Of a stretch of 64,000 nucleotides of DNA, positions 1 through 64,000 are shown piece after piece. The stretch is taken from positions 9,400 to 73,399 of the forward strand of contig JAMOQH010000172.1 of NCBI GenBank assembly GCA_027064085.1, given 5' to 3'. The number at the start of each line of letters is the position of its first letter. The stretch's first letter is position 1. A program made the translations under genes and the position numbers. The DNA comes from a bacterium. GTDB lineage: Bacteria > UBP6 > JAFGXH01. The notes beneath the pieces were generated by a model, which saw only the letters and a list, made by a program, of their open reading frames with translations, ran no database searches and had not been told where the DNA came from.

Positions 1-651
1 TTAAATATTTTGGCTATTGCGACTGTTATTATTGGTAACTTAGTTGCATTAAATCAGCGAAATGTAAAAAGAATATTAGCGTATTCTGCAATTGCACATG
101 CAGGTTATTTAATGATAGGTTTGGTTGGATATTTTATAACTAAAGACCCAATCACATATTCTGCTTTAGTTTTATATTTCTTGTCATATACTTTTACTGG
201 AATGGGAGCATTTATTGCTATTTCAATATTTGAACCAAAAGATACTAACAAGGTAATGTTAGATGATTTAAATGGGGCTGCTTATAAAAAACCTTTTGTT
301 GCTGCAACTTTAGCAATTTTTATTTTTTCATTCGCAGGTATACCGCCAATGTCTGGATTTTTTGCAAAATTTTATTTGTTTAAATCAGCTTATGTAAATG
401 CAGGGTTGCATATTCCTGTAATTATTGCATTGATTGCGTCAGTATTTTCAGTATACTATTATTTAAGAATTTTAGTTCATTTATATATGAAAAAAGACTA
501 TGGTGATGTTGATGTAAAAGACTATAAAACAACAGCTGGTTCAGTTATTGCATTATCAATAGCAGGATTTTTTGTTTTATATATTGGTATTTTACCAGAT
601 CAGTACATAACTATAATTAAACATAGTTTTCTTAGTTTAATTGGAGGTTAA
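1..651 (+). CDS. nuoN: NADH-quinone oxidoreductase subunit N (C-terminal part)
   Basis: Membrane proton-pumping subunit of respiratory complex I, antiporter-like family. The reading frame is open from base 1, so the true start lies upstream of the window and only the last 216 residues or so are present. What is seen: several hydrophobic helices, the family signature N-x-K-R-[IL]-L-A-Y-S-[AS]-I-x-H-x-G near the left edge, and a F-S-x-A-G-I-P-P-x-x-G-F-x-x-K-F-Y motif further on. Both are typical of NuoN/NuoM/NuoL; position just ahead of nuoA and overall match favour NuoN. The stop is followed one base later by the nuoA start, and the nuoA ribosome site lies inside this gene's last codons. Confidence 0.9.
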   Translation, partial: LNILAIATVIIGNLVALNQRNVKRILAYSAIAHAGYLMIGLVGYFITKDPITYSALVLYFLSYTFTGMGAFIAISIFEPKDTNKVMLDDLNGAAYKKPFVAATLAIFIFSFAGIPPMSGFFAKFYLFKSAYVNAGLHIPVIIALIASVFSVYYYLRILVHLYMKKDYGDVDVKDYKTTAGSVIALSIAGFFVLYIGILPDQYITIIKHSFLSLIGG

Positions 652-652
652 T

Positions 653-1012
653 ATGTCAGAAACTTATATCCCAATGGTTTTAATGATTGCTATTGCTTTT
701 GGGCTTGGTAGTGCATTGGTGTTGCTATCAGTAGTACTTGGTCCAAAATATCCAAGTGATGTAAAAGATTATCCTTTTGAATGTGGTCATTTAATTGATT
801 CAGATGGTGCAAGAAAGAAGCATTCTATTAAGTTTTATATGATTGCAATTATTTTCTTACTTTTTGATCTTGAAATTGTATTTATGTATCCCTGGGCAAC
901 TGTTTTTAGAGAAATTGGTATAACTGCTCTTTTTGAAATGTTCTTCTTTTTAGGGATATTGGTTGTTGGATATATTTATGTATGGAAAAAAGGAGTACTT
1001 GAATGGGAGTAA
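653..1012 (+). CDS. nuoA: NADH-quinone oxidoreductase subunit A
   Basis: Small membrane subunit of complex I, 119 residues, three transmembrane helices. The conserved loop is visible: a Y-P-F-E-C-G segment with the redox-sensitive Cys of the quinone-site loop, then K-F-Y-M-I-A-I-I-F-L-L-F-D-L-E, the most conserved NuoA stretch. ATG at 653 is chosen over an upstream TTG at 641 because GGAGG (643-647) sits five bases before it and the protein then has the usual length. It overlaps nuoB by ten bases, indicating translational coupling. Confidence 0.95.
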   Translation: MSETYIPMVLMIAIAFGLGSALVLLSVVLGPKYPSDVKDYPFECGHLIDSDGARKKHSIKFYMIAIIFLLFDLEIVFMYPWATVFREIGITALFEMFFFLGILVVGYIYVWKKGVLEWE

Positions 1013-1545
1013 AAAATACTGGAATAGAAAATATACTAGGTGAGTCAGTTGTTTTAACAAGAGCTGAAAGTATTCTAAATTGGGCTAGAAAATGGTCTCT
1101 TTTTCAATTTCCTTTTGTTACTGCATGCTGTGGTATGGAGTTTATGTCTGTTTATGGCCCTCATTATGATGCTGCTAGATTTGGAGCAGAATATCCAAGA
1201 TTTTCTCCTCGTCAAGCAGATTTATTATTTGTAGTAGGAACAATATCACATAAACAATTACCTATACTAAAAAATGTTTATGACCAAATGTCTGATCCTA
1301 AATGGGTAATTTCCTTTGGTGCTTGTGCAAGTAGTGGTGGTTTTTATAATAATTATGCTACTGTTCAGGGGATAGATACTGTTATTCCTGTTGATGTTTA
1401 TATTCCTGGTTGTCCGCCTAGACCTGAGGCGATTATGGATGCAATTATTAAGTTACAAGATAAAATACAACATGAAAAATATCAAAGTAGAAAATCTTAT
1501 CCTGATTTAGGTAAAAATAATAAGCCAGGAGGAGAAAATGAGTAA
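1003..1545 (+). CDS. nuoB: NADH-quinone oxidoreductase subunit B
   Basis: Peripheral-arm subunit that carries the terminal [4Fe-4S] cluster N2, the electron donor to quinone. 180 residues. The cluster ligands are visible: adjacent C42-C43 in T-A-C-C-G-M-E, a Cys in the S-F-G-A-C-A-S-S-G-G motif, and one in the P-G-C-P-P-R-P-E motif. The start overlaps the end of nuoA and the end overlaps nuoC by eight bases, so all three are translated together. A GGAG-like site (AAGGAG at 989-994) precedes the ATG. Confidence 0.96.
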   Translation: MGVKNTGIENILGESVVLTRAESILNWARKWSLFQFPFVTACCGMEFMSVYGPHYDAARFGAEYPRFSPRQADLLFVVGTISHKQLPILKNVYDQMSDPKWVISFGACASSGGFYNNYATVQGIDTVIPVDVYIPGCPPRPEAIMDAIIKLQDKIQHEKYQSRKSYPDLGKNNKPGGENE

Positions 1546-2017
1546 AATTGTATTAGATAAAGTTTTAAGAAAGTTTCCTGATGATATTATTGATTCTCAT
1601 AGTTATGTAGGAAATGAAACCGTCATTATTAAAAAAGAGGCATTACTAAAAGTATGCTCTTTTTTAAAGGATAATAGGCAGTTAATGATAGATATGCTGG
1701 TTGATTTAACATGTGTAGATTATCCTCAAGAAACGGAACGATTTATGATGGTTTATCACTTTTATTCTACTGAAAATAAATATAGAATTAGAATAAAAGC
1801 TCCTGTTTCTGAAGAAGAGCCTTTTATTGATTCTTTAACTTCTATTTGGAAAAATGCAAATTGGCCAGAAAGAGAAGTTTATGATATGTATGGAGTTAAG
1901 TTTAATGATCATCCTGATTTAACAAGAATATTAATGTATGAAGAATTTGAAGGACATCCATTAAGAAAAGATTATCCTATTACTAAAAGACAGCCTATTG
2001 TTGGCCCTTTAAATTAA
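1538..2017 (+). CDS. nuoC: NADH-quinone oxidoreductase subunit C
   Basis: 30-kDa subunit of the complex I connecting module, 159 residues; it contacts NuoD and NuoB and binds no cofactor itself. The family signature W-P-E-R-E-V-Y-D-M-Y-G-[VI]-x-F, followed by H-P-D-L-x-R-I-L and G-H-P-L-R-K-D-Y-P, is visible at residues 107-150. It is a separate protein here, not fused to NuoD as in enterobacteria. A GGAGGA site lies just upstream within the end of nuoB. Confidence 0.95.
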   Translation: MSKIVLDKVLRKFPDDIIDSHSYVGNETVIIKKEALLKVCSFLKDNRQLMIDMLVDLTCVDYPQETERFMMVYHFYSTENKYRIRIKAPVSEEEPFIDSLTSIWKNANWPEREVYDMYGVKFNDHPDLTRILMYEEFEGHPLRKDYPITKRQPIVGPLN

Positions 2018-2026
2018 GAGGAAAAG

Positions 2027-3235
2027 ATGACAGAAAATAAAATTACAAATAGAAATGCAGGAGATTTAGATACTTCGACTATGCATATCAATATGGGGCC
2101 TTCTCATCCCGCAATGCATGGTGTTGTAAATATTCAAGTTGATGTAGATGGGGAAAAGGTTATTAATAGTAAACTTGAAATTGGTTATCTTCATAGAGGA
2201 TTTGAGAAATCTGCAGAGTATAAAACATATAAACAAGTAATTCCTTATACTGATAGATTAAATTATGTTTCTCCATTATTAAATAATTTTGGATATACTT
2301 TAGCTGTAGAAAAATTATTAGGCATTGATATTCCAAGAAGAACAAAATTTATTAGGGTTATAATGGGAGAAATCTCAAGGATTTCAGATCATTTAACATG
2401 TAATGCTGCTGTTATGATGGAAAATGGAGGTTTTACTCCTTTTCTATATTACATGAAAGCAAGGGAATACCTTTATGCCCTAATTGAGAAAGTTACAGGT
2501 GCAAGATTAACTGTAAATTATTCAAGAATTGGTGGATTAAGAAATGACTTACCTGAAGGTTTTAAAGAAGAAACATTAAAAATATTTACTGATATTGAAG
2601 AAATTCTAAAAGATGTTGATACTATGGTAACTAGAAATAGAATTTTTATGGATAGATGGAGGAATACAGGTATTTTAAGTAGGGAAGATGCTATCGCATG
2701 GAATATAACTGGACCAGTTGGAAGAGCAAGTGGCTTTGATTATGATGTAAGAAGAGATCATCCTTATTTTGTTTATGATGAACTCGAATTTGAAGTTCCT
2801 GTTGGTAAACATGGCGATACCTATGACAGATATCTTGTAAGAGAAGAGGAAATGCGTCAATCTATTAGTATTGTTAAGCAAGCACTTGAATTAATTCCCA
2901 AAGGGCCAATTTCTGTTGATGACCCACGAGTTACTATGCCTAAAAAAACTAAAGTTTATAACTCAATAGAGGGAATGATGACTAACTTTAAATTAGTTAT
3001 AGAAGGTGTTAAAGTTCCTGCGGGTGAGATATATTCCTTTACTGAGGCAGGAAATGGAGAACTTGGATATTACATAGTATCAGATGGAACAGGTAAACCA
3101 TACAGAGTAAGGTTAAAACCACCTTGTTTTTATAATACACAAGCATTATCAGCTATGATTAAGGGTAACACTATTGCGGATATTATTCCTATCTTTGGAA
3201 GTATTAATATGATTGCAGGTGAGTTAGATAGATAA
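2027..3235 (+). CDS. nuoD: NADH-quinone oxidoreductase subunit D
   Basis: 49-kDa subunit forming the quinone pocket of complex I together with NuoB; related to the large subunit of [NiFe] hydrogenases. 402 residues. Visible signatures are the N-terminal M-G-P-S-H-P-A-M-H-G block with the quinone-site His, G-Y-L-H-R-G-F-E-K, the R-D-H-P-Y region, and the C-terminal F-G-S-I-N-M-I-A-G-E-L-D-R, where most homologues read S-x-D-x-x-x-x-E-x-D-R. The Asp-to-Asn change in that tail is a small oddity. AGAGGAAAAG precedes the ATG. Confidence 0.95.
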   Translation: MTENKITNRNAGDLDTSTMHINMGPSHPAMHGVVNIQVDVDGEKVINSKLEIGYLHRGFEKSAEYKTYKQVIPYTDRLNYVSPLLNNFGYTLAVEKLLGIDIPRRTKFIRVIMGEISRISDHLTCNAAVMMENGGFTPFLYYMKAREYLYALIEKVTGARLTVNYSRIGGLRNDLPEGFKEETLKIFTDIEEILKDVDTMVTRNRIFMDRWRNTGILSREDAIAWNITGPVGRASGFDYDVRRDHPYFVYDELEFEVPVGKHGDTYDRYLVREEEMRQSISIVKQALELIPKGPISVDDPRVTMPKKTKVYNSIEGMMTNFKLVIEGVKVPAGEIYSFTEAGNGELGYYIVSDGTGKPYRVRLKPPCFYNTQALSAMIKGNTIADIIPIFGSINMIAGELDR

Positions 3236-3257
3236 ATTATTATTTAAGGGGTTGTAA

Positions 3258-4847
3258 ATGCCTACAATAAAAATAAATGGACAAGAGTTAACTGTTGAAA
3301 ATGGAACAACAATACTTGAAGCTGCAAAGCAAATTGGAGTAGATATTCCTGTTTTTTGCTATCATGAAGGTCTTTCTGTTGCTGCAAATTGTAGAATGTG
3401 CCTTGTTGAAGTAGAGCAAAATGGTAGAAAATTTCGTAATCCATTACCTGCATGTCATACTATGGTTGGTGATGGAATGGAAATTGATACAGAAAGTACT
3501 AATGTTAAAAAAATTAGAAAAGGAGTTTTAGAGTTCTTACTTTTAAATCATCCTATTGATTGTCCAATTTGTGACCAAGCAGGAGAATGTTCTTTACAAA
3601 ATCACTATATGGAATATGGACATTATGAATCAAGGCAGGAGTTTGAGAAAGTTAAGAAAAATAAAGCTACTCCTATAGGTAAAAATGTTATACTTGATAG
3701 TGAAAGATGTATTTTATGTTCAAGATGTGTTAGGTTCACTAATGAAGTAACTAAAACAAATGAAATGGTTATTTCAAACAGAGGAAATCATTCCGAAATA
3801 GGGGTGTTTCCTGGTAAAACTCTTGATAATGATTATTCTATGTGTACTGTTGATATTTGTCCTGTTGGAGCATTGACTTCAAGAGATTTTAGATTTAAAA
3901 AGCGTGAGTGGTTCTTAACTAAAACAAATTCTATTTGCACTGGTTGTTCTAAAGGCTGTAATATTACAATAGAGTATGAGGCTAATGATGTATATAGAAT
4001 TAAACCTAGAGAAAATAAAGATGTAAATAAATGGTGGATGTGTGATTTTGGTAGAACAATAAAAAATGAAATAAATGATAATAGAGTTTTAAATGCACGA
4101 GTAAATAAAGATGAAAAAACTTACGAAGAAGCATTAAATTCTTTATTAGAATTATTAGATTCTTATAAAAAGAAAGAAAATAAAGTTGCAATAGTTATAA
4201 ATGCTCATAATTCTACAGAGAATGCATTTGCAATAAAATATTTCTTTTCAAAGTATTTTAATATCAAAAATTTCTATATGGGAAATAAAAAAGATGGTAA
4301 TTCTGATGATTTATTAATTAGAGCTGATAAAAATCCAAATAGAAAAGGTGTTAGTCTAGTAATTGGTGATACTAAAAGTGATTTATTAGATGATATATCT
4401 AAATATGAATTACTAATTCAATTTGGTTCGGAGTTAATTGAGCAATTTGATGAAAGTAAATTCAAAAACATCAAAAATTTTGTTGTTTTTGCCACAAATA
4501 AAAATAAAATAACGGATTTAGCATCTATAATTATTCCTAATAAGTCTATTGCAGAACAAACTGGAACTTTTATAAATGAAGATTCTAGAATGCAAAGATT
4601 TTTCCCTATGATAAATAATAAAACATATAAGCCAAGTGTAAATGGTGTTGTACAAATAGAAAGTGATAGAGATGATTTGCAAGAAATATATAAATTAATT
4701 AGTGGAATATCCAAATTAGCTGGTTTTGATTTGAGATTAAACTCCATTTTTGATATTATGAATTTGATGAAAAAAGAATTAAAGCCTTTTGAAGACTTTA
4801 AATATAGTTCACTTGGTAAAAACGGTTTAATTATTGAAGGATTATAA
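3258..4847 (+). CDS. nuoG: NADH-quinone oxidoreductase subunit G, short form
   Basis: Iron-sulfur subunit of the complex I electron-input arm. Order: N-terminal [2Fe-2S] ferredoxin domain (C34, C45, C48, C66), the His-Cys [4Fe-4S] loop around residues 97-109 (H-P-x-D-C-P-x-C-D-x-x-G-E-C), a two-cluster ferredoxin region (C-I-L-C-S-R-C and D-I-C-P-V-G-A-L), the extra four-Cys N7-type cluster (C-x2-C-x3-C near residue 225, plus W-M-C-D-F-G-R), then a degenerate molybdopterin-oxidoreductase-like tail. The late E-Q-T-G-T-F-I-N-E-D-S-R-x-Q-R motif is typical of NuoG. At 529 residues it is much shorter than common NuoG proteins (about 690-900). It directly follows nuoD; nuoE and nuoF are not present here. 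Confidence 0.93.
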   Translation: MPTIKINGQELTVENGTTILEAAKQIGVDIPVFCYHEGLSVAANCRMCLVEVEQNGRKFRNPLPACHTMVGDGMEIDTESTNVKKIRKGVLEFLLLNHPIDCPICDQAGECSLQNHYMEYGHYESRQEFEKVKKNKATPIGKNVILDSERCILCSRCVRFTNEVTKTNEMVISNRGNHSEIGVFPGKTLDNDYSMCTVDICPVGALTSRDFRFKKREWFLTKTNSICTGCSKGCNITIEYEANDVYRIKPRENKDVNKWWMCDFGRTIKNEINDNRVLNARVNKDEKTYEEALNSLLELLDSYKKKENKVAIVINAHNSTENAFAIKYFFSKYFNIKNFYMGNKKDGNSDDLLIRADKNPNRKGVSLVIGDTKSDLLDDISKYELLIQFGSELIEQFDESKFKNIKNFVVFATNKNKITDLASIIIPNKSIAEQTGTFINEDSRMQRFFPMINNKTYKPSVNGVVQIESDRDDLQEIYKLISGISKLAGFDLRLNSIFDIMNLMKKELKPFEDFKYSSLGKNGLIIEGL

Positions 4848-4849
4848 TT

Positions 4850-5974
4850 ATGATTACAATTATTCTTTGGGCTCTTTTAAAAATAGTTATTATAGTTGGT
4901 TTTACCATGGCAATGGCAGCTCTTTTAACTATTACCGATAGAAGAGAAAGTAGTATGATTCAGGACCGCCTTGGCCCTAATAGAGCACCGCTGTTTAGTT
5001 CTGAAGTATGGAATGTTACTGGCAAGATTAGGTTGATAGGTATTGTTCATGTTATTGCAGATGCTTTAAAAATGATTTTTAAAGAAGATTTTGCCGTTAA
5101 AAAAGGTAATAAGTTTATACATACAATATCTCCCATTTTGGCATTCTCTCCTGGTTTGGTTATATTAGCCGTTATACCTTTTGGTGGTACAACTGCTGGT
5201 GGATTGAGTTTTCAAATTACTGATTTTGGACCAGGCGTATTGTTTGCTTTTGCTTTTGCTTCACTTGGTGTTTATGGTATTGCTTTGGCTGGTTGGTCTT
5301 CAAATAGTAAGTTTTCATTACTTGGTGGTATTAGGGCTACTTCTCAAATGATTTCTTATGAAGTCGCATTAGGATTAAGCTTAATGGGAATATTTTTAAT
5401 ATTTGGTACACTGAATTTAGGTGAAATTGTTCAAGGACAACAAGCATTAAATGCAAATGGAACCCCAGACTTACTATTTGGTTTCTTACCTAAATGGGGT
5501 TTGTTTTTACAGCCTTTTGCATTGTTTTTATACTTTGCGGCTGCTACAGCAGAAACCAAAAGAGCTCCATTTGATGTTCCTGAAGCTGAATCAGAATTGG
5601 TTGCGGGTTTCTTTACAGAATATGGAAGTATGAAAATGGGGGCATTTTTATTTGGTGAATATATTGAAGTAATTATATTTTCCATGATGTTTACTACCAT
5701 GTTTCTAGGTGGATATCATTTGCCATATTTATATAGTGATGGTTTTCACTTTTTTGGTCATAATCTTGAAATAAATGCGACATTAGTTGCGATGATTCAA
5801 TTGTTTACATTCTTTGGAAAAGTTATATTTGTAGCATGGTTTCATTTAGTAATTAGATGGACTCTTCCAAGATTTAGATATGACCAGGTTATAAATTTAG
5901 GTTGGAAGATGCTTTTTCCTGCTGCATTATTAAATATGGCAATTACTGCGATTGTTCTTACTTTTATTAAATAA
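4850..5974 (+). CDS. nuoH: NADH-quinone oxidoreductase subunit H
   Basis: Membrane subunit at the junction of the arms of complex I; it forms the quinone entry channel. 374 residues with about eight helices. Visible signatures: D-R-R-E-S-S-x-I-Q-D-R-L-G-P-N-R near the N terminus, G-I-x-H-V-x-A-D-A-x-K, and the very conserved A-E-T-x-R-A-P-F-D-x-P-E-A-E-S-E-L-V-A-G-[FY] loop around residue 240. The start lies two bases after the nuoG stop. Confidence 0.96.
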   Translation: MITIILWALLKIVIIVGFTMAMAALLTITDRRESSMIQDRLGPNRAPLFSSEVWNVTGKIRLIGIVHVIADALKMIFKEDFAVKKGNKFIHTISPILAFSPGLVILAVIPFGGTTAGGLSFQITDFGPGVLFAFAFASLGVYGIALAGWSSNSKFSLLGGIRATSQMISYEVALGLSLMGIFLIFGTLNLGEIVQGQQALNANGTPDLLFGFLPKWGLFLQPFALFLYFAAATAETKRAPFDVPEAESELVAGFFTEYGSMKMGAFLFGEYIEVIIFSMMFTTMFLGGYHLPYLYSDGFHFFGHNLEINATLVAMIQLFTFFGKVIFVAWFHLVIRWTLPRFRYDQVINLGWKMLFPAALLNMAITAIVLTFIK

Positions 5975-5983
5975 GGGGTTACA

Positions 5984-6526
5984 ATGACTAAAAAAGGAAA
6001 GGTAATTTCAAAACATAAATATACATTTTGGGAAAAAATCTATTATCCTGAAATCATGAAGGGGGTTGGAGTTTCTTTGAAACACTTCTTTGGGAATATT
6101 AGAAAAAGAAAATATATTCCAACTCTTCAATATCCAGAAGAAAAACAAGAATATCCTGAGATTTTTAGGGGTCGTCACAGATTAATGGAAAGAGAAGATG
6201 GTAGTCTTAGATGTGTTGCATGTATGATGTGTGCAACTGCTTGTCCTGCAGAATGTATCTATATTGAATCAGAAGAAACTGATGACAAAAATATAGAGAA
6301 AAAGGCTAAAGTTTTTGTTATTGATGAATTAAGATGTGTATTTTGTGGTTTATGTGTAGAAGCATGTCCAACAGATGCAATTAGAATGGATACTAAAGAA
6401 CATGTTCCTCCAGAATATTCAAGAGAGGCATTCGTTTATGATATGGAAATGTTATTAAATAAAGCAGGAAAATCTATTGCCATTCAAGGCGGAGATCCAA
6501 ACTATATATTAAATCCTAAAAAATAA
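5984..6526 (+). CDS. nuoI: NADH-quinone oxidoreductase subunit I
   Basis: Ferredoxin-like subunit carrying clusters N6a and N6b, which pass electrons towards NuoB. 180 residues. Two complete C-x2-C-x2-C-x3-C-P motifs are visible (C-V-A-C-M-M-C-A-T-A-C-P and C-V-F-C-G-L-C-V-E-A-C-P). A basic N-terminal extension precedes the L-K-H-F-F-G-N segment. AAGGGG precedes the ATG. It is the last gene of this operon on the window side: no nuoJ, K, L or M follows, so those must lie upstream with nuoN or elsewhere. Confidence 0.95.
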   Translation: MTKKGKVISKHKYTFWEKIYYPEIMKGVGVSLKHFFGNIRKRKYIPTLQYPEEKQEYPEIFRGRHRLMEREDGSLRCVACMMCATACPAECIYIESEETDDKNIEKKAKVFVIDELRCVFCGLCVEACPTDAIRMDTKEHVPPEYSREAFVYDMEMLLNKAGKSIAIQGGDPNYILNPKK

Positions 6527-6577
6527 TTACCCAAAAATAAAATCTTATTGATAATTATTAAATTTACAGTATTTTAT

Positions 6578-6607
6578 TTGACAATATTACTTATTAAGTG
6601 CTAGACT
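6578..6607 (+). promoter_or_regulatory. Probable sigma-70 promoter of the pilBT-pilSR operon
   Basis: TTGACA at 6578-6583, an 18-base spacer, then TAGACT at 6602-6607 preceded by an extended -10 TG (6599-6600). It lies 32 bases ahead of the pilB ATG, in the only intergenic gap between nuoI and pilB. The -35 is a consensus match; the -10 is weak but has the TGn extension. Confidence 0.5.
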
Positions 6608-6638
6608 TTCGTGTTATTATTTTTAGGGAGCAAACTAA

Positions 6639-8345
6639 ATGGTAAAAGATCGTATGGGTGAAATACTTTTAAGAAGTAATAAAATTACAATGCAACAATT
6701 TCAAAAAGCTAAAAGTGAAAGCAGTAAAACAGGAGAATCTGTTACGGCTGCATTAATAAAAATGGGTAGTGTTAATGAAGACGAAATGGTTAAATTTGTT
6801 GCTAAAAAATATGGAATGCAAGTTTTTCCTTTAGAAAATTTTGAAATAGATGAAGACTTAAGAGAAATTGGTGTTGAAGAAAAGTTTTGTAGAGAGAATC
6901 AATTAATACCAGTATCAAGATCTGGCCAAACTCTTATTGTTGCAATGGCAGATCCTTCAAATTTAAGTGCTAAAGATGCTTTGGGATATATGACGAATGG
7001 CTTGAAAATAAGTCCAACTGTTGCAAGTGCAAGAGTTATAAATGAGGCAATTGATGGCTTTTATGGTCAACAAGATAGCTTAGGTTCAATGTTTGATGAT
7101 TTAAATATGGACGATATTGATTTTGATAGTGGTGAAGATGATGATGAAGAGTTTTCAATACAAGCTGGTAATGAGGCACCTGTTGTTAAACTTGTAAATA
7201 AAGTTTTAACGGATGCTATCGTAAAAGGAGCGTCTGATATCCATATTGAGCCTTATGAAAAATCATATAGAGTTAGATATAGAATTGACGGAGTCTTACA
7301 AGAAGTTCTAAGGCCTCCTAAGAAATTAAAAAATGCCATTACTTCAAGAATAAAAATTATGGCCGCTCTTGATATTGCAGAAAGAAGAATTCCACAAGAT
7401 GGTCGTATTAAATTAAAACTACCAAATGGAAAAGATATGGATTACCGTGTATCGGTTCTTCCTACTTTATTTGGAGAGAAGATAGTTCTTCGTTTATTAG
7501 ATAAAGAAAATCTTAGATTAGATATGACTAAACTTGGTTTTGAGCAATTTCAATTTGAAATGTTTCTTGATGCGATTAATAAACCTTTTGGAATGGTTCT
7601 TGTTACGGGGCCAACGGGTAGTGGAAAAACTAATACCTTATACTCTGCTTTAAGTTCATTAAATAAAGTTGATGTTAATATTAGTACTGCAGAAGACCCA
7701 GTTGAGTTTAACCTTGATGGTGTTAATCAGGTTAACATGAATGAAGATGTTGGTTTGACTTTTGCTGCATCATTAAGGTCTTTTCTTAGGCAAGATCCAG
7801 ATATTATTCTTGTTGGTGAGATAAGAGATTTTGAAACAGGTGAAATTGCAATTAAAGCTGCTTTGACTGGTCATATGGTTTTATCTACTTTGCATACAAA
7901 TGATGCTCCATCAACAGTTACTCGTTTATTGAATATGGGTATTGAATCATTTCTTGTAACAGCATCTTTAAACTTAGTTGTAGCTCAAAGGCTTGCAAGG
8001 AGAATTTGTTCAAATTGTGCTGCACAAGACCCTGATGTAACCAAAGAGCAACTTATTGAAATGGGGCTTAGTCCTGAAATGGCAGATGTTAGAAAAGTAA
8101 AAAAAGGTAAAGGTTGTAGTAAGTGTAACAATACTGGATTTAAAGGAAGGGTAGGTATTTATGAAGTAATGCCTATGGTAGAAGTAATTAAAGAGGCTAT
8201 TCTAAATGGTGTTTCATCAACAGAGTTAAAGCAAATTGCTATTGAAGAGGCGGGATTTAAATCAATGAGAGCCTCTGCGTTAAATAAATTACTTGAGGGT
8301 GTAACTAGTGTTTCTGAAGTATTAAGAGTTTCAGCAGCAGATTAA
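6639..8345 (+). CDS. pilB: Type IV pilus assembly ATPase PilB
   Basis: Hexameric cytoplasmic ATPase that powers pilus extension (GspE/PilB secretion ATPase superfamily). 568 residues. Order: N-terminal MshEN/T2SSE-N region (residues 1-150), an acidic linker, N2 domain, then the ATPase core with Walker A G-P-T-G-S-G-K-T near residue 323, Asp box, Walker B (D-P-D-I-I-L-V-G-E-I-R-D) and His box (L-T-G-H-M-V-L-S-T-L-H-T-N). A zinc tetracysteine (C-S-N-C ... C-S-K-C) near residues 450-495 is typical of PilB/GspE and absent in PilT. AGGGAG precedes the ATG. First gene of an operon with pilT and the PilSR-like regulators. Confidence 0.94.
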   Translation: MVKDRMGEILLRSNKITMQQFQKAKSESSKTGESVTAALIKMGSVNEDEMVKFVAKKYGMQVFPLENFEIDEDLREIGVEEKFCRENQLIPVSRSGQTLIVAMADPSNLSAKDALGYMTNGLKISPTVASARVINEAIDGFYGQQDSLGSMFDDLNMDDIDFDSGEDDDEEFSIQAGNEAPVVKLVNKVLTDAIVKGASDIHIEPYEKSYRVRYRIDGVLQEVLRPPKKLKNAITSRIKIMAALDIAERRIPQDGRIKLKLPNGKDMDYRVSVLPTLFGEKIVLRLLDKENLRLDMTKLGFEQFQFEMFLDAINKPFGMVLVTGPTGSGKTNTLYSALSSLNKVDVNISTAEDPVEFNLDGVNQVNMNEDVGLTFAASLRSFLRQDPDIILVGEIRDFETGEIAIKAALTGHMVLSTLHTNDAPSTVTRLLNMGIESFLVTASLNLVVAQRLARRICSNCAAQDPDVTKEQLIEMGLSPEMADVRKVKKGKGCSKCNNTGFKGRVGIYEVMPMVEVIKEAILNGVSSTELKQIAIEEAGFKSMRASALNKLLEGVTSVSEVLRVSAAD

Positions 8346-8357
8346 TAAGGAGATATA

Positions 8358-9464
8358 ATGGCGGAAAGAACTAGTTTACAACAGTTATTGAAAGTTATGG
8401 TTGAAAATGGAGCGAGTGATTTACACATTACTGTAAATTCACCACCCCAATATAGAATTAATGGCTCTCTTGTACCATTAAAGTTACCACCTTTAACACA
8501 TATTGAAACTCAAAGATTGGCTTATTCTATATTAAATGATGCTCAAAAACATAAATTTGAAGAAGAAAAAGAATTAGATTTATCTTTTACGATTAAAGGA
8601 TTAAGTAGATTTAGGGCAAATATATATAATCAAAGGGGAACGATTGCAGCTGCTTTTAGGTTAATTCCAACAACAATTAAATCATTTGAGGAGCTTGGAC
8701 TTCCTGATATTCTTTCTGAGTTAGCTGCAAGGCCAAGAGGATTAGTTCTTGTTACTGGTCCTACAGGTAGTGGTAAATCAACTACTTTAGCCGCCATGAT
8801 AGACAAAATAAATAGAGAAACTTCTTCACATATATTAACTCTTGAAGACCCAATAGAATTTGTTCATTCACATAAAATGTCAATTATAAATCAAAGAGAA
8901 ATCGGTTCTGATACTTTTAGTTATGACAAAGCCTTAAAATATATTTTAAGGCAAGACCCTGATGTTGTTCTTATTGGTGAAATTAGAGATAGAGAAACTA
9001 TTGAAGCTGCATTGGAAATTTCAGAAACAGGTCACTTGTGTCTTGCTACCCTTCATACAAATTCTGCTGTTCAAACAATAACAAGAGTTGTTGATATGTT
9101 TCCTGCAGATAGGCATGACCAAATTCGTTCTCAGTTGTCATTTGTTCTTGAAGGAATAGTAACTCAGTTGTTAATGCCTAAGGAAGATGGGAATGGTAGA
9201 ATTGTTGCAACAGAAGTATTAATTCCAAATACTGGAATTAGGCATCAAATTAGAGAAAATAAAATGTCTCAAGTTTATAGTTCTATGCAGACAGGTCAAA
9301 ATATTTCAGGAATGATAACTTTAAATCAAACTTTATATAATTTATATAAAAATAAACTTGTTAGCCTAGATGAAATATTAAATAAAAGTCCAGAGCCATT
9401 AGAATTAAAACAAATGTTGTCTAAGAAAATGGGAATTGCTTTTGATGAACTTAAGACAAATTAA
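8358..9464 (+). CDS. pilT: Twitching motility / pilus retraction ATPase PilT
   Basis: ATPase that depolymerises pili and drives retraction. 368 residues, the usual PilT length. Visible: Walker A G-P-T-G-S-G-K-S near residue 134, Asp box with L-T-L-E-D-P-I-E, Walker B D-P-D-V-V-L-I-G-E-I-R-D, His box T-G-H-L-C-L-A-T-L-H-T-N, and a G-I-R-x-x-I-R-E segment that corresponds to the PilT-specific A-I-R-N-L-I-R-E motif. No tetracysteine, in contrast to the gene before it. AAGGAGATATA precedes the ATG. Its end overlaps the start of the next gene by 20 bases. Confidence 0.94.
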   Translation: MAERTSLQQLLKVMVENGASDLHITVNSPPQYRINGSLVPLKLPPLTHIETQRLAYSILNDAQKHKFEEEKELDLSFTIKGLSRFRANIYNQRGTIAAAFRLIPTTIKSFEELGLPDILSELAARPRGLVLVTGPTGSGKSTTLAAMIDKINRETSSHILTLEDPIEFVHSHKMSIINQREIGSDTFSYDKALKYILRQDPDVVLIGEIRDRETIEAALEISETGHLCLATLHTNSAVQTITRVVDMFPADRHDQIRSQLSFVLEGIVTQLLMPKEDGNGRIVATEVLIPNTGIRHQIRENKMSQVYSSMQTGQNISGMITLNQTLYNLYKNKLVSLDEILNKSPEPLELKQMLSKKMGIAFDELKTN

Positions 9465-11025
9465 TAATTTTTTTTCTCTTGAAAAATTAACAATTCAAAC
9501 ATTTTTAAGAATAATTTTTATAATTATAATCTTTATCTTTGATTTTATTTCAACAGAAACTAAAGATAATAATCTTATAGCTATAAAAATTTCTTTTATA
9601 TTGTTTACTATTACTGTATCTATTTTATTTGTATTACTTATTAGATATCATGAACGAAAAATCTTTTTATTATATTTACAAGTTTTTATAGATTTGATTT
9701 TAACAACAGGAATAATATTTTTAATTCAAAAAACAAATTTTTTAATTACATTTTTATATCTATTAAGTATTACAAATGCCTCTATTGTTTTATTTAGGGC
9801 AGGGGCTTTTATTGCAGCAATATCTTCTACTATTTTGACTGTTACTGTTTATTACATAATGATGAGTTTAGAAATATTAACTATAGATTATAGCTTTTTA
9901 TTAAAAAATTCTATTTATAACATTATAACCTACTTTTCCTATGCAACAATTATTTCTATTTTAACAGAATCTTTAGCCAAAAAAGATGAATTAATATATA
10001 GAAGAGAAATAGAGTTAAATATTGAGAAGCAAATTAAAAATACTGTTATAGATAAAATGTATAGTGGTATTATTGTACTTGATAGAGACTATAATGTTAT
10101 TTTCATAAATGTTAAAGGATTAGAAGTTTTAAATATCTCTGAATATAAAGATTTAAAAATTAATGATTTGTTTAGTGATTTGATAAATTTTGAAATAAAT
10201 CAAAAACGAGAAATAAATTATAAGGATAGAATATTAGGAATAACAATAACTGATTTAATTGATGAAGAAAGCGATATAAAGGGAGTTTTGATTATTTTTA
10301 AAGATATCACTGAAGAGCTAAAATTAAAAGAAATAATCAGAAATCAAGAAAAGTTAGTTTATCTAGGTAAAATATCTGCTTCAATTGCTCATGAAATCAG
10401 AAATCCTCTTGCATCAATATCTGCATCTTTGCAAATAATTCCAAGATTTATAGATAAAAATCCTGATAAAATTAAAAAATTAACAAATATTGGTTTAAAA
10501 GAAATTAATAGATTGGACCTACTTATAGCTGATTTTTTAGATTATGCAAAAATTGATAAATTAAATATTGAAAAATTAGATTTACTATTGGTCTTAAATG
10601 AAATAAGTGAGTTATATGAATTTAAAAATGGTGAAGATTTAATAATTAAGCTTAATGATTTAGAAGAGATTCTAATTAATGGAGATAAAAATAAATTAAA
10701 ACAAGTTTTTATAAACTTAATCAAAAATGGGTTTGAAGCAATTGAAAATGAAAACAAGCAAATAATAATAGAATTATTAGAAAGTCGAAGTGAGTATATA
10801 ATTATTATAAAAGATAATGGAGTTGGTATTGAAAAAGAAATAATAAAAAATATATTTGAACCATTTTTTACAACTAAAAAAACAGGTACTGGTTTAGGCC
10901 TATCGTTGGTTAATAAATTTATTTCTTTACATCATGGTAGAATTAATATAAATTCTAAATTGGGTGAAGGCTCTGAGTTTATAATTAATCTTCCCAAAAT
11001 AAATATGGAGGAATATGATGAATAA
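9445..11025 (+). CDS. pilS: PilS-like membrane sensor histidine kinase
   Basis: Sensor kinase of a two-component pair with the following sigma-54 activator. N-terminal half (residues 1-180) holds about six transmembrane helices as in PilS, then a PAS-like region, a HisKA domain with phospho-acceptor His in S-I-A-H-E-I-R-N-P-L, and a HATPase domain with N box (N-L-I-K-N-G-F-E-A), G1 (D-N-G-V-G-I) and G2 (G-T-G-L-G-L). ATG 9445, inside the end of pilT, is chosen over TTG 9436; no strong ribosome site is visible, consistent with coupling to pilT. Assignment to PilS rests on topology and on the pilB-pilT-pilR context; NtrB-type kinases are the main alternative. Confidence 0.8.
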   Translation: MNLRQINNFFSLEKLTIQTFLRIIFIIIIFIFDFISTETKDNNLIAIKISFILFTITVSILFVLLIRYHERKIFLLYLQVFIDLILTTGIIFLIQKTNFLITFLYLLSITNASIVLFRAGAFIAAISSTILTVTVYYIMMSLEILTIDYSFLLKNSIYNIITYFSYATIISILTESLAKKDELIYRREIELNIEKQIKNTVIDKMYSGIIVLDRDYNVIFINVKGLEVLNISEYKDLKINDLFSDLINFEINQKREINYKDRILGITITDLIDEESDIKGVLIIFKDITEELKLKEIIRNQEKLVYLGKISASIAHEIRNPLASISASLQIIPRFIDKNPDKIKKLTNIGLKEINRLDLLIADFLDYAKIDKLNIEKLDLLLVLNEISELYEFKNGEDLIIKLNDLEEILINGDKNKLKQVFINLIKNGFEAIENENKQIIIELLESRSEYIIIIKDNGVGIEKEIIKNIFEPFFTTKKTGTGLGLSLVNKFISLHHGRININSKLGEGSEFIINLPKINMEEYDE

Positions 11026-12406
11026 GAATCTCTTGATTATTGATGATGAAGAATCAATTCTTGATACCTTTTCTATATTTTTTGAATCTTTTGACTATAA
11101 TGTTTATACCGCAGACAGCTATGATAAAGCAATAAATATCATTAAAACCAATGAGTTACAAGTAATTATTACGGATTTAAGGCTGGGAAATAAAAAATCA
11201 GGATTAGATATATTATCTTTTACTAAAAAGTTTAATGATAGTATACAAGTTATTCTAATTACGGCTTATGCATCTAAAGAGACGGCTTATGAAGCAACAA
11301 AACAAGGAATATACGATTATATCATTAAACCAGTTAATTTAGATACATTAAATATAATAACCGAGAGAGCTATAAGGAAAAATTTATTATTAAATAATAT
11401 AAAAGAAACTGAAATAGATGAGAGTAATGAGGTTGATTACATTATAGGTGTTTCTAATAAAATAAAAGAAATAATAAAAATGTCTAAAAAAGTAGCTAAA
11501 TCTAATGTAAGTGTATTAATTACAGGAGAAAGTGGTACGGGAAAAGAATTAATAGCAAAGTTAATTCATGAATTTAGTGATAGAAGTGATAAATCTTTTT
11601 TACCATTAAACTGTTCCGCATTGCCCGAAAACTTAATTGAATCAGAGTTATTTGGTTATGATAAAGGTGCTTTTACTGGTGCAAATAAAAATAAAGATGG
11701 AATATTTATTGCTGCAAATAATGGAACTGTATTTCTTGATGAGATAGGAGAGTTGCCATTACAAGTACAGCCTAAATTATTAAGAGTTTTACAGAATCAG
11801 TATGTAAAAAAAGTTGGCTCTAATTTTGAAACTAAAGTTAATGTTAGAATTATTTCTGCAACAAATAGAGAATTAAGAAAAGAGATAGATGAGAACAAAT
11901 TTAGAGCGGATTTGTTTTATAGGTTAAATGTAATTAATATTGCTCTTCCTCCACTTAGAGAAAGAAAAGAAGATATTATTCCTTTAACTGATTTCTTCAT
12001 AAAAAAATTTACAAATAAATTTGGAGTAAACATAAAGGGAATTACTACAGAATTAAGGAAATATTTACTTAATTATAATTGGCCTGGAAATATTAGAGAA
12101 TTGGAAAATCTTATTGAAAAATTAATTACTCTTGAAACAAATGAGTATTTAACTACTAAGTATATAGGAAATGAGAATATTAATGATTTTGAAGATATTA
12201 AAAGTGATATAACTACACAAATAAATAATGATGAGATTATTTTTCCTATAGAGTTAGATAAAATTGTAGAAAACTTAGAGAAGAAATATATAAAATTAGC
12301 ATTAGAGGAAACTAATGGAAAAAAACAAGAGGCTGCAAAGTTATTAGGAATTACTTTTAGATCTTTTAGGTATAGAATTTCTAAATATAATATAGAAAAG
12401 GAATAA
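11018..12406 (+). CDS. pilR: PilR-like sigma-54 dependent response regulator
   Basis: Transcription activator for RNA polymerase with sigma-54. Order: receiver domain with phospho-Asp near residue 53 (I-I-T-D-L-R), AAA+ domain with Walker A G-E-S-G-T-G-K-E near residue 170, the sigma-54 contact loop G-A-F-T-G-A, Walker B-type F-L-D-E-I-G-E-L, and a Fis-type helix-turn-helix at the C terminus (K-Q-E-A-A-K-L-L-G-I-T). ATG 11018 has the better spacing (six bases) from GGAGG at 11007-11011 than ATG 11015. It overlaps the kinase gene. The sigma-54 type promoter in front of the pilin gene at 45917 is its likely target. Confidence 0.85.
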   Translation: MNKNLLIIDDEESILDTFSIFFESFDYNVYTADSYDKAINIIKTNELQVIITDLRLGNKKSGLDILSFTKKFNDSIQVILITAYASKETAYEATKQGIYDYIIKPVNLDTLNIITERAIRKNLLLNNIKETEIDESNEVDYIIGVSNKIKEIIKMSKKVAKSNVSVLITGESGTGKELIAKLIHEFSDRSDKSFLPLNCSALPENLIESELFGYDKGAFTGANKNKDGIFIAANNGTVFLDEIGELPLQVQPKLLRVLQNQYVKKVGSNFETKVNVRIISATNRELRKEIDENKFRADLFYRLNVINIALPPLRERKEDIIPLTDFFIKKFTNKFGVNIKGITTELRKYLLNYNWPGNIRELENLIEKLITLETNEYLTTKYIGNENINDFEDIKSDITTQINNDEIIFPIELDKIVENLEKKYIKLALEETNGKKQEAAKLLGITFRSFRYRISKYNIEKE

Positions 12407-12409
12407 ATC

Positions 12410-12703
12410 ATGAAAATAGAAAAAGAAGCATTGTTTGCTAGTTCAGTTGGAATTGAAATTGCTCTTTCAATTGGATTAGGTATGTTTTTAGGTTGGTGGT
12501 TGGATAAAAAATTTGATACTGAGCCATGGCTTTTTATATTATTTTTGTTTGCAGGGCTTGGTTCTGCAATAAAGGCAGTTATTAGAATTATGAAAATGGT
12601 TGATATGCAAGATGAAACTAAAGAAGAGCTAACTAAACTTACTGATAATTCATTTCAATTAAACAAAAGTGATTTTAAAGAAGATGATAATATTCCTGAT
12701 TAA
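12410..12703 (+). CDS. AtpI/AtpZ-like small membrane protein
   Basis: 97 residues with two transmembrane helices (about 13-35 and 44-62), the first containing G-x-x-x-G-W-W-L-D-x-x-x-x-T-x-P-W, the signature of the AtpZ/AtpI family (PF09527-type) that usually sits at the head of F-type ATP synthase operons and helps c-ring assembly or Mg2+/Ca2+ transport. Here it follows the pilR-like gene by three bases and no atp genes come after it, so it is separated from its usual partners. The acidic C-terminal tail (residues 65-97) is soluble. Confidence 0.72.
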   Translation: MKIEKEALFASSVGIEIALSIGLGMFLGWWLDKKFDTEPWLFILFLFAGLGSAIKAVIRIMKMVDMQDETKEELTKLTDNSFQLNKSDFKEDDNIPD

Positions 12704-12725
12704 GATAGATAGTTATTTATATTTT

Positions 12726-12760
12726 CTCCACCCATAAAATGGGCGAGTTAATTTTGATTT
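12726..12760 (+). terminator. Possible terminator after the pil operon
   Basis: CCCAT (12731-12735) and ATGGG (12739-12743) pair around an AAA loop. Flanking CTC/GAG can extend the stem with small bulges, and a T-rich stretch follows. It is the only G/C-bearing hairpin in the gap between the AtpI-like gene and the next operon. The stem is short. Confidence 0.45.
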
Positions 12761-12824
12761 AAATAAGATTTATTAACTTAATATTATTTTAGAATACATA
12801 AAAGTTTATATATTTTTTAATATA

Positions 12825-12853
12825 TTGACAATTTGCAATAATTATTTTAAAAT
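12825..12853 (+). promoter_or_regulatory. Sigma-70 promoter of the HD-tatA-csrA-fliW operon
   Basis: TTGACA at 12825-12830, exactly 17 bases, then TAAAAT at 12848-12853. A transcription start near 12860 would give a leader of about 20 bases before the TTG at 12880, which favours that start over the upstream TTG at 12865. Confidence 0.75.
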
Positions 12854-12879
12854 AGTTTGGTATTTTGGGACCTTTAATT

Positions 12880-14415
12880 TTGGAATATAAACAAAAAAAG
12901 GATATTAAATTTAATATAATCATATCAATTCTTTTTGGAATGATTATTTCTTTTATTAATATCTCAGACAATATTATATATAAACTAACTGATTTTAAGG
13001 TGGGAGATGTTTCTCCAATAAATTTATTAACACCTCCATTTTCAGGCTTAAAATCTTCTTTTTCTGCAAAAGCAACCAGAAATGAATTGTTTTGGCTTAA
13101 AGAGGGAGAAATAATAACTAAACATCATATAGATTCGTTAAAAATATTTTTTAAAGAGCCTATTCTTGAGTTTGTTGTATATACTTTTCTTATATCAATA
13201 ATACTAATTTTCTTTTTAAGTTTTGTAAATATGTTAACAAAAAATAAAAAATTAATATTATTGTTTATTATTTTATCGATTTCAGTTTTTACAAAATTTA
13301 CAACAACATATTCATCTATATCAATATATAGCTTTCCGTTTATTGGAATGTTAGGTTTAATGATGGTTTTCTTTGAGAAAAATTTTGTTAGAGCTTTAAA
13401 TATTACTTTAGCATTTATTATTTCTATCATTTATAGTTTTAATCCTATTATACTGTTTTCTTTTGTCGTTTCGGGAGGATTTTCATTATTTTTATATAAA
13501 AAAGATGAAAAGGAACTTGATTATGTTTTTCCTTTCATTCTTGGTAGTTTTTTATTGGTTTTAATTGTATCAATTTTTGATTTCTTTTTTTATATACCTA
13601 TTTACACAGATTTAATCAATATTTCTTGGAGTTTAATTGCTCTGCCTGTATTATATATAACAATACAATTATTAAAGGTTTATAGTCCTTTTTTTAAAAA
13701 ATATGATATTTTAAACTATTTAGATTTAGAACATCCCCTTTTAAAAATAATTAGAGAAAAGGCTTCTGGTACATGGCAACATAGTTTAGCTATGGCTAAC
13801 ATGGCAGAAACTGTTGCAAATGAAATTGGTGCTAATGGAATGCTCTGTAGAGCTGGAGCATATTTTCATGATATTGGTAAAACAAAACATCCTGAATATT
13901 TTATTGAAAATCAAGATGGGGAAAATCCTCATAACGCACTGTCTCCAACAGAATCAGCAAGAATGATTAAATTACATGTTACTGATGGCATGAAAATGGC
14001 AGAAGAATATATGCTTCCGGAATATATCTCTCAATTTATTGATAAGCATCATGGGACAACTATTTTGGAGTATTTCTATGAAAAGGCTGCATCTGTAGAA
14101 GGTGATACTATTGATATTGAAGATTTTAGATATCCTGGAAGAAAACCAGACAGTAAAGAAACTGCAATTTTAATGATTGTTGATGCTGTTGAAGCTGCGT
14201 CAAGAACTTTAATTGAACCAACTCAACAGGATATTGAAACACTTATTACAAGGATAGTATTTAGTAAATTATTATTCAATCAATTAAATCAATCAGGTTT
14301 AACACTTACAGAACTGAGAAAAATTATTGTAACTTTAATCAACACATTAAAAAGTAATTCACACACTAGAGTAAAATATCCTTGGCAAACTAAAAATATA
14401 AAAAAGGAGAATTGA
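12880..14415 (+). CDS. Membrane HD-domain phosphohydrolase, PgpH-like c-di-AMP phosphodiesterase
   Basis: Probable membrane phosphodiesterase of the 7TM-HD family (PgpH of Listeria), which hydrolyses c-di-AMP. N-terminal TM, then a cluster of six or seven helices (residues 95-270), then a cytoplasmic HD domain with W-Q-H-S, H-D-I-G-K, a second K-H-H-G-T and a distal Asp in V-D-A-V-E-A-A-S-R-T. Homologues have a large extracellular domain between the first helix and the membrane block; here it is cut to about 60 residues, giving 511 residues against the usual 700 or so. TTG at 12880 is preferred because a GGGA-like site lies upstream and the promoter leaves too short a leader for TTG 12865. 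The stop overlaps the tatA-like start. Confidence 0.78.
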   Translation: MEYKQKKDIKFNIIISILFGMIISFINISDNIIYKLTDFKVGDVSPINLLTPPFSGLKSSFSAKATRNELFWLKEGEIITKHHIDSLKIFFKEPILEFVVYTFLISIILIFFLSFVNMLTKNKKLILLFIILSISVFTKFTTTYSSISIYSFPFIGMLGLMMVFFEKNFVRALNITLAFIISIIYSFNPIILFSFVVSGGFSLFLYKKDEKELDYVFPFILGSFLLVLIVSIFDFFFYIPIYTDLINISWSLIALPVLYITIQLLKVYSPFFKKYDILNYLDLEHPLLKIIREKASGTWQHSLAMANMAETVANEIGANGMLCRAGAYFHDIGKTKHPEYFIENQDGENPHNALSPTESARMIKLHVTDGMKMAEEYMLPEYISQFIDKHHGTTILEYFYEKAASVEGDTIDIEDFRYPGRKPDSKETAILMIVDAVEAASRTLIEPTQQDIETLITRIVFSKLLFNQLNQSGLTLTELRKIIVTLINTLKSNSHTRVKYPWQTKNIKKEN

Positions 14416-14714
14416 TGTTTGGTATTGGGGGTGGAGAATTAATAATTATATTACTTATTGCATTTATTTTTATTGGGCCAGATAAATTTCCTAGTTTAGC
14501 TAAATCCTTTGGTAAAGGCTTAAAGAGCTTTAAAGATACTAGTTCTGAAATAAAAAAGACAATATATGAGGAAATGAAAGATACTGATCTAGACAAAATA
14601 AATGTTGTTACAGATTTACAAGATGAAATTAAAAAGGCGAAAGAAGGCTTAAATCCAATAAATAAAGATCTTAATAAAACAATAGAAGATGTGTTTAATG
14701 ATAAGAAATCTTAG
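14415..14714 (+). CDS. TatA/TatB-family twin-arginine translocase protein
   Basis: 99 residues. An N-terminal helix (residues 5-20) is followed by the F-I-G-P-D-K-F-P-x-L-A-K-S-F-G-K-G-L-K-S-F-K amphipathic stretch that defines the TatA/B/E family, then a charged tail. The G-P-x-K-x-P hinge occurs in both TatA and TatB, and the length fits either; the K-G-L-K-x-F-K part leans to TatA. AAGGAG precedes ATG 14415, which shares its A with the stop of the upstream gene. No tatC is in the window. Confidence 0.8.
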   Translation: MFGIGGGELIIILLIAFIFIGPDKFPSLAKSFGKGLKSFKDTSSEIKKTIYEEMKDTDLDKINVVTDLQDEIKKAKEGLNPINKDLNKTIEDVFNDKKS

Positions 14715-14723
14715 AGGTAAAAT

Positions 14724-16022
14724 ATGAAAATAACACCTGTATCTAATTCTGTACAATTATTAAAATTATTGATAGTTTTGTTTTTTCTACCCGTTGTTTC
14801 TTTTTCTTATGAGAAAATGATTCATATTCATGTAAATAATTTAAATTCTTTTTATAAAAATATGAATAATAATAAAGTTTTTAATAAAGTTAATAAATCA
14901 AAAAATTGGAGTACTTTTAAGTATAGTAAGCTGTATGTTAGATTATTTGATGATATAAAAAAAATAGATTCAGATAATAAAATATTGAATTTTAAAAATA
15001 TTGAAAAATTACCAAATGGATCAATGGATTTTTATTTAATTAACATTGAGAAGGAAAATTTTATAGCTAAAATAAAGTTAGAAAAATCACAAGTTGCAAC
15101 ATTAATAAATATTGACTTTGATAAACTTGAATCTACAATGTTTTTAGGAAAGAAAATCTATAAGTATCAAAAAATTCAATTAGTGTTAGATAATGATTAT
15201 TTATATTTAAGTAATAATTTAAAGTATTTAAAAGCGTTTTTTGAAAATAAAAATAATTCTAATACAGATATTACCTTAAAGAATAAATATAAGAATTTTA
15301 TTTATATAAATTTAAAAAAAATAAAAGGGACTCCTTATTTAAATAATTATTGGTTTACGAATTTAAAAGATTTTTCTAACTTTGAATCAATAATTGTTCA
15401 ATTTAATTTAACTCAAACACTTTTTGAGGAAAATGGAATAATAAGTTTAAAAAATGAAGAAAATAATATGAAAAAATTAAAAATAATAGATAAAAAATTT
15501 AAAATTACACTATTTGATAGTAGAGGGAAATTTAGAATTTCTCCGTTTCTTAAAAATAAAAATATCAATATATATTCAGTTGTAAGTAATGATTTTAAAT
15601 CAAAAGTTTATCTTGCAAAATATATAGGCAAAAAATCATTTAAAGATTTTCTAAAAACAATATCTCCATCTGCGAAAATAATTAAAAATGAATTACTTGA
15701 ATATCATTATGGTCTTATGAATAGAAAAGTTGTTTATATAAAAATAATAGATAAAAATTTATTGTTTTCCAATAATATAAAATTGTTAAGCGATATAAAA
15801 TTAAAAGAGAATAACAACTTATATCAGAAGATTGAAATATCCGATTTTAAAAATATATCAGAAGAATTATTGAAAATATCTAAACTAGATAAGAATAATT
15901 ATTCTTATAATAGCTTTTTAAAGAGCTATTTATTAAATTATATGAATATAAAATATTTTAAATATGATTCTAGTTTTAAAGATAACAATAAATTAGAATT
16001 TAATACAAAAATAATATTTTAG
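14724..16022 (+). CDS. Exported protein of unknown function
   Basis: 432 residues. A hydrophobic segment at residues 12-28 ending in S-F-S looks like a signal peptide, so the protein is probably periplasmic or outer-membrane associated. The rest is very rich in Lys, Asn, Ile and Phe with no cysteine motifs. The general pattern (N-S-F-Y-K-x-M near the N terminus, then alternating short strands) distantly recalls DUF3352-like exported proteins, but I do not recognise a family with confidence. It sits between the tatA-like gene and csrA in one operon, with AGAGG upstream of the ATG. Confidence 0.7.
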   Translation: MKITPVSNSVQLLKLLIVLFFLPVVSFSYEKMIHIHVNNLNSFYKNMNNNKVFNKVNKSKNWSTFKYSKLYVRLFDDIKKIDSDNKILNFKNIEKLPNGSMDFYLINIEKENFIAKIKLEKSQVATLINIDFDKLESTMFLGKKIYKYQKIQLVLDNDYLYLSNNLKYLKAFFENKNNSNTDITLKNKYKNFIYINLKKIKGTPYLNNYWFTNLKDFSNFESIIVQFNLTQTLFEENGIISLKNEENNMKKLKIIDKKFKITLFDSRGKFRISPFLKNKNINIYSVVSNDFKSKVYLAKYIGKKSFKDFLKTISPSAKIIKNELLEYHYGLMNRKVVYIKIIDKNLLFSNNIKLLSDIKLKENNNLYQKIEISDFKNISEELLKISKLDKNNYSYNSFLKSYLLNYMNIKYFKYDSSFKDNNKLEFNTKIIF

Positions 16023-16062
16023 TTTTATTAACCATTGACGATAATATGGGTAGGAGGACCTT

Positions 16063-16296
16063 ATGCTTACATTAAGCCGAAAACCAGGAGAGTCCATCCG
16101 TATCGGCAATGATATATTAATTATTGTTCAAGAGGTTAGAGGAAAGGTTGTTAAAATTAGTATTGAAGCTCCAGAAGATATGACTATATATCGAGAGGAG
16201 CTATACAAGAGAATTGTTGCAGCAAATCTAGAATCAACCTCTTTATCAGATCTTGCCGACTTAGAAAAGGAATTAAAAGATTTACCTGATTTTTAG
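16063..16296 (+). CDS. csrA: Carbon storage regulator CsrA
   Basis: RNA-binding post-transcriptional regulator that blocks ribosome sites at GGA motifs. 77 residues. The canonical fold is clear: M-L-T-L-S-R-K-P-G-E-S-I-R-I-G-N-D-I at the N terminus, V-R-G-K-V-V-K-I-S-I-E-A-P, and the I-Y-R-E-E-L RNA-binding helix. A very strong GGAGGACC site precedes the ATG and itself contains GGA motifs, so autoregulation by CsrA is plausible. Followed nine bases later by fliW, its protein antagonist. Confidence 0.95.
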   Translation: MLTLSRKPGESIRIGNDILIIVQEVRGKVVKISIEAPEDMTIYREELYKRIVAANLESTSLSDLADLEKELKDLPDF

Positions 16297-16304
16297 GAGG
16301 TGTT

Positions 16305-16811
16305 ATGAGGGTATCAACGGTAAGATTTGGAGAAATAGAAATTAAAGATTCTGATTTAATTCATTTTCCTGGAGCTATATTAGGGTTTCCAGCATCTAAA
16401 TCATATTTCATTATTGAGGCAGAGGATAGTGCTTTTTTTGCATGGTTACAATCTGTTCAAGAACCTGAATTATGTTTTGTTGTGACAGACCCTTTTATTT
16501 TTAAAAAGGATTATAGTGTTAATTTAACAAATAAGGAAATAGAATCATTATCAATAAAAGAAGCAAATGAAATTAATATTTTATCCATTGTTTCCATAAA
16601 TTCTAGAAGTAATGGGCAAATAAATATAAACCTAATGGCTCCACTAGTTGTAAATGCCACAACAAGAGTTGGTTATCAGTTAATTAAAGAAGAATATACT
16701 CATCATCTAAGGTATAATATCAAGCCTATTTTAAGAAAGATGGCAGAGATTGAAGAAATGGATAGAAAAGCATTTGATAAAGCAGATGTTCAAAAGCAGG
16801 CTGTTAGTTAA
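16305..16811 (+). CDS. fliW: Flagellar assembly factor FliW
   Basis: CsrA antagonist; in flagellated bacteria it also binds flagellin, so that free flagellin releases FliW to sequester CsrA. 168 residues, slightly longer than the usual 130-150. Visible signatures: F-P-G-x-I-L-G-F-P near residue 25, W-L-Q-S-V-Q-E-P-E-L-x-F-V-V-x-D-P-F near residue 50, and P-L-V-V-N near residue 118. An AGGAGGTG site precedes the ATG. Directly after csrA, the standard arrangement, but no flagellar structural gene is in the window. Confidence 0.93.
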   Translation: MRVSTVRFGEIEIKDSDLIHFPGAILGFPASKSYFIIEAEDSAFFAWLQSVQEPELCFVVTDPFIFKKDYSVNLTNKEIESLSIKEANEINILSIVSINSRSNGQININLMAPLVVNATTRVGYQLIKEEYTHHLRYNIKPILRKMAEIEEMDRKAFDKADVQKQAVS

Positions 16812-16915
16812 TTTATTTACTAGTTACACTATTCTTTATCTTACTTTGCTTAATAATGTTTAATTGTCTATAGTTAAAGAAATGCCGTGAATTACATAAA
16901 AAATCATTAGAAAAC

Positions 16916-16944
16916 TTGACAAAAACTATGAAGTCTTTTAATAT
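16916..16944 (+). promoter_or_regulatory. Sigma-70 promoter of the giant lipoprotein gene
   Basis: TTGACA at 16916-16921, 17 bases, then TAATAT at 16939-16944; the ATG is 26 bases further on. A clean consensus -35 after the fliW stop shows that this gene starts its own transcript. Confidence 0.72.
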
Positions 16945-16970
16945 TATAAATTAAATGTTTGGGAGTATAC

Positions 16971-19900
16971 ATGAAAGGAATTATATTTTTTTTGACACTA
17001 TTTTTAATGATTATAGCTTCTAGTTGTACAAGTAGTTCAACTGATAATGGAAGTCATGGGAAAGAAAAGCCTGAGTTTATTCTAGACTCTCTAGGTACAT
17101 CAGGATATGCATCAGACGCTAATCCTCTTGAAATTGTTTTTATTATTGATGAAAATTCAATAAAGGGAGATGTCCCTTATAAGTTTATTTGGGATTTTGG
17201 TGATGGAACTAAATCAGAAACTAGTACTAAACTAGAAAAAACGCACTTATATAAAAAACAAGGTATTTATACTGCAAAAGTTATTATGCAAGACAATGAT
17301 TATGTTTCAGATGAGAAAACTCCTGATGAAACATATAGCCAAGAACTTACTATTGTTGCTAAATCTAAAGTAGATTTAGTTGTACAAGTTGCTCAGATAG
17401 ATAAAATTGTATATGATAAAGGTGATGAGGGTAATGTTACAATTAAAATCGCCAATTTAGGAAATGAAGCAACAACTGAAACTGTAAAATTAAAGGCATT
17501 TTTATCTGAGGATCAAAAGCTAGATAAAACAGACTATGAACTTGGGGTAGTTGATTTAGAGTCGTTGGCAGAAGCTGAATCTATTGAGAAGGAAATTCCA
17601 TTTACTATTTCAAATGATTTAACTCCTAAAAATTATTGGGTTATTATAAAGGTAGATTATGATAACCTTTATATTGAATCAAATGAAGGAAATAATACCA
17701 ATGTTATTAATTCTCAGGTTGAAATATTAGGTGCAACTGGTAAGTCTCCTGATTTAGCTTTTGATTCTGTTGATTTACCAGAGTTTTTTATTGTAAATGA
17801 TCAATTTAAAATAAATGCAAATATAATAAATCAAGGTGAAACCGCATCTTTACCATTTTCATATAAATTAGTATTATCTAAAAATGAAACTCTTGATGCT
17901 ACAGGAGCTGAAGATAATGATGATATTATATTAAAATATGATTTCGTTTCAGATTCAATAATTTCAGGAGATACTTTAGCTATTTCTGTTCAAACTTCGA
18001 TTCCTGAAGAAGGAAACTACTATTTATTTCTTATCTTAGATCCAACAGATGATGTGAAAGAATCCGATGAAAATAACAACATATATAAATCTGAAAAAAT
18101 TACAGTAGGAAAAACTCTTACTGGAGTTGATCTTGTTCCATTCAATATAATAATAAACCCTTTAACTAATATTACTAAAGGAAAAACTCTTTCTGTTAGC
18201 TACTCTATTAAAAATAGAGGAAATCACCCTGCTTTAAAAACTAATGCTAGAGTACTATTATCAACAGATGAAAGTTTAGATGATAGTGATATTTTATTAC
18301 CTTTTGAAGGTGGTGATTTGGGAGAAATTGATCCTATCGCTGGGGCTGTAACCATAGAAAAAACACATAGAGTTGCAGTTCCTGATACAGAAGATTTCCA
18401 AGAAGGAGATTACTATATTCTTGTTGATATAAATTACATTAAAGAAAATGAAACAGAAAGGCCAATTGAAGAAGCAGATTACTCTAATAATTTATTATCA
18501 AGTGAAAAGATTACTATTGGAGGTTCTAGTGGTGGTTGTACAAAAGATATTCTTGTTGATAATTTAGAAATTCTTCCTACACCTGCTTTTGAAAGCTCTC
18601 CGTTTACTGTTAAATTTAATATGTCTAATGTAGGAAGTGAAAATGTTGCTTCATTTGTGACTAAAATATATACTGGAAATCCTAATGTTGATTTAGATGA
18701 TGATAATTATCTAAAGAAAAACTACAATGTATCTAGATTATCTGCAAATGGTACTTTAACTAAAGAGATAATACTTGATATTCCAAATCACTTACCTGAA
18801 GATAGATATTGTGTTTTAATAAAAGCCGATGCAACAAATACAATTGGAGAATGTGATGAGCAAAATAATATTTTAAATTATTGTTTTGATGTAACCACAA
18901 GGGGTGATAATAATGATATTACTTTATCTGATATAGATGTATCAGAAGAAAGTATAGATTTAAATGAAAACAATAAAATAAATGTTAATTTTAAAGTATC
19001 AAACTTAGGTACAACTAATACGGCAACATTTTATTGTAAAGCATATCTTTCACCGGATAATGAATTTTCTCCAAATAATGATTTTTCTGTACTTGAAAGT
19101 TATACTATTTATAATATTTTAGGTGGAACAGAACAAAATATTACTGATTATGAGATTACAATTCCTAAAAATATGGGAGATAGAGATTATAAATTATTTA
19201 TTAATTGTGATGATACAAAAATTGTTCCTGAAACAGATGAAACAAATAATTTTCTTGTTTATGAAAACAATATAAATGTAAAAGGAAGTGATTCAGGGTG
19301 TAATGCTGATATTTATGAAATTAATGATATTAGTGATTTAGCTAAAGAAATTGATTTGACTAGTGATATTACATCAGGTTTATGCGACCAAGATATCGAT
19401 TGGTATAAATTTACTCTTAATAAAACACATAAATTTAGAATAGATCTAGAGCAAGGGTTTTCCGATAAAGATATTGATTTAGTGCTATATAAAATGAATG
19501 AAGATGATGAACTTGTAGAAGTGATGGTTAGTGATTCAACTGAAATCAGAGAAACTATAGAAAAGAACATTTTAACTGATGAAGATGAAGGCTTATATTA
19601 TTTAAAAGTATTTCCAAAAGATTACTCTACAATGTCTAAAACAGATTATACTTTACAGGTATCCTATGAAGAAGTTGGCGGAGTGGGGATAGACTTGTCT
19701 TTAAAAGATGTAAATACTGATACTATTAACAATATTATGACCGATGAAGAATTTACATTAAACTTTAGTGTTGAAAATTTGAAAAATAATGATTCTGGTA
19801 ATTTTGTAATTGGAGTTTATTTATCTTCTGATAATGAGATTTCTAATGATGATGTAATGCTTGGTCTTTTGAATGCAAATTCTTTAGGGCTTTTAGAAAA

Positions 19901-21845
19901 ACAAGATTTTGAAGCAACGATGACTCTTACGGAAAGTTTAACTAGTGGAACATATAATTTAATTATAAAAGTAGATCCTTATGGTTTAATCACAGAAACA
20001 AATGAAGATAACAATGCTTATACAAAAGAATTAATGGTTAATTATAACTCTTCATGTGAATTAGATTTGCTTGAGCCTAACTCATGGGATCCTTTACTAG
20101 GTAAGGTTGTTTCTAATGGTAACTATAGTAATTTAAAGTTGTGTTCAGATGATAAAGATGTTTATTTGATATATCTAAAAAAGAATTCTGAATTTACTGT
20201 CAATGTATATTTTACTGATGATGAGGGGGATATCGAAATTAAACTATATAAGCCAAATGATACAAGTTATTCAGGTAGTGTAGCAAGTTCTACTAGTTCA
20301 AGTGATAATGAAGATATTACCTATACTGCTGAAGAAACAGGTTTTTATATTCTTAAAGTATATAAATTTTCTTCTGGAGAAAGTGTTCAAACTTACTCTA
20401 TGGAATTATCTGGTATTGTTGATGGATTTAACTTTATTAATAAAAAGTTAGAGATTCTTTCTAGTAATTTGGCTACAGATGAAAATACATTTTTGAAATA
20501 TAGAATTGATTCTGAATCTACAAAAAATTTAACAACTGCTATGAATTTTAAAATATATTTATCTACAGATCCTATTTTAGATGACTCTACAGATATTATG
20601 ATATATAATGAGCTTATTAATAGTTTTAATTTAGGAACTAATATAGAAAAAAGGGTTAAGGTTAGATTACCTAGTGGCTTGAGTACAGGAAATTATTATT
20701 TTATATCCAAAGTTGATGCAGATGATTCAATTGTTGAGCTTAATGAAAATGATAATACTAAAGTAAAAGTAGCAACTATAGTTGGAGAATGCCAAGAAGA
20801 TAGGTTTGAAAGCAATAATTCTATGGCTGAAGCTGATAGAAATGATAGTATTCTTTCTGTAGGTACTTATGATAATTTAACAATTTGTCCAACAGATAGA
20901 GATTATTATAAAATATATTTAACATCTGGATTAGATTTATTTATCAATTTGTATTTTACAGATCCTATAGGAGATTTGGATTTAGTTCTCTATAATACAG
21001 AAGGTGTTTTAATTGCTGATTCAAGTTCAGAAACTAATGATGAACATATTCATTTTAATGTTTTAAATTCAGGCTGGTATTTTATAAGAGTTGATGGTGT
21101 TGAATATGATACTAATGCTTATAACCTAGAAATATTAACTCCAAGTTGTGATAATGTTAACTGTAATAGTGGAGTTTGTGATTTTACAGAAACTGGAGAA
21201 ATGATTTGTGTTTGTGATGATGGTTACACTGGAGATACTTGTGATGTGTGTGCAGATGGTTACCATGATAATAATGGAGTATGTGAAATAGATGAAACTT
21301 GTCAACAAGATAGTTGCCAAGAAGCATTTAAAAATAGTTGTTCTGTTGTAGGTGGAGTTGTTGAATGTTCATGTAACAGTGGGTATACAGAAGATAATAA
21401 TGGTAATTGTATTATAGATTGTGATATTACAGCAAATTTAGAGCCAAATGATGCTAATGATGCTTGTGTTTGTATAGATGGTTATCATGATGATAATGGA
21501 GTATGTGAAATAGATGAAACATGTGAAGTGGATAGTTGTACAGATACTAACAAGTCAGTTTGTAATGTTGTTGCTGGAGTAGTTGAATGCTCATGTGATG
21601 ATGGTTACACTGGAGATACTTGTTCTGATTGTGCTAGTGGTTATCACGATAATGCTGGAGTATGTGATATTGATGAAACTTGTACTCCTAATCCCTGTAC
21701 AGCTACTAACAAGTCAGTTTGTAATGTTGTTGCTGGAGTAGTTGAATGCTCATGTGATGAAGGTTACACCGGAGATACTTGTTCTGATTGTGCTAGTGGT
21801 TATCATCAAGATACAAATGATATAAGTTTGTGTATTGCTGATTAA
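16971..21845 (+). CDS. Giant surface lipoprotein with PKD, CARDB, PPC and EGF-like repeats
   Basis: 1624 residues; function unknown, probably an adhesin or matrix protein. Lipobox I-A-S-S-C near residue 20 marks a lipoprotein. Order by eye: PKD domain (about 32-110, with W-D-F-G-D-G), five CARDB-like domains (about 130-765, each ending near E-x-N-E-x-N-N), PPC-like domain (775-895), CARDB (905-1020), PPC (1028-1140), CARDB (1150-1265), PPC (1273-1385), then Cys-rich EGF-like repeats (1390-1624) with C-x-C-D-x-G-Y-T-G-D-T-C. ATG 16971 is chosen over TTG 16959 because GGGAG lies five bases before it. The stop shares one base with the ruvC ATG. Confidence 0.85.
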   Translation: MKGIIFFLTLFLMIIASSCTSSSTDNGSHGKEKPEFILDSLGTSGYASDANPLEIVFIIDENSIKGDVPYKFIWDFGDGTKSETSTKLEKTHLYKKQGIYTAKVIMQDNDYVSDEKTPDETYSQELTIVAKSKVDLVVQVAQIDKIVYDKGDEGNVTIKIANLGNEATTETVKLKAFLSEDQKLDKTDYELGVVDLESLAEAESIEKEIPFTISNDLTPKNYWVIIKVDYDNLYIESNEGNNTNVINSQVEILGATGKSPDLAFDSVDLPEFFIVNDQFKINANIINQGETASLPFSYKLVLSKNETLDATGAEDNDDIILKYDFVSDSIISGDTLAISVQTSIPEEGNYYLFLILDPTDDVKESDENNNIYKSEKITVGKTLTGVDLVPFNIIINPLTNITKGKTLSVSYSIKNRGNHPALKTNARVLLSTDESLDDSDILLPFEGGDLGEIDPIAGAVTIEKTHRVAVPDTEDFQEGDYYILVDINYIKENETERPIEEADYSNNLLSSEKITIGGSSGGCTKDILVDNLEILPTPAFESSPFTVKFNMSNVGSENVASFVTKIYTGNPNVDLDDDNYLKKNYNVSRLSANGTLTKEIILDIPNHLPEDRYCVLIKADATNTIGECDEQNNILNYCFDVTTRGDNNDITLSDIDVSEESIDLNENNKINVNFKVSNLGTTNTATFYCKAYLSPDNEFSPNNDFSVLESYTIYNILGGTEQNITDYEITIPKNMGDRDYKLFINCDDTKIVPETDETNNFLVYENNINVKGSDSGCNADIYEINDISDLAKEIDLTSDITSGLCDQDIDWYKFTLNKTHKFRIDLEQGFSDKDIDLVLYKMNEDDELVEVMVSDSTEIRETIEKNILTDEDEGLYYLKVFPKDYSTMSKTDYTLQVSYEEVGGVGIDLSLKDVNTDTINNIMTDEEFTLNFSVENLKNNDSGNFVIGVYLSSDNEISNDDVMLGLLNANSLGLLEKQDFEATMTLTESLTSGTYNLIIKVDPYGLITETNEDNNAYTKELMVNYNSSCELDLLEPNSWDPLLGKVVSNGNYSNLKLCSDDKDVYLIYLKKNSEFTVNVYFTDDEGDIEIKLYKPNDTSYSGSVASSTSSSDNEDITYTAEETGFYILKVYKFSSGESVQTYSMELSGIVDGFNFINKKLEILSSNLATDENTFLKYRIDSESTKNLTTAMNFKIYLSTDPILDDSTDIMIYNELINSFNLGTNIEKRVKVRLPSGLSTGNYYFISKVDADDSIVELNENDNTKVKVATIVGECQEDRFESNNSMAEADRNDSILSVGTYDNLTICPTDRDYYKIYLTSGLDLFINLYFTDPIGDLDLVLYNTEGVLIADSSSETNDEHIHFNVLNSGWYFIRVDGVEYDTNAYNLEILTPSCDNVNCNSGVCDFTETGEMICVCDDGYTGDTCDVCADGYHDNNGVCEIDETCQQDSCQEAFKNSCSVVGGVVECSCNSGYTEDNNGNCIIDCDITANLEPNDANDACVCIDGYHDDNGVCEIDETCEVDSCTDTNKSVCNVVAGVVECSCDDGYTGDTCSDCASGYHDNAGVCDIDETCTPNPCTATNKSVCNVVAGVVECSCDEGYTGDTCSDCASGYHQDTNDISLCIAD
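21545..21646 (+). repeat. Direct repeat unit 1 in the EGF-like region
   Basis: 102 bases, repeated at 21704-21805 (offset 159 bases, 53 codons) with only two mismatches seen (21602/21761 and 21611/21770). It encodes one EGF-like module. Near identity at the DNA level points to a recent in-frame duplication. Confidence 0.85.
21704..21805 (+). repeat. Direct repeat unit 2 in the EGF-like region
   Basis: Second copy of the 102-base unit at 21545-21646, in the same frame. The spacing is a whole number of codons, so recombination between the copies would add or remove one module without a frameshift. Confidence 0.85.
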
Positions 21846-22333
21846 TGGTAATACTTGGCATTGACCCTGGCTCTATAACTTTAGGTTATGGTTTAATAGA
21901 AAAAAAAGGTAATAAATTAACTCATCTTGAAAATGGTGCTGTTTATATGAAAAACGAGCCCCTATCTGTCAAATTAGAGATGATTTATAATCAACTTAGT
22001 GATGTTATTACAGAATATAAACCCGAAGTTATGTCTATAGAAAATATTTTTTATGCAAAAAATATTCAGTCAACAATTAAATTAGCTCATGCAAGGAGTA
22101 TTCCTATTTTACTTGCAAAACAACGGGGGTTAATTATATATCAATTTACTCCTCTTGAGGTTAAAAAATCAGTTACGGGTTATGGAAGGGCTGATAAGTC
22201 CCAAATGCAAAATATGGTTAAAGTTTTGCTTAAATTACCAGAAATTGCGGACCCCGATGCGAGTGATGCTCTTGCTTTGGCAATGACTTATGCTCATTTA
22301 CCAAATTTTCAAAGGGATAAATACAGAGTTTAA
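21845..22333 (+). CDS. ruvC: Holliday junction resolvase RuvC
   Basis: Endonuclease that cuts Holliday junctions after RuvAB branch migration. 162 residues. Acidic catalytic residues are visible: D7 in L-G-I-D-P-G, Glu near residue 66 in S-I-E-N-I-F, and the D-P-D-A-S-D-A-L-A-L-A cluster near 136-142. The K-K-S-V-T-G-Y-G-R-A-D-K motif is also conserved. The ATG overlaps the stop of the giant lipoprotein gene by one base and no good ribosome site is visible, so translation probably depends on that gene or on reinitiation. No ruvA or ruvB is in the window. Confidence 0.93.
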   Translation: MVILGIDPGSITLGYGLIEKKGNKLTHLENGAVYMKNEPLSVKLEMIYNQLSDVITEYKPEVMSIENIFYAKNIQSTIKLAHARSIPILLAKQRGLIIYQFTPLEVKKSVTGYGRADKSQMQNMVKVLLKLPEIADPDASDALALAMTYAHLPNFQRDKYRV

Positions 22334-22517
22334 TTTTTATTTTTCTCCGAACCACCTCCATAAACCTATAAGTTAGATTTTTATATATATGATTAATTAC
22401 ACGGAGGTGAGACTAATTAGGAGATAATTAAATTTATTTATTTAACATATACATATTTTTAAGACTTAGGCTTAAAAATGCCTGTAATAACAGCTTAAAA
22501 GCTGTATGAAAGGCTAA
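22334..22517. other. Structured gap between convergent ruvC and 22518-23336
   Basis: 184 bases without a gene. It holds a TTTTTAAG/CTTAAAAA hairpin (22456-22478, 7-base loop) and an ACAGCT/AGCTGT hairpin (22490-22505) nested between GCCT (22480) and AGGC (22511). CACCTCC (22353-22359) could pair with GGAGGTG (22403-22409). The two hairpins probably serve as a two-way terminator for the convergent genes. The GGAGGTG is followed by no substantial open frame. Confidence 0.5.
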
Positions 22518-23336
22518 CTAAAACAAATATTTATTAAACTTATTTGCTAGTTTACTTAAATTGTTTAAAGTTGAAAATAAATCGTCTTTATGTTTAATAT
22601 CAGGGATTGAGTATTTAGTATTTATATTATCAAGATATTCTTTTATTGTTTCAGATGGTTTTAAAGACATTGCATCATTAATTTTTTCTTTCATTTTATC
22701 AACATTTCCGATAATTCCATATAGTTTTGCTGTTGTGGCGAGAGTGTCTGTCATTAAATTTTTCTTTATATCATTATAATTTTCTTTATTGTTTTTTTGT
22801 TCTATTTCTTGAGTATTATTTTGTAAACCACTTGAAAACATTATTGCAGTAAATTTGAATAATTTTTTACTTCCTTCAAATAATTTTTCGTCCATATCTA
22901 ACACTTCTGAAATATTGCTAAATAAATCATCTATTTCGTTACTAAATTTATCTATGCTAGTATTACTTCCATTTAGTGAAAAAAATGAATCTTTTAATTC
23001 TTCAAAATCCTTACCTTGGAAAATATCTGATAAATTTTGCTTTTTTTCATCTGATAAGCCGTTTTTACTATAAGAAAATAAGTCTAAACTCATAGATATT
23101 GAAGATGCTTTTGAAAAGTTTTCTCCTTCTATTGACTTAGATAGATTTAAATCAAAATGTCCCCAAAAAATGCTTTCCTTTTGCTTATTAGTAACATTTT
23201 TAGGGGTAATTACAACTAAACTACTATTAGCTGACTCTTCTGTTTTTTTAGTAACTGAAATACTACTTTTCTTTGATTGATTTGATATACTAGGCTCACT
23301 ACTTCTTAGCATATCATTTTTAACTGAATCTAACAT
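22518..23336 (-). CDS. Hypothetical cytoplasmic protein
   Basis: 272 residues with no signal peptide and no membrane segment. The N-terminal 60 residues are Ser/Lys-rich and probably disordered; the rest looks helical, with many Leu, Lys, Asp and Ser. A strong AAGGAGG site lies just upstream of the ATG, which supports a real gene. It converges on ruvC and is transcribed away from the small exported protein at 23495. I do not recognise a family. Confidence 0.7.
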   Translation of the reverse strand: MLDSVKNDMLRSSEPSISNQSKKSSISVTKKTEESANSSLVVITPKNVTNKQKESIFWGHFDLNLSKSIEGENFSKASSISMSLDLFSYSKNGLSDEKKQNLSDIFQGKDFEELKDSFFSLNGSNTSIDKFSNEIDDLFSNISEVLDMDEKLFEGSKKLFKFTAIMFSSGLQNNTQEIEQKNNKENYNDIKKNLMTDTLATTAKLYGIIGNVDKMKEKINDAMSLKPSETIKEYLDNINTKYSIPDIKHKDDLFSTLNNLSKLANKFNKYLF

Positions 23337-23441
23337 TTTGACCTCCTTGTCTATAAATGTAATTCATAGTTTAAATGAAACAATAACACACACATAAAGC
23401 TCATCGTCTAAAGTATTATAAACTTAAATTTTATTTTTTTA

Positions 23442-23470
23442 TTAACTTTTTTAAAATAATATGGTCTAAT
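23442..23470 (+). promoter_or_regulatory. Probable promoter of the small exported protein
   Basis: TTAACT at 23442-23447, 17 bases, TCTAAT at 23465-23470 with an extended TG at 23462-23463. It lies 24 bases before the ATG at 23495. Confidence 0.5.
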
Positions 23471-23494
23471 ATATATACATTGTTTGGAGGCATT

Positions 23495-23959
23495 ATGTTA
23501 ATTAAAAAGATATTATTATCATTTACGATATTATTATTTTCAACTAACTTATTTTCACAAGATAAAAAGATTGATAATTTCTTTTTAAAAGTTCAGGAAA
23601 AAAAAATAGAAAGATTAAAAGAAAAACTTTCTGATTTAGATAATAAAACTAAAACTAAAATTATATCTGTAATTCTTAAATATGATAAAAAAATATTTAA
23701 TATTAGAAGAAAAGCAATGATGCATAGAAGAAATAAGGGGGTTAATTGTGCTAAAAGATTAAATAGAATAGAAAATCAACTTAAAATAAGAAAGAAGATT
23801 ATAAATCTACAATTAAAAAAGATAACAGAATTAAAAAACTTAAATATTGATTGTAAAATCATAAGCAAAATTATTATTTTCGAAAGAAGATTTCTGAGAA
23901 AATTAAGAATGAATATGAGAAAAGGTAATCATAAGAGACAGCACTTTGATAATGATTAA
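23495..23959 (+). CDS. Small basic exported protein
   Basis: 154 residues. Residues 1-20 form a signal peptide (K-K-I-L-L-S-F-T-I-L-L-F-S-T-N-L-F-S, then Q). The mature part is helical and unusually rich in Lys and Arg, with two cysteines. The size, helicity and Arg/Met/His-rich ends are reminiscent of Spy/CpxP-like periplasmic proteins, but I see no clear L-T-x-x-Q motif, so this is only a suggestion. ATG 23495 follows GGAGG (23486-23490) and is preferred over TTG 23480. Its stop overlaps the stop of the convergent barrel gene by two bases. Confidence 0.72.
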   Translation: MLIKKILLSFTILLFSTNLFSQDKKIDNFFLKVQEKKIERLKEKLSDLDNKTKTKIISVILKYDKKIFNIRRKAMMHRRNKGVNCAKRLNRIENQLKIRKKIINLQLKKITELKNLNIDCKIISKIIIFERRFLRKLRMNMRKGNHKRQHFDND

Positions 23960-25443
23960 AATTGAATTGCAAAATTAAAATATGCACTAATATTTAAAGT
24001 TTCTGTTGCTAATATTCTAGAGCCAATACTATTTATAGAATTAAATAATATCTCATGACCTTTATACATTGGATCATACTCATCACTGTCAATTTGGTCA
24101 TTATCATTATGGTCAATGCCTTTACTTTGGCCAGTAATTAGGTGGTCTGTTGTGTAGCCAGCATTAACACCAGTTGTTATTCTTACATATTTTGTAGGCA
24201 TAAAGCTTAAGTCTAAAAATAATGACAAAGTAGAATAGTCGTTTACAACAGTGGTAAGGCCAATGTAATCACTTATTTCAGACATTTCCATCCCTTTCAT
24301 GTGATGTGAAAAATCTGCACCTAAGGATACTGAAAATTGGGCTAAAATATTTTTCATATCTGTAACTGAATCTCTAGTGTATCTTTCCCAAGGAATAAAA
24401 TCTGTTGCAACTGTAAAACCAAATTTTGTACCTGGTTTATAGTATTCTCTATTTGCGTCTGATTTAAATATAGAATTACCAAATACAAATGGTTTTTCAT
24501 ACCAAAATTGAAATACAGGAGAAACAAAAGCATATCTTTTACTTAATGAGGTGCTAAGCCTTAACCAATGAACACCATCTTTCATGGAATTATCAGATAA
24601 GTCCATTTTACCTTCTAGCATATTTTTGACATCTGCTTTAGTGTATGGTGTTCCTGTAGGAGGCTCTCTGTTTTCAATTTCATTTAATTTTTTTTGTGAA
24701 TATTGGTCTATGCTTCCAAGGGCAATTTTATATTTAATACCAATAACCCAAGATGGGTCAGTGTTATCCCTATCGTTATCTAGTATTCCCCATTTCAATG
24801 CAATGTCCAATGTTTTAAGACCTGCTCTAGTGTAATTAAGAGCATTGAAATCTTCGTTGTCATTAGTATATCTATTTGTGATAACATCTCCATTATCATC
24901 TGTCATTGCTTGAGTATTAAATTTGTCGTTCATTTTTTCGTATTTGTAAGGAAAAAAGATGTCTTGTCCACCTGTTCTTTCTAGATTCCAGAAAGTATTT
25001 CCTGCTCCATTATGAGATGGATTAGGAATAGGCAAACCAGCTTTGTCCTTTGATGCAGCATCTCTTGCTGTTGAATCAAAATCTAAAGTTCTTGTTGAAC
25101 TAATATAAATAGGTAATGCAAAGTCTAGTTCTACATTTTTGTATAAACCAAATCTTAATTTAGGAGTAATGATATGTTCTTGTTTTTTATATTTGAAGTT
25201 GTTTGCATTAACAATGCCGTTATTTTTCATTTTATCATATTGGCAGTTAGTATCTTGAACATTATCAGCATTACAATAGTACTCTCTTTTTAGTTTTGTA
25301 CCCTGATAATTATATTTATAATTAACTTCAATATTAAAATCCCAAGGATCAATATCGTCAAACGCGTCTAGTACTTCTGTTCTTCTGTTTGCAAATACAG
25401 AAGTAGCAACAATTAATAATGATAATACGATAAATTTATACAT
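23956..25443 (-). CDS. Predicted outer-membrane beta-barrel protein
   Basis: 495 residues. Signal peptide (V-L-S-L-L-I-V-A-T-S-V-F-A) followed by an acidic start and many alternating aromatic strands; the last residue is Phe after an alternating pattern, the usual BAM recognition signal. Two cysteines lie close together near residue 65-75 in a Cys-x-Ala ... Asn-Cys loop. The function could be a channel or surface protein; I cannot place the family. ATG 25443 (ribosome site GGAGG eight bases before) is preferred over TTG 25458. Confidence 0.78.
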   Translation of the reverse strand: MYKFIVLSLLIVATSVFANRRTEVLDAFDDIDPWDFNIEVNYKYNYQGTKLKREYYCNADNVQDTNCQYDKMKNNGIVNANNFKYKKQEHIITPKLRFGLYKNVELDFALPIYISSTRTLDFDSTARDAASKDKAGLPIPNPSHNGAGNTFWNLERTGGQDIFFPYKYEKMNDKFNTQAMTDDNGDVITNRYTNDNEDFNALNYTRAGLKTLDIALKWGILDNDRDNTDPSWVIGIKYKIALGSIDQYSQKKLNEIENREPPTGTPYTKADVKNMLEGKMDLSDNSMKDGVHWLRLSTSLSKRYAFVSPVFQFWYEKPFVFGNSIFKSDANREYYKPGTKFGFTVATDFIPWERYTRDSVTDMKNILAQFSVSLGADFSHHMKGMEMSEISDYIGLTTVVNDYSTLSLFLDLSFMPTKYVRITTGVNAGYTTDHLITGQSKGIDHNDNDQIDSDEYDPMYKGHEILFNSINSIGSRILATETLNISAYFNFAIQF

Positions 25444-25470
25444 AACTAAAGCCTCCAAAATAGTCGAGAT

Positions 25471-25499
25471 AGAATAACAATATATGATAAATTTGTCAA
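25471..25499 (-). promoter_or_regulatory. Sigma-70 promoter of the beta-barrel gene
   Basis: On the minus strand TTGACA (25499-25494), 17 bases, then TATTCT (25476-25471). It lies about 27 bases before the ATG at 25443. Confidence 0.68.
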
Positions 25500-25630
25500 G
25501 ATTTTTAAGATTTAGTTTGTATTTGATTGTTAGTTAACTATATTATTAGATTTTTTTATCATAATTTAGACTTTTAAAGGCTAAATTATCCTTGTAATAG
25601 ATTTATTTATAAAGCTATGAAAAGGCAAAA

Positions 25631-27535
25631 TTATTTTAATTCTAGTTTAATAAATGATAAATCATTATCGGGACCACGCCCTTTATGCTTTTTATCTGAA
25701 TCTTGATAAGTAAATTTTCTTTTATCTCCATTAACATCAGTTTTACCCATAGGAGCATCAATATATTTTCTTAATGAAGAGGCATCCTCAACTTTTGCCT
25801 TTTTTAAGTCCATATGAGCAGTGGAGCCCTTTGCAGGAATGTCAATATCACTCATAACAGGGGAATAATCGGTTAATTCTTGAACTCCATCATACCAATA
25901 TCCATTATATCTATCTCCTCTTTTACTCCACATGTGTCCTATTACATATAAGTTTTTTCCAACTAATCCTAAACCTTTTATATAATATCCTGCAATTTGA
26001 TCTGATTGTTTACCAGAATAATAAAACATACTCCAATTTACTTTACCTGTTTTTAAGTCAGAGTTAACTAAATATCCATCACCAAATTGAGTGTCATAAC
26101 CAACAACTCCTTTGATGTTTCCGATACCAACTCTTCCACCTGCATATAGAGAGTTTCCTAAAACTTTTACTATCATAATATTATTTTTTTGCCCATGACT
26201 GGCATTTTCTTTTCCCCATAAAAGTTTTCCATCTGGATTTACTTTTATGTAGGCAAATGAAGTTTGGGCACCCCTTACATCTACAGAAGCATAAATATTG
26301 CCTTCTTTGTCTAAATCAAGAGAATTTATATTTGAACCTACACCTGCATCAATTTTTTTAGCCCAAACAATTTTAGGAGTTTTTGTGTTCATGTTAGATA
26401 CTTTCATTAAAAATGCTCTTCCATTTGCACTTCCACCAAGATATGCGTTGAATTTATCATCAACTTTGATGGCAAATGCTCTATCGTTATAACCAGCATA
26501 TAAATCTATAGCTTTATTCATATATAATGAACCATCTTTTTTATTTAATGTTAGTAGCATTACAGTTGCATTATCCAAAGTTGAACCTGCAACAAAAACA
26601 AAATCACCTTTAACATCTACAGAATAAGCATCTGCTCTTTGCCATGCAATTTGAGAACTTCTAAATTCAGGACGCCACACCTTCTCCCATACAATAGAGC
26701 CATCTTTAGGATTAACTTTTATGATAAGAGCTGCGTAATTACTTCCTCCCTTTTTAGTTGTTACTCCTGCATAATATATGTAACCATCTTTATCTATAAT
26801 TATAGAATTTGCACTACCACCGCTTTCACCATTTTGGCCGGGGTCAATACTTAAGTCATGTCGTTTTCCATACCAAACTTTTAACCATCCCAAGCTACCA
26901 TCTGCTTTAATTTCACCCATGAATAAGTCAAAATTAAAACTATCAGCACCAGCAATCATCTTATTATTACCATAAAAATATGTATTACCGTTTTTAGCAA
27001 CAACAGCTCCACTAACCATTTCATCTAAATCAGCTCCACCAAGTACTTTATCCATTAAGGTTTTAGTATGAGTAGATAAATTTCCATTACTTCCACCTTT
27101 TCCTGTTAAATTAAGAGTAAATTTTTGATTTTTATTATAGGTAATTATAAGAGTAGCTTTTCTTAAATGAGATGCTATAGGGAAAAACTTTAAGTTAAAG
27201 TAATAACCTTTTTGGGGTGCTATTTTTAAATCTTTAACTTCAAGTTTTTTAGGGTGATATGAGCCATCAAGTATTTGAAACTCCTCTTTCATTACACCTT
27301 TATCATGTTTAATCACTATAGAATTTATGATTAATTCTTTATCACTATTATTAGCAATTGTGAATAACTCAACATGTTTACTAAATAATGCTATAGTTGA
27401 GTTTGGAAATTCAAATGGCATATTATTTGTTTCACCATTTTTAAATTCATGGCTTTTTATCTTTAAGGTAAATGGATTTGTAGCAAATACATTAAAAGAT
27501 AAAAATGCTATTGATAAAATTATTACTATTTTCAT
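25631..27535 (-). CDS. Exported propeller-like surface protein, paralogue B
   Basis: 634 residues with a signal peptide (residues 1-18, ending F-A). Residues 20-150 form an ASH/choice-of-anchor-D-like immunoglobulin domain. The rest holds beta-propeller-type repeats (phrases such as G-N-T-Y-F-Y-G, D-G-Y-I-Y-Y-A-G-V-T, D-F-V-F-V-A-G-S-T, K-L-Y-V-I-G-H-M) similar to SBBP-type repeats. It is plainly paralogous to the next upstream gene over nearly its whole length but lacks the N-terminal Cys-rich part and the lipobox. AGAGGA precedes the ATG. Role unknown, likely surface or periplasmic binding. Confidence 0.8.
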   Translation of the reverse strand: MKIVIILSIAFLSFNVFATNPFTLKIKSHEFKNGETNNMPFEFPNSTIALFSKHVELFTIANNSDKELIINSIVIKHDKGVMKEEFQILDGSYHPKKLEVKDLKIAPQKGYYFNLKFFPIASHLRKATLIITYNKNQKFTLNLTGKGGSNGNLSTHTKTLMDKVLGGADLDEMVSGAVVAKNGNTYFYGNNKMIAGADSFNFDLFMGEIKADGSLGWLKVWYGKRHDLSIDPGQNGESGGSANSIIIDKDGYIYYAGVTTKKGGSNYAALIIKVNPKDGSIVWEKVWRPEFRSSQIAWQRADAYSVDVKGDFVFVAGSTLDNATVMLLTLNKKDGSLYMNKAIDLYAGYNDRAFAIKVDDKFNAYLGGSANGRAFLMKVSNMNTKTPKIVWAKKIDAGVGSNINSLDLDKEGNIYASVDVRGAQTSFAYIKVNPDGKLLWGKENASHGQKNNIMIVKVLGNSLYAGGRVGIGNIKGVVGYDTQFGDGYLVNSDLKTGKVNWSMFYYSGKQSDQIAGYYIKGLGLVGKNLYVIGHMWSKRGDRYNGYWYDGVQELTDYSPVMSDIDIPAKGSTAHMDLKKAKVEDASSLRKYIDAPMGKTDVNGDKRKFTYQDSDKKHKGRGPDNDLSFIKLELK

Positions 27536-27591
27536 ATTATCCTCTAAAAATTAATTAAATTGTTAATGATTGAAAATATTTTCACAAATGA

Positions 27592-30030
27592 TTATTGAAT
27601 TTCTAAAACAGTATATGATAAATCATCATCTGGACCATATCCATTGTGTTTTTCTGAAGAGTTACTGAAAGTAAATTTCCTTTTGTCTCCATTGTTATTA
27701 AGAGTTCCCATAGGAGCATCTATATACTGCATTGAAGAATTATAGGTGTCAGCATCTTGAACTTCGGCATCAGGAAGGTCAATATGGTCAACTAAGTCGT
27801 TACCAGTAAGAAGAGCGGTATCCGTTACGCTAGGAGCATAAGAAGTTAATGGTTGAACACCGTCATACCAATATCCATTGTATCTATCACCCGATTTTGA
27901 CCACATGTGTCCAATTACATATAATTTATTGGCAACTAAACCTAAACCTTTTAAAAAATAACCAGCAATTTCATCTGTTCCTTTTCCAGAATAGTAAAAT
28001 AAAGACCAATCCATCGCACCAGTATCTTTATTAGCTTTAATTAAATATCCGTCACCAAATTGAGTATCATAACCTACTATTCCGTTGATTTCACCTATGC
28101 CAACTCTTCCTCCAACATATACTGAACCACCTAGGTATCTTATTGTGTATACATTGTTTTTTTGTCCAGTACTTGCATTTTCATTCCCCCAAATAATAGA
28201 GCCATCTGTATCAAATTTTAGAAATGTAAATGATGTTTGAGCTCCTCTAACATCTAGAGCTGCATAAACCTTTCCATCTTCATCTATATCCATAGAATTA
28301 ATATTAGTACCAACACCGCCATCAACTGATTTAACCCATTCAAGCTGAGGGTCTTGAGTATTTACTGAATTAACCTTCATAAGCATTGCACTTCCACCCA
28401 TAGAACCACCCATATAGGCATTACCATTATTATCTACTTTTAAACAAAATGCTCTGTCATTTTCCATGTTAGTTAAGTCAAATGCTTTGTTAAAATAAAG
28501 AGAACCATCGGATTTATTTAATGCTAAAAACATTACTGCTGCATTATCTAGAGTTGAACCAGCAACATATACGAAATCACCTTTAACATCTACTGCATAG
28601 GCATCAGCCCTTTGCCAAGCAATTTGACTACTAGCAAATTTAGGACGCCATACTTTTTGCCAAATAATTGAACCATCAGCAGGATTTAGTTTTATTATTA
28701 AAGCAGCATAATTACTTCCAGAGCTTTTTGTTGTAACTCCAACAACATAAATATTTCCCTCTGCATCCATAGTTATAGAATTACTAGAGCCTCCACTTTC
28801 ACCATTTTGACCTGGGTCAATACTTAAATCATGTTTAGGTCCATACCATACTTTTAACCAGCCTAAGCTTCCATCTGCTTTGATTTTTCCAATAATAATA
28901 TCATTATTAAATCCATCTGCTCCTGCTATCATTTTATCATTTCCATAAAAGTATGTATTACCTTGAGCATCTGTAACAGATCCACTAATCATTTCATCTA
29001 AGTCTGCTCCACCTAATACTTTATCCATAACTGTTCTTGTTGGAGTAGAAAAGTTAGCATCACTTCCACCTTCTCCAGTTAAATGAAGTACAAAGGTTTT
29101 GTCTGTATTGTAGGTAATGGTTAAAGTTGCTGTTCTTAGATGAGATGCAACTGGATAAAATTTTATTCTAAAATCTAATCTATCATTTGCAGGAATAACC
29201 TCATCATTAATTTCTAATTTGTTGTCACCTATATTACCTTCTAGTAAAGTAAATTCTTCTTCCATTACTCTATCACCATAACTTAAAACCATACTATTTA
29301 TAGTAACAGGGCTTGCTTCATCATTTAAAATACCAACTAAAAGAGGATACTTACTAAATAAAGCAATAGAGCCATGAACATTTGTTGGAATTGTTACTGT
29401 ATCATTATCATGAAATTCAACAGTTTCAGCTAAAAGATGAAAAGGGGCAGGGTTTGAAGTTCCACCTTCACACTCAAAAGTAGTTTCATTACAAGTTTTA
29501 CCAATTGCTGTACAATCTTGAATTGTTGTCCAAGAGTTACCACTTGTTCCACAAAGTTGCACTTTATTATTATTACATTTTCTTTCGCTAGGGGTACATT
29601 CTTGTGTATTTTCTTCACATACAAAAGTTGTAGTATTACAAGTTTTGTTGCTTGTGGTACAATCTTCTGTTACATTCCATGAATTAGATGTACATGTTTC
29701 AATTTTATCACCATTACATCTTTTTTCATTATCTGTACAAGTAATTTCTGCTACACATTTACCTGCATCGCAAGTAGGTTTTGTAGAATCTTTACAATCT
29801 GCATTTGTTGTACATTCTGGTTTTGTATCTGCAACACAATTATGTTGGTCATTACAGATTTCATCTGTTTTACAATCAGATTTTGTTGCACATTTTCCTG
29901 TTGCTGTTTCGCATTTGTCAACATTACATGTTTGCCAATCTGCACAAGCAGGGTCACATTTGTTTTCATCATCGTTACCACATGCCACTATAAATAATGA
30001 CATAATTAGCATAAAAAAAGCTATTCTCAC
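27592..30030 (-). CDS. Propeller-like lipoprotein with Cys-rich N terminus, paralogue A
   Basis: 812 residues. Lipobox F-I-V-A-C near residue 17. Residues 20-195 are a Cys-rich region made of short modules: a D-W-Q-T-C/GKC/D-C module first, then repeats of the type C-x-x-x-E-R-x-C-N-x-x-x-x-x-x-C. After that come an ASH-like domain (about 200-330) and the same propeller-type region as paralogue B. GTG start at 30030, with AGGAGG four bases before it. The pair lies in tandem with 56 bases between and is likely a duplication in which one copy gained or lost the Cys-rich anchor part. Confidence 0.82.
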   Translation of the reverse strand: MRIAFFMLIMSLFIVACGNDDENKCDPACADWQTCNVDKCETATGKCATKSDCKTDEICNDQHNCVADTKPECTTNADCKDSTKPTCDAGKCVAEITCTDNEKRCNGDKIETCTSNSWNVTEDCTTSNKTCNTTTFVCEENTQECTPSERKCNNNKVQLCGTSGNSWTTIQDCTAIGKTCNETTFECEGGTSNPAPFHLLAETVEFHDNDTVTIPTNVHGSIALFSKYPLLVGILNDEASPVTINSMVLSYGDRVMEEEFTLLEGNIGDNKLEINDEVIPANDRLDFRIKFYPVASHLRTATLTITYNTDKTFVLHLTGEGGSDANFSTPTRTVMDKVLGGADLDEMISGSVTDAQGNTYFYGNDKMIAGADGFNNDIIIGKIKADGSLGWLKVWYGPKHDLSIDPGQNGESGGSSNSITMDAEGNIYVVGVTTKSSGSNYAALIIKLNPADGSIIWQKVWRPKFASSQIAWQRADAYAVDVKGDFVYVAGSTLDNAAVMFLALNKSDGSLYFNKAFDLTNMENDRAFCLKVDNNGNAYMGGSMGGSAMLMKVNSVNTQDPQLEWVKSVDGGVGTNINSMDIDEDGKVYAALDVRGAQTSFTFLKFDTDGSIIWGNENASTGQKNNVYTIRYLGGSVYVGGRVGIGEINGIVGYDTQFGDGYLIKANKDTGAMDWSLFYYSGKGTDEIAGYFLKGLGLVANKLYVIGHMWSKSGDRYNGYWYDGVQPLTSYAPSVTDTALLTGNDLVDHIDLPDAEVQDADTYNSSMQYIDAPMGTLNNNGDKRKFTFSNSSEKHNGYGPDDDLSYTVLEIQ

Positions 30031-30072
30031 ATTTCCTCCTAAAAAAAATTGAATATTATTACTTAAAAAGCA

Positions 30073-30101
30073 ATGATATCCCTAATGTTTATTAAAATCA
30101 A
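30073..30101 (-). promoter_or_regulatory. Sigma-70 promoter of the propeller lipoprotein gene
   Basis: On the minus strand TTGATT (30101-30096), 17 bases, TATCAT (30078-30073). The leader to the GTG is about 40 bases. It is divergent from the acyl-CoA dehydrogenase promoter at 30210. Confidence 0.6.
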
Positions 30102-30209
30102 GTTATTAGACGCTTTTTATTAAAAAATATTCAATTTTTTTTGTTTTTACAATTATTACTGTTGTTACCTATTATTTTTATTAAAAAATATTTAAAATTA
30201 TTAAATTAT

Positions 30210-30238
30210 TTGACAAATTATTTCTTTATTGTTATTTT
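30210..30238 (+). promoter_or_regulatory. Sigma-70 promoter of the acyl-CoA dehydrogenase gene
   Basis: TTGACA at 30210-30215, 17 bases, TATTTT at 30233-30238. The expected start of transcription, near 30245, falls inside the palindrome at 30243-30264. Confidence 0.72.
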
Positions 30239-30242
30239 ACAT

Positions 30243-30264
30243 AATGAATGAACACTCATTCATT
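30243..30264 (+). promoter_or_regulatory. TetR-type operator (FadR-like palindrome)
   Basis: Perfect inverted repeat of two 9-base arms, AATGAATGA and TCATTCATT, around ACAC. The core TGAATGA-N4-TCATTCA is the type of site bound by TetR-family regulators of fatty acid degradation, such as Bacillus FadR. It covers the expected transcription start of the acyl-CoA dehydrogenase gene, so repression relieved by acyl-CoA is likely. No TetR gene is in the window. Confidence 0.78.
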
Positions 30265-30303
30265 TTTTTAAGTTTGTTATTTATTATAAATATTGGAGGA
30301 AGT

Positions 30304-32088
30304 ATGTCAGGAAAGTTCTTATTATTAAACAAAGAAGTACCATCATTTATGACACCTGAAAAATTTGAAGACCACATTGAGGAATTTGCAAAAACAGCTA
30401 GAGATTTTTTAGATAAAGAAGTTCATCCTGTTGCAGAAGAAATCCAATCAGATGAAGCAAAAATGATTTTAAATCCTAAATTAATGGCAAAAGCTGGAGA
30501 ATTGGGTTTATTGATGATTGAAGTTCCTGAAGAATATGAAGGAATGGGGATGGATTTATCAACAGGTTTAAGAGTCGCAGAGCAAATGGATGAAGGTTCT
30601 TTTGGTACAACTTATATGGCTCATACAGGAATAGGAACTTTACCAATAGTATTTTTTGGTACTGAAGAACAAAAAAAGAAATATTTACCTAAAATATCAT
30701 CAGGAGAATGGATTAGTGCTTATGGCTTAACTGAAACTGGTTTTGGTAGTGATGCACTTGGTGCAAAAACTAAAGCTGTATTAAACGAAGCAGGAACTCA
30801 CTATATTTTAAATGGTTCAAAACAATTTATTACTAATGCTGGATTTGCTGATTTGTTTATTGTATATGCAAAAGTAGATGGAGAAAAATTTACTGCATTT
30901 TTGGTAGAAAAAACTTTTCCTGGTATTTCAACTTCCAAAGAAGAAAATAAAATGGGGATTCATGGTTCATCAACTCGTGCTGTAATCTTAGAAGATTGTG
31001 AAGTACCAGTTGAAAATGTTATGGGAGAAATTGGTCAAGGTCATAAATCTGCTCTTGGTATTTTAGATATAGGTAGATTAAAATTAGGTATTGCAGGTGT
31101 TGCAGGAACTAAAAGAGCTATTAAACTTTCTGTAGAGTATGCAATTAACAGAAAGCAATTTAAAACTCCAATTGCTCAATTTGGTATGATGAGAAATAAA
31201 TTTGCAGAAATGGCAAGTAAATTATTTATGTTTGAATCTGCAATGTATAGAACAAGTGGTATGATAGATGAAGACTTAGCTAAAGTTGATCCTAAAGACC
31301 CGGATTTTAAGAAAAAAGTTGGTAAAGTATTTAAAGATTATGATGTAGAAACTGCTATGATGAAAGTAATGGGTTCTGAGCTTGGTTCTTTTTCTGTAGA
31401 TCAAGGTGTTCAAATTCATGGTGGATATGGCTTTACTGAAGAGTACGAAATAGCAAGAATGTATAGAGATGCTAGAATTAATAGAATTTTTGAAGGAACT
31501 AACGAAATTAACAGATTATTAATTCCTGTTCAAATTTTAACTCATACCATGAAAGGTAAATTAGATTTAATGGGAAGCTTAAATCAAATATTGAAAGAGT
31601 TAAAAGAAGATAGTGTTGATAAGTCTTATGATAGTGAAAAACCTTTAGATAGAGAAATGAGAGTTGTAGAATTAACTAAAAAGTTAGTAATTTATACAGT
31701 TGGAACTTATGTTAAAAAATTCATGAATAAACTTGCTGATAAAACTTTTACATTTACAGAAGGAGAATACTACTATGAGCCAATTTCTAATTTAGTAATG
31801 GAAGCTTATCAAATGGAAAGTGGAGTTGTAAGAGCAAAAGAAATACTTGAAGCTAATATTAAAAATAAACTAACAAAAGAATATGTTGAATTAGCAACTT
31901 TTGAGGGATTTTCAAGAGTTAGGTCTATTGCTTCTCAACTAATTGCAACTTTATCTGTTGATGAAAAAGAACATTCAAGAAATATGGCTGGATTATGGAA
32001 ATTAACTATGGATTACCCTGTTAATACTGCTGCATTAAAAGAAAAGATTGCTGAAGTTATTATTGAGCAGGGTAAATATGTTATCTAG
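30304..32088 (+). CDS. Acyl-CoA dehydrogenase, FadE/VLCAD-like
   Basis: FAD enzyme for the first step of fatty acid beta-oxidation (acyl-CoA to trans-2-enoyl-CoA). 594 residues, the length of the longer FadE/VLCAD-like type with an extra C-terminal helical domain after residue 430. Visible: A-Y-G-L-T-E-T-G-F-G-S-D signature, M-G-I-H-G-S-S-T-R, Q-I-H-G-G-Y-G-F-T-E-E-Y, and catalytic Glu near residue 397 in I-F-E-G-T-N-E-I-N-R. ATG 30304 is chosen over the longer frame from 30229: GGAGG (30295-30299) is four bases before it, and the upstream stretch contains the promoter and operator. Confidence 0.92.
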   Translation: MSGKFLLLNKEVPSFMTPEKFEDHIEEFAKTARDFLDKEVHPVAEEIQSDEAKMILNPKLMAKAGELGLLMIEVPEEYEGMGMDLSTGLRVAEQMDEGSFGTTYMAHTGIGTLPIVFFGTEEQKKKYLPKISSGEWISAYGLTETGFGSDALGAKTKAVLNEAGTHYILNGSKQFITNAGFADLFIVYAKVDGEKFTAFLVEKTFPGISTSKEENKMGIHGSSTRAVILEDCEVPVENVMGEIGQGHKSALGILDIGRLKLGIAGVAGTKRAIKLSVEYAINRKQFKTPIAQFGMMRNKFAEMASKLFMFESAMYRTSGMIDEDLAKVDPKDPDFKKKVGKVFKDYDVETAMMKVMGSELGSFSVDQGVQIHGGYGFTEEYEIARMYRDARINRIFEGTNEINRLLIPVQILTHTMKGKLDLMGSLNQILKELKEDSVDKSYDSEKPLDREMRVVELTKKLVIYTVGTYVKKFMNKLADKTFTFTEGEYYYEPISNLVMEAYQMESGVVRAKEILEANIKNKLTKEYVELATFEGFSRVRSIASQLIATLSVDEKEHSRNMAGLWKLTMDYPVNTAALKEKIAEVIIEQGKYVI

Positions 32089-32093
32089 TATAC

Positions 32094-32519
32094 TTAACTT
32101 AAATTAATCAATTCATAATCAATAATTCCAAATTTATTAAGCAATTTCTTGTAAATATCATATCTCATAGAAAGATATAAGTTTTTTACAGTTTTATTTT
32201 TTAAAATGTCTATTATGCTTGAATAAAGTCCTTTTTCTTCTAGTTCAAGCCAGCCTATTTCGTCTATTATTATATTTTGGGTATTTATCTCCAATAAGTA
32301 GTTACTTACTATATCAAAATTATCTTTATTAAACTTCATACCATTGTCATAACAACAGCAAAGTAAGTATCTATTCTTATTTATCAATTCAAAGTAGTAT
32401 TTTCTTTCTTTTCTATTTACACATTTGGTAATGATACCATTAAAATTATTGTTTATTTTGTTTTCTAAATAAGTTGTTTTTCCTATTCCCTTTTGGCCAG
32501 TAATAATAATTATATTCAT
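32094..32519 (-). CDS. Small P-loop NTPase, THEP1-like
   Basis: 141 residues. Walker A G-Q-K-G-I-G-K-T-T at residues 8-16, Walker B N-I-I-I-D-E-I-G near residue 83 followed by W-L-E-L, the pattern of THEP1-type nucleoside-triphosphatases (DUF265 family). A C-C-C run in the middle is unusual. No strong ribosome site is visible before the ATG and it stands alone between genes on the opposite strand. Cellular role unknown. Confidence 0.7.
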   Translation of the reverse strand: MNIIIITGQKGIGKTTYLENKINNNFNGIITKCVNRKERKYYFELINKNRYLLCCCYDNGMKFNKDNFDIVSNYLLEINTQNIIIDEIGWLELEEKGLYSSIIDILKNKTVKNLYLSMRYDIYKKLLNKFGIIDYELINLS

Positions 32520-32587
32520 ATTTTACCATATAAATTATAAGAATAAGTCTATCATTTTAATATAAATAAATCAATTTTGAATTAAAC

Positions 32588-32616
32588 TTGCACAGATCTA
32601 GTCATTTAGTTATAAT
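32588..32616 (+). promoter_or_regulatory. Sigma-70 promoter of the CsgG-like gene
   Basis: TTGCAC at 32588-32593, 17 bases, consensus TATAAT at 32611-32616; ATG follows at 32645 after AGGAGA. Confidence 0.7.
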
Positions 32617-32644
32617 TTAATTTCTTATTTTACTAGGAGATGCA

Positions 32645-34381
32645 ATGAAGATAATTATTTTAATAGCTATAGTTTTAACAATTCCACTATTTGCAAAAGT
32701 GAATAGAATGACTATTCTTGATTTTGATAATAATTCAGGAGTCAGAAAATACAATTCTTTAGGAAAGGGTCTTGCTGATATGCTTACAACAGATTTAACC
32801 TATGTTAAAGGGCTAAAAATTGTTGAAAGAGAAAAACTAAGAGAAATAATGAAGGAGATGAGGCTATCTAAATCTAAATATATAAGTAGAAAGAATGCTC
32901 TTAGATTAGGGAAAGGCTTATCTGCGAACTGGCTTCTAAAGGGTAGTTTTACAACAATGAAGGGTAGAATGCGTATAGATGTAAATATTATTGATGTTCA
33001 AAGTGGTGAAATTGTTGAGTCGGCAACAGTAGAAGGTTGGACTCAAAAATTCTTTAGTTTAGAAAGAAGATTGATAAGAAAGATAATAAAGGCAATACAC
33101 ACTAAAGAACTTAGATTGAGTTATAATCCTGAAAATGATAAAAAGGAAGTTAAGGACTTTAAAGCTGTTATAAATTATTCAAAAGGTATTGATTTATATG
33201 ATAAAGGAAAATTTAAAGAATCAGAAAAAGCATTTAAAAAGGCATTAATGTTTGATAATAATTTTAATTATTCTGATAAATATCTAGATGCTTTAGAAGC
33301 AAGATTAAAGAGATATAAGCAAAATGATGTATTAAGAAAAAAATATCTAAAAAATAAAAAAATAAAGGATTTTATGGATAATTATAAAACATTAAAAAAT
33401 GATGAAATTAAGTTTTTTACTAGTTTTAGTAATATTATTAGTTCTTTAATGTCAGATAATGAATATTCTTCTGTTTTAGGACTTATTGATTATATGAAAA
33501 AAAATTCTCCTAAATTTTATAAAAATCCTAAATATATTAAAACATTTTCTACAATTATTGATTATTATGAGCTAAGTGCTTTAAAATGGCTAAAAAGAGA
33601 ACAAGAATTTCTTAAAAAAGGGGAAATATTTATTAATAAATATCCTAAAAATGATAATCAAAGAAATTGGATAATTAGATGGATGGAAGATATAGTAAAA
33701 CATAGAAAAGAATTGCCTAAAAAAGAAAAAAAATATAAAAAAGAAAGTAGAAAGCTTAAAAGAAAATTAAAAAAAGATATAAAATATAGAAAACATCAAA
33801 TAAATAATCAAATTAAATATAGTAAAGACCCAAAAAATGAAAAAGAACTTAAAAAGGAGTTACAGGAATTACCATTGAAGCTTGAAAAGTATATGAAAAT
33901 GGAATTATTAGGGAAAGCCATTAGATATGAACAACATAAAGAAGCTGATATTATTTCAAAAGAGCTTTTAAAAATGAAAAACTTAACTGATTATGATAAA
34001 TTAAGGATTTATAAATATATTTTAGAAAATTATGAGAGTAAAGGCCAATACAGTAAATCTTTAAAATATTATAATAACATAAAAAAATACTTGAAATTAG
34101 ATACATATAAAAAGAAATATATTGAGTCAAAAGAGTATTTAAAGAAATTAAAAAAATTTAAAGATGCTAATTATGATGATGAAATTGAAGAGTTGGAAGA
34201 CAAACTTGATTCTGATAATTTAGGCAGAAAGGAGAAAAATAAAATAAGAGATAAGAAAAATAGACTAAAAAGAGAAAAATCAAAACTTAAAAGATCTTTA
34301 GATAAAATAAAAAGAGATTATGAAAATATTAAAAAATATATTGATTATATTAAAAGAGATGTTAAAAGAATGCCAAAATAA
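32645..34381 (+). CDS. Exported protein with CsgG-like domain, TPR and coiled coil
   Basis: 578 residues. Signal peptide at residues 1-18. Residues 20-160 resemble the CsgG/curli-assembly-like domain found in many exported proteins: L-D-F-D-N-N-S, G-K-G-L-A-D-M-L-T-T-D-L, V-E-R-E-K-L-R-E-I, then N-W-L-L-K-G-S-F and I-D-V-Q-S-G-E-I-V-E-S. Residues 180-220 contain a TPR-like pair (A-x-x-Y-S-K-G-I-D-L-Y-D-K-G-K-F). The remainder is extremely Lys-rich and predicted coiled coil. No lipobox, unlike true CsgG. Likely periplasmic scaffold or envelope complex component. Its stop abuts the convergent Omp85-like gene. Confidence 0.75.
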   Translation: MKIIILIAIVLTIPLFAKVNRMTILDFDNNSGVRKYNSLGKGLADMLTTDLTYVKGLKIVEREKLREIMKEMRLSKSKYISRKNALRLGKGLSANWLLKGSFTTMKGRMRIDVNIIDVQSGEIVESATVEGWTQKFFSLERRLIRKIIKAIHTKELRLSYNPENDKKEVKDFKAVINYSKGIDLYDKGKFKESEKAFKKALMFDNNFNYSDKYLDALEARLKRYKQNDVLRKKYLKNKKIKDFMDNYKTLKNDEIKFFTSFSNIISSLMSDNEYSSVLGLIDYMKKNSPKFYKNPKYIKTFSTIIDYYELSALKWLKREQEFLKKGEIFINKYPKNDNQRNWIIRWMEDIVKHRKELPKKEKKYKKESRKLKRKLKKDIKYRKHQINNQIKYSKDPKNEKELKKELQELPLKLEKYMKMELLGKAIRYEQHKEADIISKELLKMKNLTDYDKLRIYKYILENYESKGQYSKSLKYYNNIKKYLKLDTYKKKYIESKEYLKKLKKFKDANYDDEIEELEDKLDSDNLGRKEKNKIRDKKNRLKREKSKLKRSLDKIKRDYENIKKYIDYIKRDVKRMPK

Positions 34382-35467
34382 TTAAAATGCCTCTAAGCTT
34401 GTAATATAAATATGCATTTCGCCTTCAATATTCCAAGCGATATCAAGTCTAAAATTGATATTTTGCTTTTTATCTAAACGAAATCTAAAACCTAGGCCTC
34501 CTGCAAGTTTCCATGGATAATCAAAATAATTTAAAAAACTATTAGTTACCTGTGCTGTTCCTAAAAATGCTGTTCCACTTATTCTCCAAAAAACAGGATA
34601 TCTAATTTCTAATTGTGTAGCAAAATATCTTCTATCTATATACTTATATGAGCTATATCCTCGTAATAATCCACTACCTCCTAGTTGAGAATACTTTTGA
34701 AAAGGAGCATTTCCAAAAACAGCCCTTGTATAAACTTGAAAAGCAATAGTAATTTTATAAAAACTATGAAAATACTTAAAACTTATTGCACTTGTATCAT
34801 AAAAAGTATTAGAGCCTATAAAAGTAGGATAAATGTAGTTATTACAATATATGTAGTAGCCTTTTGTTGGGTAATAGCTATTGTTTCTTTTCTCTCTTAT
34901 TATGTAGAAGCCAATACCACTTGCAATGGTGTTTTCACTTCCTATAATTTTATTGTTATCAATAATTCCATTTTCTTTTTTTTCTGTTATTTTATAATAT
35001 GCAAAATTATATGCAATTCCTAGATAAAAATATTTATATTTTCTTTTCCCAATACTAAAACCAAAATAGTTATTACTACTTAAAAAGGATTCCTTTTCTT
35101 TTTTATTTTTTTTACCACCCAATGGATAGTATAATGTACTTGGGTATCTACCTGTTGTAAAATATGATGAAATTTTATACTTTTGATTAAAAAAATACCT
35201 TTTTGTTCCTAAACCAAAACTAAACTCATTTTGAGAACCATAACTTATATTTGTTCTAAATGAATTTGGAAATGAAATTGAATTGCTTTTATCATAATAT
35301 AAACCTGTTCCATTAACTTTTATGCCATCAGATGTGCTATATGCAAGTCCTGGTATAAAAACGAAGTTATCAGTATCTTCCATTACTTTATTTTTAATTT
35401 TCTTACTAGTTTTGGCAGTTATTTTAATTGTAAATGATAGTAAAAGTAATATTAACAGTAGTTTCAT
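34382..35467 (-). CDS. Omp85/BamA-family outer-membrane barrel without POTRA domains
   Basis: 361 residues. Signal peptide (1-18), then a beta-barrel with the surface-antigen (D15) signature: L-G-G-S-G-L-L-R-G-Y near residue 265, equal to the R-G-[FY] lid motif of Omp85 proteins, followed by E-I-R-Y-P-V-F and a C-terminal G-G-L-G-F-R-F-R-L-D strand; the last residue is Phe. There is no room for POTRA domains, as in patatin-associated or stand-alone barrels. It starts three bases after the NagZ-like stop, so both are in one operon. Confidence 0.8.
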   Translation of the reverse strand: MKLLLILLLLSFTIKITAKTSKKIKNKVMEDTDNFVFIPGLAYSTSDGIKVNGTGLYYDKSNSISFPNSFRTNISYGSQNEFSFGLGTKRYFFNQKYKISSYFTTGRYPSTLYYPLGGKKNKKEKESFLSSNNYFGFSIGKRKYKYFYLGIAYNFAYYKITEKKENGIIDNNKIIGSENTIASGIGFYIIREKRNNSYYPTKGYYIYCNNYIYPTFIGSNTFYDTSAISFKYFHSFYKITIAFQVYTRAVFGNAPFQKYSQLGGSGLLRGYSSYKYIDRRYFATQLEIRYPVFWRISGTAFLGTAQVTNSFLNYFDYPWKLAGGLGFRFRLDKKQNINFRLDIAWNIEGEMHIYITSLEAF

Positions 35468-35469
35468 AT

Positions 35470-36942
35470 TTATTTAATTAATTCTATGATTAACATTCTT
35501 GTATATTTGTTGTTTTCATTTAAAATAATACCCTTAAAGCTTTTTTTAATTGCAATATCTGCACCTAAGAATATTATTATATTATTTTTATATAGTGTGT
35601 GGCTAATACTGCTTAATTTAGAGATAATAATTATAGCGTTTTTTATGTTTTTAGGTATATATTTTAAATAACTAATTTTATTATTTTTCTTAAAAGACTT
35701 AATATTGGAGTAAATAATTTTATTTTTTAAATCTTTTTTTTCTATATTTTGATATCTAATTCCTTTTTTATAAACAAACATTAAAAATTTGTCTATAGTA
35801 GATTTAGTAGGATGAGGAATTACCTTATCCTTATTATGGTTTTTATTGTATAAAAACCTCATTTTAACCTTTAATATTCTAAAAAGTTTTTCATCTATTA
35901 ACTTTTCTGTGATTTTTTTCTTTTTTACTGCCTTTTCTATAAATTCTACAGCTCTTTTTACATTTTTTAAATCCCAGTTTATCGTTACAACATCAACTTC
36001 ACCCTGCAGAGCAAGTAAAGTCGCTTTTTCTAATCCATAAGTTTTTAATATCGCCATCATTTCTAGGCCATCTGTAAAAATAATTCCCTTGTAATTTAAT
36101 TTTTTTCTTAAAATACCATTTAGAACTTTTTTTGATAAAGTTGCTGGATATTTATAGTCTATATTTGCAAAAATTACATGTGAACTCATTACTACATTAA
36201 CTAAATGATTGTCTATAGCTGTTTTAAATGGTAATAAATCTCTTTTAAATAAAAGCTTGGTTTTTATTTTAGAGTAGGGGAGGGTTTTGTGAGTATCTTG
36301 CTTTATACTACCTTGTCCTGGAAAATGTTTTATTACTGCAATTACTCCGTTTTTTTGTAAAGATTTTATATAAATAGATACTAGTTTGGCTACTTTTTTT
36401 GTATTCTCTCCAAATGATCTATCAAAAATTGCTTTATTTTTATATGTGCTGAGTATATCTGCTACAGGTGCAATATTTAGATTTATTCCTACTGATAATA
36501 AATCTTTTGCAGTATATTCTCCAACTTTTTTAACTATTTCCTCATCATTAAGTTTACCCATTAAATATGGAGATGGGGGTAAAAAATTACCTTTTTTATA
36601 TCTTGTTATTCTACCACCTTCTTGGTCAACTGAAATAAACATAGGAATTTTAGAAATATTTTGTAATTCTTTAGTAAAAGCTCTAAGTTGTTTTTTTGAT
36701 TTTATATTATAATTAAATAAAGTAATGCCTCCTATTTGATATTTTTCTATGAATTTTTTATATTCTGGTTTTAAATTTTTGCCAACAATAGCAATGTTAA
36801 ATAATTGTCCAATTTTTTCTTGTATAGTCATTTTAGATATGATGTTTTTTATTTGAAGGTCAGTCACCGACTTATCCCTACCGTCGGTTGCAAATAGCTC
36901 TAAAGTTATAAAAAATATTAGTATTGTAATAAATAATTTCAT
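35470..36942 (-). CDS. NagZ-like beta-N-acetylhexosaminidase (GH3)
   Basis: Glycoside hydrolase family 3 enzyme likely to trim N-acetylglucosamine from peptidoglycan fragments. 490 residues with a signal peptide (residues 1-18). Visible: G-G-I-T-L-F near residue 60, S-V-D-Q-E-G-G-R-I-T-R, K-H-F-P-G-Q-G-x5-D-T-H near residue 202 carrying the His of the NagZ acid/base dyad, and nucleophile Asp in I-F-T-D-G-L-E-M near residue 288. Residues from about 370 form an extra C-terminal domain. Canonical NagZ has K-H-F-P-G-H-G; here Gln replaces the first His. ATG 36942 is chosen because AGGAG lies eight bases before it. Confidence 0.88.
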   Translation of the reverse strand: MKLFITILIFFITLELFATDGRDKSVTDLQIKNIISKMTIQEKIGQLFNIAIVGKNLKPEYKKFIEKYQIGGITLFNYNIKSKKQLRAFTKELQNISKIPMFISVDQEGGRITRYKKGNFLPPSPYLMGKLNDEEIVKKVGEYTAKDLLSVGINLNIAPVADILSTYKNKAIFDRSFGENTKKVAKLVSIYIKSLQKNGVIAVIKHFPGQGSIKQDTHKTLPYSKIKTKLLFKRDLLPFKTAIDNHLVNVVMSSHVIFANIDYKYPATLSKKVLNGILRKKLNYKGIIFTDGLEMMAILKTYGLEKATLLALQGEVDVVTINWDLKNVKRAVEFIEKAVKKKKITEKLIDEKLFRILKVKMRFLYNKNHNKDKVIPHPTKSTIDKFLMFVYKKGIRYQNIEKKDLKNKIIYSNIKSFKKNNKISYLKYIPKNIKNAIIIISKLSSISHTLYKNNIIIFLGADIAIKKSFKGIILNENNKYTRMLIIELIK

Positions 36943-36964
36943 AAAAAAACTCCTATAGCTTCGT

Positions 36965-36993
36965 AATTTATAATAAATCAACAATTATGTCAA
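36965..36993 (-). promoter_or_regulatory. Sigma-70 promoter of the nagZ-like/Omp85-like operon
   Basis: On the minus strand TTGACA (36993-36988), 17 bases, TAAATT (36970-36965), about 22 bases before the ATG. It separates this pair from the lipoprotein gene upstream. Confidence 0.65.
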
Positions 36994-37022
36994 CTATTTC
37001 TATAGACTGTTAGTTTATGTTT

Positions 37023-38603
37023 TTATTTATATTCAATTTTGCAGTATTTTTTTGTACTTGTATTATAAATTGTTTTACAATTAGAAAAGAAATCTTCCGT
37101 ATCTAATTGATTGCTTATTTCTACTCTTGTTATCTTATAGTTATCAGTTAATTTTTTTAAACCATTAATTCCCAGAAATGTGTCTTTGATATTAAAGCCA
37201 TCAGTTAGATTTAAACCTTCAGGAATATAAGTAGAAGGAAGTGAGACTCCTTCTTCTAAACCTTTTGGAAAAGCATATAGTTTAAAAAATGGTAATCTAT
37301 TTTGTATTACTTGAGCGTTTTTACCTCTCAAAGCTTTAGGGGCTAAGTTTTCTAGATTATATAGGCTAAATGGCCCCACATATTCCAAATAAAATTCATC
37401 ATAAAGCTCACTATTGACTTTATAGTAAATTCTTATAGTACCTTCTGGTGGTTTTATTGTTTTATCATTACTTTTAATGAGTTTATCTAAATTAAAACCA
37501 GCTATAAAAAAATTACCATAGTACGCTTCATTATAGGGGGCTCCATCTAAGGACTCTTTTTTAGCGAATTTAGGGCTACTTATACTTGTAACTGCTATAC
37601 CATTAGGTATCTTTTCAATATCTTCTTTTGAATAAATTTTTATATCGCTAACTATATTAACTCCTGGTAGTAAATTACCAGATTGTGTTGTAAAGCAATT
37701 TGAATTAAATATATTATTACAATTTAAAGTTACTTCACTACCACACATTTTAGAACCTTCTTCTTTATAGTATTTATAACATGAATATTCTTTTTCTATA
37801 TTTGTATGATTTTTTATGTTTTCAAATTCTTGATATTCTTTTCCTACAATGCTAAAACCTATTTTATCTCCTTGAATTGCTGTTAGAAGTAGATTAAAGT
37901 ATTCTTTTTTATGTATTTCCCGGTACTTTACCTGAAAGATACCATAAATAGAACTTAAATTAAAAAAACCATTTGAATTTGTACTTTTAGTAAGTTTTAA
38001 GCTGTACTGAAGTTTATCATTTATATATGCAGGGTAGGCTGTTACTTCTGCTCCGACTTTTTTATTATTAGAGCCTAAAAAAACATTTCCTTTTATGTTA
38101 ACAACTGGTTTTAGCTCTATAGGGTCATAATCTTTTCCTTTTTTTACATCAATTAGTTTTCCACCTGTAAACATTAGATTTGTATTTATGTCATTATTCT
38201 TAACTATTTTATCAAGTGGACTTCCTATTTGAACAAGTAATATTCTTTTTTTACCTTCTTCAAGTAGTGCATTAAATGAAATGTCTAAGACTTTTTTTAA
38301 ATTTTTATTTTTAATTATTTGTGATTGTGGGGCAATGATATTAAATTCTTTATGTTGCTTAGTTGGGGTTATAACATGAAGTTTAACTGATACATTGTCA
38401 TCATCAAATTGTTCTAACAAGGCATTGGGAATATAAAAATTTGTAAAATCCGGTAATTTATTTATATCTATATTATTTAGATTTTCATTGCTATTGTTTG
38501 TTCTTATCGGTAAGCTTGCTTTAATTGTTATTTCTCCATCATTTTCACATGAAAAGAAAAATAAGTTTGTAATTATGAATATAAATATTATTAAAATTTT
38601 CAT
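37023..38603 (-). CDS. Lipoprotein of unknown function
   Basis: 526 residues. Lipobox F-F-F-S-C near residue 19. Residues 180-240 look like a carboxypeptidase-regulatory/Ig-like fold (V-N-I-K-G-N-V-F-L ... N-S-N-G-F-F-N-L-S). Cysteines near 290-310 and at the C-terminal end could form disulfides. Its start is one base from the stop of the FecR-domain gene, so they form an operon. AAAGGAG precedes the ATG. I do not recognise a family. Confidence 0.75.
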   Translation of the reverse strand: MKILIIFIFIITNLFFFSCENDGEITIKASLPIRTNNSNENLNNIDINKLPDFTNFYIPNALLEQFDDDNVSVKLHVITPTKQHKEFNIIAPQSQIIKNKNLKKVLDISFNALLEEGKKRILLVQIGSPLDKIVKNNDINTNLMFTGGKLIDVKKGKDYDPIELKPVVNIKGNVFLGSNNKKVGAEVTAYPAYINDKLQYSLKLTKSTNSNGFFNLSSIYGIFQVKYREIHKKEYFNLLLTAIQGDKIGFSIVGKEYQEFENIKNHTNIEKEYSCYKYYKEEGSKMCGSEVTLNCNNIFNSNCFTTQSGNLLPGVNIVSDIKIYSKEDIEKIPNGIAVTSISSPKFAKKESLDGAPYNEAYYGNFFIAGFNLDKLIKSNDKTIKPPEGTIRIYYKVNSELYDEFYLEYVGPFSLYNLENLAPKALRGKNAQVIQNRLPFFKLYAFPKGLEEGVSLPSTYIPEGLNLTDGFNIKDTFLGINGLKKLTDNYKITRVEISNQLDTEDFFSNCKTIYNTSTKKYCKIEYK

Positions 38604-38604
38604 G

Positions 38605-39453
38605 TTATTCTCCTTTAATATCAGCGTTTATTTGAGCTCTTATCTTTCTTGGTGCAAAATAACCTCGTTTAAAAATATTTTTCATTCTTTTTCTTATTAA
38701 TCTTAATTTGTTTTTTATATTTTTTCTATGTCTTCTAAGATTTTTAAGATTAATTTTATTTTTATTTAATAATTTTTTAAAGTTAATATTTTTTAATAAT
38801 TTACTATAATCTAATTTTAATTTAATCATTGTTGGAATGTTTAATTGAGAAGTTAATCTTTTAAAATCTTCTTTTGTTGCTTTATTGGGATTTATGACAG
38901 GAAGGTTTCCTATTGTTTTCAGAAGATCATTTTTACCTAGAAGAATAAATTGTTTAGTTTCATCTAAGGGATTTATAACTTCAACAGAACCAGATAAAAC
39001 AAGTATTTCACTTTCATTTGTTGTTTCTGTTGATACAATAAATTCAGTTCCCCGCACTCCAACTGTAGCAGTTTCTGTTTTTACTTTAAAATTTCTATTT
39101 TTAGAAGAAAGTTTGGCTACTAATAATTTAACTCTACCACCAAATAGATTTAAAACAGAATTCCTCTCTTTCTTTTTTTTATTATATTTGTAGTTTTCTA
39201 TTTTAAATTGAGACTTTGGTGCAACATAAATAATAGAGTTATCTATAAATGCTATTTTAATTCTAGATTTATGTGATGTTTTTAATGTATCACCGCTTTC
39301 TATTGAATCTGTCATTTTTAATTTTTTAAAATTGGAATCTCCTTTTTTGATGAAAGCTCTTCCTTCTAAACTTATTATTTTACCAACTGAATTACTTGCT
39401 GATATAGAAATACTGACTCCTAAAATCAAAAATAATATAGATAATAATTTCAT
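38605..39453 (-). CDS. Exported FecR-domain protein
   Basis: 282 residues. Signal peptide (1-19), then a FecR-like domain: G-x-x-x-x-L-x-G-x-A near residue 28, S-I-E-S-G-D-T-L-K-T, I-A-F-I-D-N-S-I-I-Y-V, G-G-R-V-K-L-L-V, and T-E-T-A-T-V-G-V-R-G-T-E-F-I-V near residue 125, the hallmark of the family. The C-terminal 100 residues are very basic (R-R-H-R-K-N, many Lys). Unlike iron-signalling FecR there is no transmembrane anti-sigma segment and no sigma factor beside it; such exported FecR proteins usually bind cell-wall or envelope partners. Confidence 0.85.
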   Translation of the reverse strand: MKLLSILFLILGVSISISASNSVGKIISLEGRAFIKKGDSNFKKLKMTDSIESGDTLKTSHKSRIKIAFIDNSIIYVAPKSQFKIENYKYNKKKKERNSVLNLFGGRVKLLVAKLSSKNRNFKVKTETATVGVRGTEFIVSTETTNESEILVLSGSVEVINPLDETKQFILLGKNDLLKTIGNLPVINPNKATKEDFKRLTSQLNIPTMIKLKLDYSKLLKNINFKKLLNKNKINLKNLRRHRKNIKNKLRLIRKRMKNIFKRGYFAPRKIRAQINADIKGE

Positions 39454-39502
39454 ATTTCCTCCTTTTCCTACTACTTAATTACACTTTAACATAAAAAATA
39501 TT

Positions 39503-39524
39503 AAAAATCTGTGATAAAATCACA
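39503..39524 (-). terminator. Terminator-like hairpin overlapping the stop codon of 39520-41151
   Basis: Read on the minus strand, TGTGAT and ATCACA arms (39524-39519 and 39515-39510) pair around a three-base loop and are followed by GA and a run of five T. The stop codon TGA is inside the first arm. It would end the TPR-barrel transcript before the FecR gene. Confidence 0.5.
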
Positions 39525-41151
39525 TTGTAAAATTAAAATATAATGAAACTAAATGTTTATTATAACTAAACTCGGTCAGAGATGATTTATTTTTATTAAA
39601 GTGATAGGATAAATCTATATTAATATTATCTTTAATTTCAAAAATAATATTTCCACCTGCTTTAATAAACTGATCATCTCTTGAACTATCTTTATATCCT
39701 TTTTGTTCAAATTTAATATCTGATGTGACTTCTAAGAAATTTAAAAATCTAAATGATAATTTTGCCGAACCTAAAAAACCATTGTAGCTAAATAAATCCC
39801 CTGTTGTTTTGCTTCCAATATAACCAGTAGCTAATTGAATGATAAAGCTATTTGTAACGGGTAAAGATGTTGATAATATTGAATTAAAATACTTACCATC
39901 TTGTGAAATTTTTTCTTCTAATTCTTTTTCTTCACTATTATAGTTTTCAAAGCTTAATGAAGAATAAATACCTAGTTCAATAGCGTTTTCAAACTTATAA
40001 AAGATATTAAAATTAGTTCTTATTGCTTTTGAGTAAAAACCAAAGTCATTTATTGGATTTGTCCAATTGTAATCATAACCAGCTAATAATAAAAATTTTA
40101 ATACATTATTTTTTGAAAAGTAATTATGGTACTCATATCCAATAAAAGCAGATGCGTTTATTGTATCATAAACTTGTGGGTCGAATAAGTTGTCAATTGC
40201 TTTTGGATAATGCAAAGCCATAAAGTTATTGAGGTTTAATATTATAGAGTGTTTATTTAGATTTAATGGGTAAAAATATAGTGAAATATAGTTCTCATCT
40301 CTAGCTCCCATTGCGGTTATTTCAGGGTTGTCATCTGAGGTGGGTATTCCTGGTAAGTCACTATTATATTGTGCTGAAAATGGTGGTTGTGATATAATAT
40401 TAGAATCAAATACAAGTCCATTTGTTAAACTAATGTTATACCATGACGAGTATTTACCAAAGTTTTCATTTTTATCAATTATTTTTAATGCATTAATAGA
40501 TATTTCTTTAAGTTCTTTTAGTAAATTATTTTCTTTTAGTAATTTGTTAAAATAAATTTTTGAATTTTTATTGTCATTTAATTTAAAATATGAAAAGGCT
40601 ATCATAAAGAGCTTTTCAGGTTCTAAATTTTTATTTTTATCATTTATTTGATATTTCTTAGCATAGTTAACAACTTTATGATATTCTCCTGTATTAAAAT
40701 ATAATCTAGCAATCAATATATACAAATCGTTGTCTATATTTTTTTCTTCATTTATTAAAATTGCATAAGTTTTAGCTTTTTCAAAATCTCCAAGTTGTAT
40801 GAATAGTGATAACAATAATTTTAGTATTTCCAGATTTTGATTATCTTTTTCAAAAACTTCAGAAAGAAATCTTACTCCATCTTTTAAGGCCTCTTTTTCA
40901 CCTTTTTGGGTTTGACCTATAATTATTTTACAGTATGCAAGATATTTTAAAATTTTATCTCTTTCTCCACCAAGATTAATATAATCCTCAAAGTCTTTTA
41001 TTGCTCCTGTTCCATCATCCCTTAGGCAAATATTCTTTTCAAATGCATCCATTCCTTTAGAAAGAATTATATCTAATCTCTCTTTTTTTTGAGAAGTTGC
41101 GAAAACACTTATTGTAATTAGAAAAAATAGTAGCGTTATTATAAGTTTCAT
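39520..41151 (-). CDS. TPR plus outer-membrane beta-barrel protein
   Basis: 543 residues. Signal peptide (1-18), a helical TPR-like N-terminal half (about 25-230, with A-R-L-Y-F-N-T-G-E-Y-H-K-V and A-F-S-Y-F-K-L-N-D-N-K), then a beta-barrel half (about 240-543) with many aromatic alternating strands. The overall plan (periplasmic TPR then about 14 strands) resembles Slam/DUF560-type lipoprotein surface transporters. This is an architectural resemblance only. It precedes a FecR-domain gene and a lipoprotein gene on the same strand. Confidence 0.75.
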   Translation of the reverse strand: MKLIITLLFFLITISVFATSQKKERLDIILSKGMDAFEKNICLRDDGTGAIKDFEDYINLGGERDKILKYLAYCKIIIGQTQKGEKEALKDGVRFLSEVFEKDNQNLEILKLLLSLFIQLGDFEKAKTYAILINEEKNIDNDLYILIARLYFNTGEYHKVVNYAKKYQINDKNKNLEPEKLFMIAFSYFKLNDNKNSKIYFNKLLKENNLLKELKEISINALKIIDKNENFGKYSSWYNISLTNGLVFDSNIISQPPFSAQYNSDLPGIPTSDDNPEITAMGARDENYISLYFYPLNLNKHSIILNLNNFMALHYPKAIDNLFDPQVYDTINASAFIGYEYHNYFSKNNVLKFLLLAGYDYNWTNPINDFGFYSKAIRTNFNIFYKFENAIELGIYSSLSFENYNSEEKELEEKISQDGKYFNSILSTSLPVTNSFIIQLATGYIGSKTTGDLFSYNGFLGSAKLSFRFLNFLEVTSDIKFEQKGYKDSSRDDQFIKAGGNIIFEIKDNINIDLSYHFNKNKSSLTEFSYNKHLVSLYFNFTM

Positions 41152-41175
41152 ACATACTCCAATTAAAGATAAATT

Positions 41176-41204
41176 ATAATATCGTATTTTAAATTTTTTA
41201 TCAA
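41176..41204 (-). promoter_or_regulatory. Sigma-70 promoter of the TPR-barrel gene
   Basis: On the minus strand TTGATA (41204-41199), 17 bases, TATTAT (41181-41176), about 25 bases before the ATG at 41151. Divergent from the glyQ promoter. Confidence 0.65.
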
Positions 41205-41274
41205 ATAATTTTTACTTGTGCTAAGAAGAGTTTTTTTTAATAAAAATCTTAAAAATAACAGAAAAACTTCTTTA

Positions 41275-41303
41275 TTGAGAATTACTTTCTTTTATGGTAT
41301 AAA
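41275..41303 (+). promoter_or_regulatory. Sigma-70 promoter of glyQ
   Basis: TTGAGA at 41275-41280, 17 bases, TATAAA at 41298-41303 with extended TG at 41295-41296. It lies 27 bases before the GTG at 41331. Confidence 0.7.
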
Positions 41304-41330
41304 TAATTTGGTTATTTTATGGAGATTTTT

Positions 41331-42221
41331 GTGAATAAAGTATTAAATTTTCAAGAGATGATATTAAAGCTCTTATCCTTTTGGGCAGAAAATGGTTGTG
41401 TGGTTTTACAACCTTATGATATGGAAGTGGGTGCCGGCACTTTTCATCAAGCAACATATCTAAAGGTTTTAGGGCCTGAGCCTTGGAATACTGTATATGT
41501 TCAGCCATCTCGAAGACCATCTGATGGTCGTTATGGAGAAAACCCAAATAGAATGCAACATTTTTATCAATTACAAGTAATAATGAAGCCTTCTCCTCAA
41601 AATATTCAAGAGTTGTATCTAGAATCATTGAGAGCAATTGGTATATATCCGGAAAAACATGATATTAGATTTATAGAAGATAACTGGGAATCTCCAACTC
41701 TTGGGGCATGGGGGCTTGGTTGGGAAGTTTGGGCAGATGGAATGGAAATTACACAGTTTACATATTTTCAGCAAGCTGGTGGCTTTGAATTATCGCCTGT
41801 ACCGGTTGAGATAACTTATGGTTTAGAGAGAATTGCAATGTATTTACAAAATGTAAATAGTGTTTATGATTTAAAATGGAATGATGAGCTAACTTATGGT
41901 GATATCTTTCATCATAATGAAGTTGAATATTCAAAATTTAATTTTGAATTATCTGATACTGATTTAAACTTTAATCTTTTTAATCAATTTGAAGCAGAAG
42001 CACTTGCATTACTAGAAGCGGATAGTCCTTTGCCTGCTTATGATTATTGCATGAAGTGTTCACATGTTTTTAATTTATTAGATGCAAGAGGTGCAATTTC
42101 TGTTACAGAAAGGCAAAGATATATTCTTAGAGTTAGAAATTTAGCTAAAAAGAGTGCAGAAGGATATTTAAAACAAAGAGAAGAAATGGGATTCCCTCTT
42201 TTAAAATCAGGAGTTAAGTAA
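41331..42221 (+). CDS. glyQ: Glycyl-tRNA synthetase alpha subunit
   Basis: Catalytic subunit of the bacterial alpha2-beta2 glycyl-tRNA synthetase. 296 residues, the usual size. Visible family blocks: [25 protein letters not shown][11 protein letters not shown], [22 protein letters not shown], and [12 protein letters not shown] 41331 is preferred over ATG 41319: GGAG lies six bases before it, and the protein then begins close to F-Q-E-M-I-L as in other GlyQ. The beta subunit gene glyS does not follow, which is unusual. Confidence 0.95.
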
Positions 42222-42901
42222 TGGTAGATGTTAAAAATAGAATTAATAGTTATTATTTTTTAATGCCAAGAAAAAAAGATATATTAAGCTTTACAGAAGC
42301 TTTTTTAGATTACCCTTACATTAATGACTTCACCGTATCATATTCAGAGGTTCTTATTAATATGTTTCCTGATTATTTTGATATAGATAAAATATATTCG
42401 CCAAATGTAAATCCGATTGATATTTTAATTGAAATACTTGAAAAGTTTTATTTAGACAAAAATAATTTCTCATTACTTTCAGAAAAAATTAATGATGAAC
42501 TAAATTTGAAATATAATGATTTTAGTGATGAGTTTAAATATAAAAATTCAATATTGTTTTCTATTGAGTTCAAGGCAAAACCTCTATATTCCTTTCATCC
42601 TAAAGAAAGGGATTTGGTTTTAAAAAAGCAAGATTTTTTTGGTATTTCTACTGAGATTGAATTAGAAAAAGAAGAAGGGACTTCTGATATAAGTACTAAT
42701 TTATATTCTGGTTGGATTGATTTTAGAGCTCATGATATTTTAAATGAAACAATTAAAGCAAGAACTATAAGTAAATTACCTAAAACAGCAGGGATTTTAG
42801 AGGTTGTTGTTAATTCTGAATTTATTGCCTTGTTTGATCATATTTTTGCTAAATTTCAAAATGATTCAGGATTTATTCACTTAGAAGTAGAGCCATTCTA
42901 A
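42221..42901 (+). CDS. Protein of unknown function in the glyQ operon
   Basis: 226 residues, acidic, no signal peptide, no membrane segment and no cysteines. Its ATG overlaps the last base of the glyQ stop, so it is translationally coupled to glyQ. It is far too short and unlike GlyS. The second half (from residue 120) contains W-I-D-F-R-A-H-D and a regular strand pattern; I do not recognise a family. Coupling to glyQ makes a translation-linked role possible, but this is inference. Confidence 0.75.
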   Translation: MVDVKNRINSYYFLMPRKKDILSFTEAFLDYPYINDFTVSYSEVLINMFPDYFDIDKIYSPNVNPIDILIEILEKFYLDKNNFSLLSEKINDELNLKYNDFSDEFKYKNSILFSIEFKAKPLYSFHPKERDLVLKKQDFFGISTEIELEKEEGTSDISTNLYSGWIDFRAHDILNETIKARTISKLPKTAGILEVVVNSEFIALFDHIFAKFQNDSGFIHLEVEPF

Positions 42902-42910
42902 AGGAGGATT

Positions 42911-43261
42911 ATGTTTATTGTTATTCCAACAAATGATAGAATTAATATAGAGCAAAAAAGTGGTAGAGCAAAGGAATTTGCTATTTTTGATTTGAATAAT
43001 TTAAATAATGTTATTTTTAAAGAAAATTCTCATAAACATCATGATCATACAGATGGGCATCATGAGCATAGTCATAAAACTATAATTGATATGTTTAGAG
43101 AAAATAATGTTGAAATCTTAATTGTTGATGTTGTTGGTAAACATTTTAAAAAAGATTTACTTGAGGCTAATATTAAGATATATAAAACAAAGTTAAAAAA
43201 CTTAATAGAAATTGCTTCTAGTTTTAAGAATGATATAAATGATTTTGAAGTTTTAGGATAG
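42911..43261 (+). CDS. NifX/NafY-like protein with a His-rich loop
   Basis: 116 residues. The fold pattern (I-P-T-N-D near the start, S-G-R-A-K-E-F-A-I-F-D, and later V-E-I-L-I-V-D-V-V-G) fits the dinitrogenase iron-molybdenum cofactor biosynthesis family (PF02579). A striking insert at about residues 37-54 carries eight His in 15 residues with Asp and Glu, and probably binds a metal. AAAGGAGG precedes the ATG. It lies in the glyQ operon with no nitrogenase genes, so a metal or iron-sulfur chaperone role is more likely than cofactor synthesis. Confidence 0.75.
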   Translation: MFIVIPTNDRINIEQKSGRAKEFAIFDLNNLNNVIFKENSHKHHDHTDGHHEHSHKTIIDMFRENNVEILIVDVVGKHFKKDLLEANIKIYKTKLKNLIEIASSFKNDINDFEVLG

Positions 43262-43263
43262 TT

Positions 43264-43878
43264 ATGAACATTTTATTAACTATAGTTGGTATTTTTTCTT
43301 TTTTATTGATTATCTCCTGTGGTGATAGTTCAAAAACTGAATCTAAAAAAGAGTGTAACCCTAAATGTAATACATGGCAAATTTGTGATAGTAGTCAAAA
43401 ATGTATTCTTTTAGCGGGAAGGTGTTCTGATGACTTAGATTGCAAAGATAATACGGAGAATAAAACTATTTGTGATTTAAGTAAACATGAATGCATAGAA
43501 AAAGTTTTGACATGTAATGAAAATAAAAAAGCATCTGATTTTAAATTAGCTAAAGATGAATGTGGTGAATTAACCAAATGCGATGATAGTTATGATTGTG
43601 CTGATAATCAAAGATGTGAAAATTTATTTATAGAAGGTGATACAAATAATTACACTCAACCATGTTGTATTGAAGGTTTAAGAGGCTGTAAAAAAGTTGG
43701 TGAGCCTTGTGAAAATGAATTTGATTGTGAAAGTGGTTTATGTATAGCTCGAGGAGATGATGAACAACACTATTGTTCTAAAAAATGTGAGCCAGAAGAT
43801 AATGATTGTCCTAATCCTATTACTGAGTGTGCTGATTTATGGGTCTTAAATGCTTGTGTTGTGCCTAAATCCAAATAA
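43264..43878 (+). CDS. Small Cys-rich lipoprotein with WQxC/GRC module
   Basis: 204 residues. Lipobox L-I-I-S-C near residue 19. The mature protein has about 24 Cys in short modules; the first reads C-x3-C-x2-W-Q-I-C ... C-x5-G-R-C-x4-D-C and is shared with the lipoproteins at 27592-30030 and 53690-55072. Later modules (G-E-P-C-x5-D-C-x4-C) resemble EGF/Dickkopf-like spacing. It begins two bases after the NifX-like gene. Role unknown, presumably on the cell surface. Confidence 0.8.
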   Translation: MNILLTIVGIFSFLLIISCGDSSKTESKKECNPKCNTWQICDSSQKCILLAGRCSDDLDCKDNTENKTICDLSKHECIEKVLTCNENKKASDFKLAKDECGELTKCDDSYDCADNQRCENLFIEGDTNNYTQPCCIEGLRGCKKVGEPCENEFDCESGLCIARGDDEQHYCSKKCEPEDNDCPNPITECADLWVLNACVVPKSK

Positions 43879-43931
43879 TGTTAAATTAATAAAATTTATT
43901 ATATCCAATTTGAAAATTTCTAGGAGTTAAA

Positions 43932-45803
43932 ATGTTACCTTTATATAAAGAATACGATGTAATTGTTGTTGGTGCAGGTCATGCAGGAGTTGAAGCTGCT
44001 CTTATTTCTGCTAAAATGGGAGTAAAAACACTACTTCTAACAATAAATTTAGATACTATCGCTTTAATGCCATGTAATCCTGCTATCGGCGGGATAGGAA
44101 AAGGACAATTAGTGAAAGAAATTGATGCTCTCGGTGGAGAAATGGCAAAGGCTATAGATAAAACGGGTATTCAATTTAGAATTCTTAATGAAAAAAAAGG
44201 TCCTGCAGTGAGGTCTTCAAGAGCTCAAGCTGATAAGCAGTTATATAGATTATACATGAAGTCTATTGTTGAAAACCAAGAAAATTTAGATGTCAAACAA
44301 GATAGAGTTAGTGATATAATAATAGAAAATACTAAAATAAAAGGAATTAAAACCTCTTTGGGTATCACTTTTAAAGCTAAGACAGTTATATTAACAACAG
44401 GGACATTTTTAAAAGGTTTGATTCATATTGGACGAAATAACTTTTCGGGAGGAAGAACGGGGGAATTACCTGCAAATAAACTTTCTGATTCTTTAAGTTT
44501 TTATGGATTAGACATAGGAAGATTAAAAACAGGGACAACTCCTCGTTTAGATGCTAGAACTATAGATTTTTCAAAGCTGCAAGAACAAAAGGGAGATATT
44601 AATCCTCAACCATTTTCATTTTATACAAAAAGTGTTAATCAAAAACAAATTTCTTGTTTTATAACTTATACTAATCCTTTAACTCATGAATTAATTAGTA
44701 ATGATTTAGATAATTCACCACTTTTTGCAGGAATAATAAAAGGAGTTGGCCCTAGATATTGCCCTTCTATTGAAGATAAAGTAGTTAGATTTCCAGAAAA
44801 GGAAAAACATCAGGTGTTTTTAGAGCCTGAAGGTTATAATACAAGAGAAATTTATCCAAATGGGCTTTCTACATCTTTACCCTATGAAACTCAAATAAAA
44901 TACTTAAGATCTGTTTCTGGGCTTGAGAAAGTAGAAATAATGAGGCCTGGTTATGCCATAGAATATGATTATGTTGATCCTCGTCAATTAAAACATAATT
45001 TTGAAACAAAAACTGTTTCAGGGTTGTTTTTAGCTGGACAAATAAATGGAACTAGTGGTTATGAAGAAGCAGGGGCTCAAGGTATTATGGCGGGCATTAA
45101 CGCAGCCTTAAAAGTAAAGGGGGAAGATTCTTTTATTTTAGGAAGAGAAGAAGCATATATTGGTGTTATGATAGATGACTTAGTAACAAAAGGTTTAGAT
45201 GAACCATATAGAATGTTTACTTCAAGGGCTGAGCATAGGCTTTTACTAAGAGAAGATAATACTATATTTAGATTATATAAACATAGTTATAGATTAGGTT
45301 TAATGACTAAAGAAACTTATGAGTATGTAACATCTTTAGAAGAAAATATTAAAAACATTGAAAATACCCTCAAATCTGAAAAGATTAATCCAACTAAAGA
45401 AAATATTACATATTTTAAAGATAATAACTTTGGAGATTTAGGAACAGTTACCTTTTTAGATAGATTCTTAAGGAGGGGGAATATAAAGTTTGATGATATA
45501 GCTAAGTTTTCTTCTATAAATGTTGATGATATTAGCGATTTAGTTAAAAAACAAGTTGAAATCGATGTTAAATATGAGGGGTATATTAAAAGAGAATTAG
45601 AGGAAATTGCAAGAAATAAGAAAGTTGAAAATATTAAAATTCCAGAATCTTTAGATATTAAAAGTTTAAATTCATTAACTACAGAAGTAAAAGAGAAGTT
45701 ATTAAATAGAAAACCTCAGACAATTGGTCAGGCTATGAGATTACCAGGAATAACACCTGCAGCTATATCTGTTTTACTGATTGCAATAAAAAGAATTTCA
45801 TAA
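43932..45803 (+). CDS. mnmG: tRNA uridine-5-carboxymethylaminomethyl modification enzyme MnmG
   Basis: FAD protein (GidA) that with MnmE modifies the wobble uridine of several tRNAs. 623 residues, the usual length. Visible: dinucleotide-binding V-V-G-A-G-H-A-G-x-E-A near residue 12, C-N-P-A-I-G-G-x-x-K-G, R-A-Q-A-D-K-x-L-Y, G-T-F-L-x-G-x-I-H-x-G, and the C-terminal I-x-R-L-P-G-I-x-P-A motif region. TAGGAG precedes the ATG. No mnmE is in the window. Confidence 0.96.
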   Translation: MLPLYKEYDVIVVGAGHAGVEAALISAKMGVKTLLLTINLDTIALMPCNPAIGGIGKGQLVKEIDALGGEMAKAIDKTGIQFRILNEKKGPAVRSSRAQADKQLYRLYMKSIVENQENLDVKQDRVSDIIIENTKIKGIKTSLGITFKAKTVILTTGTFLKGLIHIGRNNFSGGRTGELPANKLSDSLSFYGLDIGRLKTGTTPRLDARTIDFSKLQEQKGDINPQPFSFYTKSVNQKQISCFITYTNPLTHELISNDLDNSPLFAGIIKGVGPRYCPSIEDKVVRFPEKEKHQVFLEPEGYNTREIYPNGLSTSLPYETQIKYLRSVSGLEKVEIMRPGYAIEYDYVDPRQLKHNFETKTVSGLFLAGQINGTSGYEEAGAQGIMAGINAALKVKGEDSFILGREEAYIGVMIDDLVTKGLDEPYRMFTSRAEHRLLLREDNTIFRLYKHSYRLGLMTKETYEYVTSLEENIKNIENTLKSEKINPTKENITYFKDNNFGDLGTVTFLDRFLRRGNIKFDDIAKFSSINVDDISDLVKKQVEIDVKYEGYIKRELEEIARNKKVENIKIPESLDIKSLNSLTTEVKEKLLNRKPQTIGQAMRLPGITPAAISVLLIAIKRIS

Positions 45804-45868
45804 TTAGATAAACTATTTCACAATAACTATTAAATATTAATTAAATTATACAAAATGCTTATGTATAA

Positions 45869-45885
45869 AGGAAAAAATATTGCTT
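45869..45885 (+). promoter_or_regulatory. Sigma-54 type (-24/-12) promoter of the pilin gene
   Basis: GG at 45870-45871 and GC at 45882-45883 are separated by exactly ten bases, and the -12 part reads ATTGCT, matching the TTGCW consensus. The expected start of transcription, near 45895, leaves a leader of about 22 bases. The -24 box lacks the CAC that follows GG in the consensus. Confidence 0.68.
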
Positions 45886-45916
45886 GATATATTAGTGAGT
45901 TTTATTTGAGGGGATT

Positions 45917-46339
45917 ATGAAAAATACAAAAAAAGGATTTACATTAATTGAGATTATGATTGCTACTGCAATAATTGGGATACTCGCAGCAATAGCCGTT
46001 CCTGTTTATACGGGCTATACTGTTAAAGCTAAAATGTCTAAACTACAAGTACCCATGGAAGCAGTAAGTGGTTATTTAGATAGTTTAATTGCAGAAGGTA
46101 AAAATATAAAAACTGATGTTACTAAAATACCTGCAACAATTAGTAAACCATTTTCTGGAACAGGTTTAACTATTAAGGATGACTCTAATAAATACACTGT
46201 TGCTATCACTATGAACACAAAAAATACCTATACTATAGTTGGAACTATTTCTGATTATACAGGCTCATTAACATTAAAATGGGATGGAACAAATTTAACT
46301 AAAACAAAATCAGGTGATAAGTTTAGTTGGGTTAAGTAG
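45917..46339 (+). CDS. pilA: Type IV major pilin (PilA-like)
   Basis: 140 residues. Class III leader of seven residues (M-K-N-T-K-K-G) cut before Phe, then F-T-L-I-E-I-M-I-A-T-A-I-I-G-I-L-A-A-I-A-V-P, the type IVa pilin helix with Glu at +5. The globular part is short and rich in Thr and Lys and has no cysteine pair. Its own leader carries a sigma-54 type promoter; the motor and the PilSR-like regulators are at 6639-12406, so pilin is separate from them. GAGGGGA precedes the ATG. No pilC, D, M, N, O or Q is in the window. Confidence 0.9.
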   Translation: MKNTKKGFTLIEIMIATAIIGILAAIAVPVYTGYTVKAKMSKLQVPMEAVSGYLDSLIAEGKNIKTDVTKIPATISKPFSGTGLTIKDDSNKYTVAITMNTKNTYTIVGTISDYTGSLTLKWDGTNLTKTKSGDKFSWVK

Positions 46340-46342
46340 CTT

Positions 46343-47836
46343 TTAATATATAAAGTCTTCTGTTAAATTATTATTTTTTATTTTAATTAGTCCTAATTCA
46401 TTCATATAATTTAAATAGGTCATTAAATCACTTTTAATATTTTTTGCTCTGACATGTTTAAAGTTTGCTCTTTTAATAAAAAATTCAACTGCATCAATTG
46501 ATTTATTAAATTCTCTATAAGAATAGCCTGCAACTTTTCTTGGATTTTTATTTGTATAGTCTATAGCTTTTTCAAGCTCTTCTAGAAAAACTTTTACATG
46601 TTCTGGATAATTTTTTACAATTTCGCTTTTAAATATAATTCCTGCATTTGGTAATTCTTTTAAATCATTATGATATTTTTTCCAAATAGAGCCGTAATCA
46701 AAAAGTTCTTTTACATTTGGGTTTCCAAATAAAGAAAATGATGCTTCAGGTTCTCTTAATAAAGCTGTTTCAATTTCTTCATGAATAAGAGCTTTTGATA
46801 TGTCTTCAGGTCTACCAAAACCTTTTTTATCTTTAATGCCATACTCATAATTGAAATCTTCAGGGTTAATTCCAGACTTTTGCATTAAATATGAAGTTAT
46901 TGCATAAGGAGGAGCCGCTTTTAGTAAAGGTAAATTTATATTTGTTCCCTTTAAACCTTCAAAAGAATCTACATTATATTTATTTGATAAAACTTTAAAA
47001 TTATCCCAAACATCAACTGATACTAATTTTAAATCTGTTCCTGTTGCAAATAATTTAGAAGAAGCAATAATTGCAGAAAATGAAATATCAGCCTTACCAC
47101 TAACCATCCAACCTAAATGCTTTTCTGTTTCGTCCCATACTTTTATCTCTGTAAAATTAAAATATTCAGCAAGTTTTTTAGAGCGTTTCATTAATGAAAA
47201 TATAGGTATTGCAATAGGTGTAGCTGCTTGTAATACAACATCTAGCCTTTTAACTGTACTGTTGGCATAAGGATTATCATCATGTTCACATTTTTCAACT
47301 TGATTAAGTTTTACTTCAAGAATTTTAGATCTATGAAAAAAGACATGATATTCATCATCTTTCTCTTTTATAGTATAATATTCAAAGCCTCTTGCTTCAA
47401 TAATAGGTAAGAGTGGTCTTGGCTCAAATGTTTGTATCAATTCAAAGCCATCTCCTTCTTTCAAAGTATCTGCTTTAGCCATAATTTCGTCAAATGGATC
47501 TTCTAAACTTTTTCTTACATCAAGTATTTCAAAGCTTTTACCAAGCATCCATTCTGGTAATTCTTTTGGTTTTTCCTCATTAACTTCTTCTGTTAAATTA
47601 TCTAATTCAGATTTATATTCTCCTTCTCCAACTGTTGTATTTATAAATTGTAGTAGTTCATTAATATCTTCTTTAGCAACACGAGCGACATCTTTGATTT
47701 TTGCCCATTTAGATACGACTTTAAATAAAACAGGGTTATTTAATCTTTTAAACCTTGAGTTTCTTTCAACAAGTTTCTCTCTTAGTTCTGGATATTTTTC
47801 TAAAAGACTTGCTATTTTATCATTTTTACTAATCAT
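46343..47836 (-). CDS. DUF1858 / DUF2249 / substrate-binding-protein fusion
   Basis: 497 residues without a signal peptide, so cytoplasmic. Order: a DUF1858/ScdA-N-like helical domain (about 1-62, K-Y-P-E-L-R-E-K-L-V-E-R-N ... L-A/V-x-I-K-D-V-A), a DUF2249-like TusA-type fold (about 100-172, I-L-D-V-R-K-S ... L-L-P-I-I-E-A-R-G-F-E-Y), and a periplasmic-binding-protein-like domain of the NMT1/NrtA kind (about 190-480, G-W-M-V-S-G-K-A-D-I-S-F-S and E-P-E-A-S-F). ATG 47836 follows GGAGGA; TTG 47860 is rejected. Related DUF1858/DUF2249 proteins are tied to nitrite, sulfur or hemerythrin-type stress metabolism; the ligand is unknown. Confidence 0.72.
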   Translation of the reverse strand: MISKNDKIASLLEKYPELREKLVERNSRFKRLNNPVLFKVVSKWAKIKDVARVAKEDINELLQFINTTVGEGEYKSELDNLTEEVNEEKPKELPEWMLGKSFEILDVRKSLEDPFDEIMAKADTLKEGDGFELIQTFEPRPLLPIIEARGFEYYTIKEKDDEYHVFFHRSKILEVKLNQVEKCEHDDNPYANSTVKRLDVVLQAATPIAIPIFSLMKRSKKLAEYFNFTEIKVWDETEKHLGWMVSGKADISFSAIIASSKLFATGTDLKLVSVDVWDNFKVLSNKYNVDSFEGLKGTNINLPLLKAAPPYAITSYLMQKSGINPEDFNYEYGIKDKKGFGRPEDISKALIHEEIETALLREPEASFSLFGNPNVKELFDYGSIWKKYHNDLKELPNAGIIFKSEIVKNYPEHVKVFLEELEKAIDYTNKNPRKVAGYSYREFNKSIDAVEFFIKRANFKHVRAKNIKSDLMTYLNYMNELGLIKIKNNNLTEDFIY

Positions 47837-47887
47837 TCTTCCTCCAAATAATAAATTCAATGAATAATGAAATCCATTTTCAATATT

Positions 47888-47915
47888 ATTATAGTTACTA
47901 AAAGTTAAATGTCAA
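47888..47915 (-). promoter_or_regulatory. Sigma-70 promoter of the DUF1858/DUF2249 fusion gene
   Basis: On the minus strand TTGACA (47915-47910), 16 bases, consensus TATAAT (47893-47888). Both hexamers are perfect, which predicts strong basal expression. Confidence 0.75.
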
Positions 47916-47951
47916 GTAAATTTGTAGGGATTCCTTATTTTAACAGATTTC

Positions 47952-47980
47952 TTGACCTTTTAGTAAAAATAAATTAAACT
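47952..47980 (+). promoter_or_regulatory. Probable promoter of the lipase-like operon
   Basis: TTGACC at 47952-47957, 17 bases, TAAACT at 47975-47980; the ATG is at 48012. A TATAAT at 47981 is nearby but badly spaced from this -35. Confidence 0.5.
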
Positions 47981-48011
47981 TATAATAACAGCGTTATCTT
48001 TGGAGGATATC

Positions 48012-48992
48012 ATGGGCGAAAGAAAAGTGTTAAGTTTAAGAAATCATAGCAAAAAACCAAGTGATGAAGCTACTCGTAAAAAAGAAAGACTCTCTAACTT
48101 AAGATTATTTGCTTCTGCCTATGCCGAGGGATACTATATTATTCAAAATTTATTAGATCATATAATTGACTTTGGAGAAACAAGTTTAATGGGACAAAAA
48201 TATCTTCCCTCAAGAATGAAGGAATATAAAGGACAAAAGAAACTAGCTTTTTTGTATCATGGATACTTCCAAGGTACAGTTGGATATGAAAGACTAGAGA
48301 GAATCTTAGAGTCTGAATTATTTAATATTTTTGCAATCTCAGGTACTTATCAGCCATATAGTCAGGATATTAGAAAATCTGCAGAATATGAAATGAGAGT
48401 TCTAGAATGGGTTTTGAATAATACTGATGTAGAGGAGGTCTATCTAATAGGGCATTCACAAGGAGGTCTTGTGGTTAGATATATGATTCAATTTTTAGGT
48501 GCAGATAAATATATTGATAAAGCTATATTTTTATCTACTCCTCATAGAGGTACAAGGTTAGCTTATGGTAGCAATATAAATAAATTTCCAATGAAAATTT
48601 TGAGTAGGATTTTACCGAATTTTCCGTCAATCGAGGGAGAAAGTGCAAAACAAATGAGGCCTAATAGTCAGTTTATAAGAAGATTGAACTCTAAAAATTT
48701 ACCGAAAGGTGTTGATTATACTTCAATTTATACATATATTGACCCCGTTGTTTGGCCTTCATCAAGTGCAAGGCTTCCATATAGAGAAGCAAATAATATT
48801 TTACTTAGAAAGATAGGGCATATGCAAACTTTATACGATTTTCAAGCAATTGAGTTAATATTAAAAACTGTTTTACTTGGTCAGCCGTTTAGTGATGCTT
48901 ATAAAAAGGGTGCTCATAAATCTGGTGAATTATTTGAGAAAAGACATATTAATAGAGGTGGTTCAGAAATTAATGAATTTGTAACTTACTAG
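48012..48992 (+). CDS. Lipase-like alpha/beta hydrolase
   Basis: 326 residues. Nucleophile elbow G-H-S-Q-G-G (Ser near residue 149) and oxyanion-region L-Y-H-G-Y near residue 80; S-T-P-H-R-G-T after the elbow is typical of class I.4/PGAP1-like lipases, and the His is probably the one in I-G-H-M-Q-T-L near residue 272. The N terminus is basic with no signal peptide, so the enzyme seems cytoplasmic or is exported by an unrecognised route. ATG 48012 follows GGAGG (48002-48006). It precedes the HEAT-repeat gene in one operon. Substrate unknown: acyl ester, phospholipid or storage polymer are possible. Confidence 0.8.
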   Translation: MGERKVLSLRNHSKKPSDEATRKKERLSNLRLFASAYAEGYYIIQNLLDHIIDFGETSLMGQKYLPSRMKEYKGQKKLAFLYHGYFQGTVGYERLERILESELFNIFAISGTYQPYSQDIRKSAEYEMRVLEWVLNNTDVEEVYLIGHSQGGLVVRYMIQFLGADKYIDKAIFLSTPHRGTRLAYGSNINKFPMKILSRILPNFPSIEGESAKQMRPNSQFIRRLNSKNLPKGVDYTSIYTYIDPVVWPSSSARLPYREANNILLRKIGHMQTLYDFQAIELILKTVLLGQPFSDAYKKGAHKSGELFEKRHINRGGSEINEFVTY

Positions 48993-49014
48993 TGATAAAT
49001 AGAAGAGGTTAAAT

Positions 49015-51297
49015 ATGAAAGAATTATTGGTTTTATTGGTTTTGCTTTGCTCAGTTTCTTTATTAGCAAAGGAAAAGACTGTTTTACTATATGAATTAAA
49101 TGATAGTAAAATTTCTAAATATGGGGATAAGATATTGACTCCATATACTTATGGGGTTAAACAAAAAAATACAGAAATTAAAAATTATATCGAAATATTT
49201 AAATTTTTAGCATTAAAAAAAGATAATCTTTATGGAAATACTGAAGTTGTTGATACTCCAGATACTCAAAAAAAATTATTAACAGATGGGGTAATTACTA
49301 TAAAATTAAGTAAAAGAGCTATCAAGAATTTTTTAGAAGTCTCTTCCGAAGTTACATATTCTCTAACAGAGAATGGAGTAAAGGGGGTACTATTTTTAAA
49401 TGCCCCAATAAAGAAAGAGAAAGTATTTAAAAGATCAGATATTCCTTTCACATCATTTGTGCTTTTAATACCATATTTTAATGTATTGCCTCCAAATAAT
49501 TTAACAACAGGTTTTATTAAACTTAACAATGGTAAAATATTACAAGCAGAAGATTTTTATAAAAAAATAAAAAAAGGTGATAAAAAAATTAATAGAATGA
49601 TTGTTGAACTAATAAAAAATGGGGAAAAAAAATTAAAAATAAATGCAATGAAAGCATTACCATACACTAAAATAAGAAATATTGAAAAGTTGCTTATTCC
49701 AAATTTAGATGATAAAGATAATGAAATTGTTCTTGCTGCTCTAGATGGATTAATTGGAGGCAAGAGTATAAAATTATTAAAGAAACTAGATGAATTATTA
49801 AAAAATAATGAAGATGATTTAATTAAGCTTAATTCTGCTAAAACTTTGATTGCATCAGGAAATAAAAAGTTTATTATATCTGGTTTGAAGTATTTTTTAA
49901 ACTCTAATGATATTAGTGCTAAAAAAAATGCAATAAAATCAATATCAAAATATAAAAATAGTGAAGAAATTTTATTAATGATGTTAGATGATAAAAGTAC
50001 AACTATTAAATTAACTGTTTTAGAGTATTTAAAAACAGCCAAAATAAAACAATCTTTTGAAAAGTTTAAAACATTACTAAGCGATAAGTCTTCTAAAGTA
50101 AGGCTTCTTGCATCTAATATATTATTGACCAATAAGGATTACAAAAAGTTTGGTTTATATTATCAGCTTGAATCAAATTATGCTAAACTTTCTCTACGAG
50201 CAGCGTTTGAACTTAAAAAATATAAAAATAAAGAAACCGTGAATAACTTAATTACATGTATTGACAAATGTGAATCTGATAAAGCTGCTTATGAAGCAGC
50301 AAAAACTTTGCTTAGCTTTAAAGAAAAAGCTGCTATAGTTCCATTTTTTAAAAGATTGGAAGAAACTCCTAATAAAGAAGCTAATCAGATGATAGCTCCA
50401 TTTTTAAAATTATTATCTAAAAAAGAATTATTGTTAAAGTTAAAAGAAAATAAAGTTAAAGTATTAAGTAAAGAAATTATTAAAAACCTTGGAATTACCA
50501 ATAAAGCAACAAAAGATAATAAAGTTGTTAATGTTATCGCACCTTTTCTTGATTCAAAAGATAAAAACATAAAAATTGAAACAGTTAAAGCTCTTTCTCT
50601 TATTTCAGGAGATAAAGCTCTTGAGTTTGTGTTAAAAATATCTAAGGATGAATCAGAAGAAGTTAGAAATCAGATTTTATTAATGGCAAGCAATTATAAA
50701 AAAGAACAGATTAAATCCTTACTTTTAGAATATTTAAATGATACAAGTGATGATATTCGTATTAAAGCAATGGATTTAATTATTAAATTTAACATAGAGG
50801 ATGCTGTGCCACTATTAAAACAGTATACCTCTTCATCAATAAAAAAAGTTAAATTAAAAGCACTAGAAACTTTAATTTCTATTAGTAATAAAATAAGTGG
50901 GGAAATGGAAGAACAATTTCAAACCTTATTAGATCAGGATGATGATGAAATTAGAGTCTGGGCAATTTATGGATTAGCTAAAACAGCTAAAAAACCTAAT
51001 TTACCATTTATCACGCCTTATGGAAGTAGTGACTTGGCAAAAGTAAGGAGAGCTGTTATGTATGCCGTTGGAGTATTAGATGATGAAAATAATAGTAAAA
51101 TAGATATGGTTTATGGCGGGCTTGAAGATGATGATTTAAGTGTGAGATTAGAGGCTGCAAAAGCTCTTGAAAAAATTGGTCAAAAATCAGATTCTGAAAA
51201 AATAAAAAATATTATTCCTAAAATTAAAGGTAAAAAAGTTCAAGAAATTCTTCAAAGAGCTATTAATACCATAAAAAATAGAACATCAGAAGATTAA
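49015..51297 (+). CDS. Exported HEAT-repeat protein
   Basis: 760 residues. Signal peptide (1-18, ending L-L-A). Residues 20-170 form an unknown N-terminal domain. From about residue 185 to the end there are about fifteen HEAT-like helical repeats with L-L-x-x-L-x-D-x-x-x-x-V-R-x-x-A-x-x-A-L style signatures, clearest near residues 350-370, 545-610 and 640-740. Such solenoids bind proteins or cobalamin/phycobilin lyase substrates; here a periplasmic scaffold is most likely. Starts 22 bases after the lipase-like gene with AGAGG upstream. Confidence 0.78.
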   Translation: MKELLVLLVLLCSVSLLAKEKTVLLYELNDSKISKYGDKILTPYTYGVKQKNTEIKNYIEIFKFLALKKDNLYGNTEVVDTPDTQKKLLTDGVITIKLSKRAIKNFLEVSSEVTYSLTENGVKGVLFLNAPIKKEKVFKRSDIPFTSFVLLIPYFNVLPPNNLTTGFIKLNNGKILQAEDFYKKIKKGDKKINRMIVELIKNGEKKLKINAMKALPYTKIRNIEKLLIPNLDDKDNEIVLAALDGLIGGKSIKLLKKLDELLKNNEDDLIKLNSAKTLIASGNKKFIISGLKYFLNSNDISAKKNAIKSISKYKNSEEILLMMLDDKSTTIKLTVLEYLKTAKIKQSFEKFKTLLSDKSSKVRLLASNILLTNKDYKKFGLYYQLESNYAKLSLRAAFELKKYKNKETVNNLITCIDKCESDKAAYEAAKTLLSFKEKAAIVPFFKRLEETPNKEANQMIAPFLKLLSKKELLLKLKENKVKVLSKEIIKNLGITNKATKDNKVVNVIAPFLDSKDKNIKIETVKALSLISGDKALEFVLKISKDESEEVRNQILLMASNYKKEQIKSLLLEYLNDTSDDIRIKAMDLIIKFNIEDAVPLLKQYTSSSIKKVKLKALETLISISNKISGEMEEQFQTLLDQDDDEIRVWAIYGLAKTAKKPNLPFITPYGSSDLAKVRRAVMYAVGVLDDENNSKIDMVYGGLEDDDLSVRLEAAKALEKIGQKSDSEKIKNIIPKIKGKKVQEILQRAINTIKNRTSED

Positions 51298-51321
51298 TTT
51301 TAAAAATAAAATAAGATAAAC

Positions 51322-51350
51322 TTGAATTTTTTTAATAAACAACTTATAAT
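51322..51350 (+). promoter_or_regulatory. Sigma-70 promoter of the ASH-domain lipoprotein
   Basis: TTGAAT at 51322-51327, 17 bases, consensus TATAAT at 51345-51350; ATG at 51376. This also argues against translation starting upstream of the -10. Confidence 0.74.
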
Positions 51351-51375
51351 AGTAAGATATTTTTGTGGGGACTAT

Positions 51376-53538
51376 ATGAAACTATTTGCAAAAAGTATTT
51401 TAATCTTTTTAACTTTACTAGCGATATCTTGTAGTGAAGCTAAAACAGGTAATGAGATTACTTTAAAAATTACACCAACAAAGTTAACTTTTAAAACCAT
51501 TTCTGTTGGTGATACTGATGTTCAATATTTTAAATTAAAGAATATTGGAAATGGAGACTTAAAAATTACATCTATGAATATTACTAAAAATTCTGAGTTG
51601 TATAAAATTAAAAATGATATAAAATATCCAATAGTGATAAAAGCAGGGGACTCTTATGCTGAAGATATTGAAATTGAGTATACTGCCAAAGATATTGAAG
51701 GAAGCGTTTCGGGTAGACTAGAAGTTGCCTCTAATGATTCTAAAGATGCAATTAAAACGGTATATCTTACTGCAGAAAAGGCTAATCCAAATATAAAGGT
51801 TTCTGTAGAAACAATTATATTTAATAAGTTAGTAATAAATCAATCAGAAGAATTTGATTTAATTGTTTATAACACAGGTACATCTGCATTAAAGTTTGAA
51901 AAATATGATAATGATGGGGTTTTAGTTGCTACTAATAAAGATGCTTTTGAATTTGGTAATGGTACAAGTAATTCATTTGAGCTGGTAGGATTAGATAATG
52001 TAAGAACTCTTGAGCCTGTTAAATTTGAAAATGGTAATGAAATTTTTGATTCCTTTACTATAAAAGTTAAATATACTGCAGAAGGTACAGGTACAGAAAC
52101 GGGAACATTAAAAATTTATAATAATTCTGTAAATTCTAATCCTCTAAAAATTATAAATATTATGGCAAGTTCTGAGTCATGTGATTTAGTATTACAGCCA
52201 AGAGATGGTTTTGTTGATTTTGGAGAAAGGCCACAAGGTTCTACAAACCGTTTTACTGTTTTACTCGCAAATAAAGGTGCTCATGATTGTGAATTAAAAA
52301 AAGTTGAAATAGATAGAGCAAATACTTCTTCTGAGTTTGATATTGAATTACCTGAAGATACAGAATTCCCTGTTATAATAGGGGCTTCTGAAAGATTTCA
52401 GTTTAAAGTAGTGTTTAAACCTACTGAAGATACTGGAACAGGTGGTGCAGTGGGCATGATTAATTTGGAAGCCAATGATGAAAGATGGAATGGTGGTAAA
52501 AAACAAATTACAATTTCAGGAAGAAGCAAAGAAGATAACTCTCCTGTTTGTATTTTAAAAGATTTATATGATGGAGAACCTTATTTTGAAGTTGAACCGG
52601 GTCAAAGAGAAGCCATTGAATGTGTTGGGGCTGCCGTTTGTTCAAATGTACAAATGATAAGTGAATCTTATGACCCTAATCCTGACAATAGTGGTAAGTT
52701 AACTCATACTTGGAGAATGGTAGAAGCACCTGCTGCTTATAGTAATCCTGATTGGATTTCATTTCCAACTAACGATCCTAATAATGTGAGAAATTTAGAT
52801 CATCACTATGTTGATGTTTATGTTCCTTTTGCGACACCTCCAGGAACCAAATATTTAGTTGAATTAACTGTAACAAGTGATGGTGGCTTATCTTCTAAAT
52901 GTTATGGTGAAATTCATGGATTAACCGGGAACTCTCTTCATGTTGAAATGTTTTGGGATGTACCTTCTGATGTGGATTTACATGTTATGAATCCAATAGA
53001 TCAAAATTTAAATATTAATGATATTGATGTAGAATATCCAAGCCAAGATTCTGATCTTGAAAACTGGAGAGAAAGAACTAACATTGAATGGTGGGATGAA
53101 TCCGCATCTCATCAAGCTGATTGCCATTGGAGAAACTGTAAAGGAAACGGTATAGAGTGGGGTGCTCCAGGTAGAGCAGATAATCCTAGTTTAGATAGAG
53201 ATGATATTCCAGGTACCGGCCCAGAAAATATTAATATTGCTAAGCCACAAGAAGGATGGTATAGGGTTTCTTCACATTATTATTCTGCAGATGATAATGG
53301 AACAGATGTTCATATAAGGGTTTATTGTAATGGAACAGTTGCATATCAAAATTCTGCATTTTTACAAGATACTAATTATACTTGGCTTGTAAATGATATT
53401 TATTGGGAAGATTTAGGAAATAATGATGGTCAGTGCTATATATTTAGTGATGGCCGTATATTTAATTCTCGTCAAGGAGAGGGGCAGCCTGGTTATAGAG
53501 GAACAGTAATTGAAGATATTGAACCTGATAACGAATAA
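51376..53538 (+). CDS. Lipoprotein with ASH-like and DUF2135-like domains
   Basis: 720 residues. Lipobox L-A-I-S-C near residue 16. Three ASH/choice-of-anchor-D type domains occur in about 25-385 (phrases like F-K-L-K-N-I-G-N-G-D-L-K-I-T). Residues 395-510 form another Ig/PKD-like domain (H-T-W-R-M-V-E-A-P). The C-terminal 200 residues start with M-F-W-D-V-P-S-D-V-D-L-H-V-x-N-P and contain G-P-E-N-I-N-I and G-W-Y-R-V-S-S-H-Y-Y, the pattern of DUF2135/YfaP-like domains. ATG 51376 is chosen from the promoter position and the GGGGA site. Likely surface protein of unknown role. Confidence 0.8.
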   Translation: MKLFAKSILIFLTLLAISCSEAKTGNEITLKITPTKLTFKTISVGDTDVQYFKLKNIGNGDLKITSMNITKNSELYKIKNDIKYPIVIKAGDSYAEDIEIEYTAKDIEGSVSGRLEVASNDSKDAIKTVYLTAEKANPNIKVSVETIIFNKLVINQSEEFDLIVYNTGTSALKFEKYDNDGVLVATNKDAFEFGNGTSNSFELVGLDNVRTLEPVKFENGNEIFDSFTIKVKYTAEGTGTETGTLKIYNNSVNSNPLKIINIMASSESCDLVLQPRDGFVDFGERPQGSTNRFTVLLANKGAHDCELKKVEIDRANTSSEFDIELPEDTEFPVIIGASERFQFKVVFKPTEDTGTGGAVGMINLEANDERWNGGKKQITISGRSKEDNSPVCILKDLYDGEPYFEVEPGQREAIECVGAAVCSNVQMISESYDPNPDNSGKLTHTWRMVEAPAAYSNPDWISFPTNDPNNVRNLDHHYVDVYVPFATPPGTKYLVELTVTSDGGLSSKCYGEIHGLTGNSLHVEMFWDVPSDVDLHVMNPIDQNLNINDIDVEYPSQDSDLENWRERTNIEWWDESASHQADCHWRNCKGNGIEWGAPGRADNPSLDRDDIPGTGPENINIAKPQEGWYRVSSHYYSADDNGTDVHIRVYCNGTVAYQNSAFLQDTNYTWLVNDIYWEDLGNNDGQCYIFSDGRIFNSRQGEGQPGYRGTVIEDIEPDNE

Positions 53539-53629
53539 TTCTATATAAATTTTTCTCCAACAATTATACCAAAGTTATAAAAAATATAATTTATTTATTT
53601 AATATATTATAATTTTCTAGTATCCTAAC

Positions 53630-53658
53630 TTGATAAAATATTATTTATAAGATATAGT
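53630..53658 (+). promoter_or_regulatory. Sigma-70 promoter of the Cys-rich lipoprotein
   Basis: TTGATA at 53630-53635, 17 bases, TATAGT at 53653-53658; ATG at 53690. Confidence 0.65.
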
Positions 53659-53689
53659 TGAATATTGATTCTTTTCTTTTGGGGGTATT

Positions 53690-55072
53690 ATGAAGTATTT
53701 TTTTCTACTTATACTTATTTTCTTTGTTTCATGTGCTGAAACTACTCAAAAAACAGGTACAGAACCTGGAGTATTAGGCGGTAAGTGTTTTACAAATAAT
53801 ACTTGTAATAGTGGATTAATTTGTGAAGATGATAAATGTATTGAAGATAAATGTATAAATAAACAATGTGGAGATGAATGGCTAGAATGTAATCAAGAAA
53901 CTGGTAATTGTGATAAATTAAAATCAGGATTTTGTGCAGTAAATACAGATTGTAATACAGAAGCCAATGAAGTTTGCAATTCAGAACATCATTGTGAAAT
54001 ACCTAGAAGCGATTTATGTAAAAATATTGATTGTTCTAGTGATGTAAATTCAGAATGTAATTCTGAAACTGGTAATTGCGAATGTAAAAGTGAATTTCAT
54101 AAAGGGGTAAGCGGTATTTGTCTTTATAATACAAAAGAAGTAAACTGTCAAAAGCCAAATATAGAAAATTCAGAATATACTGATGCAACAGTTACTGTTG
54201 AATGGAATACAGATACACAATCATGGAATAATACACCTATATGCGAATGGAGTTGCTTGGATGGATTTTATAAAAAATCTTTAAGTAATGGTGAGGCTAA
54301 GGAAAACTATACTTGTGAACCTTGTTCATGTAGCGAATGGCAAACATGCTCTGATGCAGGGGATTGTACTTTAACAGTAGGGCGTTGTTCAACTAATAGT
54401 GATTGTGAAACAGGAAAGGAGTGCGATACAAATCATAACTGTGTAAACCCAGCAAGTCCATGTGAAGGTATTGATTGTGGCGGTAATGGAACATGTGTTG
54501 TATCACAAAATAATCTTGCTTTTTGTGATTGTAATGATAATTACTATGATGATGGAGCATTACATTGTGTTAATCCATGTGAAGGCAAAACTTGTAGTGG
54601 TCATGGAACTTGTAGCTCTACAACAATTTTAAATGCTCATTGTGAATGTGATGATAATTATTTTGCAGATGGATTTAATTGTATCTCTCCATGCACAGGG
54701 CATTGGGACTGTACTACAGGAAATAATGTTAATATAGATGACGAAAGAGAAACGACTACTCCGCCTCCAGATGAACGCCCAAGAGGTGTTTGTACTGCAG
54801 AAACTGTTAATACTCCTATTTGTGATTGTATAACTAATTATGAAGACCCTGATAATGATTTGATTTGTACTCCTGTGGATCCTTGTAATGGGGCTTGTAA
54901 TACTTGGGAAACCTGTAATTCTGGAGTTTGTGAAGCAAAACCTGGAAGATGTAATAATATCGCTGATTGTGACAACAATTCATGCACAAGAAAAAACTCT
55001 TCTGTTTCTCCACCTCCAGAGTGTATATGTGATACAGATACTCATTATTGTGTACCATTTGATGCTCAATAA
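53690..55072 (+). CDS. Cys-rich EGF-like lipoprotein with two WxxC/GRC modules
   Basis: 460 residues. Lipobox F-V-S-C near residue 15. The mature protein has more than forty cysteines. EGF-like segments (G-x-G-T-C-x-x-x-x-x-x-x-C-x-C-D-x-x-Y) are clear around residues 265-330. Two copies of the shared module are present: C-x-C-x2-W-Q-T-C ... G-R-C ... D-C near residue 210, and C-x3-C-x2-W-E-T-C ... G-R-C ... D-C near residue 405. GGGGG precedes the ATG. Function unknown; a surface adhesin or matrix component fits. Confidence 0.8.
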   Translation: MKYFFLLILIFFVSCAETTQKTGTEPGVLGGKCFTNNTCNSGLICEDDKCIEDKCINKQCGDEWLECNQETGNCDKLKSGFCAVNTDCNTEANEVCNSEHHCEIPRSDLCKNIDCSSDVNSECNSETGNCECKSEFHKGVSGICLYNTKEVNCQKPNIENSEYTDATVTVEWNTDTQSWNNTPICEWSCLDGFYKKSLSNGEAKENYTCEPCSCSEWQTCSDAGDCTLTVGRCSTNSDCETGKECDTNHNCVNPASPCEGIDCGGNGTCVVSQNNLAFCDCNDNYYDDGALHCVNPCEGKTCSGHGTCSSTTILNAHCECDDNYFADGFNCISPCTGHWDCTTGNNVNIDDERETTTPPPDERPRGVCTAETVNTPICDCITNYEDPDNDLICTPVDPCNGACNTWETCNSGVCEAKPGRCNNIADCDNNSCTRKNSSVSPPPECICDTDTHYCVPFDAQ

Positions 55073-55145
55073 CATTGAATAATAATTACAAATATAAAAT
55101 TTTTTTATTGTGCAGTTTCAACCTTGTTTTACAAGTTTTACACTG

Positions 55146-55171
55146 AAAAATTAGCTTGTAATCTAATTTTT
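55146..55171. terminator. Inverted repeat between convergent genes, possible terminator
   Basis: AAAAATTAG (55146-55154) and CTAATTTTT (55163-55171) are perfect 9-base arms around an 8-base loop, ending in T on both strands, so the element can work for both the lipoprotein gene and the crotonase gene that converge here. A second hairpin, GCCAC-GATA-GTGGC (55209-55222), lies nearer the crotonase stop but has no T run beside it. Confidence 0.5.
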
Positions 55172-55249
55172 ATATTAAATAAATAAACATTATTTTAAAC
55201 AATATATAGCCACGATAGTGGCCAGATGGAGATAAAGAAAAAATAAAAA

Positions 55250-56032
55250 CTATTCACCTTTAAATTCAGCTTTTCTCTTTTCCATAAATGCAGTCATACC
55301 TTCTTTTTGATCTTTTGTTCCAAAAAGCGAGCCAAATGCTTGTGATTCTAATTCAACTGCTTGAGGCATATCCATACTAAGGCCTTTATTTATTACCTTT
55401 TTTGCATAAGCAACTGCAATAGGGGCATTATTTGCTATTTTCTTAGCAGTTTTAATAGTTTCTTCCATTAATTCTTCTGGGGCAAATATTTTATTGATAA
55501 TTCCAAGCCTTAATGCTTCATCTGCCTTGATGATATCTCCAGTATAAACCAACTCTTTTGCTCTAGCCGTTCCTATTAATCTTGTAAGTCTTTGAGTTCC
55601 TCCAAAGCCTGGAATTACCCCAAGTCCAACTTCGGGTTGCCCAAATTTAGCTCTATTAGATGCATAAGCAAAATCACATGCCATTGTAAGTTCACAGCCT
55701 CCACCAAGAGCAAATCCATTAACGGCTGCAATATAAATTTTATCACTTTCATTAATATTTAAACCTAATTTTTGCCCTTCCATTGCAAAAACATAAGCTT
55801 CTCTAGTTGTTAAATTACTCATTGCCTTAATATCTGCACCTGCAACAAAAGATTTTTCTCCTCCACCTGTTAATATTACTACTTTAATATTATCAAGTTT
55901 TTCTATTTCTAAATAAGCTATATTTAACTCAGAAACAGTTTCTGGATTTAAGGCATTTAATGCTTTTGGTCTATCTATTTTTAATATTGCATAGTTATCA
56001 AATAATTCTAATTTTATATTTTTATATTCCAT
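55250..56032 (-). CDS. Enoyl-CoA hydratase (crotonase)
   Basis: Adds water to trans-2-enoyl-CoA in beta-oxidation or crotonyl-CoA in butyrate metabolism. 260 residues, the usual length. Visible: A-L-N-A-L-N-P near residue 25, F-V-A-G-A-D-I-K near residue 63 (oxyanion and CoA site), first catalytic Glu in G-G-G-C-E-L-T near residue 114 and second in G-Q-P-E-V-G-L-G-V-I-P-G-F-G-G-T-Q-R near residue 134. The upstream hydroxyacyl-CoA dehydrogenase gene is on the same strand, 70 bases away, and probably co-transcribed. Confidence 0.93.
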   Translation of the reverse strand: MEYKNIKLELFDNYAILKIDRPKALNALNPETVSELNIAYLEIEKLDNIKVVILTGGGEKSFVAGADIKAMSNLTTREAYVFAMEGQKLGLNINESDKIYIAAVNGFALGGGCELTMACDFAYASNRAKFGQPEVGLGVIPGFGGTQRLTRLIGTARAKELVYTGDIIKADEALRLGIINKIFAPEELMEETIKTAKKIANNAPIAVAYAKKVINKGLSMDMPQAVELESQAFGSLFGTKDQKEGMTAFMEKRKAEFKGE

Positions 56033-56102
56033 TTTCTTCCCTGATCAATACAATGTCTCAATGCTACATTAGTTAATAATAAATTCTCTTTTTAGGATAA
56101 CA

Positions 56103-56954
56103 CTATTTATTATAGTTATAAAATCCACGCCCTGATTTTCTTCCTAAATAGCCTGCTGCCACATATTTTTTAAGTAATGGACATGGTCTGTATTTAGGAT
56201 CCCCTAAACCTTCGTGTAATACTTCTAAAATATATAAACATGTATCAAGTCCAATAAAATCAGCTAAAGTTAATGGCCCCATAGGCTGATTTGTTCCATA
56301 TTTCATCGCGGTATCAATATCTTCAACTGACGCTAGTCCTTCCATTAGTGCAAAAACAGCTTCATTAATCATAGGCATTAATATTCTATTTACTATAAAT
56401 CCAGGATAATCTTGAGATAATACTGTAATTTTACCCATTCTTTCAGCAGCTTCTTTTACTGTATTGTAAGTTTCATCTGTAGTTTGTAAACCTTTAATAA
56501 GTTCAACAAGTTTCATAACAGGAACAGGATTCATAAAATGCATTCCTACAACTTTTTCTGGTCTATTTGTGGCGGCTGCGATTTCAGTAAGTGAAATACT
56601 TGATGTGTTACTTGCTAGAATAGTAGTTTCTTTTGTGATTTCTCCTAACTTTTTAAATATATCAAATTTAATTTTTTTGTTTTCTGTTGCAGCTTCAACA
56701 ACTAAGTCAACATCAGCTAAATCTTCTAATTTTGTTGCAACTGTTAAATTACCTAAAAATTTAATTTTATCCTCTTCAGTAATTTTTTCTTTTTTTACTA
56801 GTTTTGATATTCCTTTTTCTATATAAGCTTTCCCTTTTGCTAATTGTTCTTCGCTTACATCCATCATTATAACAGTATAGCCACTTACAAGTGCAACTTG
56901 AACAATACCGCTACCCATTTGTCCACTACCTATTACCCCAATTTTTTTTATCAT
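56103..56954 (-). CDS. 3-hydroxybutyryl-CoA / 3-hydroxyacyl-CoA dehydrogenase
   Basis: NAD(P)-dependent oxidation of 3-hydroxyacyl-CoA, or the reverse in butyrate synthesis. 283 residues, the length of stand-alone Hbd/PaaH. Rossmann motif G-x-G-x-M-G at residues 8-13, catalytic region S-N-T-S-S-I-S near 116 and [13 protein letters not shown] near residue 138, and the P-G-F-I-V-N-R-I-L motif near 185. TAGGAGA precedes the ATG. First gene of a two-gene operon with the crotonase. Confidence 0.93.
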
Positions 56955-56978
56955 AATATTCTCCTAAAAATAATAATT

Positions 56979-57007
56979 AATATATCCTTATTAAAGCCAT
57001 TTTGCAA
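56979..57007 (-). promoter_or_regulatory. Sigma-70 promoter of the hydroxyacyl-CoA dehydrogenase/crotonase operon
   Basis: On the minus strand TTGCAA (57007-57002), 17 bases, TATATT (56984-56979). No TGAATGA-type palindrome like that at 30243 is seen here, so this operon may not share that regulator. Confidence 0.62.
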
Positions 57008-57139
57008 ATATTTCTTATATTTTGTATTAAAATTATTGTTTAAGTTTATATTGTTTAAAAGAATTAATCAACATTAATAAAATGTTTTGAATTTCTAAGG
57101 TAAATTAGTTTCAATGAATTTATTTTTTTAATATAGTAA

Positions 57140-57164
57140 ATTAAATGGAGTTGTGATAAAAATT
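57140..57164. repeat. 25-base intergenic direct repeat, copy 1
   Basis: Identical to 58562-58586. It includes ATGGAGTTGTGATAAAAATT. It lies 12 bases beyond the stop codon of the small lipoprotein gene (minus strand). Confidence 0.75.
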
Positions 57165-57176
57165 AAGCCATTACAT

Positions 57177-57554
57177 TTAATTACAACTATTAGTACTACT
57201 ATAATAAGCACCATTTATGATAACTCCTCCATCATAAGCAGAAACAGGATAGTCATAACATCCAGTGTTATCACAAGTATTTAATGTACACTTATCAACA
57301 CTATAGGTTCCACTTTCTATTGCTCCACCACAACCTGAAATGGGGTTCCATATTTCATGATACCAGTTTCCTGCTCCATCAAAACAGTAATATTCTAGTA
57401 AATCTGAATTGTTTGGTGAAAAACAACCAGATAAATCAGAGGTAACATAATTTTGTGTACAAGTAGGATTATTGTTGTTATTGCTATTGTTAGAATCTTC
57501 TTTTCCACATGAAATAATAAAAAACATGATAACAATTAATAATAAATACTTCAT
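57177..57554 (-). CDS. Small lipoprotein of unknown function
   Basis: 125 residues. Lipobox F-I-I-S-C near residue 16, then a low-complexity Ser/Asn linker (N-N-N-N-N) and a compact Cys-rich domain of about 95 residues with eight or so Cys and many aromatic residues (C-F-D-G-A-G-N-W-Y). The composition suggests a disulfide-stabilised beta domain on the cell surface. Possible ribosome site GGAG (minus strand) lies upstream. No family recognised. Confidence 0.75.
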   Translation of the reverse strand: MKYLLLIVIMFFIISCGKEDSNNSNNNNNPTCTQNYVTSDLSGCFSPNNSDLLEYYCFDGAGNWYHEIWNPISGCGGAIESGTYSVDKCTLNTCDNTGCYDYPVSAYDGGVIINGAYYSSTNSCN

Positions 57555-57578
57555 AAGATCTCCAATGATTACTTTAAT

Positions 57579-57607
57579 ATTATAAGACTATTTTATTCTT
57601 AATTCAA
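57579..57607 (-). promoter_or_regulatory. Sigma-70 promoter of the small lipoprotein
   Basis: On the minus strand TTGAAT (57607-57602), 17 bases, consensus TATAAT (57584-57579), 24 bases before the ATG. Confidence 0.7.
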
Positions 57608-57643
57608 GTAATTAGAATTTTAAAATGTATTATTTATCAATAT

Positions 57644-58501
57644 CTATTTATCATAAAGTAAGATAATATCCTTTTCATTTGCATTAATTGCATTTGCAAT
57701 CACATTACATTTAATAATAAAAAGATAAAAAATATTTCTATTTGTTATTTTATATAATGATTCAAAATTTCCCATTCCTTTTGCAATAATAACATCTGCT
57801 TCATTAAATATTTGTTTTGATTCTTCATTTGCATATTTTAAATCATATCCAGGAGTAGGAACACCCGTATCAATTATTGTTGCAAATTTTGGCATATCGC
57901 TATTTTTTGCTTCTTTAATGGTAACATCGTTGATTATTGGTTTTCCTCTAACAAAATAAAAAAGTTCAATTTCAAACATAGATTTTAAAACATCTGCTAA
58001 AAGAACATCAAGAATATTTTCTCCACAATTATCACCAATAATAACTACTTTTTTTGCTTTTTTAAGTTTTCCTTTTAATTCTAAATAGTTATCAATTTTA
58101 AATGGAGTATTAAAAATGTTTTCTAATGTTTCTTTTAGGTTAAATTGTTTTTTTGCCCCGAAATCAATTACATTTCCTACAACTGCAATTTTTAAAGCAG
58201 TTAACAATTTATCATTACTTTTACTAATCTTTTCATATAAAAATGGTTTAAAACTTTTAACTTCTTTGATGGCTTCTTTTTTTGCTTTTAATAAAGGGTC
58301 TGGATTATTTGTGATATCTTCAATTAATTTATAGGTGTCTTTTGCAATTTGTGGAGCAGTAAAATCAAGTGAATAATTTGGTAAGATTTTAGCTATTTCA
58401 AATAAAATTTTTGCTGATGTCTTATCATCTAAATTAAGAAGTTTTGTTGTTTTAAGTGCCTGATTAAAGAGGCATACAAGGCAATCTGGTTTTATATTCA
58501 T
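57644..58501 (-). CDS. DUF89 / ARMT1-like family protein
   Basis: 285 residues, cytoplasmic. The N-terminal K-P-D-C-L-V-C motif (C7, C10), the V-V-G-N-V-I-D-F-G segment near residue 110, I-G-D-N-C-G-E near residue 155 and F-Y-F-V-R-G-K-P-I-I-N-D-V-T near residue 185 are the signatures of the DUF89 damage-control phosphatase family (bacterial/archaeal subfamily with CxxC). Members are metal-dependent phosphatases acting on damaged or toxic phosphometabolites; the substrate here is unknown. No strong ribosome site is visible. Confidence 0.85.
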   Translation of the reverse strand: MNIKPDCLVCLFNQALKTTKLLNLDDKTSAKILFEIAKILPNYSLDFTAPQIAKDTYKLIEDITNNPDPLLKAKKEAIKEVKSFKPFLYEKISKSNDKLLTALKIAVVGNVIDFGAKKQFNLKETLENIFNTPFKIDNYLELKGKLKKAKKVVIIGDNCGENILDVLLADVLKSMFEIELFYFVRGKPIINDVTIKEAKNSDMPKFATIIDTGVPTPGYDLKYANEESKQIFNEADVIIAKGMGNFESLYKITNRNIFYLFIIKCNVIANAINANEKDIILLYDK

Positions 58502-58561
58502 TTTATATACCTAATTTTTTCTAAAATTACTGATCCATATATTTTTAGTTATAATGATTTC

Positions 58562-58586
58562 ATTAAATGGAGTTGTGATAAAAATT
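58562..58586. repeat. 25-base intergenic direct repeat, copy 2
   Basis: Identical to 57140-57164. It lies two bases beyond the stop codon of the small barrel gene (minus strand), the same relative position as copy 1. Confidence 0.75.
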
Positions 58587-58588
58587 TA

Positions 58589-59101
58589 TTAAAATCCCCA
58601 TAAAATACCAACTGACAAGAAATAATTTTTTATATTACCATTATCAGCTAACATTATTCTGTAATTCCCCTCACCCAAAAAAGAAATATTTGATACTAAG
58701 TTTAAAGATGCTCCAACTCCAACTCCAACATGAGGAGATATTCCATCTTTAGCACTTAATTGGATTTGTGTTAATCCACCTGTTCCAAGAGCATAAATAG
58801 TTAATGCAGCCAAAGGCACTTTAAATTTTGCAGATATTGAGATATCAGTTGCTACTAAATCAGAACCTAAATAATCAACTCTATAAAGCATAGCTGAAGG
58901 AACAATATTAAATGTTGAAATTAATGGAATGTCAACATAAAATCCCCAAATAAGACTGCCGTGGTCTTTTATTACATCTTTTTTTGATATATCTGAATAG
59001 TTATATCCTGCAGCAACTCCAAGTTTTACGCCCGAAGAATTATTGCCGGCAAGTAAAGATACAGATAATAACATAGTTAAAATAATTATTAATTTTTTCA
59101 T
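58589..59101 (-). CDS. Small outer-membrane beta-barrel protein
   Basis: 170 residues. Signal peptide (1-18, L-L-S-V-S-L-L-A), then about eight amphipathic strands (A-A-G-Y-N-Y-S, I-W-G-F-Y-V-D-I, V-G-V-G-V-G-A-S-L-N-L) and a C-terminal F-L-S-V-G-I-L-W-G-F ending in Phe. This fits an eight-stranded OmpX/OmpA-like or PorT-like barrel. TAGGAGA precedes the ATG. Confidence 0.8.
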   Translation of the reverse strand: MKKLIIILTMLLSVSLLAGNNSSGVKLGVAAGYNYSDISKKDVIKDHGSLIWGFYVDIPLISTFNIVPSAMLYRVDYLGSDLVATDISISAKFKVPLAALTIYALGTGGLTQIQLSAKDGISPHVGVGVGASLNLVSNISFLGEGNYRIMLADNGNIKNYFLSVGILWGF

Positions 59102-59126
59102 GAATTCTCCTACTAATAATTAGTCC

Positions 59127-59155
59127 ATTATAAATTATAAATTAAAAAAATGCAA
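59127..59155 (-). promoter_or_regulatory. Sigma-70 promoter of the small barrel gene
   Basis: On the minus strand TTGCAT (59155-59150), 17 bases, consensus TATAAT (59132-59127), 25 bases before the ATG. Confidence 0.7.
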
Positions 59156-59173
59156 ATTGTAGTTAATATTGTT

Positions 59174-59635
59174 TTATTTTTTTATTTTCTTAGATGCTTC
59201 TTTTACTGATTTCATAATAGGAATATATCCCGTACATCTACACATATTACCTTCAAGAGCTGTTTTAATTTGCATATCTGATGGATTAGGAACTTTATCT
59301 AGTAATGCTTTAGCACTCATCAACATTCCAGGGGTACAAAAACCACATTGAATAGCACCATGTTCAACAAATGACTCTTGTAATTCAGGAGCAGATTTCT
59401 CTAGGTTTTCTACGGTTTCTATAGTTGCTCCATCAGCTTGAGTAGCCATTACTAAACAAGAATTAACTGCTTCACCATTCATAATTACTGTACAAGCACC
59501 ACATTCTCCAACTCCACAACCTTCTTTTGTTCCAGTTAAGGCTAAATCTTCTCTAATTAAGTCTAGAAGTCTTAAATTTGATTTTACTTCTAGTGTTCTT
59601 TCTTCACCGTTTATATTTATTGTTATTTTATTCAT
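59174..59635 (-). CDS. [2Fe-2S] subunit of a xanthine dehydrogenase family enzyme
   Basis: Electron-transfer subunit of a molybdenum hydroxylase (CoxS/XdhC-type small subunit). 153 residues. Plant-type [2Fe-2S] motif C-G-V-G-E-C-G-A-C near residues 40-47 with the fourth Cys in N-S-C-L, and the second, helical cluster motif C-G-F-C-T-P-G ... C-R-C-T-G-Y near residues 98-136. The start overlaps the end of the large subunit gene by four bases, so they are co-translated. Confidence 0.93.
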   Translation of the reverse strand: MNKITININGEERTLEVKSNLRLLDLIREDLALTGTKEGCGVGECGACTVIMNGEAVNSCLVMATQADGATIETVENLEKSAPELQESFVEHGAIQCGFCTPGMLMSAKALLDKVPNPSDMQIKTALEGNMCRCTGYIPIMKSVKEASKKIKK

Positions 59636-62600
59636 TTTTCCTCTAATATGGTTAATAACGCATCTCTCAACATATTTTTAAAAACAGGTATTTTATATGG
59701 AGAAGACCATCTTCCTCCTATTTCTGATTCTAACTTTTCATCAAGCAAAGCAATAACTTTTTCTATTAAATCAGTTGTAAATTCTTTTCCTACTAAAAAC
59801 TCTTCAAGATTAGTTAATCTTTGAAATTTTGCAAAAACAGACCCAGGCATAATATATACTTCATCAATTTTATTGTTATCATCAAAAGACATCATAGTTG
59901 CAATGCTCATTCTTGTGATATTGAGTGCATTTCTTCTTCCTAATTTAAAGAAATATCTATAATACTTTTTGTCTTTAGGAATAGGAATTATTATTTGAGT
60001 TAGTATTTCATTTTCTCCAAGAATGTTTTTATATGAACCTAATATAAAATCAGATAATTTTACTATTTTACTACCCTCTGTTGATTCAATTTTAACACTT
60101 GCATCATATACAAACAATGAAGGAACTGAGTCTGCACAAGGAGCCGCATTTACTAAGTTTCCACCAATAGTTGCTCTACTTCTAATTTGAGTTGAACCAA
60201 TTAAAGAAATTCCATCTATGAATAAAGGATAGTGTTTTTGTATAAGTTCATTATCAATTAAAGAGCTAAATGTGCAAGCAGATCCAATAACTATATTTCC
60301 ATCAATTTCGTTTGTGATTTTTAGTTCTTTAATTTGTGAAATATCTAATAATTCTTTATGATATTTTTCTTTTCTTAGTTGAACTATTACATCTGTACCA
60401 CCAGAAATAATCCAATGTTTTTTATTGCTCATTATTTCTAGGGCTTCTTTTAAAGTTTTAGCAACTGTAATGTTTATATCACTTACTCTATCTGTTGTTT
60501 TTTCAGGAACTGTTTCGCTATTTGATTTGGAATTTATATTTGGTACTTCACATCTTTCTTTAGAAACAACTTCTGATTGCCTAACTTTTTTAACTAAATC
60601 TTTACCTAAAAAGACTCTTTCTAGTGTTAAAGGGTTAGCATTATACTTCTTTTTGAGTGCGAATTTAACAGAGTTATTAATCGCAGCTGCCCCAAGTTCT
60701 AAAGTTGGTTCTCCTAGCGATTTAGCTCCATAAGGACCATATTTATCTGGATTTTCAACTAAAATAGCATCAATGTTTGGTATATCTTTAATAGTAGGTA
60801 ATAAATATTCATCAAAATTTTCTGATTTTACTATACCATTTTGAACAGAATAATTTTCTAATAATCCATATCCTATTCCTTGAGCTACTCCACCATAAAC
60901 TTGACCTTCGGCACCAGTTCTATTGATTACTCTTCCTAGATCATGAGCTGCAACCATATTAAGCATATCTATTTTACCTGTAGATGTATCAACTTGAGTT
61001 TCGGCAACTTGACAGCCATAAACATAAGTAAAATAGGCATTCCCTTGACCTGTTTCTTTGTCCCATGAAACATCAGGGGATTTCCACCAACCATAAGCTG
61101 AAGTATTAATGCCTTCGTTTAAAGTCATTTGAACAGCATCTGCAAAATTTATTTCTTGTTTTGTTTGTGGGTTAGTGATTTTATTATCAGCCCAAACAAG
61201 CTCAGTCATTTCAGTAACGTTAAATGTTTCTTTTATTACACTAAAAATATTAGCTTTTATTTTGTCACAAGCATCTTTAACTGCATTACCACCTGCAATA
61301 GTACCTCTTGAGGCAACTGTTGGTCCACCATCTGCAATATTAGCAGTCTGTGATGTTAAAAATTGTATATCTTCCATAGTACAGCCGAGGGTTTCTGCTA
61401 CAACCATTGCATAAGTTGTTCTTAAGCCTTGACCGTTTTCATTTAGTCCTGTCATAATATATGAGCTACCATCTGCTTGAACTGATACGATTGCACTAGT
61501 AGTATCAACTCCTTCAGCACCCAAAGAAGAACCACGGTAACTACATGAAAACCCTATGCCTTTTTTAAATCTTCTTGAAGTTTTATTGTATTTTTCAAAT
61601 TCTTTTAATTTATTATGATAATCAGCCTTTTCTAAAGCTATATCAATAACCTCCATAAGTGAAACTTTATGTTCTGTTAATGCCTGTCCACTTGCTGTTT
61701 TTGAACCTTGTTTAAAACCATTTATCTTTCTAATTTCATAAGGAGTTAAGCCTAACTCGTTAGCTAATTCGTCCATCATTGATTCTTGTGCAAAAATGAT
61801 TTGTGGACTACCAAATCCTCTAAAGGCAGCTGTATATGGTTTGTTTGTATAGGCTGCTTTAATGTCAGTTTGAACATTTTCTATTTCATAAGGGCCTGTT
61901 GCCTGAACTACAGAACGCCAAGTAACAAAAAAGCTTTGTGATGAATATGCTCCACTGTCTGCAACTATATTAATTTTCATAGCTTTGATTTTACCATTTT
62001 TATTAACAGCTAATTTATAATTTAAGAAATAAGGATGTCTTTTATATCCTTCTTTCATGGCTTGTTCACGAGTATAAGCTAATTTTACTGGTCTATTTGT
62101 TGCTAAACTAAGAGCAACTGCTCTACAAGCCATTACATTAATTATGTCATCTTTACCACCAAAAGAGCCACCCATAGTTGAGCCTATTATATTAACTTGA
62201 TTTAGTTTTAAATCAGTAAATATAGAAACAACCTTTCTGGTTGTAAATGGATTTTGAATAGAGCCATAAACATCAACTCCTTTAACTTGGTGATTGGGTT
62301 CTGCAATAACTACTTCTGGTTCTATAGCTGCATGTTCTTGATATGGAGTTTTATAATCTCTTTCAAAAATAATTTCATCATCTGATGATTCTGCCTTTTC
62401 AAAAGCTTCTTCTACATTACCTTTTCTCAAAGGATAATGAACAACTAAATTACTTTTATATTCAGGGTGAATCAATTTAGACTCAGGTTTTAAAGCTTCT
62501 CTAGGATCAAATATTCCTTGTTCTTCTTCATATTCTATTTCTATAAGGTCTGCTGCTTTTCTAGCTGTTTCTAATGTTTCAGCTGCGACAATAGCAATTA

Positions 62601-62892
62601 CATCACCTATAAAATGAACAGAGTCTTTTACTATTACATTATGGTCTCTTCTGATTGGACCCACTTTTTTAACAGTAGGTATATCATCATGTAGTAATAC
62701 ACTAACAACACCTTTTAAGTTTTTTGCTTTTGTAGTATCTATTTTTAATATTTTTCCAGCAGGAATATCAGCATGTCTAACTGCTGCATGTAGCATTTTC
62801 GGAAGATTAATGTCATCTCCATAAATAGCCTTTCCCGTAACTTTTTCATAGGCATCTAGCCTTTTTACTTTTGTTCCAACAACTTTTTTCAT
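59632..62892 (-). CDS. Xanthine dehydrogenase family: fused molybdenum and FAD subunits
   Basis: 1086 residues. Residues 1-760 form the molybdopterin-binding large subunit: V-T-G-K-A-I-Y-G-D-D-I near the start, G-S-F-G-G-K-D, A-F-R-G-F-G-S-P-Q, and the catalytic-Glu motif G-A-K-S-L-G-E-P near residue 725. A hydrophilic linker (about 765-800) leads to an FAD domain of the CoxM type (about 805-1086: I-S-G-G-T-D, A-T-I-G-G-N-L-V-N-A-A-P-x-A-D). Usual enzymes have separate genes or the order Fe-S, FAD, Mo in one chain, so Mo-FAD with a separate Fe-S protein is unusual. Substrate cannot be told: purine or other N-heterocycle or aldehyde oxidation. Confidence 0.9.
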   Translation of the reverse strand: MKKVVGTKVKRLDAYEKVTGKAIYGDDINLPKMLHAAVRHADIPAGKILKIDTTKAKNLKGVVSVLLHDDIPTVKKVGPIRRDHNVIVKDSVHFIGDVIAIVAAETLETARKAADLIEIEYEEEQGIFDPREALKPESKLIHPEYKSNLVVHYPLRKGNVEEAFEKAESSDDEIIFERDYKTPYQEHAAIEPEVVIAEPNHQVKGVDVYGSIQNPFTTRKVVSIFTDLKLNQVNIIGSTMGGSFGGKDDIINVMACRAVALSLATNRPVKLAYTREQAMKEGYKRHPYFLNYKLAVNKNGKIKAMKINIVADSGAYSSQSFFVTWRSVVQATGPYEIENVQTDIKAAYTNKPYTAAFRGFGSPQIIFAQESMMDELANELGLTPYEIRKINGFKQGSKTASGQALTEHKVSLMEVIDIALEKADYHNKLKEFEKYNKTSRRFKKGIGFSCSYRGSSLGAEGVDTTSAIVSVQADGSSYIMTGLNENGQGLRTTYAMVVAETLGCTMEDIQFLTSQTANIADGGPTVASRGTIAGGNAVKDACDKIKANIFSVIKETFNVTEMTELVWADNKITNPQTKQEINFADAVQMTLNEGINTSAYGWWKSPDVSWDKETGQGNAYFTYVYGCQVAETQVDTSTGKIDMLNMVAAHDLGRVINRTGAEGQVYGGVAQGIGYGLLENYSVQNGIVKSENFDEYLLPTIKDIPNIDAILVENPDKYGPYGAKSLGEPTLELGAAAINNSVKFALKKKYNANPLTLERVFLGKDLVKKVRQSEVVSKERCEVPNINSKSNSETVPEKTTDRVSDINITVAKTLKEALEIMSNKKHWIISGGTDVIVQLRKEKYHKELLDISQIKELKITNEIDGNIVIGSACTFSSLIDNELIQKHYPLFIDGISLIGSTQIRSRATIGGNLVNAAPCADSVPSLFVYDASVKIESTEGSKIVKLSDFILGSYKNILGENEILTQIIIPIPKDKKYYRYFFKLGRRNALNITRMSIATMMSFDDNNKIDEVYIMPGSVFAKFQRLTNLEEFLVGKEFTTDLIEKVIALLDEKLESEIGGRWSSPYKIPVFKNMLRDALLTILEEK

Positions 62893-62916
62893 ATAGCACC
62901 CTAAAAAATGTTGCTT

Positions 62917-62945
62917 ATTTTAACAAGAATAAGAGAGTTAGTCAA
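62917..62945 (-). promoter_or_regulatory. Sigma-70 promoter of the molybdenum hydroxylase operon
   Basis: On the minus strand TTGACT (62945-62940), 17 bases, TAAAAT (62922-62917), 24 bases before the ATG. Confidence 0.68.
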
Positions 62946-63020
62946 TACATTTGGTAGGAATTGATTTATTTTATTTTTTACTAAGATATTTTTTCAAGAT
63001 TGTATTAATAATTTCTACTT

Positions 63021-63218
63021 TTACAGAACTTTTACTAACAAGATAATAATAAAAATTACAGTACCTATAGTAATAGAAATTGCTTCTAGCTTAGGGTTTT
63101 TAAATCTATGAACATAATTACCTCCAAATGTAGAATATGTTTCAGTGGCAAAATAGTTGTCCACATCTTTACCAAAGTCGTTTAAATACTCATCATCCTG
63201 ACTAGCCATAAATCCCAT
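63021..63218 (-). CDS. Small protein with C-terminal membrane segment
   Basis: 65 residues (or 62 if the second ATG at 63209 is used). Acidic soluble N-terminal part, a Tyr-rich middle and a single hydrophobic helix at residues 46-64 at the very C terminus, so tail-anchored topology is predicted. GGGGA lies only two bases before the first ATG and eleven before the second, so the start is uncertain. No family recognised; it may be a genuine small membrane protein or chance. Confidence 0.5.
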   Translation of the reverse strand: MGFMASQDDEYLNDFGKDVDNYFATETYSTFGGNYVHRFKNPKLEAISITIGTVIFIIILLVKVL

Positions 63219-63273
63219 AGTCCCCGAAATTATGGCATTTTATCTCTCATAACATCTTTTCTTAAGTTACTAA

Positions 63274-63749
63274 ATTAAAAGGATAATAATATCAGAAATA
63301 GAACTAGCAAGTAAAGTAAAAATTAAATTTTTTTATCATATCATCATTTTAAATTTATCAATAAGAGGCAGATTTAATTTTCTGAATATGGCAAGATTTG
63401 GAAAATATAATGAGAAGAGTTATCCAAATACATTGCTTATGACGGATTTACTTATAAATTTAGCTTTGTTTCTGCTTTGTGTGAAGCAGGTTTTGAAATT
63501 ATTAGTAAGTTAAGAAAAGACGCAAATTTAAGATATCTTTATAATGGAAAGATAAAATCAGGAAGAGGAAGAAATAAAAAGTATGGTGATAAAATAAATC
63601 TTAATACTCCAGAACTTGAAAAGTTTAATAAAGATTATCAAACAGATGAATTAAAACTTTTTGGGATGATTATACAGAAAAAAGATAGAAAAAGAACTAT
63701 AAACTGTAAGCTTTATGAGAAAAAAGGGAATAAATTAGGAATTAACTAG
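63274..63749 (+). pseudogene. Transposase remnant, DDE type, frameshifted and internally deleted
   Basis: In frame with 63394 the translation contains L-S-I-R-G-R-F-N-F-L-N-M-A-R-F-G-K-Y-N-E-K-S-Y, a typical N-terminal segment of DDE transposases of the IS4/IS701-like kind. From about 63435 a different frame continues with Y-D-G-F-T-Y-K-F, then C-E-A-G-F-E-I-I-S-K-L-R-K-D-A-N-L-R-Y-L and G-R-G-R-x-K-K-Y-G-D-K-I, a middle part of the same family. The region that should lie between is missing, as is the C-terminal third, and there is no start codon. I found no inverted terminal repeats. Confidence 0.75.
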
Positions 63750-64000
63750 AGATTTATTACCGAACCATTGTTAATGTAGAAAAATAATATATCTTAAGAT
63801 CATCAAAGATTAATGTATTAAGTGCTATAACCACTTGAATTAAAAATATTTCCATAAATTATCCTTACTTATTGGAAGTATTTTAAATAGATAATTTTTA
63901 TATTAAATGAAGTGGATTATAATTTCAGAGCTATTATCAAGGCAAAGTGGAAATAACTAGGATTTGACAAAAAAGATTACTAATGGTATCATTTTTATTT
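63750..64000. other. Gene-free right edge with an outward promoter
   Basis: No open frame of note. TTGACA at 63964-63969, 17 bases, TATCAT at 63987-63992 with extended TG at 63984-63985 form a good promoter pointing rightwards out of the window, so a plus-strand gene probably starts just past 64000. The rest is AT-rich and may include decayed insertion sequence DNA. Confidence 0.6.

Follow-up and report, generated by a model that had tools for sequence, protein, structure and literature searches.

A putative cytosolic substrate-binding-protein fold fused to DUF1858 and DUF2249 domains in about five bacterial lineages

Substrate-binding proteins (SBPs) are mostly known as exported receptors of transport systems. 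Where their fold moved into the cytosol, that is, in Thi5, in MqnA and MqnD, and in NrtC and CmpC, each case became a new enzyme or a new regulator. NrtC and CmpC provide the precedent for cytosolic SBP-like regulatory domains (PMC11349869): an SBP fold constitutes the C-terminus of a cytosolic protein, is fused to an ABC ATPase, is tied to the uptake of nitrate or bicarbonate, and has been proposed to play a regulatory role. A second point of reference is DrpB of Thermus thermophilus, a cytoplasmic protein consisting of one DUF1858 and two DUF2249 domains; when DrpA and DrpB are lost, nar and dnr are expressed independently of nitrate (PMC6282519). DUF2249 genes have also been found to be induced during denitrification in haloarchaea (PMC11218638).

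Here we describe a bacterial gene in which DUF1858 and DUF2249 take the place that the ABC ATPase holds in NrtC and CmpC. It lies in a stretch of 64,000 nucleotides, referred to in the following as the window, with these features:

46343..47836, minus strand: fusion gene, 497 amino acids, DUF1858-DUF2249-SBP fold; the architecture recurs in other genomes
47841..47845, minus strand: ribosome-binding site GGAGG, 4 nt before the ATG of the fusion gene, as read from the sequence
47888..47915, minus strand: sigma-70-type promoter TTGACA-16-TATAAT, 12 of 12 positions, the only perfect match in the window
47651..47833, minus strand: DUF1858, residues 2-62 (Pfam PF08984, E 1.2e-13, 51.4 bits, cut-off 32.2)
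47330..47524, minus strand: DUF2249, a TusA/SirA-like fold without the TusA cysteine, residues 105-169 (Pfam PF10006, E 3.3e-13, 49.7 bits, cut-off 29.5)
47258..47323, minus strand: linker holding the sole cysteine, residues 172-193 (pLDDT below 50)
46346..47248, minus strand: SBP-fold domain with invariant cleft residues, residues 197-497, from predicted structure and conservation

The frame runs uninterrupted over 497 codons from the ATG at 47836 to the stop at 46343, in agreement with the coordinates given in the original prediction. A frameshift joining two genes was looked for and did not occur in the window gene, and an origin of the fusion by frameshift or chimera formation is ruled out by the one open frame together with eight other genomes exhibiting the same architecture. 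Likewise, a phage origin was discarded, there being no PHROG match. It had also been proposed that a perfect -35/-10 promoter drives the gene alone. The gene does appear to constitute a single-gene unit, because its upstream neighbour is transcribed divergently and its downstream neighbour convergently, and the promoter match is complete, with a 16-nt spacer, and ends about 50 nt ahead of the ATG; however, 0.31 perfect matches are expected per shuffled 64 kb of the same make-up, and since 25 of 100 shuffles likewise contained at least one, the match is plausible at chance level and suggestive only. The neighbours of the fusion gene in the window are gidA, a pilin-like gene and a lipase-like gene, and not a nitrate-respiration cluster. 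Carrier genomes hold one copy of the fusion each, and no neighbouring genes are common to distant carriers.

Profile searches placed DUF1858 and DUF2249 above their curated Pfam cut-offs, while the SBP part stayed below threshold with every sequence model, i.e., NMT1 (17.5 bits; cut-off 20.5), VitK2_biosynth (17.2 bits; cut-off 26) and SsuA_fam TIGR01728 (26.4 bits; cut-off 163.5, hence about six-fold short). No enzyme family of Pfam or NCBIfam reached its cut-off for the C-terminal part. A search of the PDB with the single window protein yielded chance-level matches only, and 2fi0 is weakly similar to DUF1858 by sequence. An AlphaFold2 model based on six aligned family members (mean pLDDT 76, pTM 0.59) nevertheless clearly predicts an SBP fold for the C-terminal part: the modelled residues 197-497 match solved SBPs with Z-scores of 24-26.5 over 272-285 aligned residues at 2.8-3.5 Å, the best match being 3hn0 (Z-score 26.5, 272 aligned residues, 2.8 Å), and the modelled domain resembles PqqT, SsuA, NrtA, Thi5, MqnD and the cytoplasmic regulatory domain of CmpC. 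The fusion of DUF1858 and DUF2249 with an ABC-type substrate-binding domain, which had been recognized in the original prediction, is thus borne out, for the third domain by modelling.

That the protein lacks a signal peptide, as had been stated, is equally well founded. Neither a signal peptide nor a lipobox was found; the best hydrophobic mean of any 19-residue stretch within the first 60 residues is 0.64, compared with about 1.0-2.8, and mostly about 2, in transporter SBPs, and the N-terminus of the fusions is occupied by DUF1858 or by a ferredoxin domain. Permease or ATPase genes adjoin the fusion neither in the window nor at the loci L013, L031, L033, L062, L063 and L064, and the window protein itself contains no ATPase domain (Pfam).

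The architecture had been called unusual, as it indeed is. The fusion was found in at least nine genomes from about five bacterial lineages, namely that of the window and eight others, which comprise one genome of the same phylum (G012), G071, G126, a metagenome-assembled genome of Deltaproteobacteria (L012, identical to G386) and four genomes of one further phylum (103 genomes surveyed) that, judged by gene content, is probably Thermotogota. Within the window's own phylum only 2 of the 28 genomes examined carry it. Six of the nine fusions possess an N-terminal [4Fe-4S] ferredoxin domain of the Fer4_13 type, which is missing from the window copy, and most contain two DUF2249 domains, although Pfam sometimes misses the first because of its divergence; a single DUF2249 is present in the window protein. 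When 36 SBP domains were placed in a tree, the nine from fusions came out as a single clade (100/100) on a long stem, within which the six ferredoxin-bearing fusions constitute a clade of their own (100/98). Because the fusion of G012 branches with those of G126 and the Thermotogota-like genomes and not with the one of the window, this sequence comparison suggests that the fusion has been transferred horizontally between phyla. A search of the open literature yielded no prior description of the DUF1858-DUF2249-SBP architecture. What appears to be new is the way in which the parts are combined and distributed among lineages, along with the ferredoxin-bearing variant and the altered pocket, while each part taken singly belongs to a known family. 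Only in one genome (G426; L062:5134-7010) is the fusion interrupted: two overlapping frames encode it, the first of them including the ferredoxin, apparently owing to an assembly error or a recent frameshift.

Conservation within the SBP domain points to a remodelled pocket. Across all nine fused domains 53 residues are invariant, and 30 of these lie in nine-residue stretches at the C-terminal ends of strands, where 15.7 are expected (p 5e-6, a value that is optimistic because conserved residues cluster along the chain). In the SBP fold these strand ends line the cleft, and the cleft position of the invariant residues follows from that topology. Thirteen of the invariant residues are polar or charged (Q203, T206, E236, T237, E238, H240, S254, D278, N279, R342, R361, E364 and N397), and none of them is present in more than 2 of 27 transporter SBPs, whose corresponding positions are mostly apolar, glycine or proline, or small polar. 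In view of the 53 invariant residues and the 13 peculiar to the fusions, the predicted cleft thus seems to have been retained among the fusions and changed relative to transporters.

The N-terminal half of the protein is homologous to DrpB: a profile of this half matches the entire length of Thermus DrpB (hhalign probability 99.9, E 1e-33). Both proteins exhibit DUF1858 followed by DUF2249, are cytoplasmic (for the window protein as predicted) and lack a DNA-binding domain. DrpB, however, has two DUF2249 domains, no SBP domain and a gene in the nar cluster, downstream of the nar genes, whereas the window protein has one DUF2249 and an SBP domain, with no nar genes beside it. Stand-alone DUF1858-DUF2249 genes adjoin genes for hemerythrin/DUF438, COX1-like, FeS_assembly_P, radical SAM and protoglobin proteins, and DUF2249 genes occur in nor/nirK clusters. 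Structurally, DUF2249 has the TusA/SirA fold, with Z-scores of 8-10 (3lvj, 8.0; 3hz7, 8.6; 8k1r, 9.9), and the top match is the TusA-like domain of a thiosulfate importer complex. In contrast to the TusA/SirA sulfur carriers, however, the fusion is devoid of the sulfur-carrying cysteine: the position of the CPxP cysteine is a gap next to acidic residues.

The closest relatives found for the C-terminal half are SBPs of small ABC importers linked to NnrS, Hcp or [FeFe] hydrogenase, such as those of Paraclostridium (WP_247014037) and Sulfurimonas (WP_193112118). They share with the fusion W234, D250, W277, E362-P363, W385, P396 and G399, but are exported, are encoded together with a permease and an ATPase, and do not have the polar pocket residues of the fusion; the tree of 36 domains leaves the nearest transporter group unsettled. 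When 72,556 plasmid records were searched with the C-terminal half, only 19 matches were obtained at E 0.01. Among the annotated importers, genes for NnrS, NO reductase, hcp or hemerythrin adjoin in six of nine lineages (Paraclostridium, Sulfurimonas, Arcobacteraceae, Azospirillum, Nitratiruptor and Rhizobiaceae), the exceptions being a Pseudomonas importer with Crp/Fnr and ccoN nearby, Vescimonas with an adjoining hydrogenase-type regulator, and Rhizobium SL42. In a control with an unrelated SBP belonging to the same superfamily, none of eight matches lay near NO-defence genes, although one has a truncated hemoglobin gene 2 kb away. The comparison of 6/9 with 0/8 (Fisher p 0.007) is a lead and not a clean test, because the category was chosen after the first cases had been seen. 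Two rhizobia have the SBP gene together with two DUF2249 genes in one nor-nirK cluster. In four of eight genomes the SBP gene of a related importer is located no more than 4 kb from an [FeFe]-hydrogenase gene (chance about 5e-7 under uniform placement). Import of a thiamin-related compound by the sister ABC systems was considered and rejected, as neither a TPP riboswitch nor any other Rfam match reached the gathering threshold at nine loci.

Several importer loci deserve mention in their own right. SBP-permease-ATPase operons lie less than 4 kb from [FeFe] hydrogenase in four genera (L065, L066, L038 and G398:C2), one of which also adjoins a Rex-like gene. In Campylobacterota and Alphaproteobacteria, importers from the same SBP family repeatedly stand beside NnrS (L094, L095, L097-L100, L104 and L105), some with a TonB-dependent receptor. 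On a Paraclostridium plasmid (L093:1264-12687) the importer is accompanied by an acyl-CoA dehydratase activase-type protein, cupins, hemerythrin, ferredoxin and hcp.

At the fusion genes themselves such a context is missing, as nitrogen-oxide genes do not adjoin any of them. Hcp was not found in the genome of the window, G071, G126 or G386, and is thereby ruled out as a constant companion; the same holds for [FeFe] hydrogenase, which is absent from G071 and G386. Since molybdopterin oxidoreductases are missing in G077 and G126, nitrate reductase is missing there as well, and the two molybdopterin oxidoreductases of the window's genome look like other members of that superfamily, so that nitrate respiration of the host is not supported as the direct context. 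NnrS was matched in 0 of 28 genomes, in a search that had no working control. Each half, considered separately, does have relatives in clusters for nitrogen-oxide and low-potential redox functions. A link to NO hence constitutes guilt by association through the relatives of each half, as no nitrogen-oxide pathway is seen next to the fusion in its host genomes.

Based on the evidence collected here, the reading that we tentatively prefer, with a probability that we place somewhat below even, is that the window protein works in the cytosol as a ligand-gated regulator of the response to redox or nitrogen-oxide stress. The SBP clamp would close upon binding a small cytosolic metabolite that is polar or charged, and closure would be passed on to the DrpB-like module and alter the activity of a partner, in a manner modelled on the action proposed for DrpB on the nitrate regulators of Thermus. 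In the six members possessing it, the [4Fe-4S] ferredoxin domain might feed in a redox or NO signal as well. The importer family found beside NO-defence or hydrogenase genes may be the source of the SBP half, whose ligand may differ from that of the importers because the pocket has changed. Such a regulator fits the homology to DrpB, the isolated gene and the precedent of NrtC and CmpC, structures of which (9uai, 9uak and 8wm7) match the modelled SBP domain with Z-scores of about 22. Sensing inside the cell, as had been suggested in the original prediction, is plausible, while the proposed specificity for sulfonates is not supported, given the distance from the SsuA cut-off and a pocket peculiar to the fusion. 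On the other hand, the window protein possesses no DNA-binding or kinase domain, and this copy lacks both the ferredoxin and a second DUF2249; moreover, the remodelling of the pocket fits catalysis as well as sensing.

The pocket lends weight to the foremost alternative, namely that the SBP fold has become catalytic, as happened in Thi5, MqnA and MqnD, with the ferredoxin and DUF domains delivering electrons or docking partners. Apart from the 13 polar or charged residues and the enrichment of invariant positions at the cleft, this is consistent with the existence of cytosolic SBP-fold enzymes that resemble the model (Thi5 and MqnD, Z-score about 22) and with the ferredoxin domain of most members. 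However, those enzymes carry no fused DUF or ferredoxin domain, the fusion misses the cut-offs of their families as of every other enzyme family searched, no pathway genes are linked to it, and three of the nine members, including that of the window, are devoid of ferredoxin, so that we regard catalysis as somewhat unlikely.

A cytosolic carrier or chaperone, which would bind a metal, a cofactor or a metabolite and deliver it to a partner with an iron-sulfur or di-iron centre, much as in iron-centre repair, appears less probable still. The FeS_assembly_P and hemerythrin genes adjoining DUF1858-DUF2249 genes and the related importers beside [FeFe] hydrogenase would be in line with this function, and E236, E238, H240, D278 and E364 could form a candidate metal site; yet two fusion-bearing genomes have no such hydrogenase, and the fused pocket is unlike that of the transporters. 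That the protein carries or senses sulfur compounds or sulfonates, finally, is highly improbable in spite of the weak similarity to the SsuA family and the TusA fold of DUF2249, since the SsuA cut-off is missed so widely, the pocket residues depart from those of transporters, the TusA cysteine is missing and the one cysteine present, in the linker, is not conserved among the fusions.

Considering sensor and enzyme jointly, one may speculate, as a possibility to be held with reserve, that the fusions represent a new class of cytosolic SBP-fold proteins in which the clamp serves either as a redox-linked active site or as a sensor of NO or of a metal or metabolite, is wired to a DrpB-like module, in most members along with a [4Fe-4S] ferredoxin, and has spread horizontally among anaerobic phyla. 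The family is apparently another move of an SBP into the cytosol; its pocket is conserved between distant lineages, and it is readily connected with DUF1858 and DUF2249, both of them widespread and of unknown function. Its ligand, if found, would also bear on the importers recurring beside NnrS and [FeFe] hydrogenase, for whose substrate we found no description.

Elsewhere in the window, a xanthine-dehydrogenase-like pair is encoded at 59174-62892 on the minus strand, composed of a 2Fe-2S subunit and a molybdenum hydroxylase of 1086 amino acids; in G077 (L031) the gene of a similar enzyme is situated about 2.8 kb from the fusion, which is probably coincidental. Several lipoprotein-like proteins rich in cysteine, in which short Cys-Asp motifs recur, are encoded at 27592-30030, 43264-43878 and 53690-55072.
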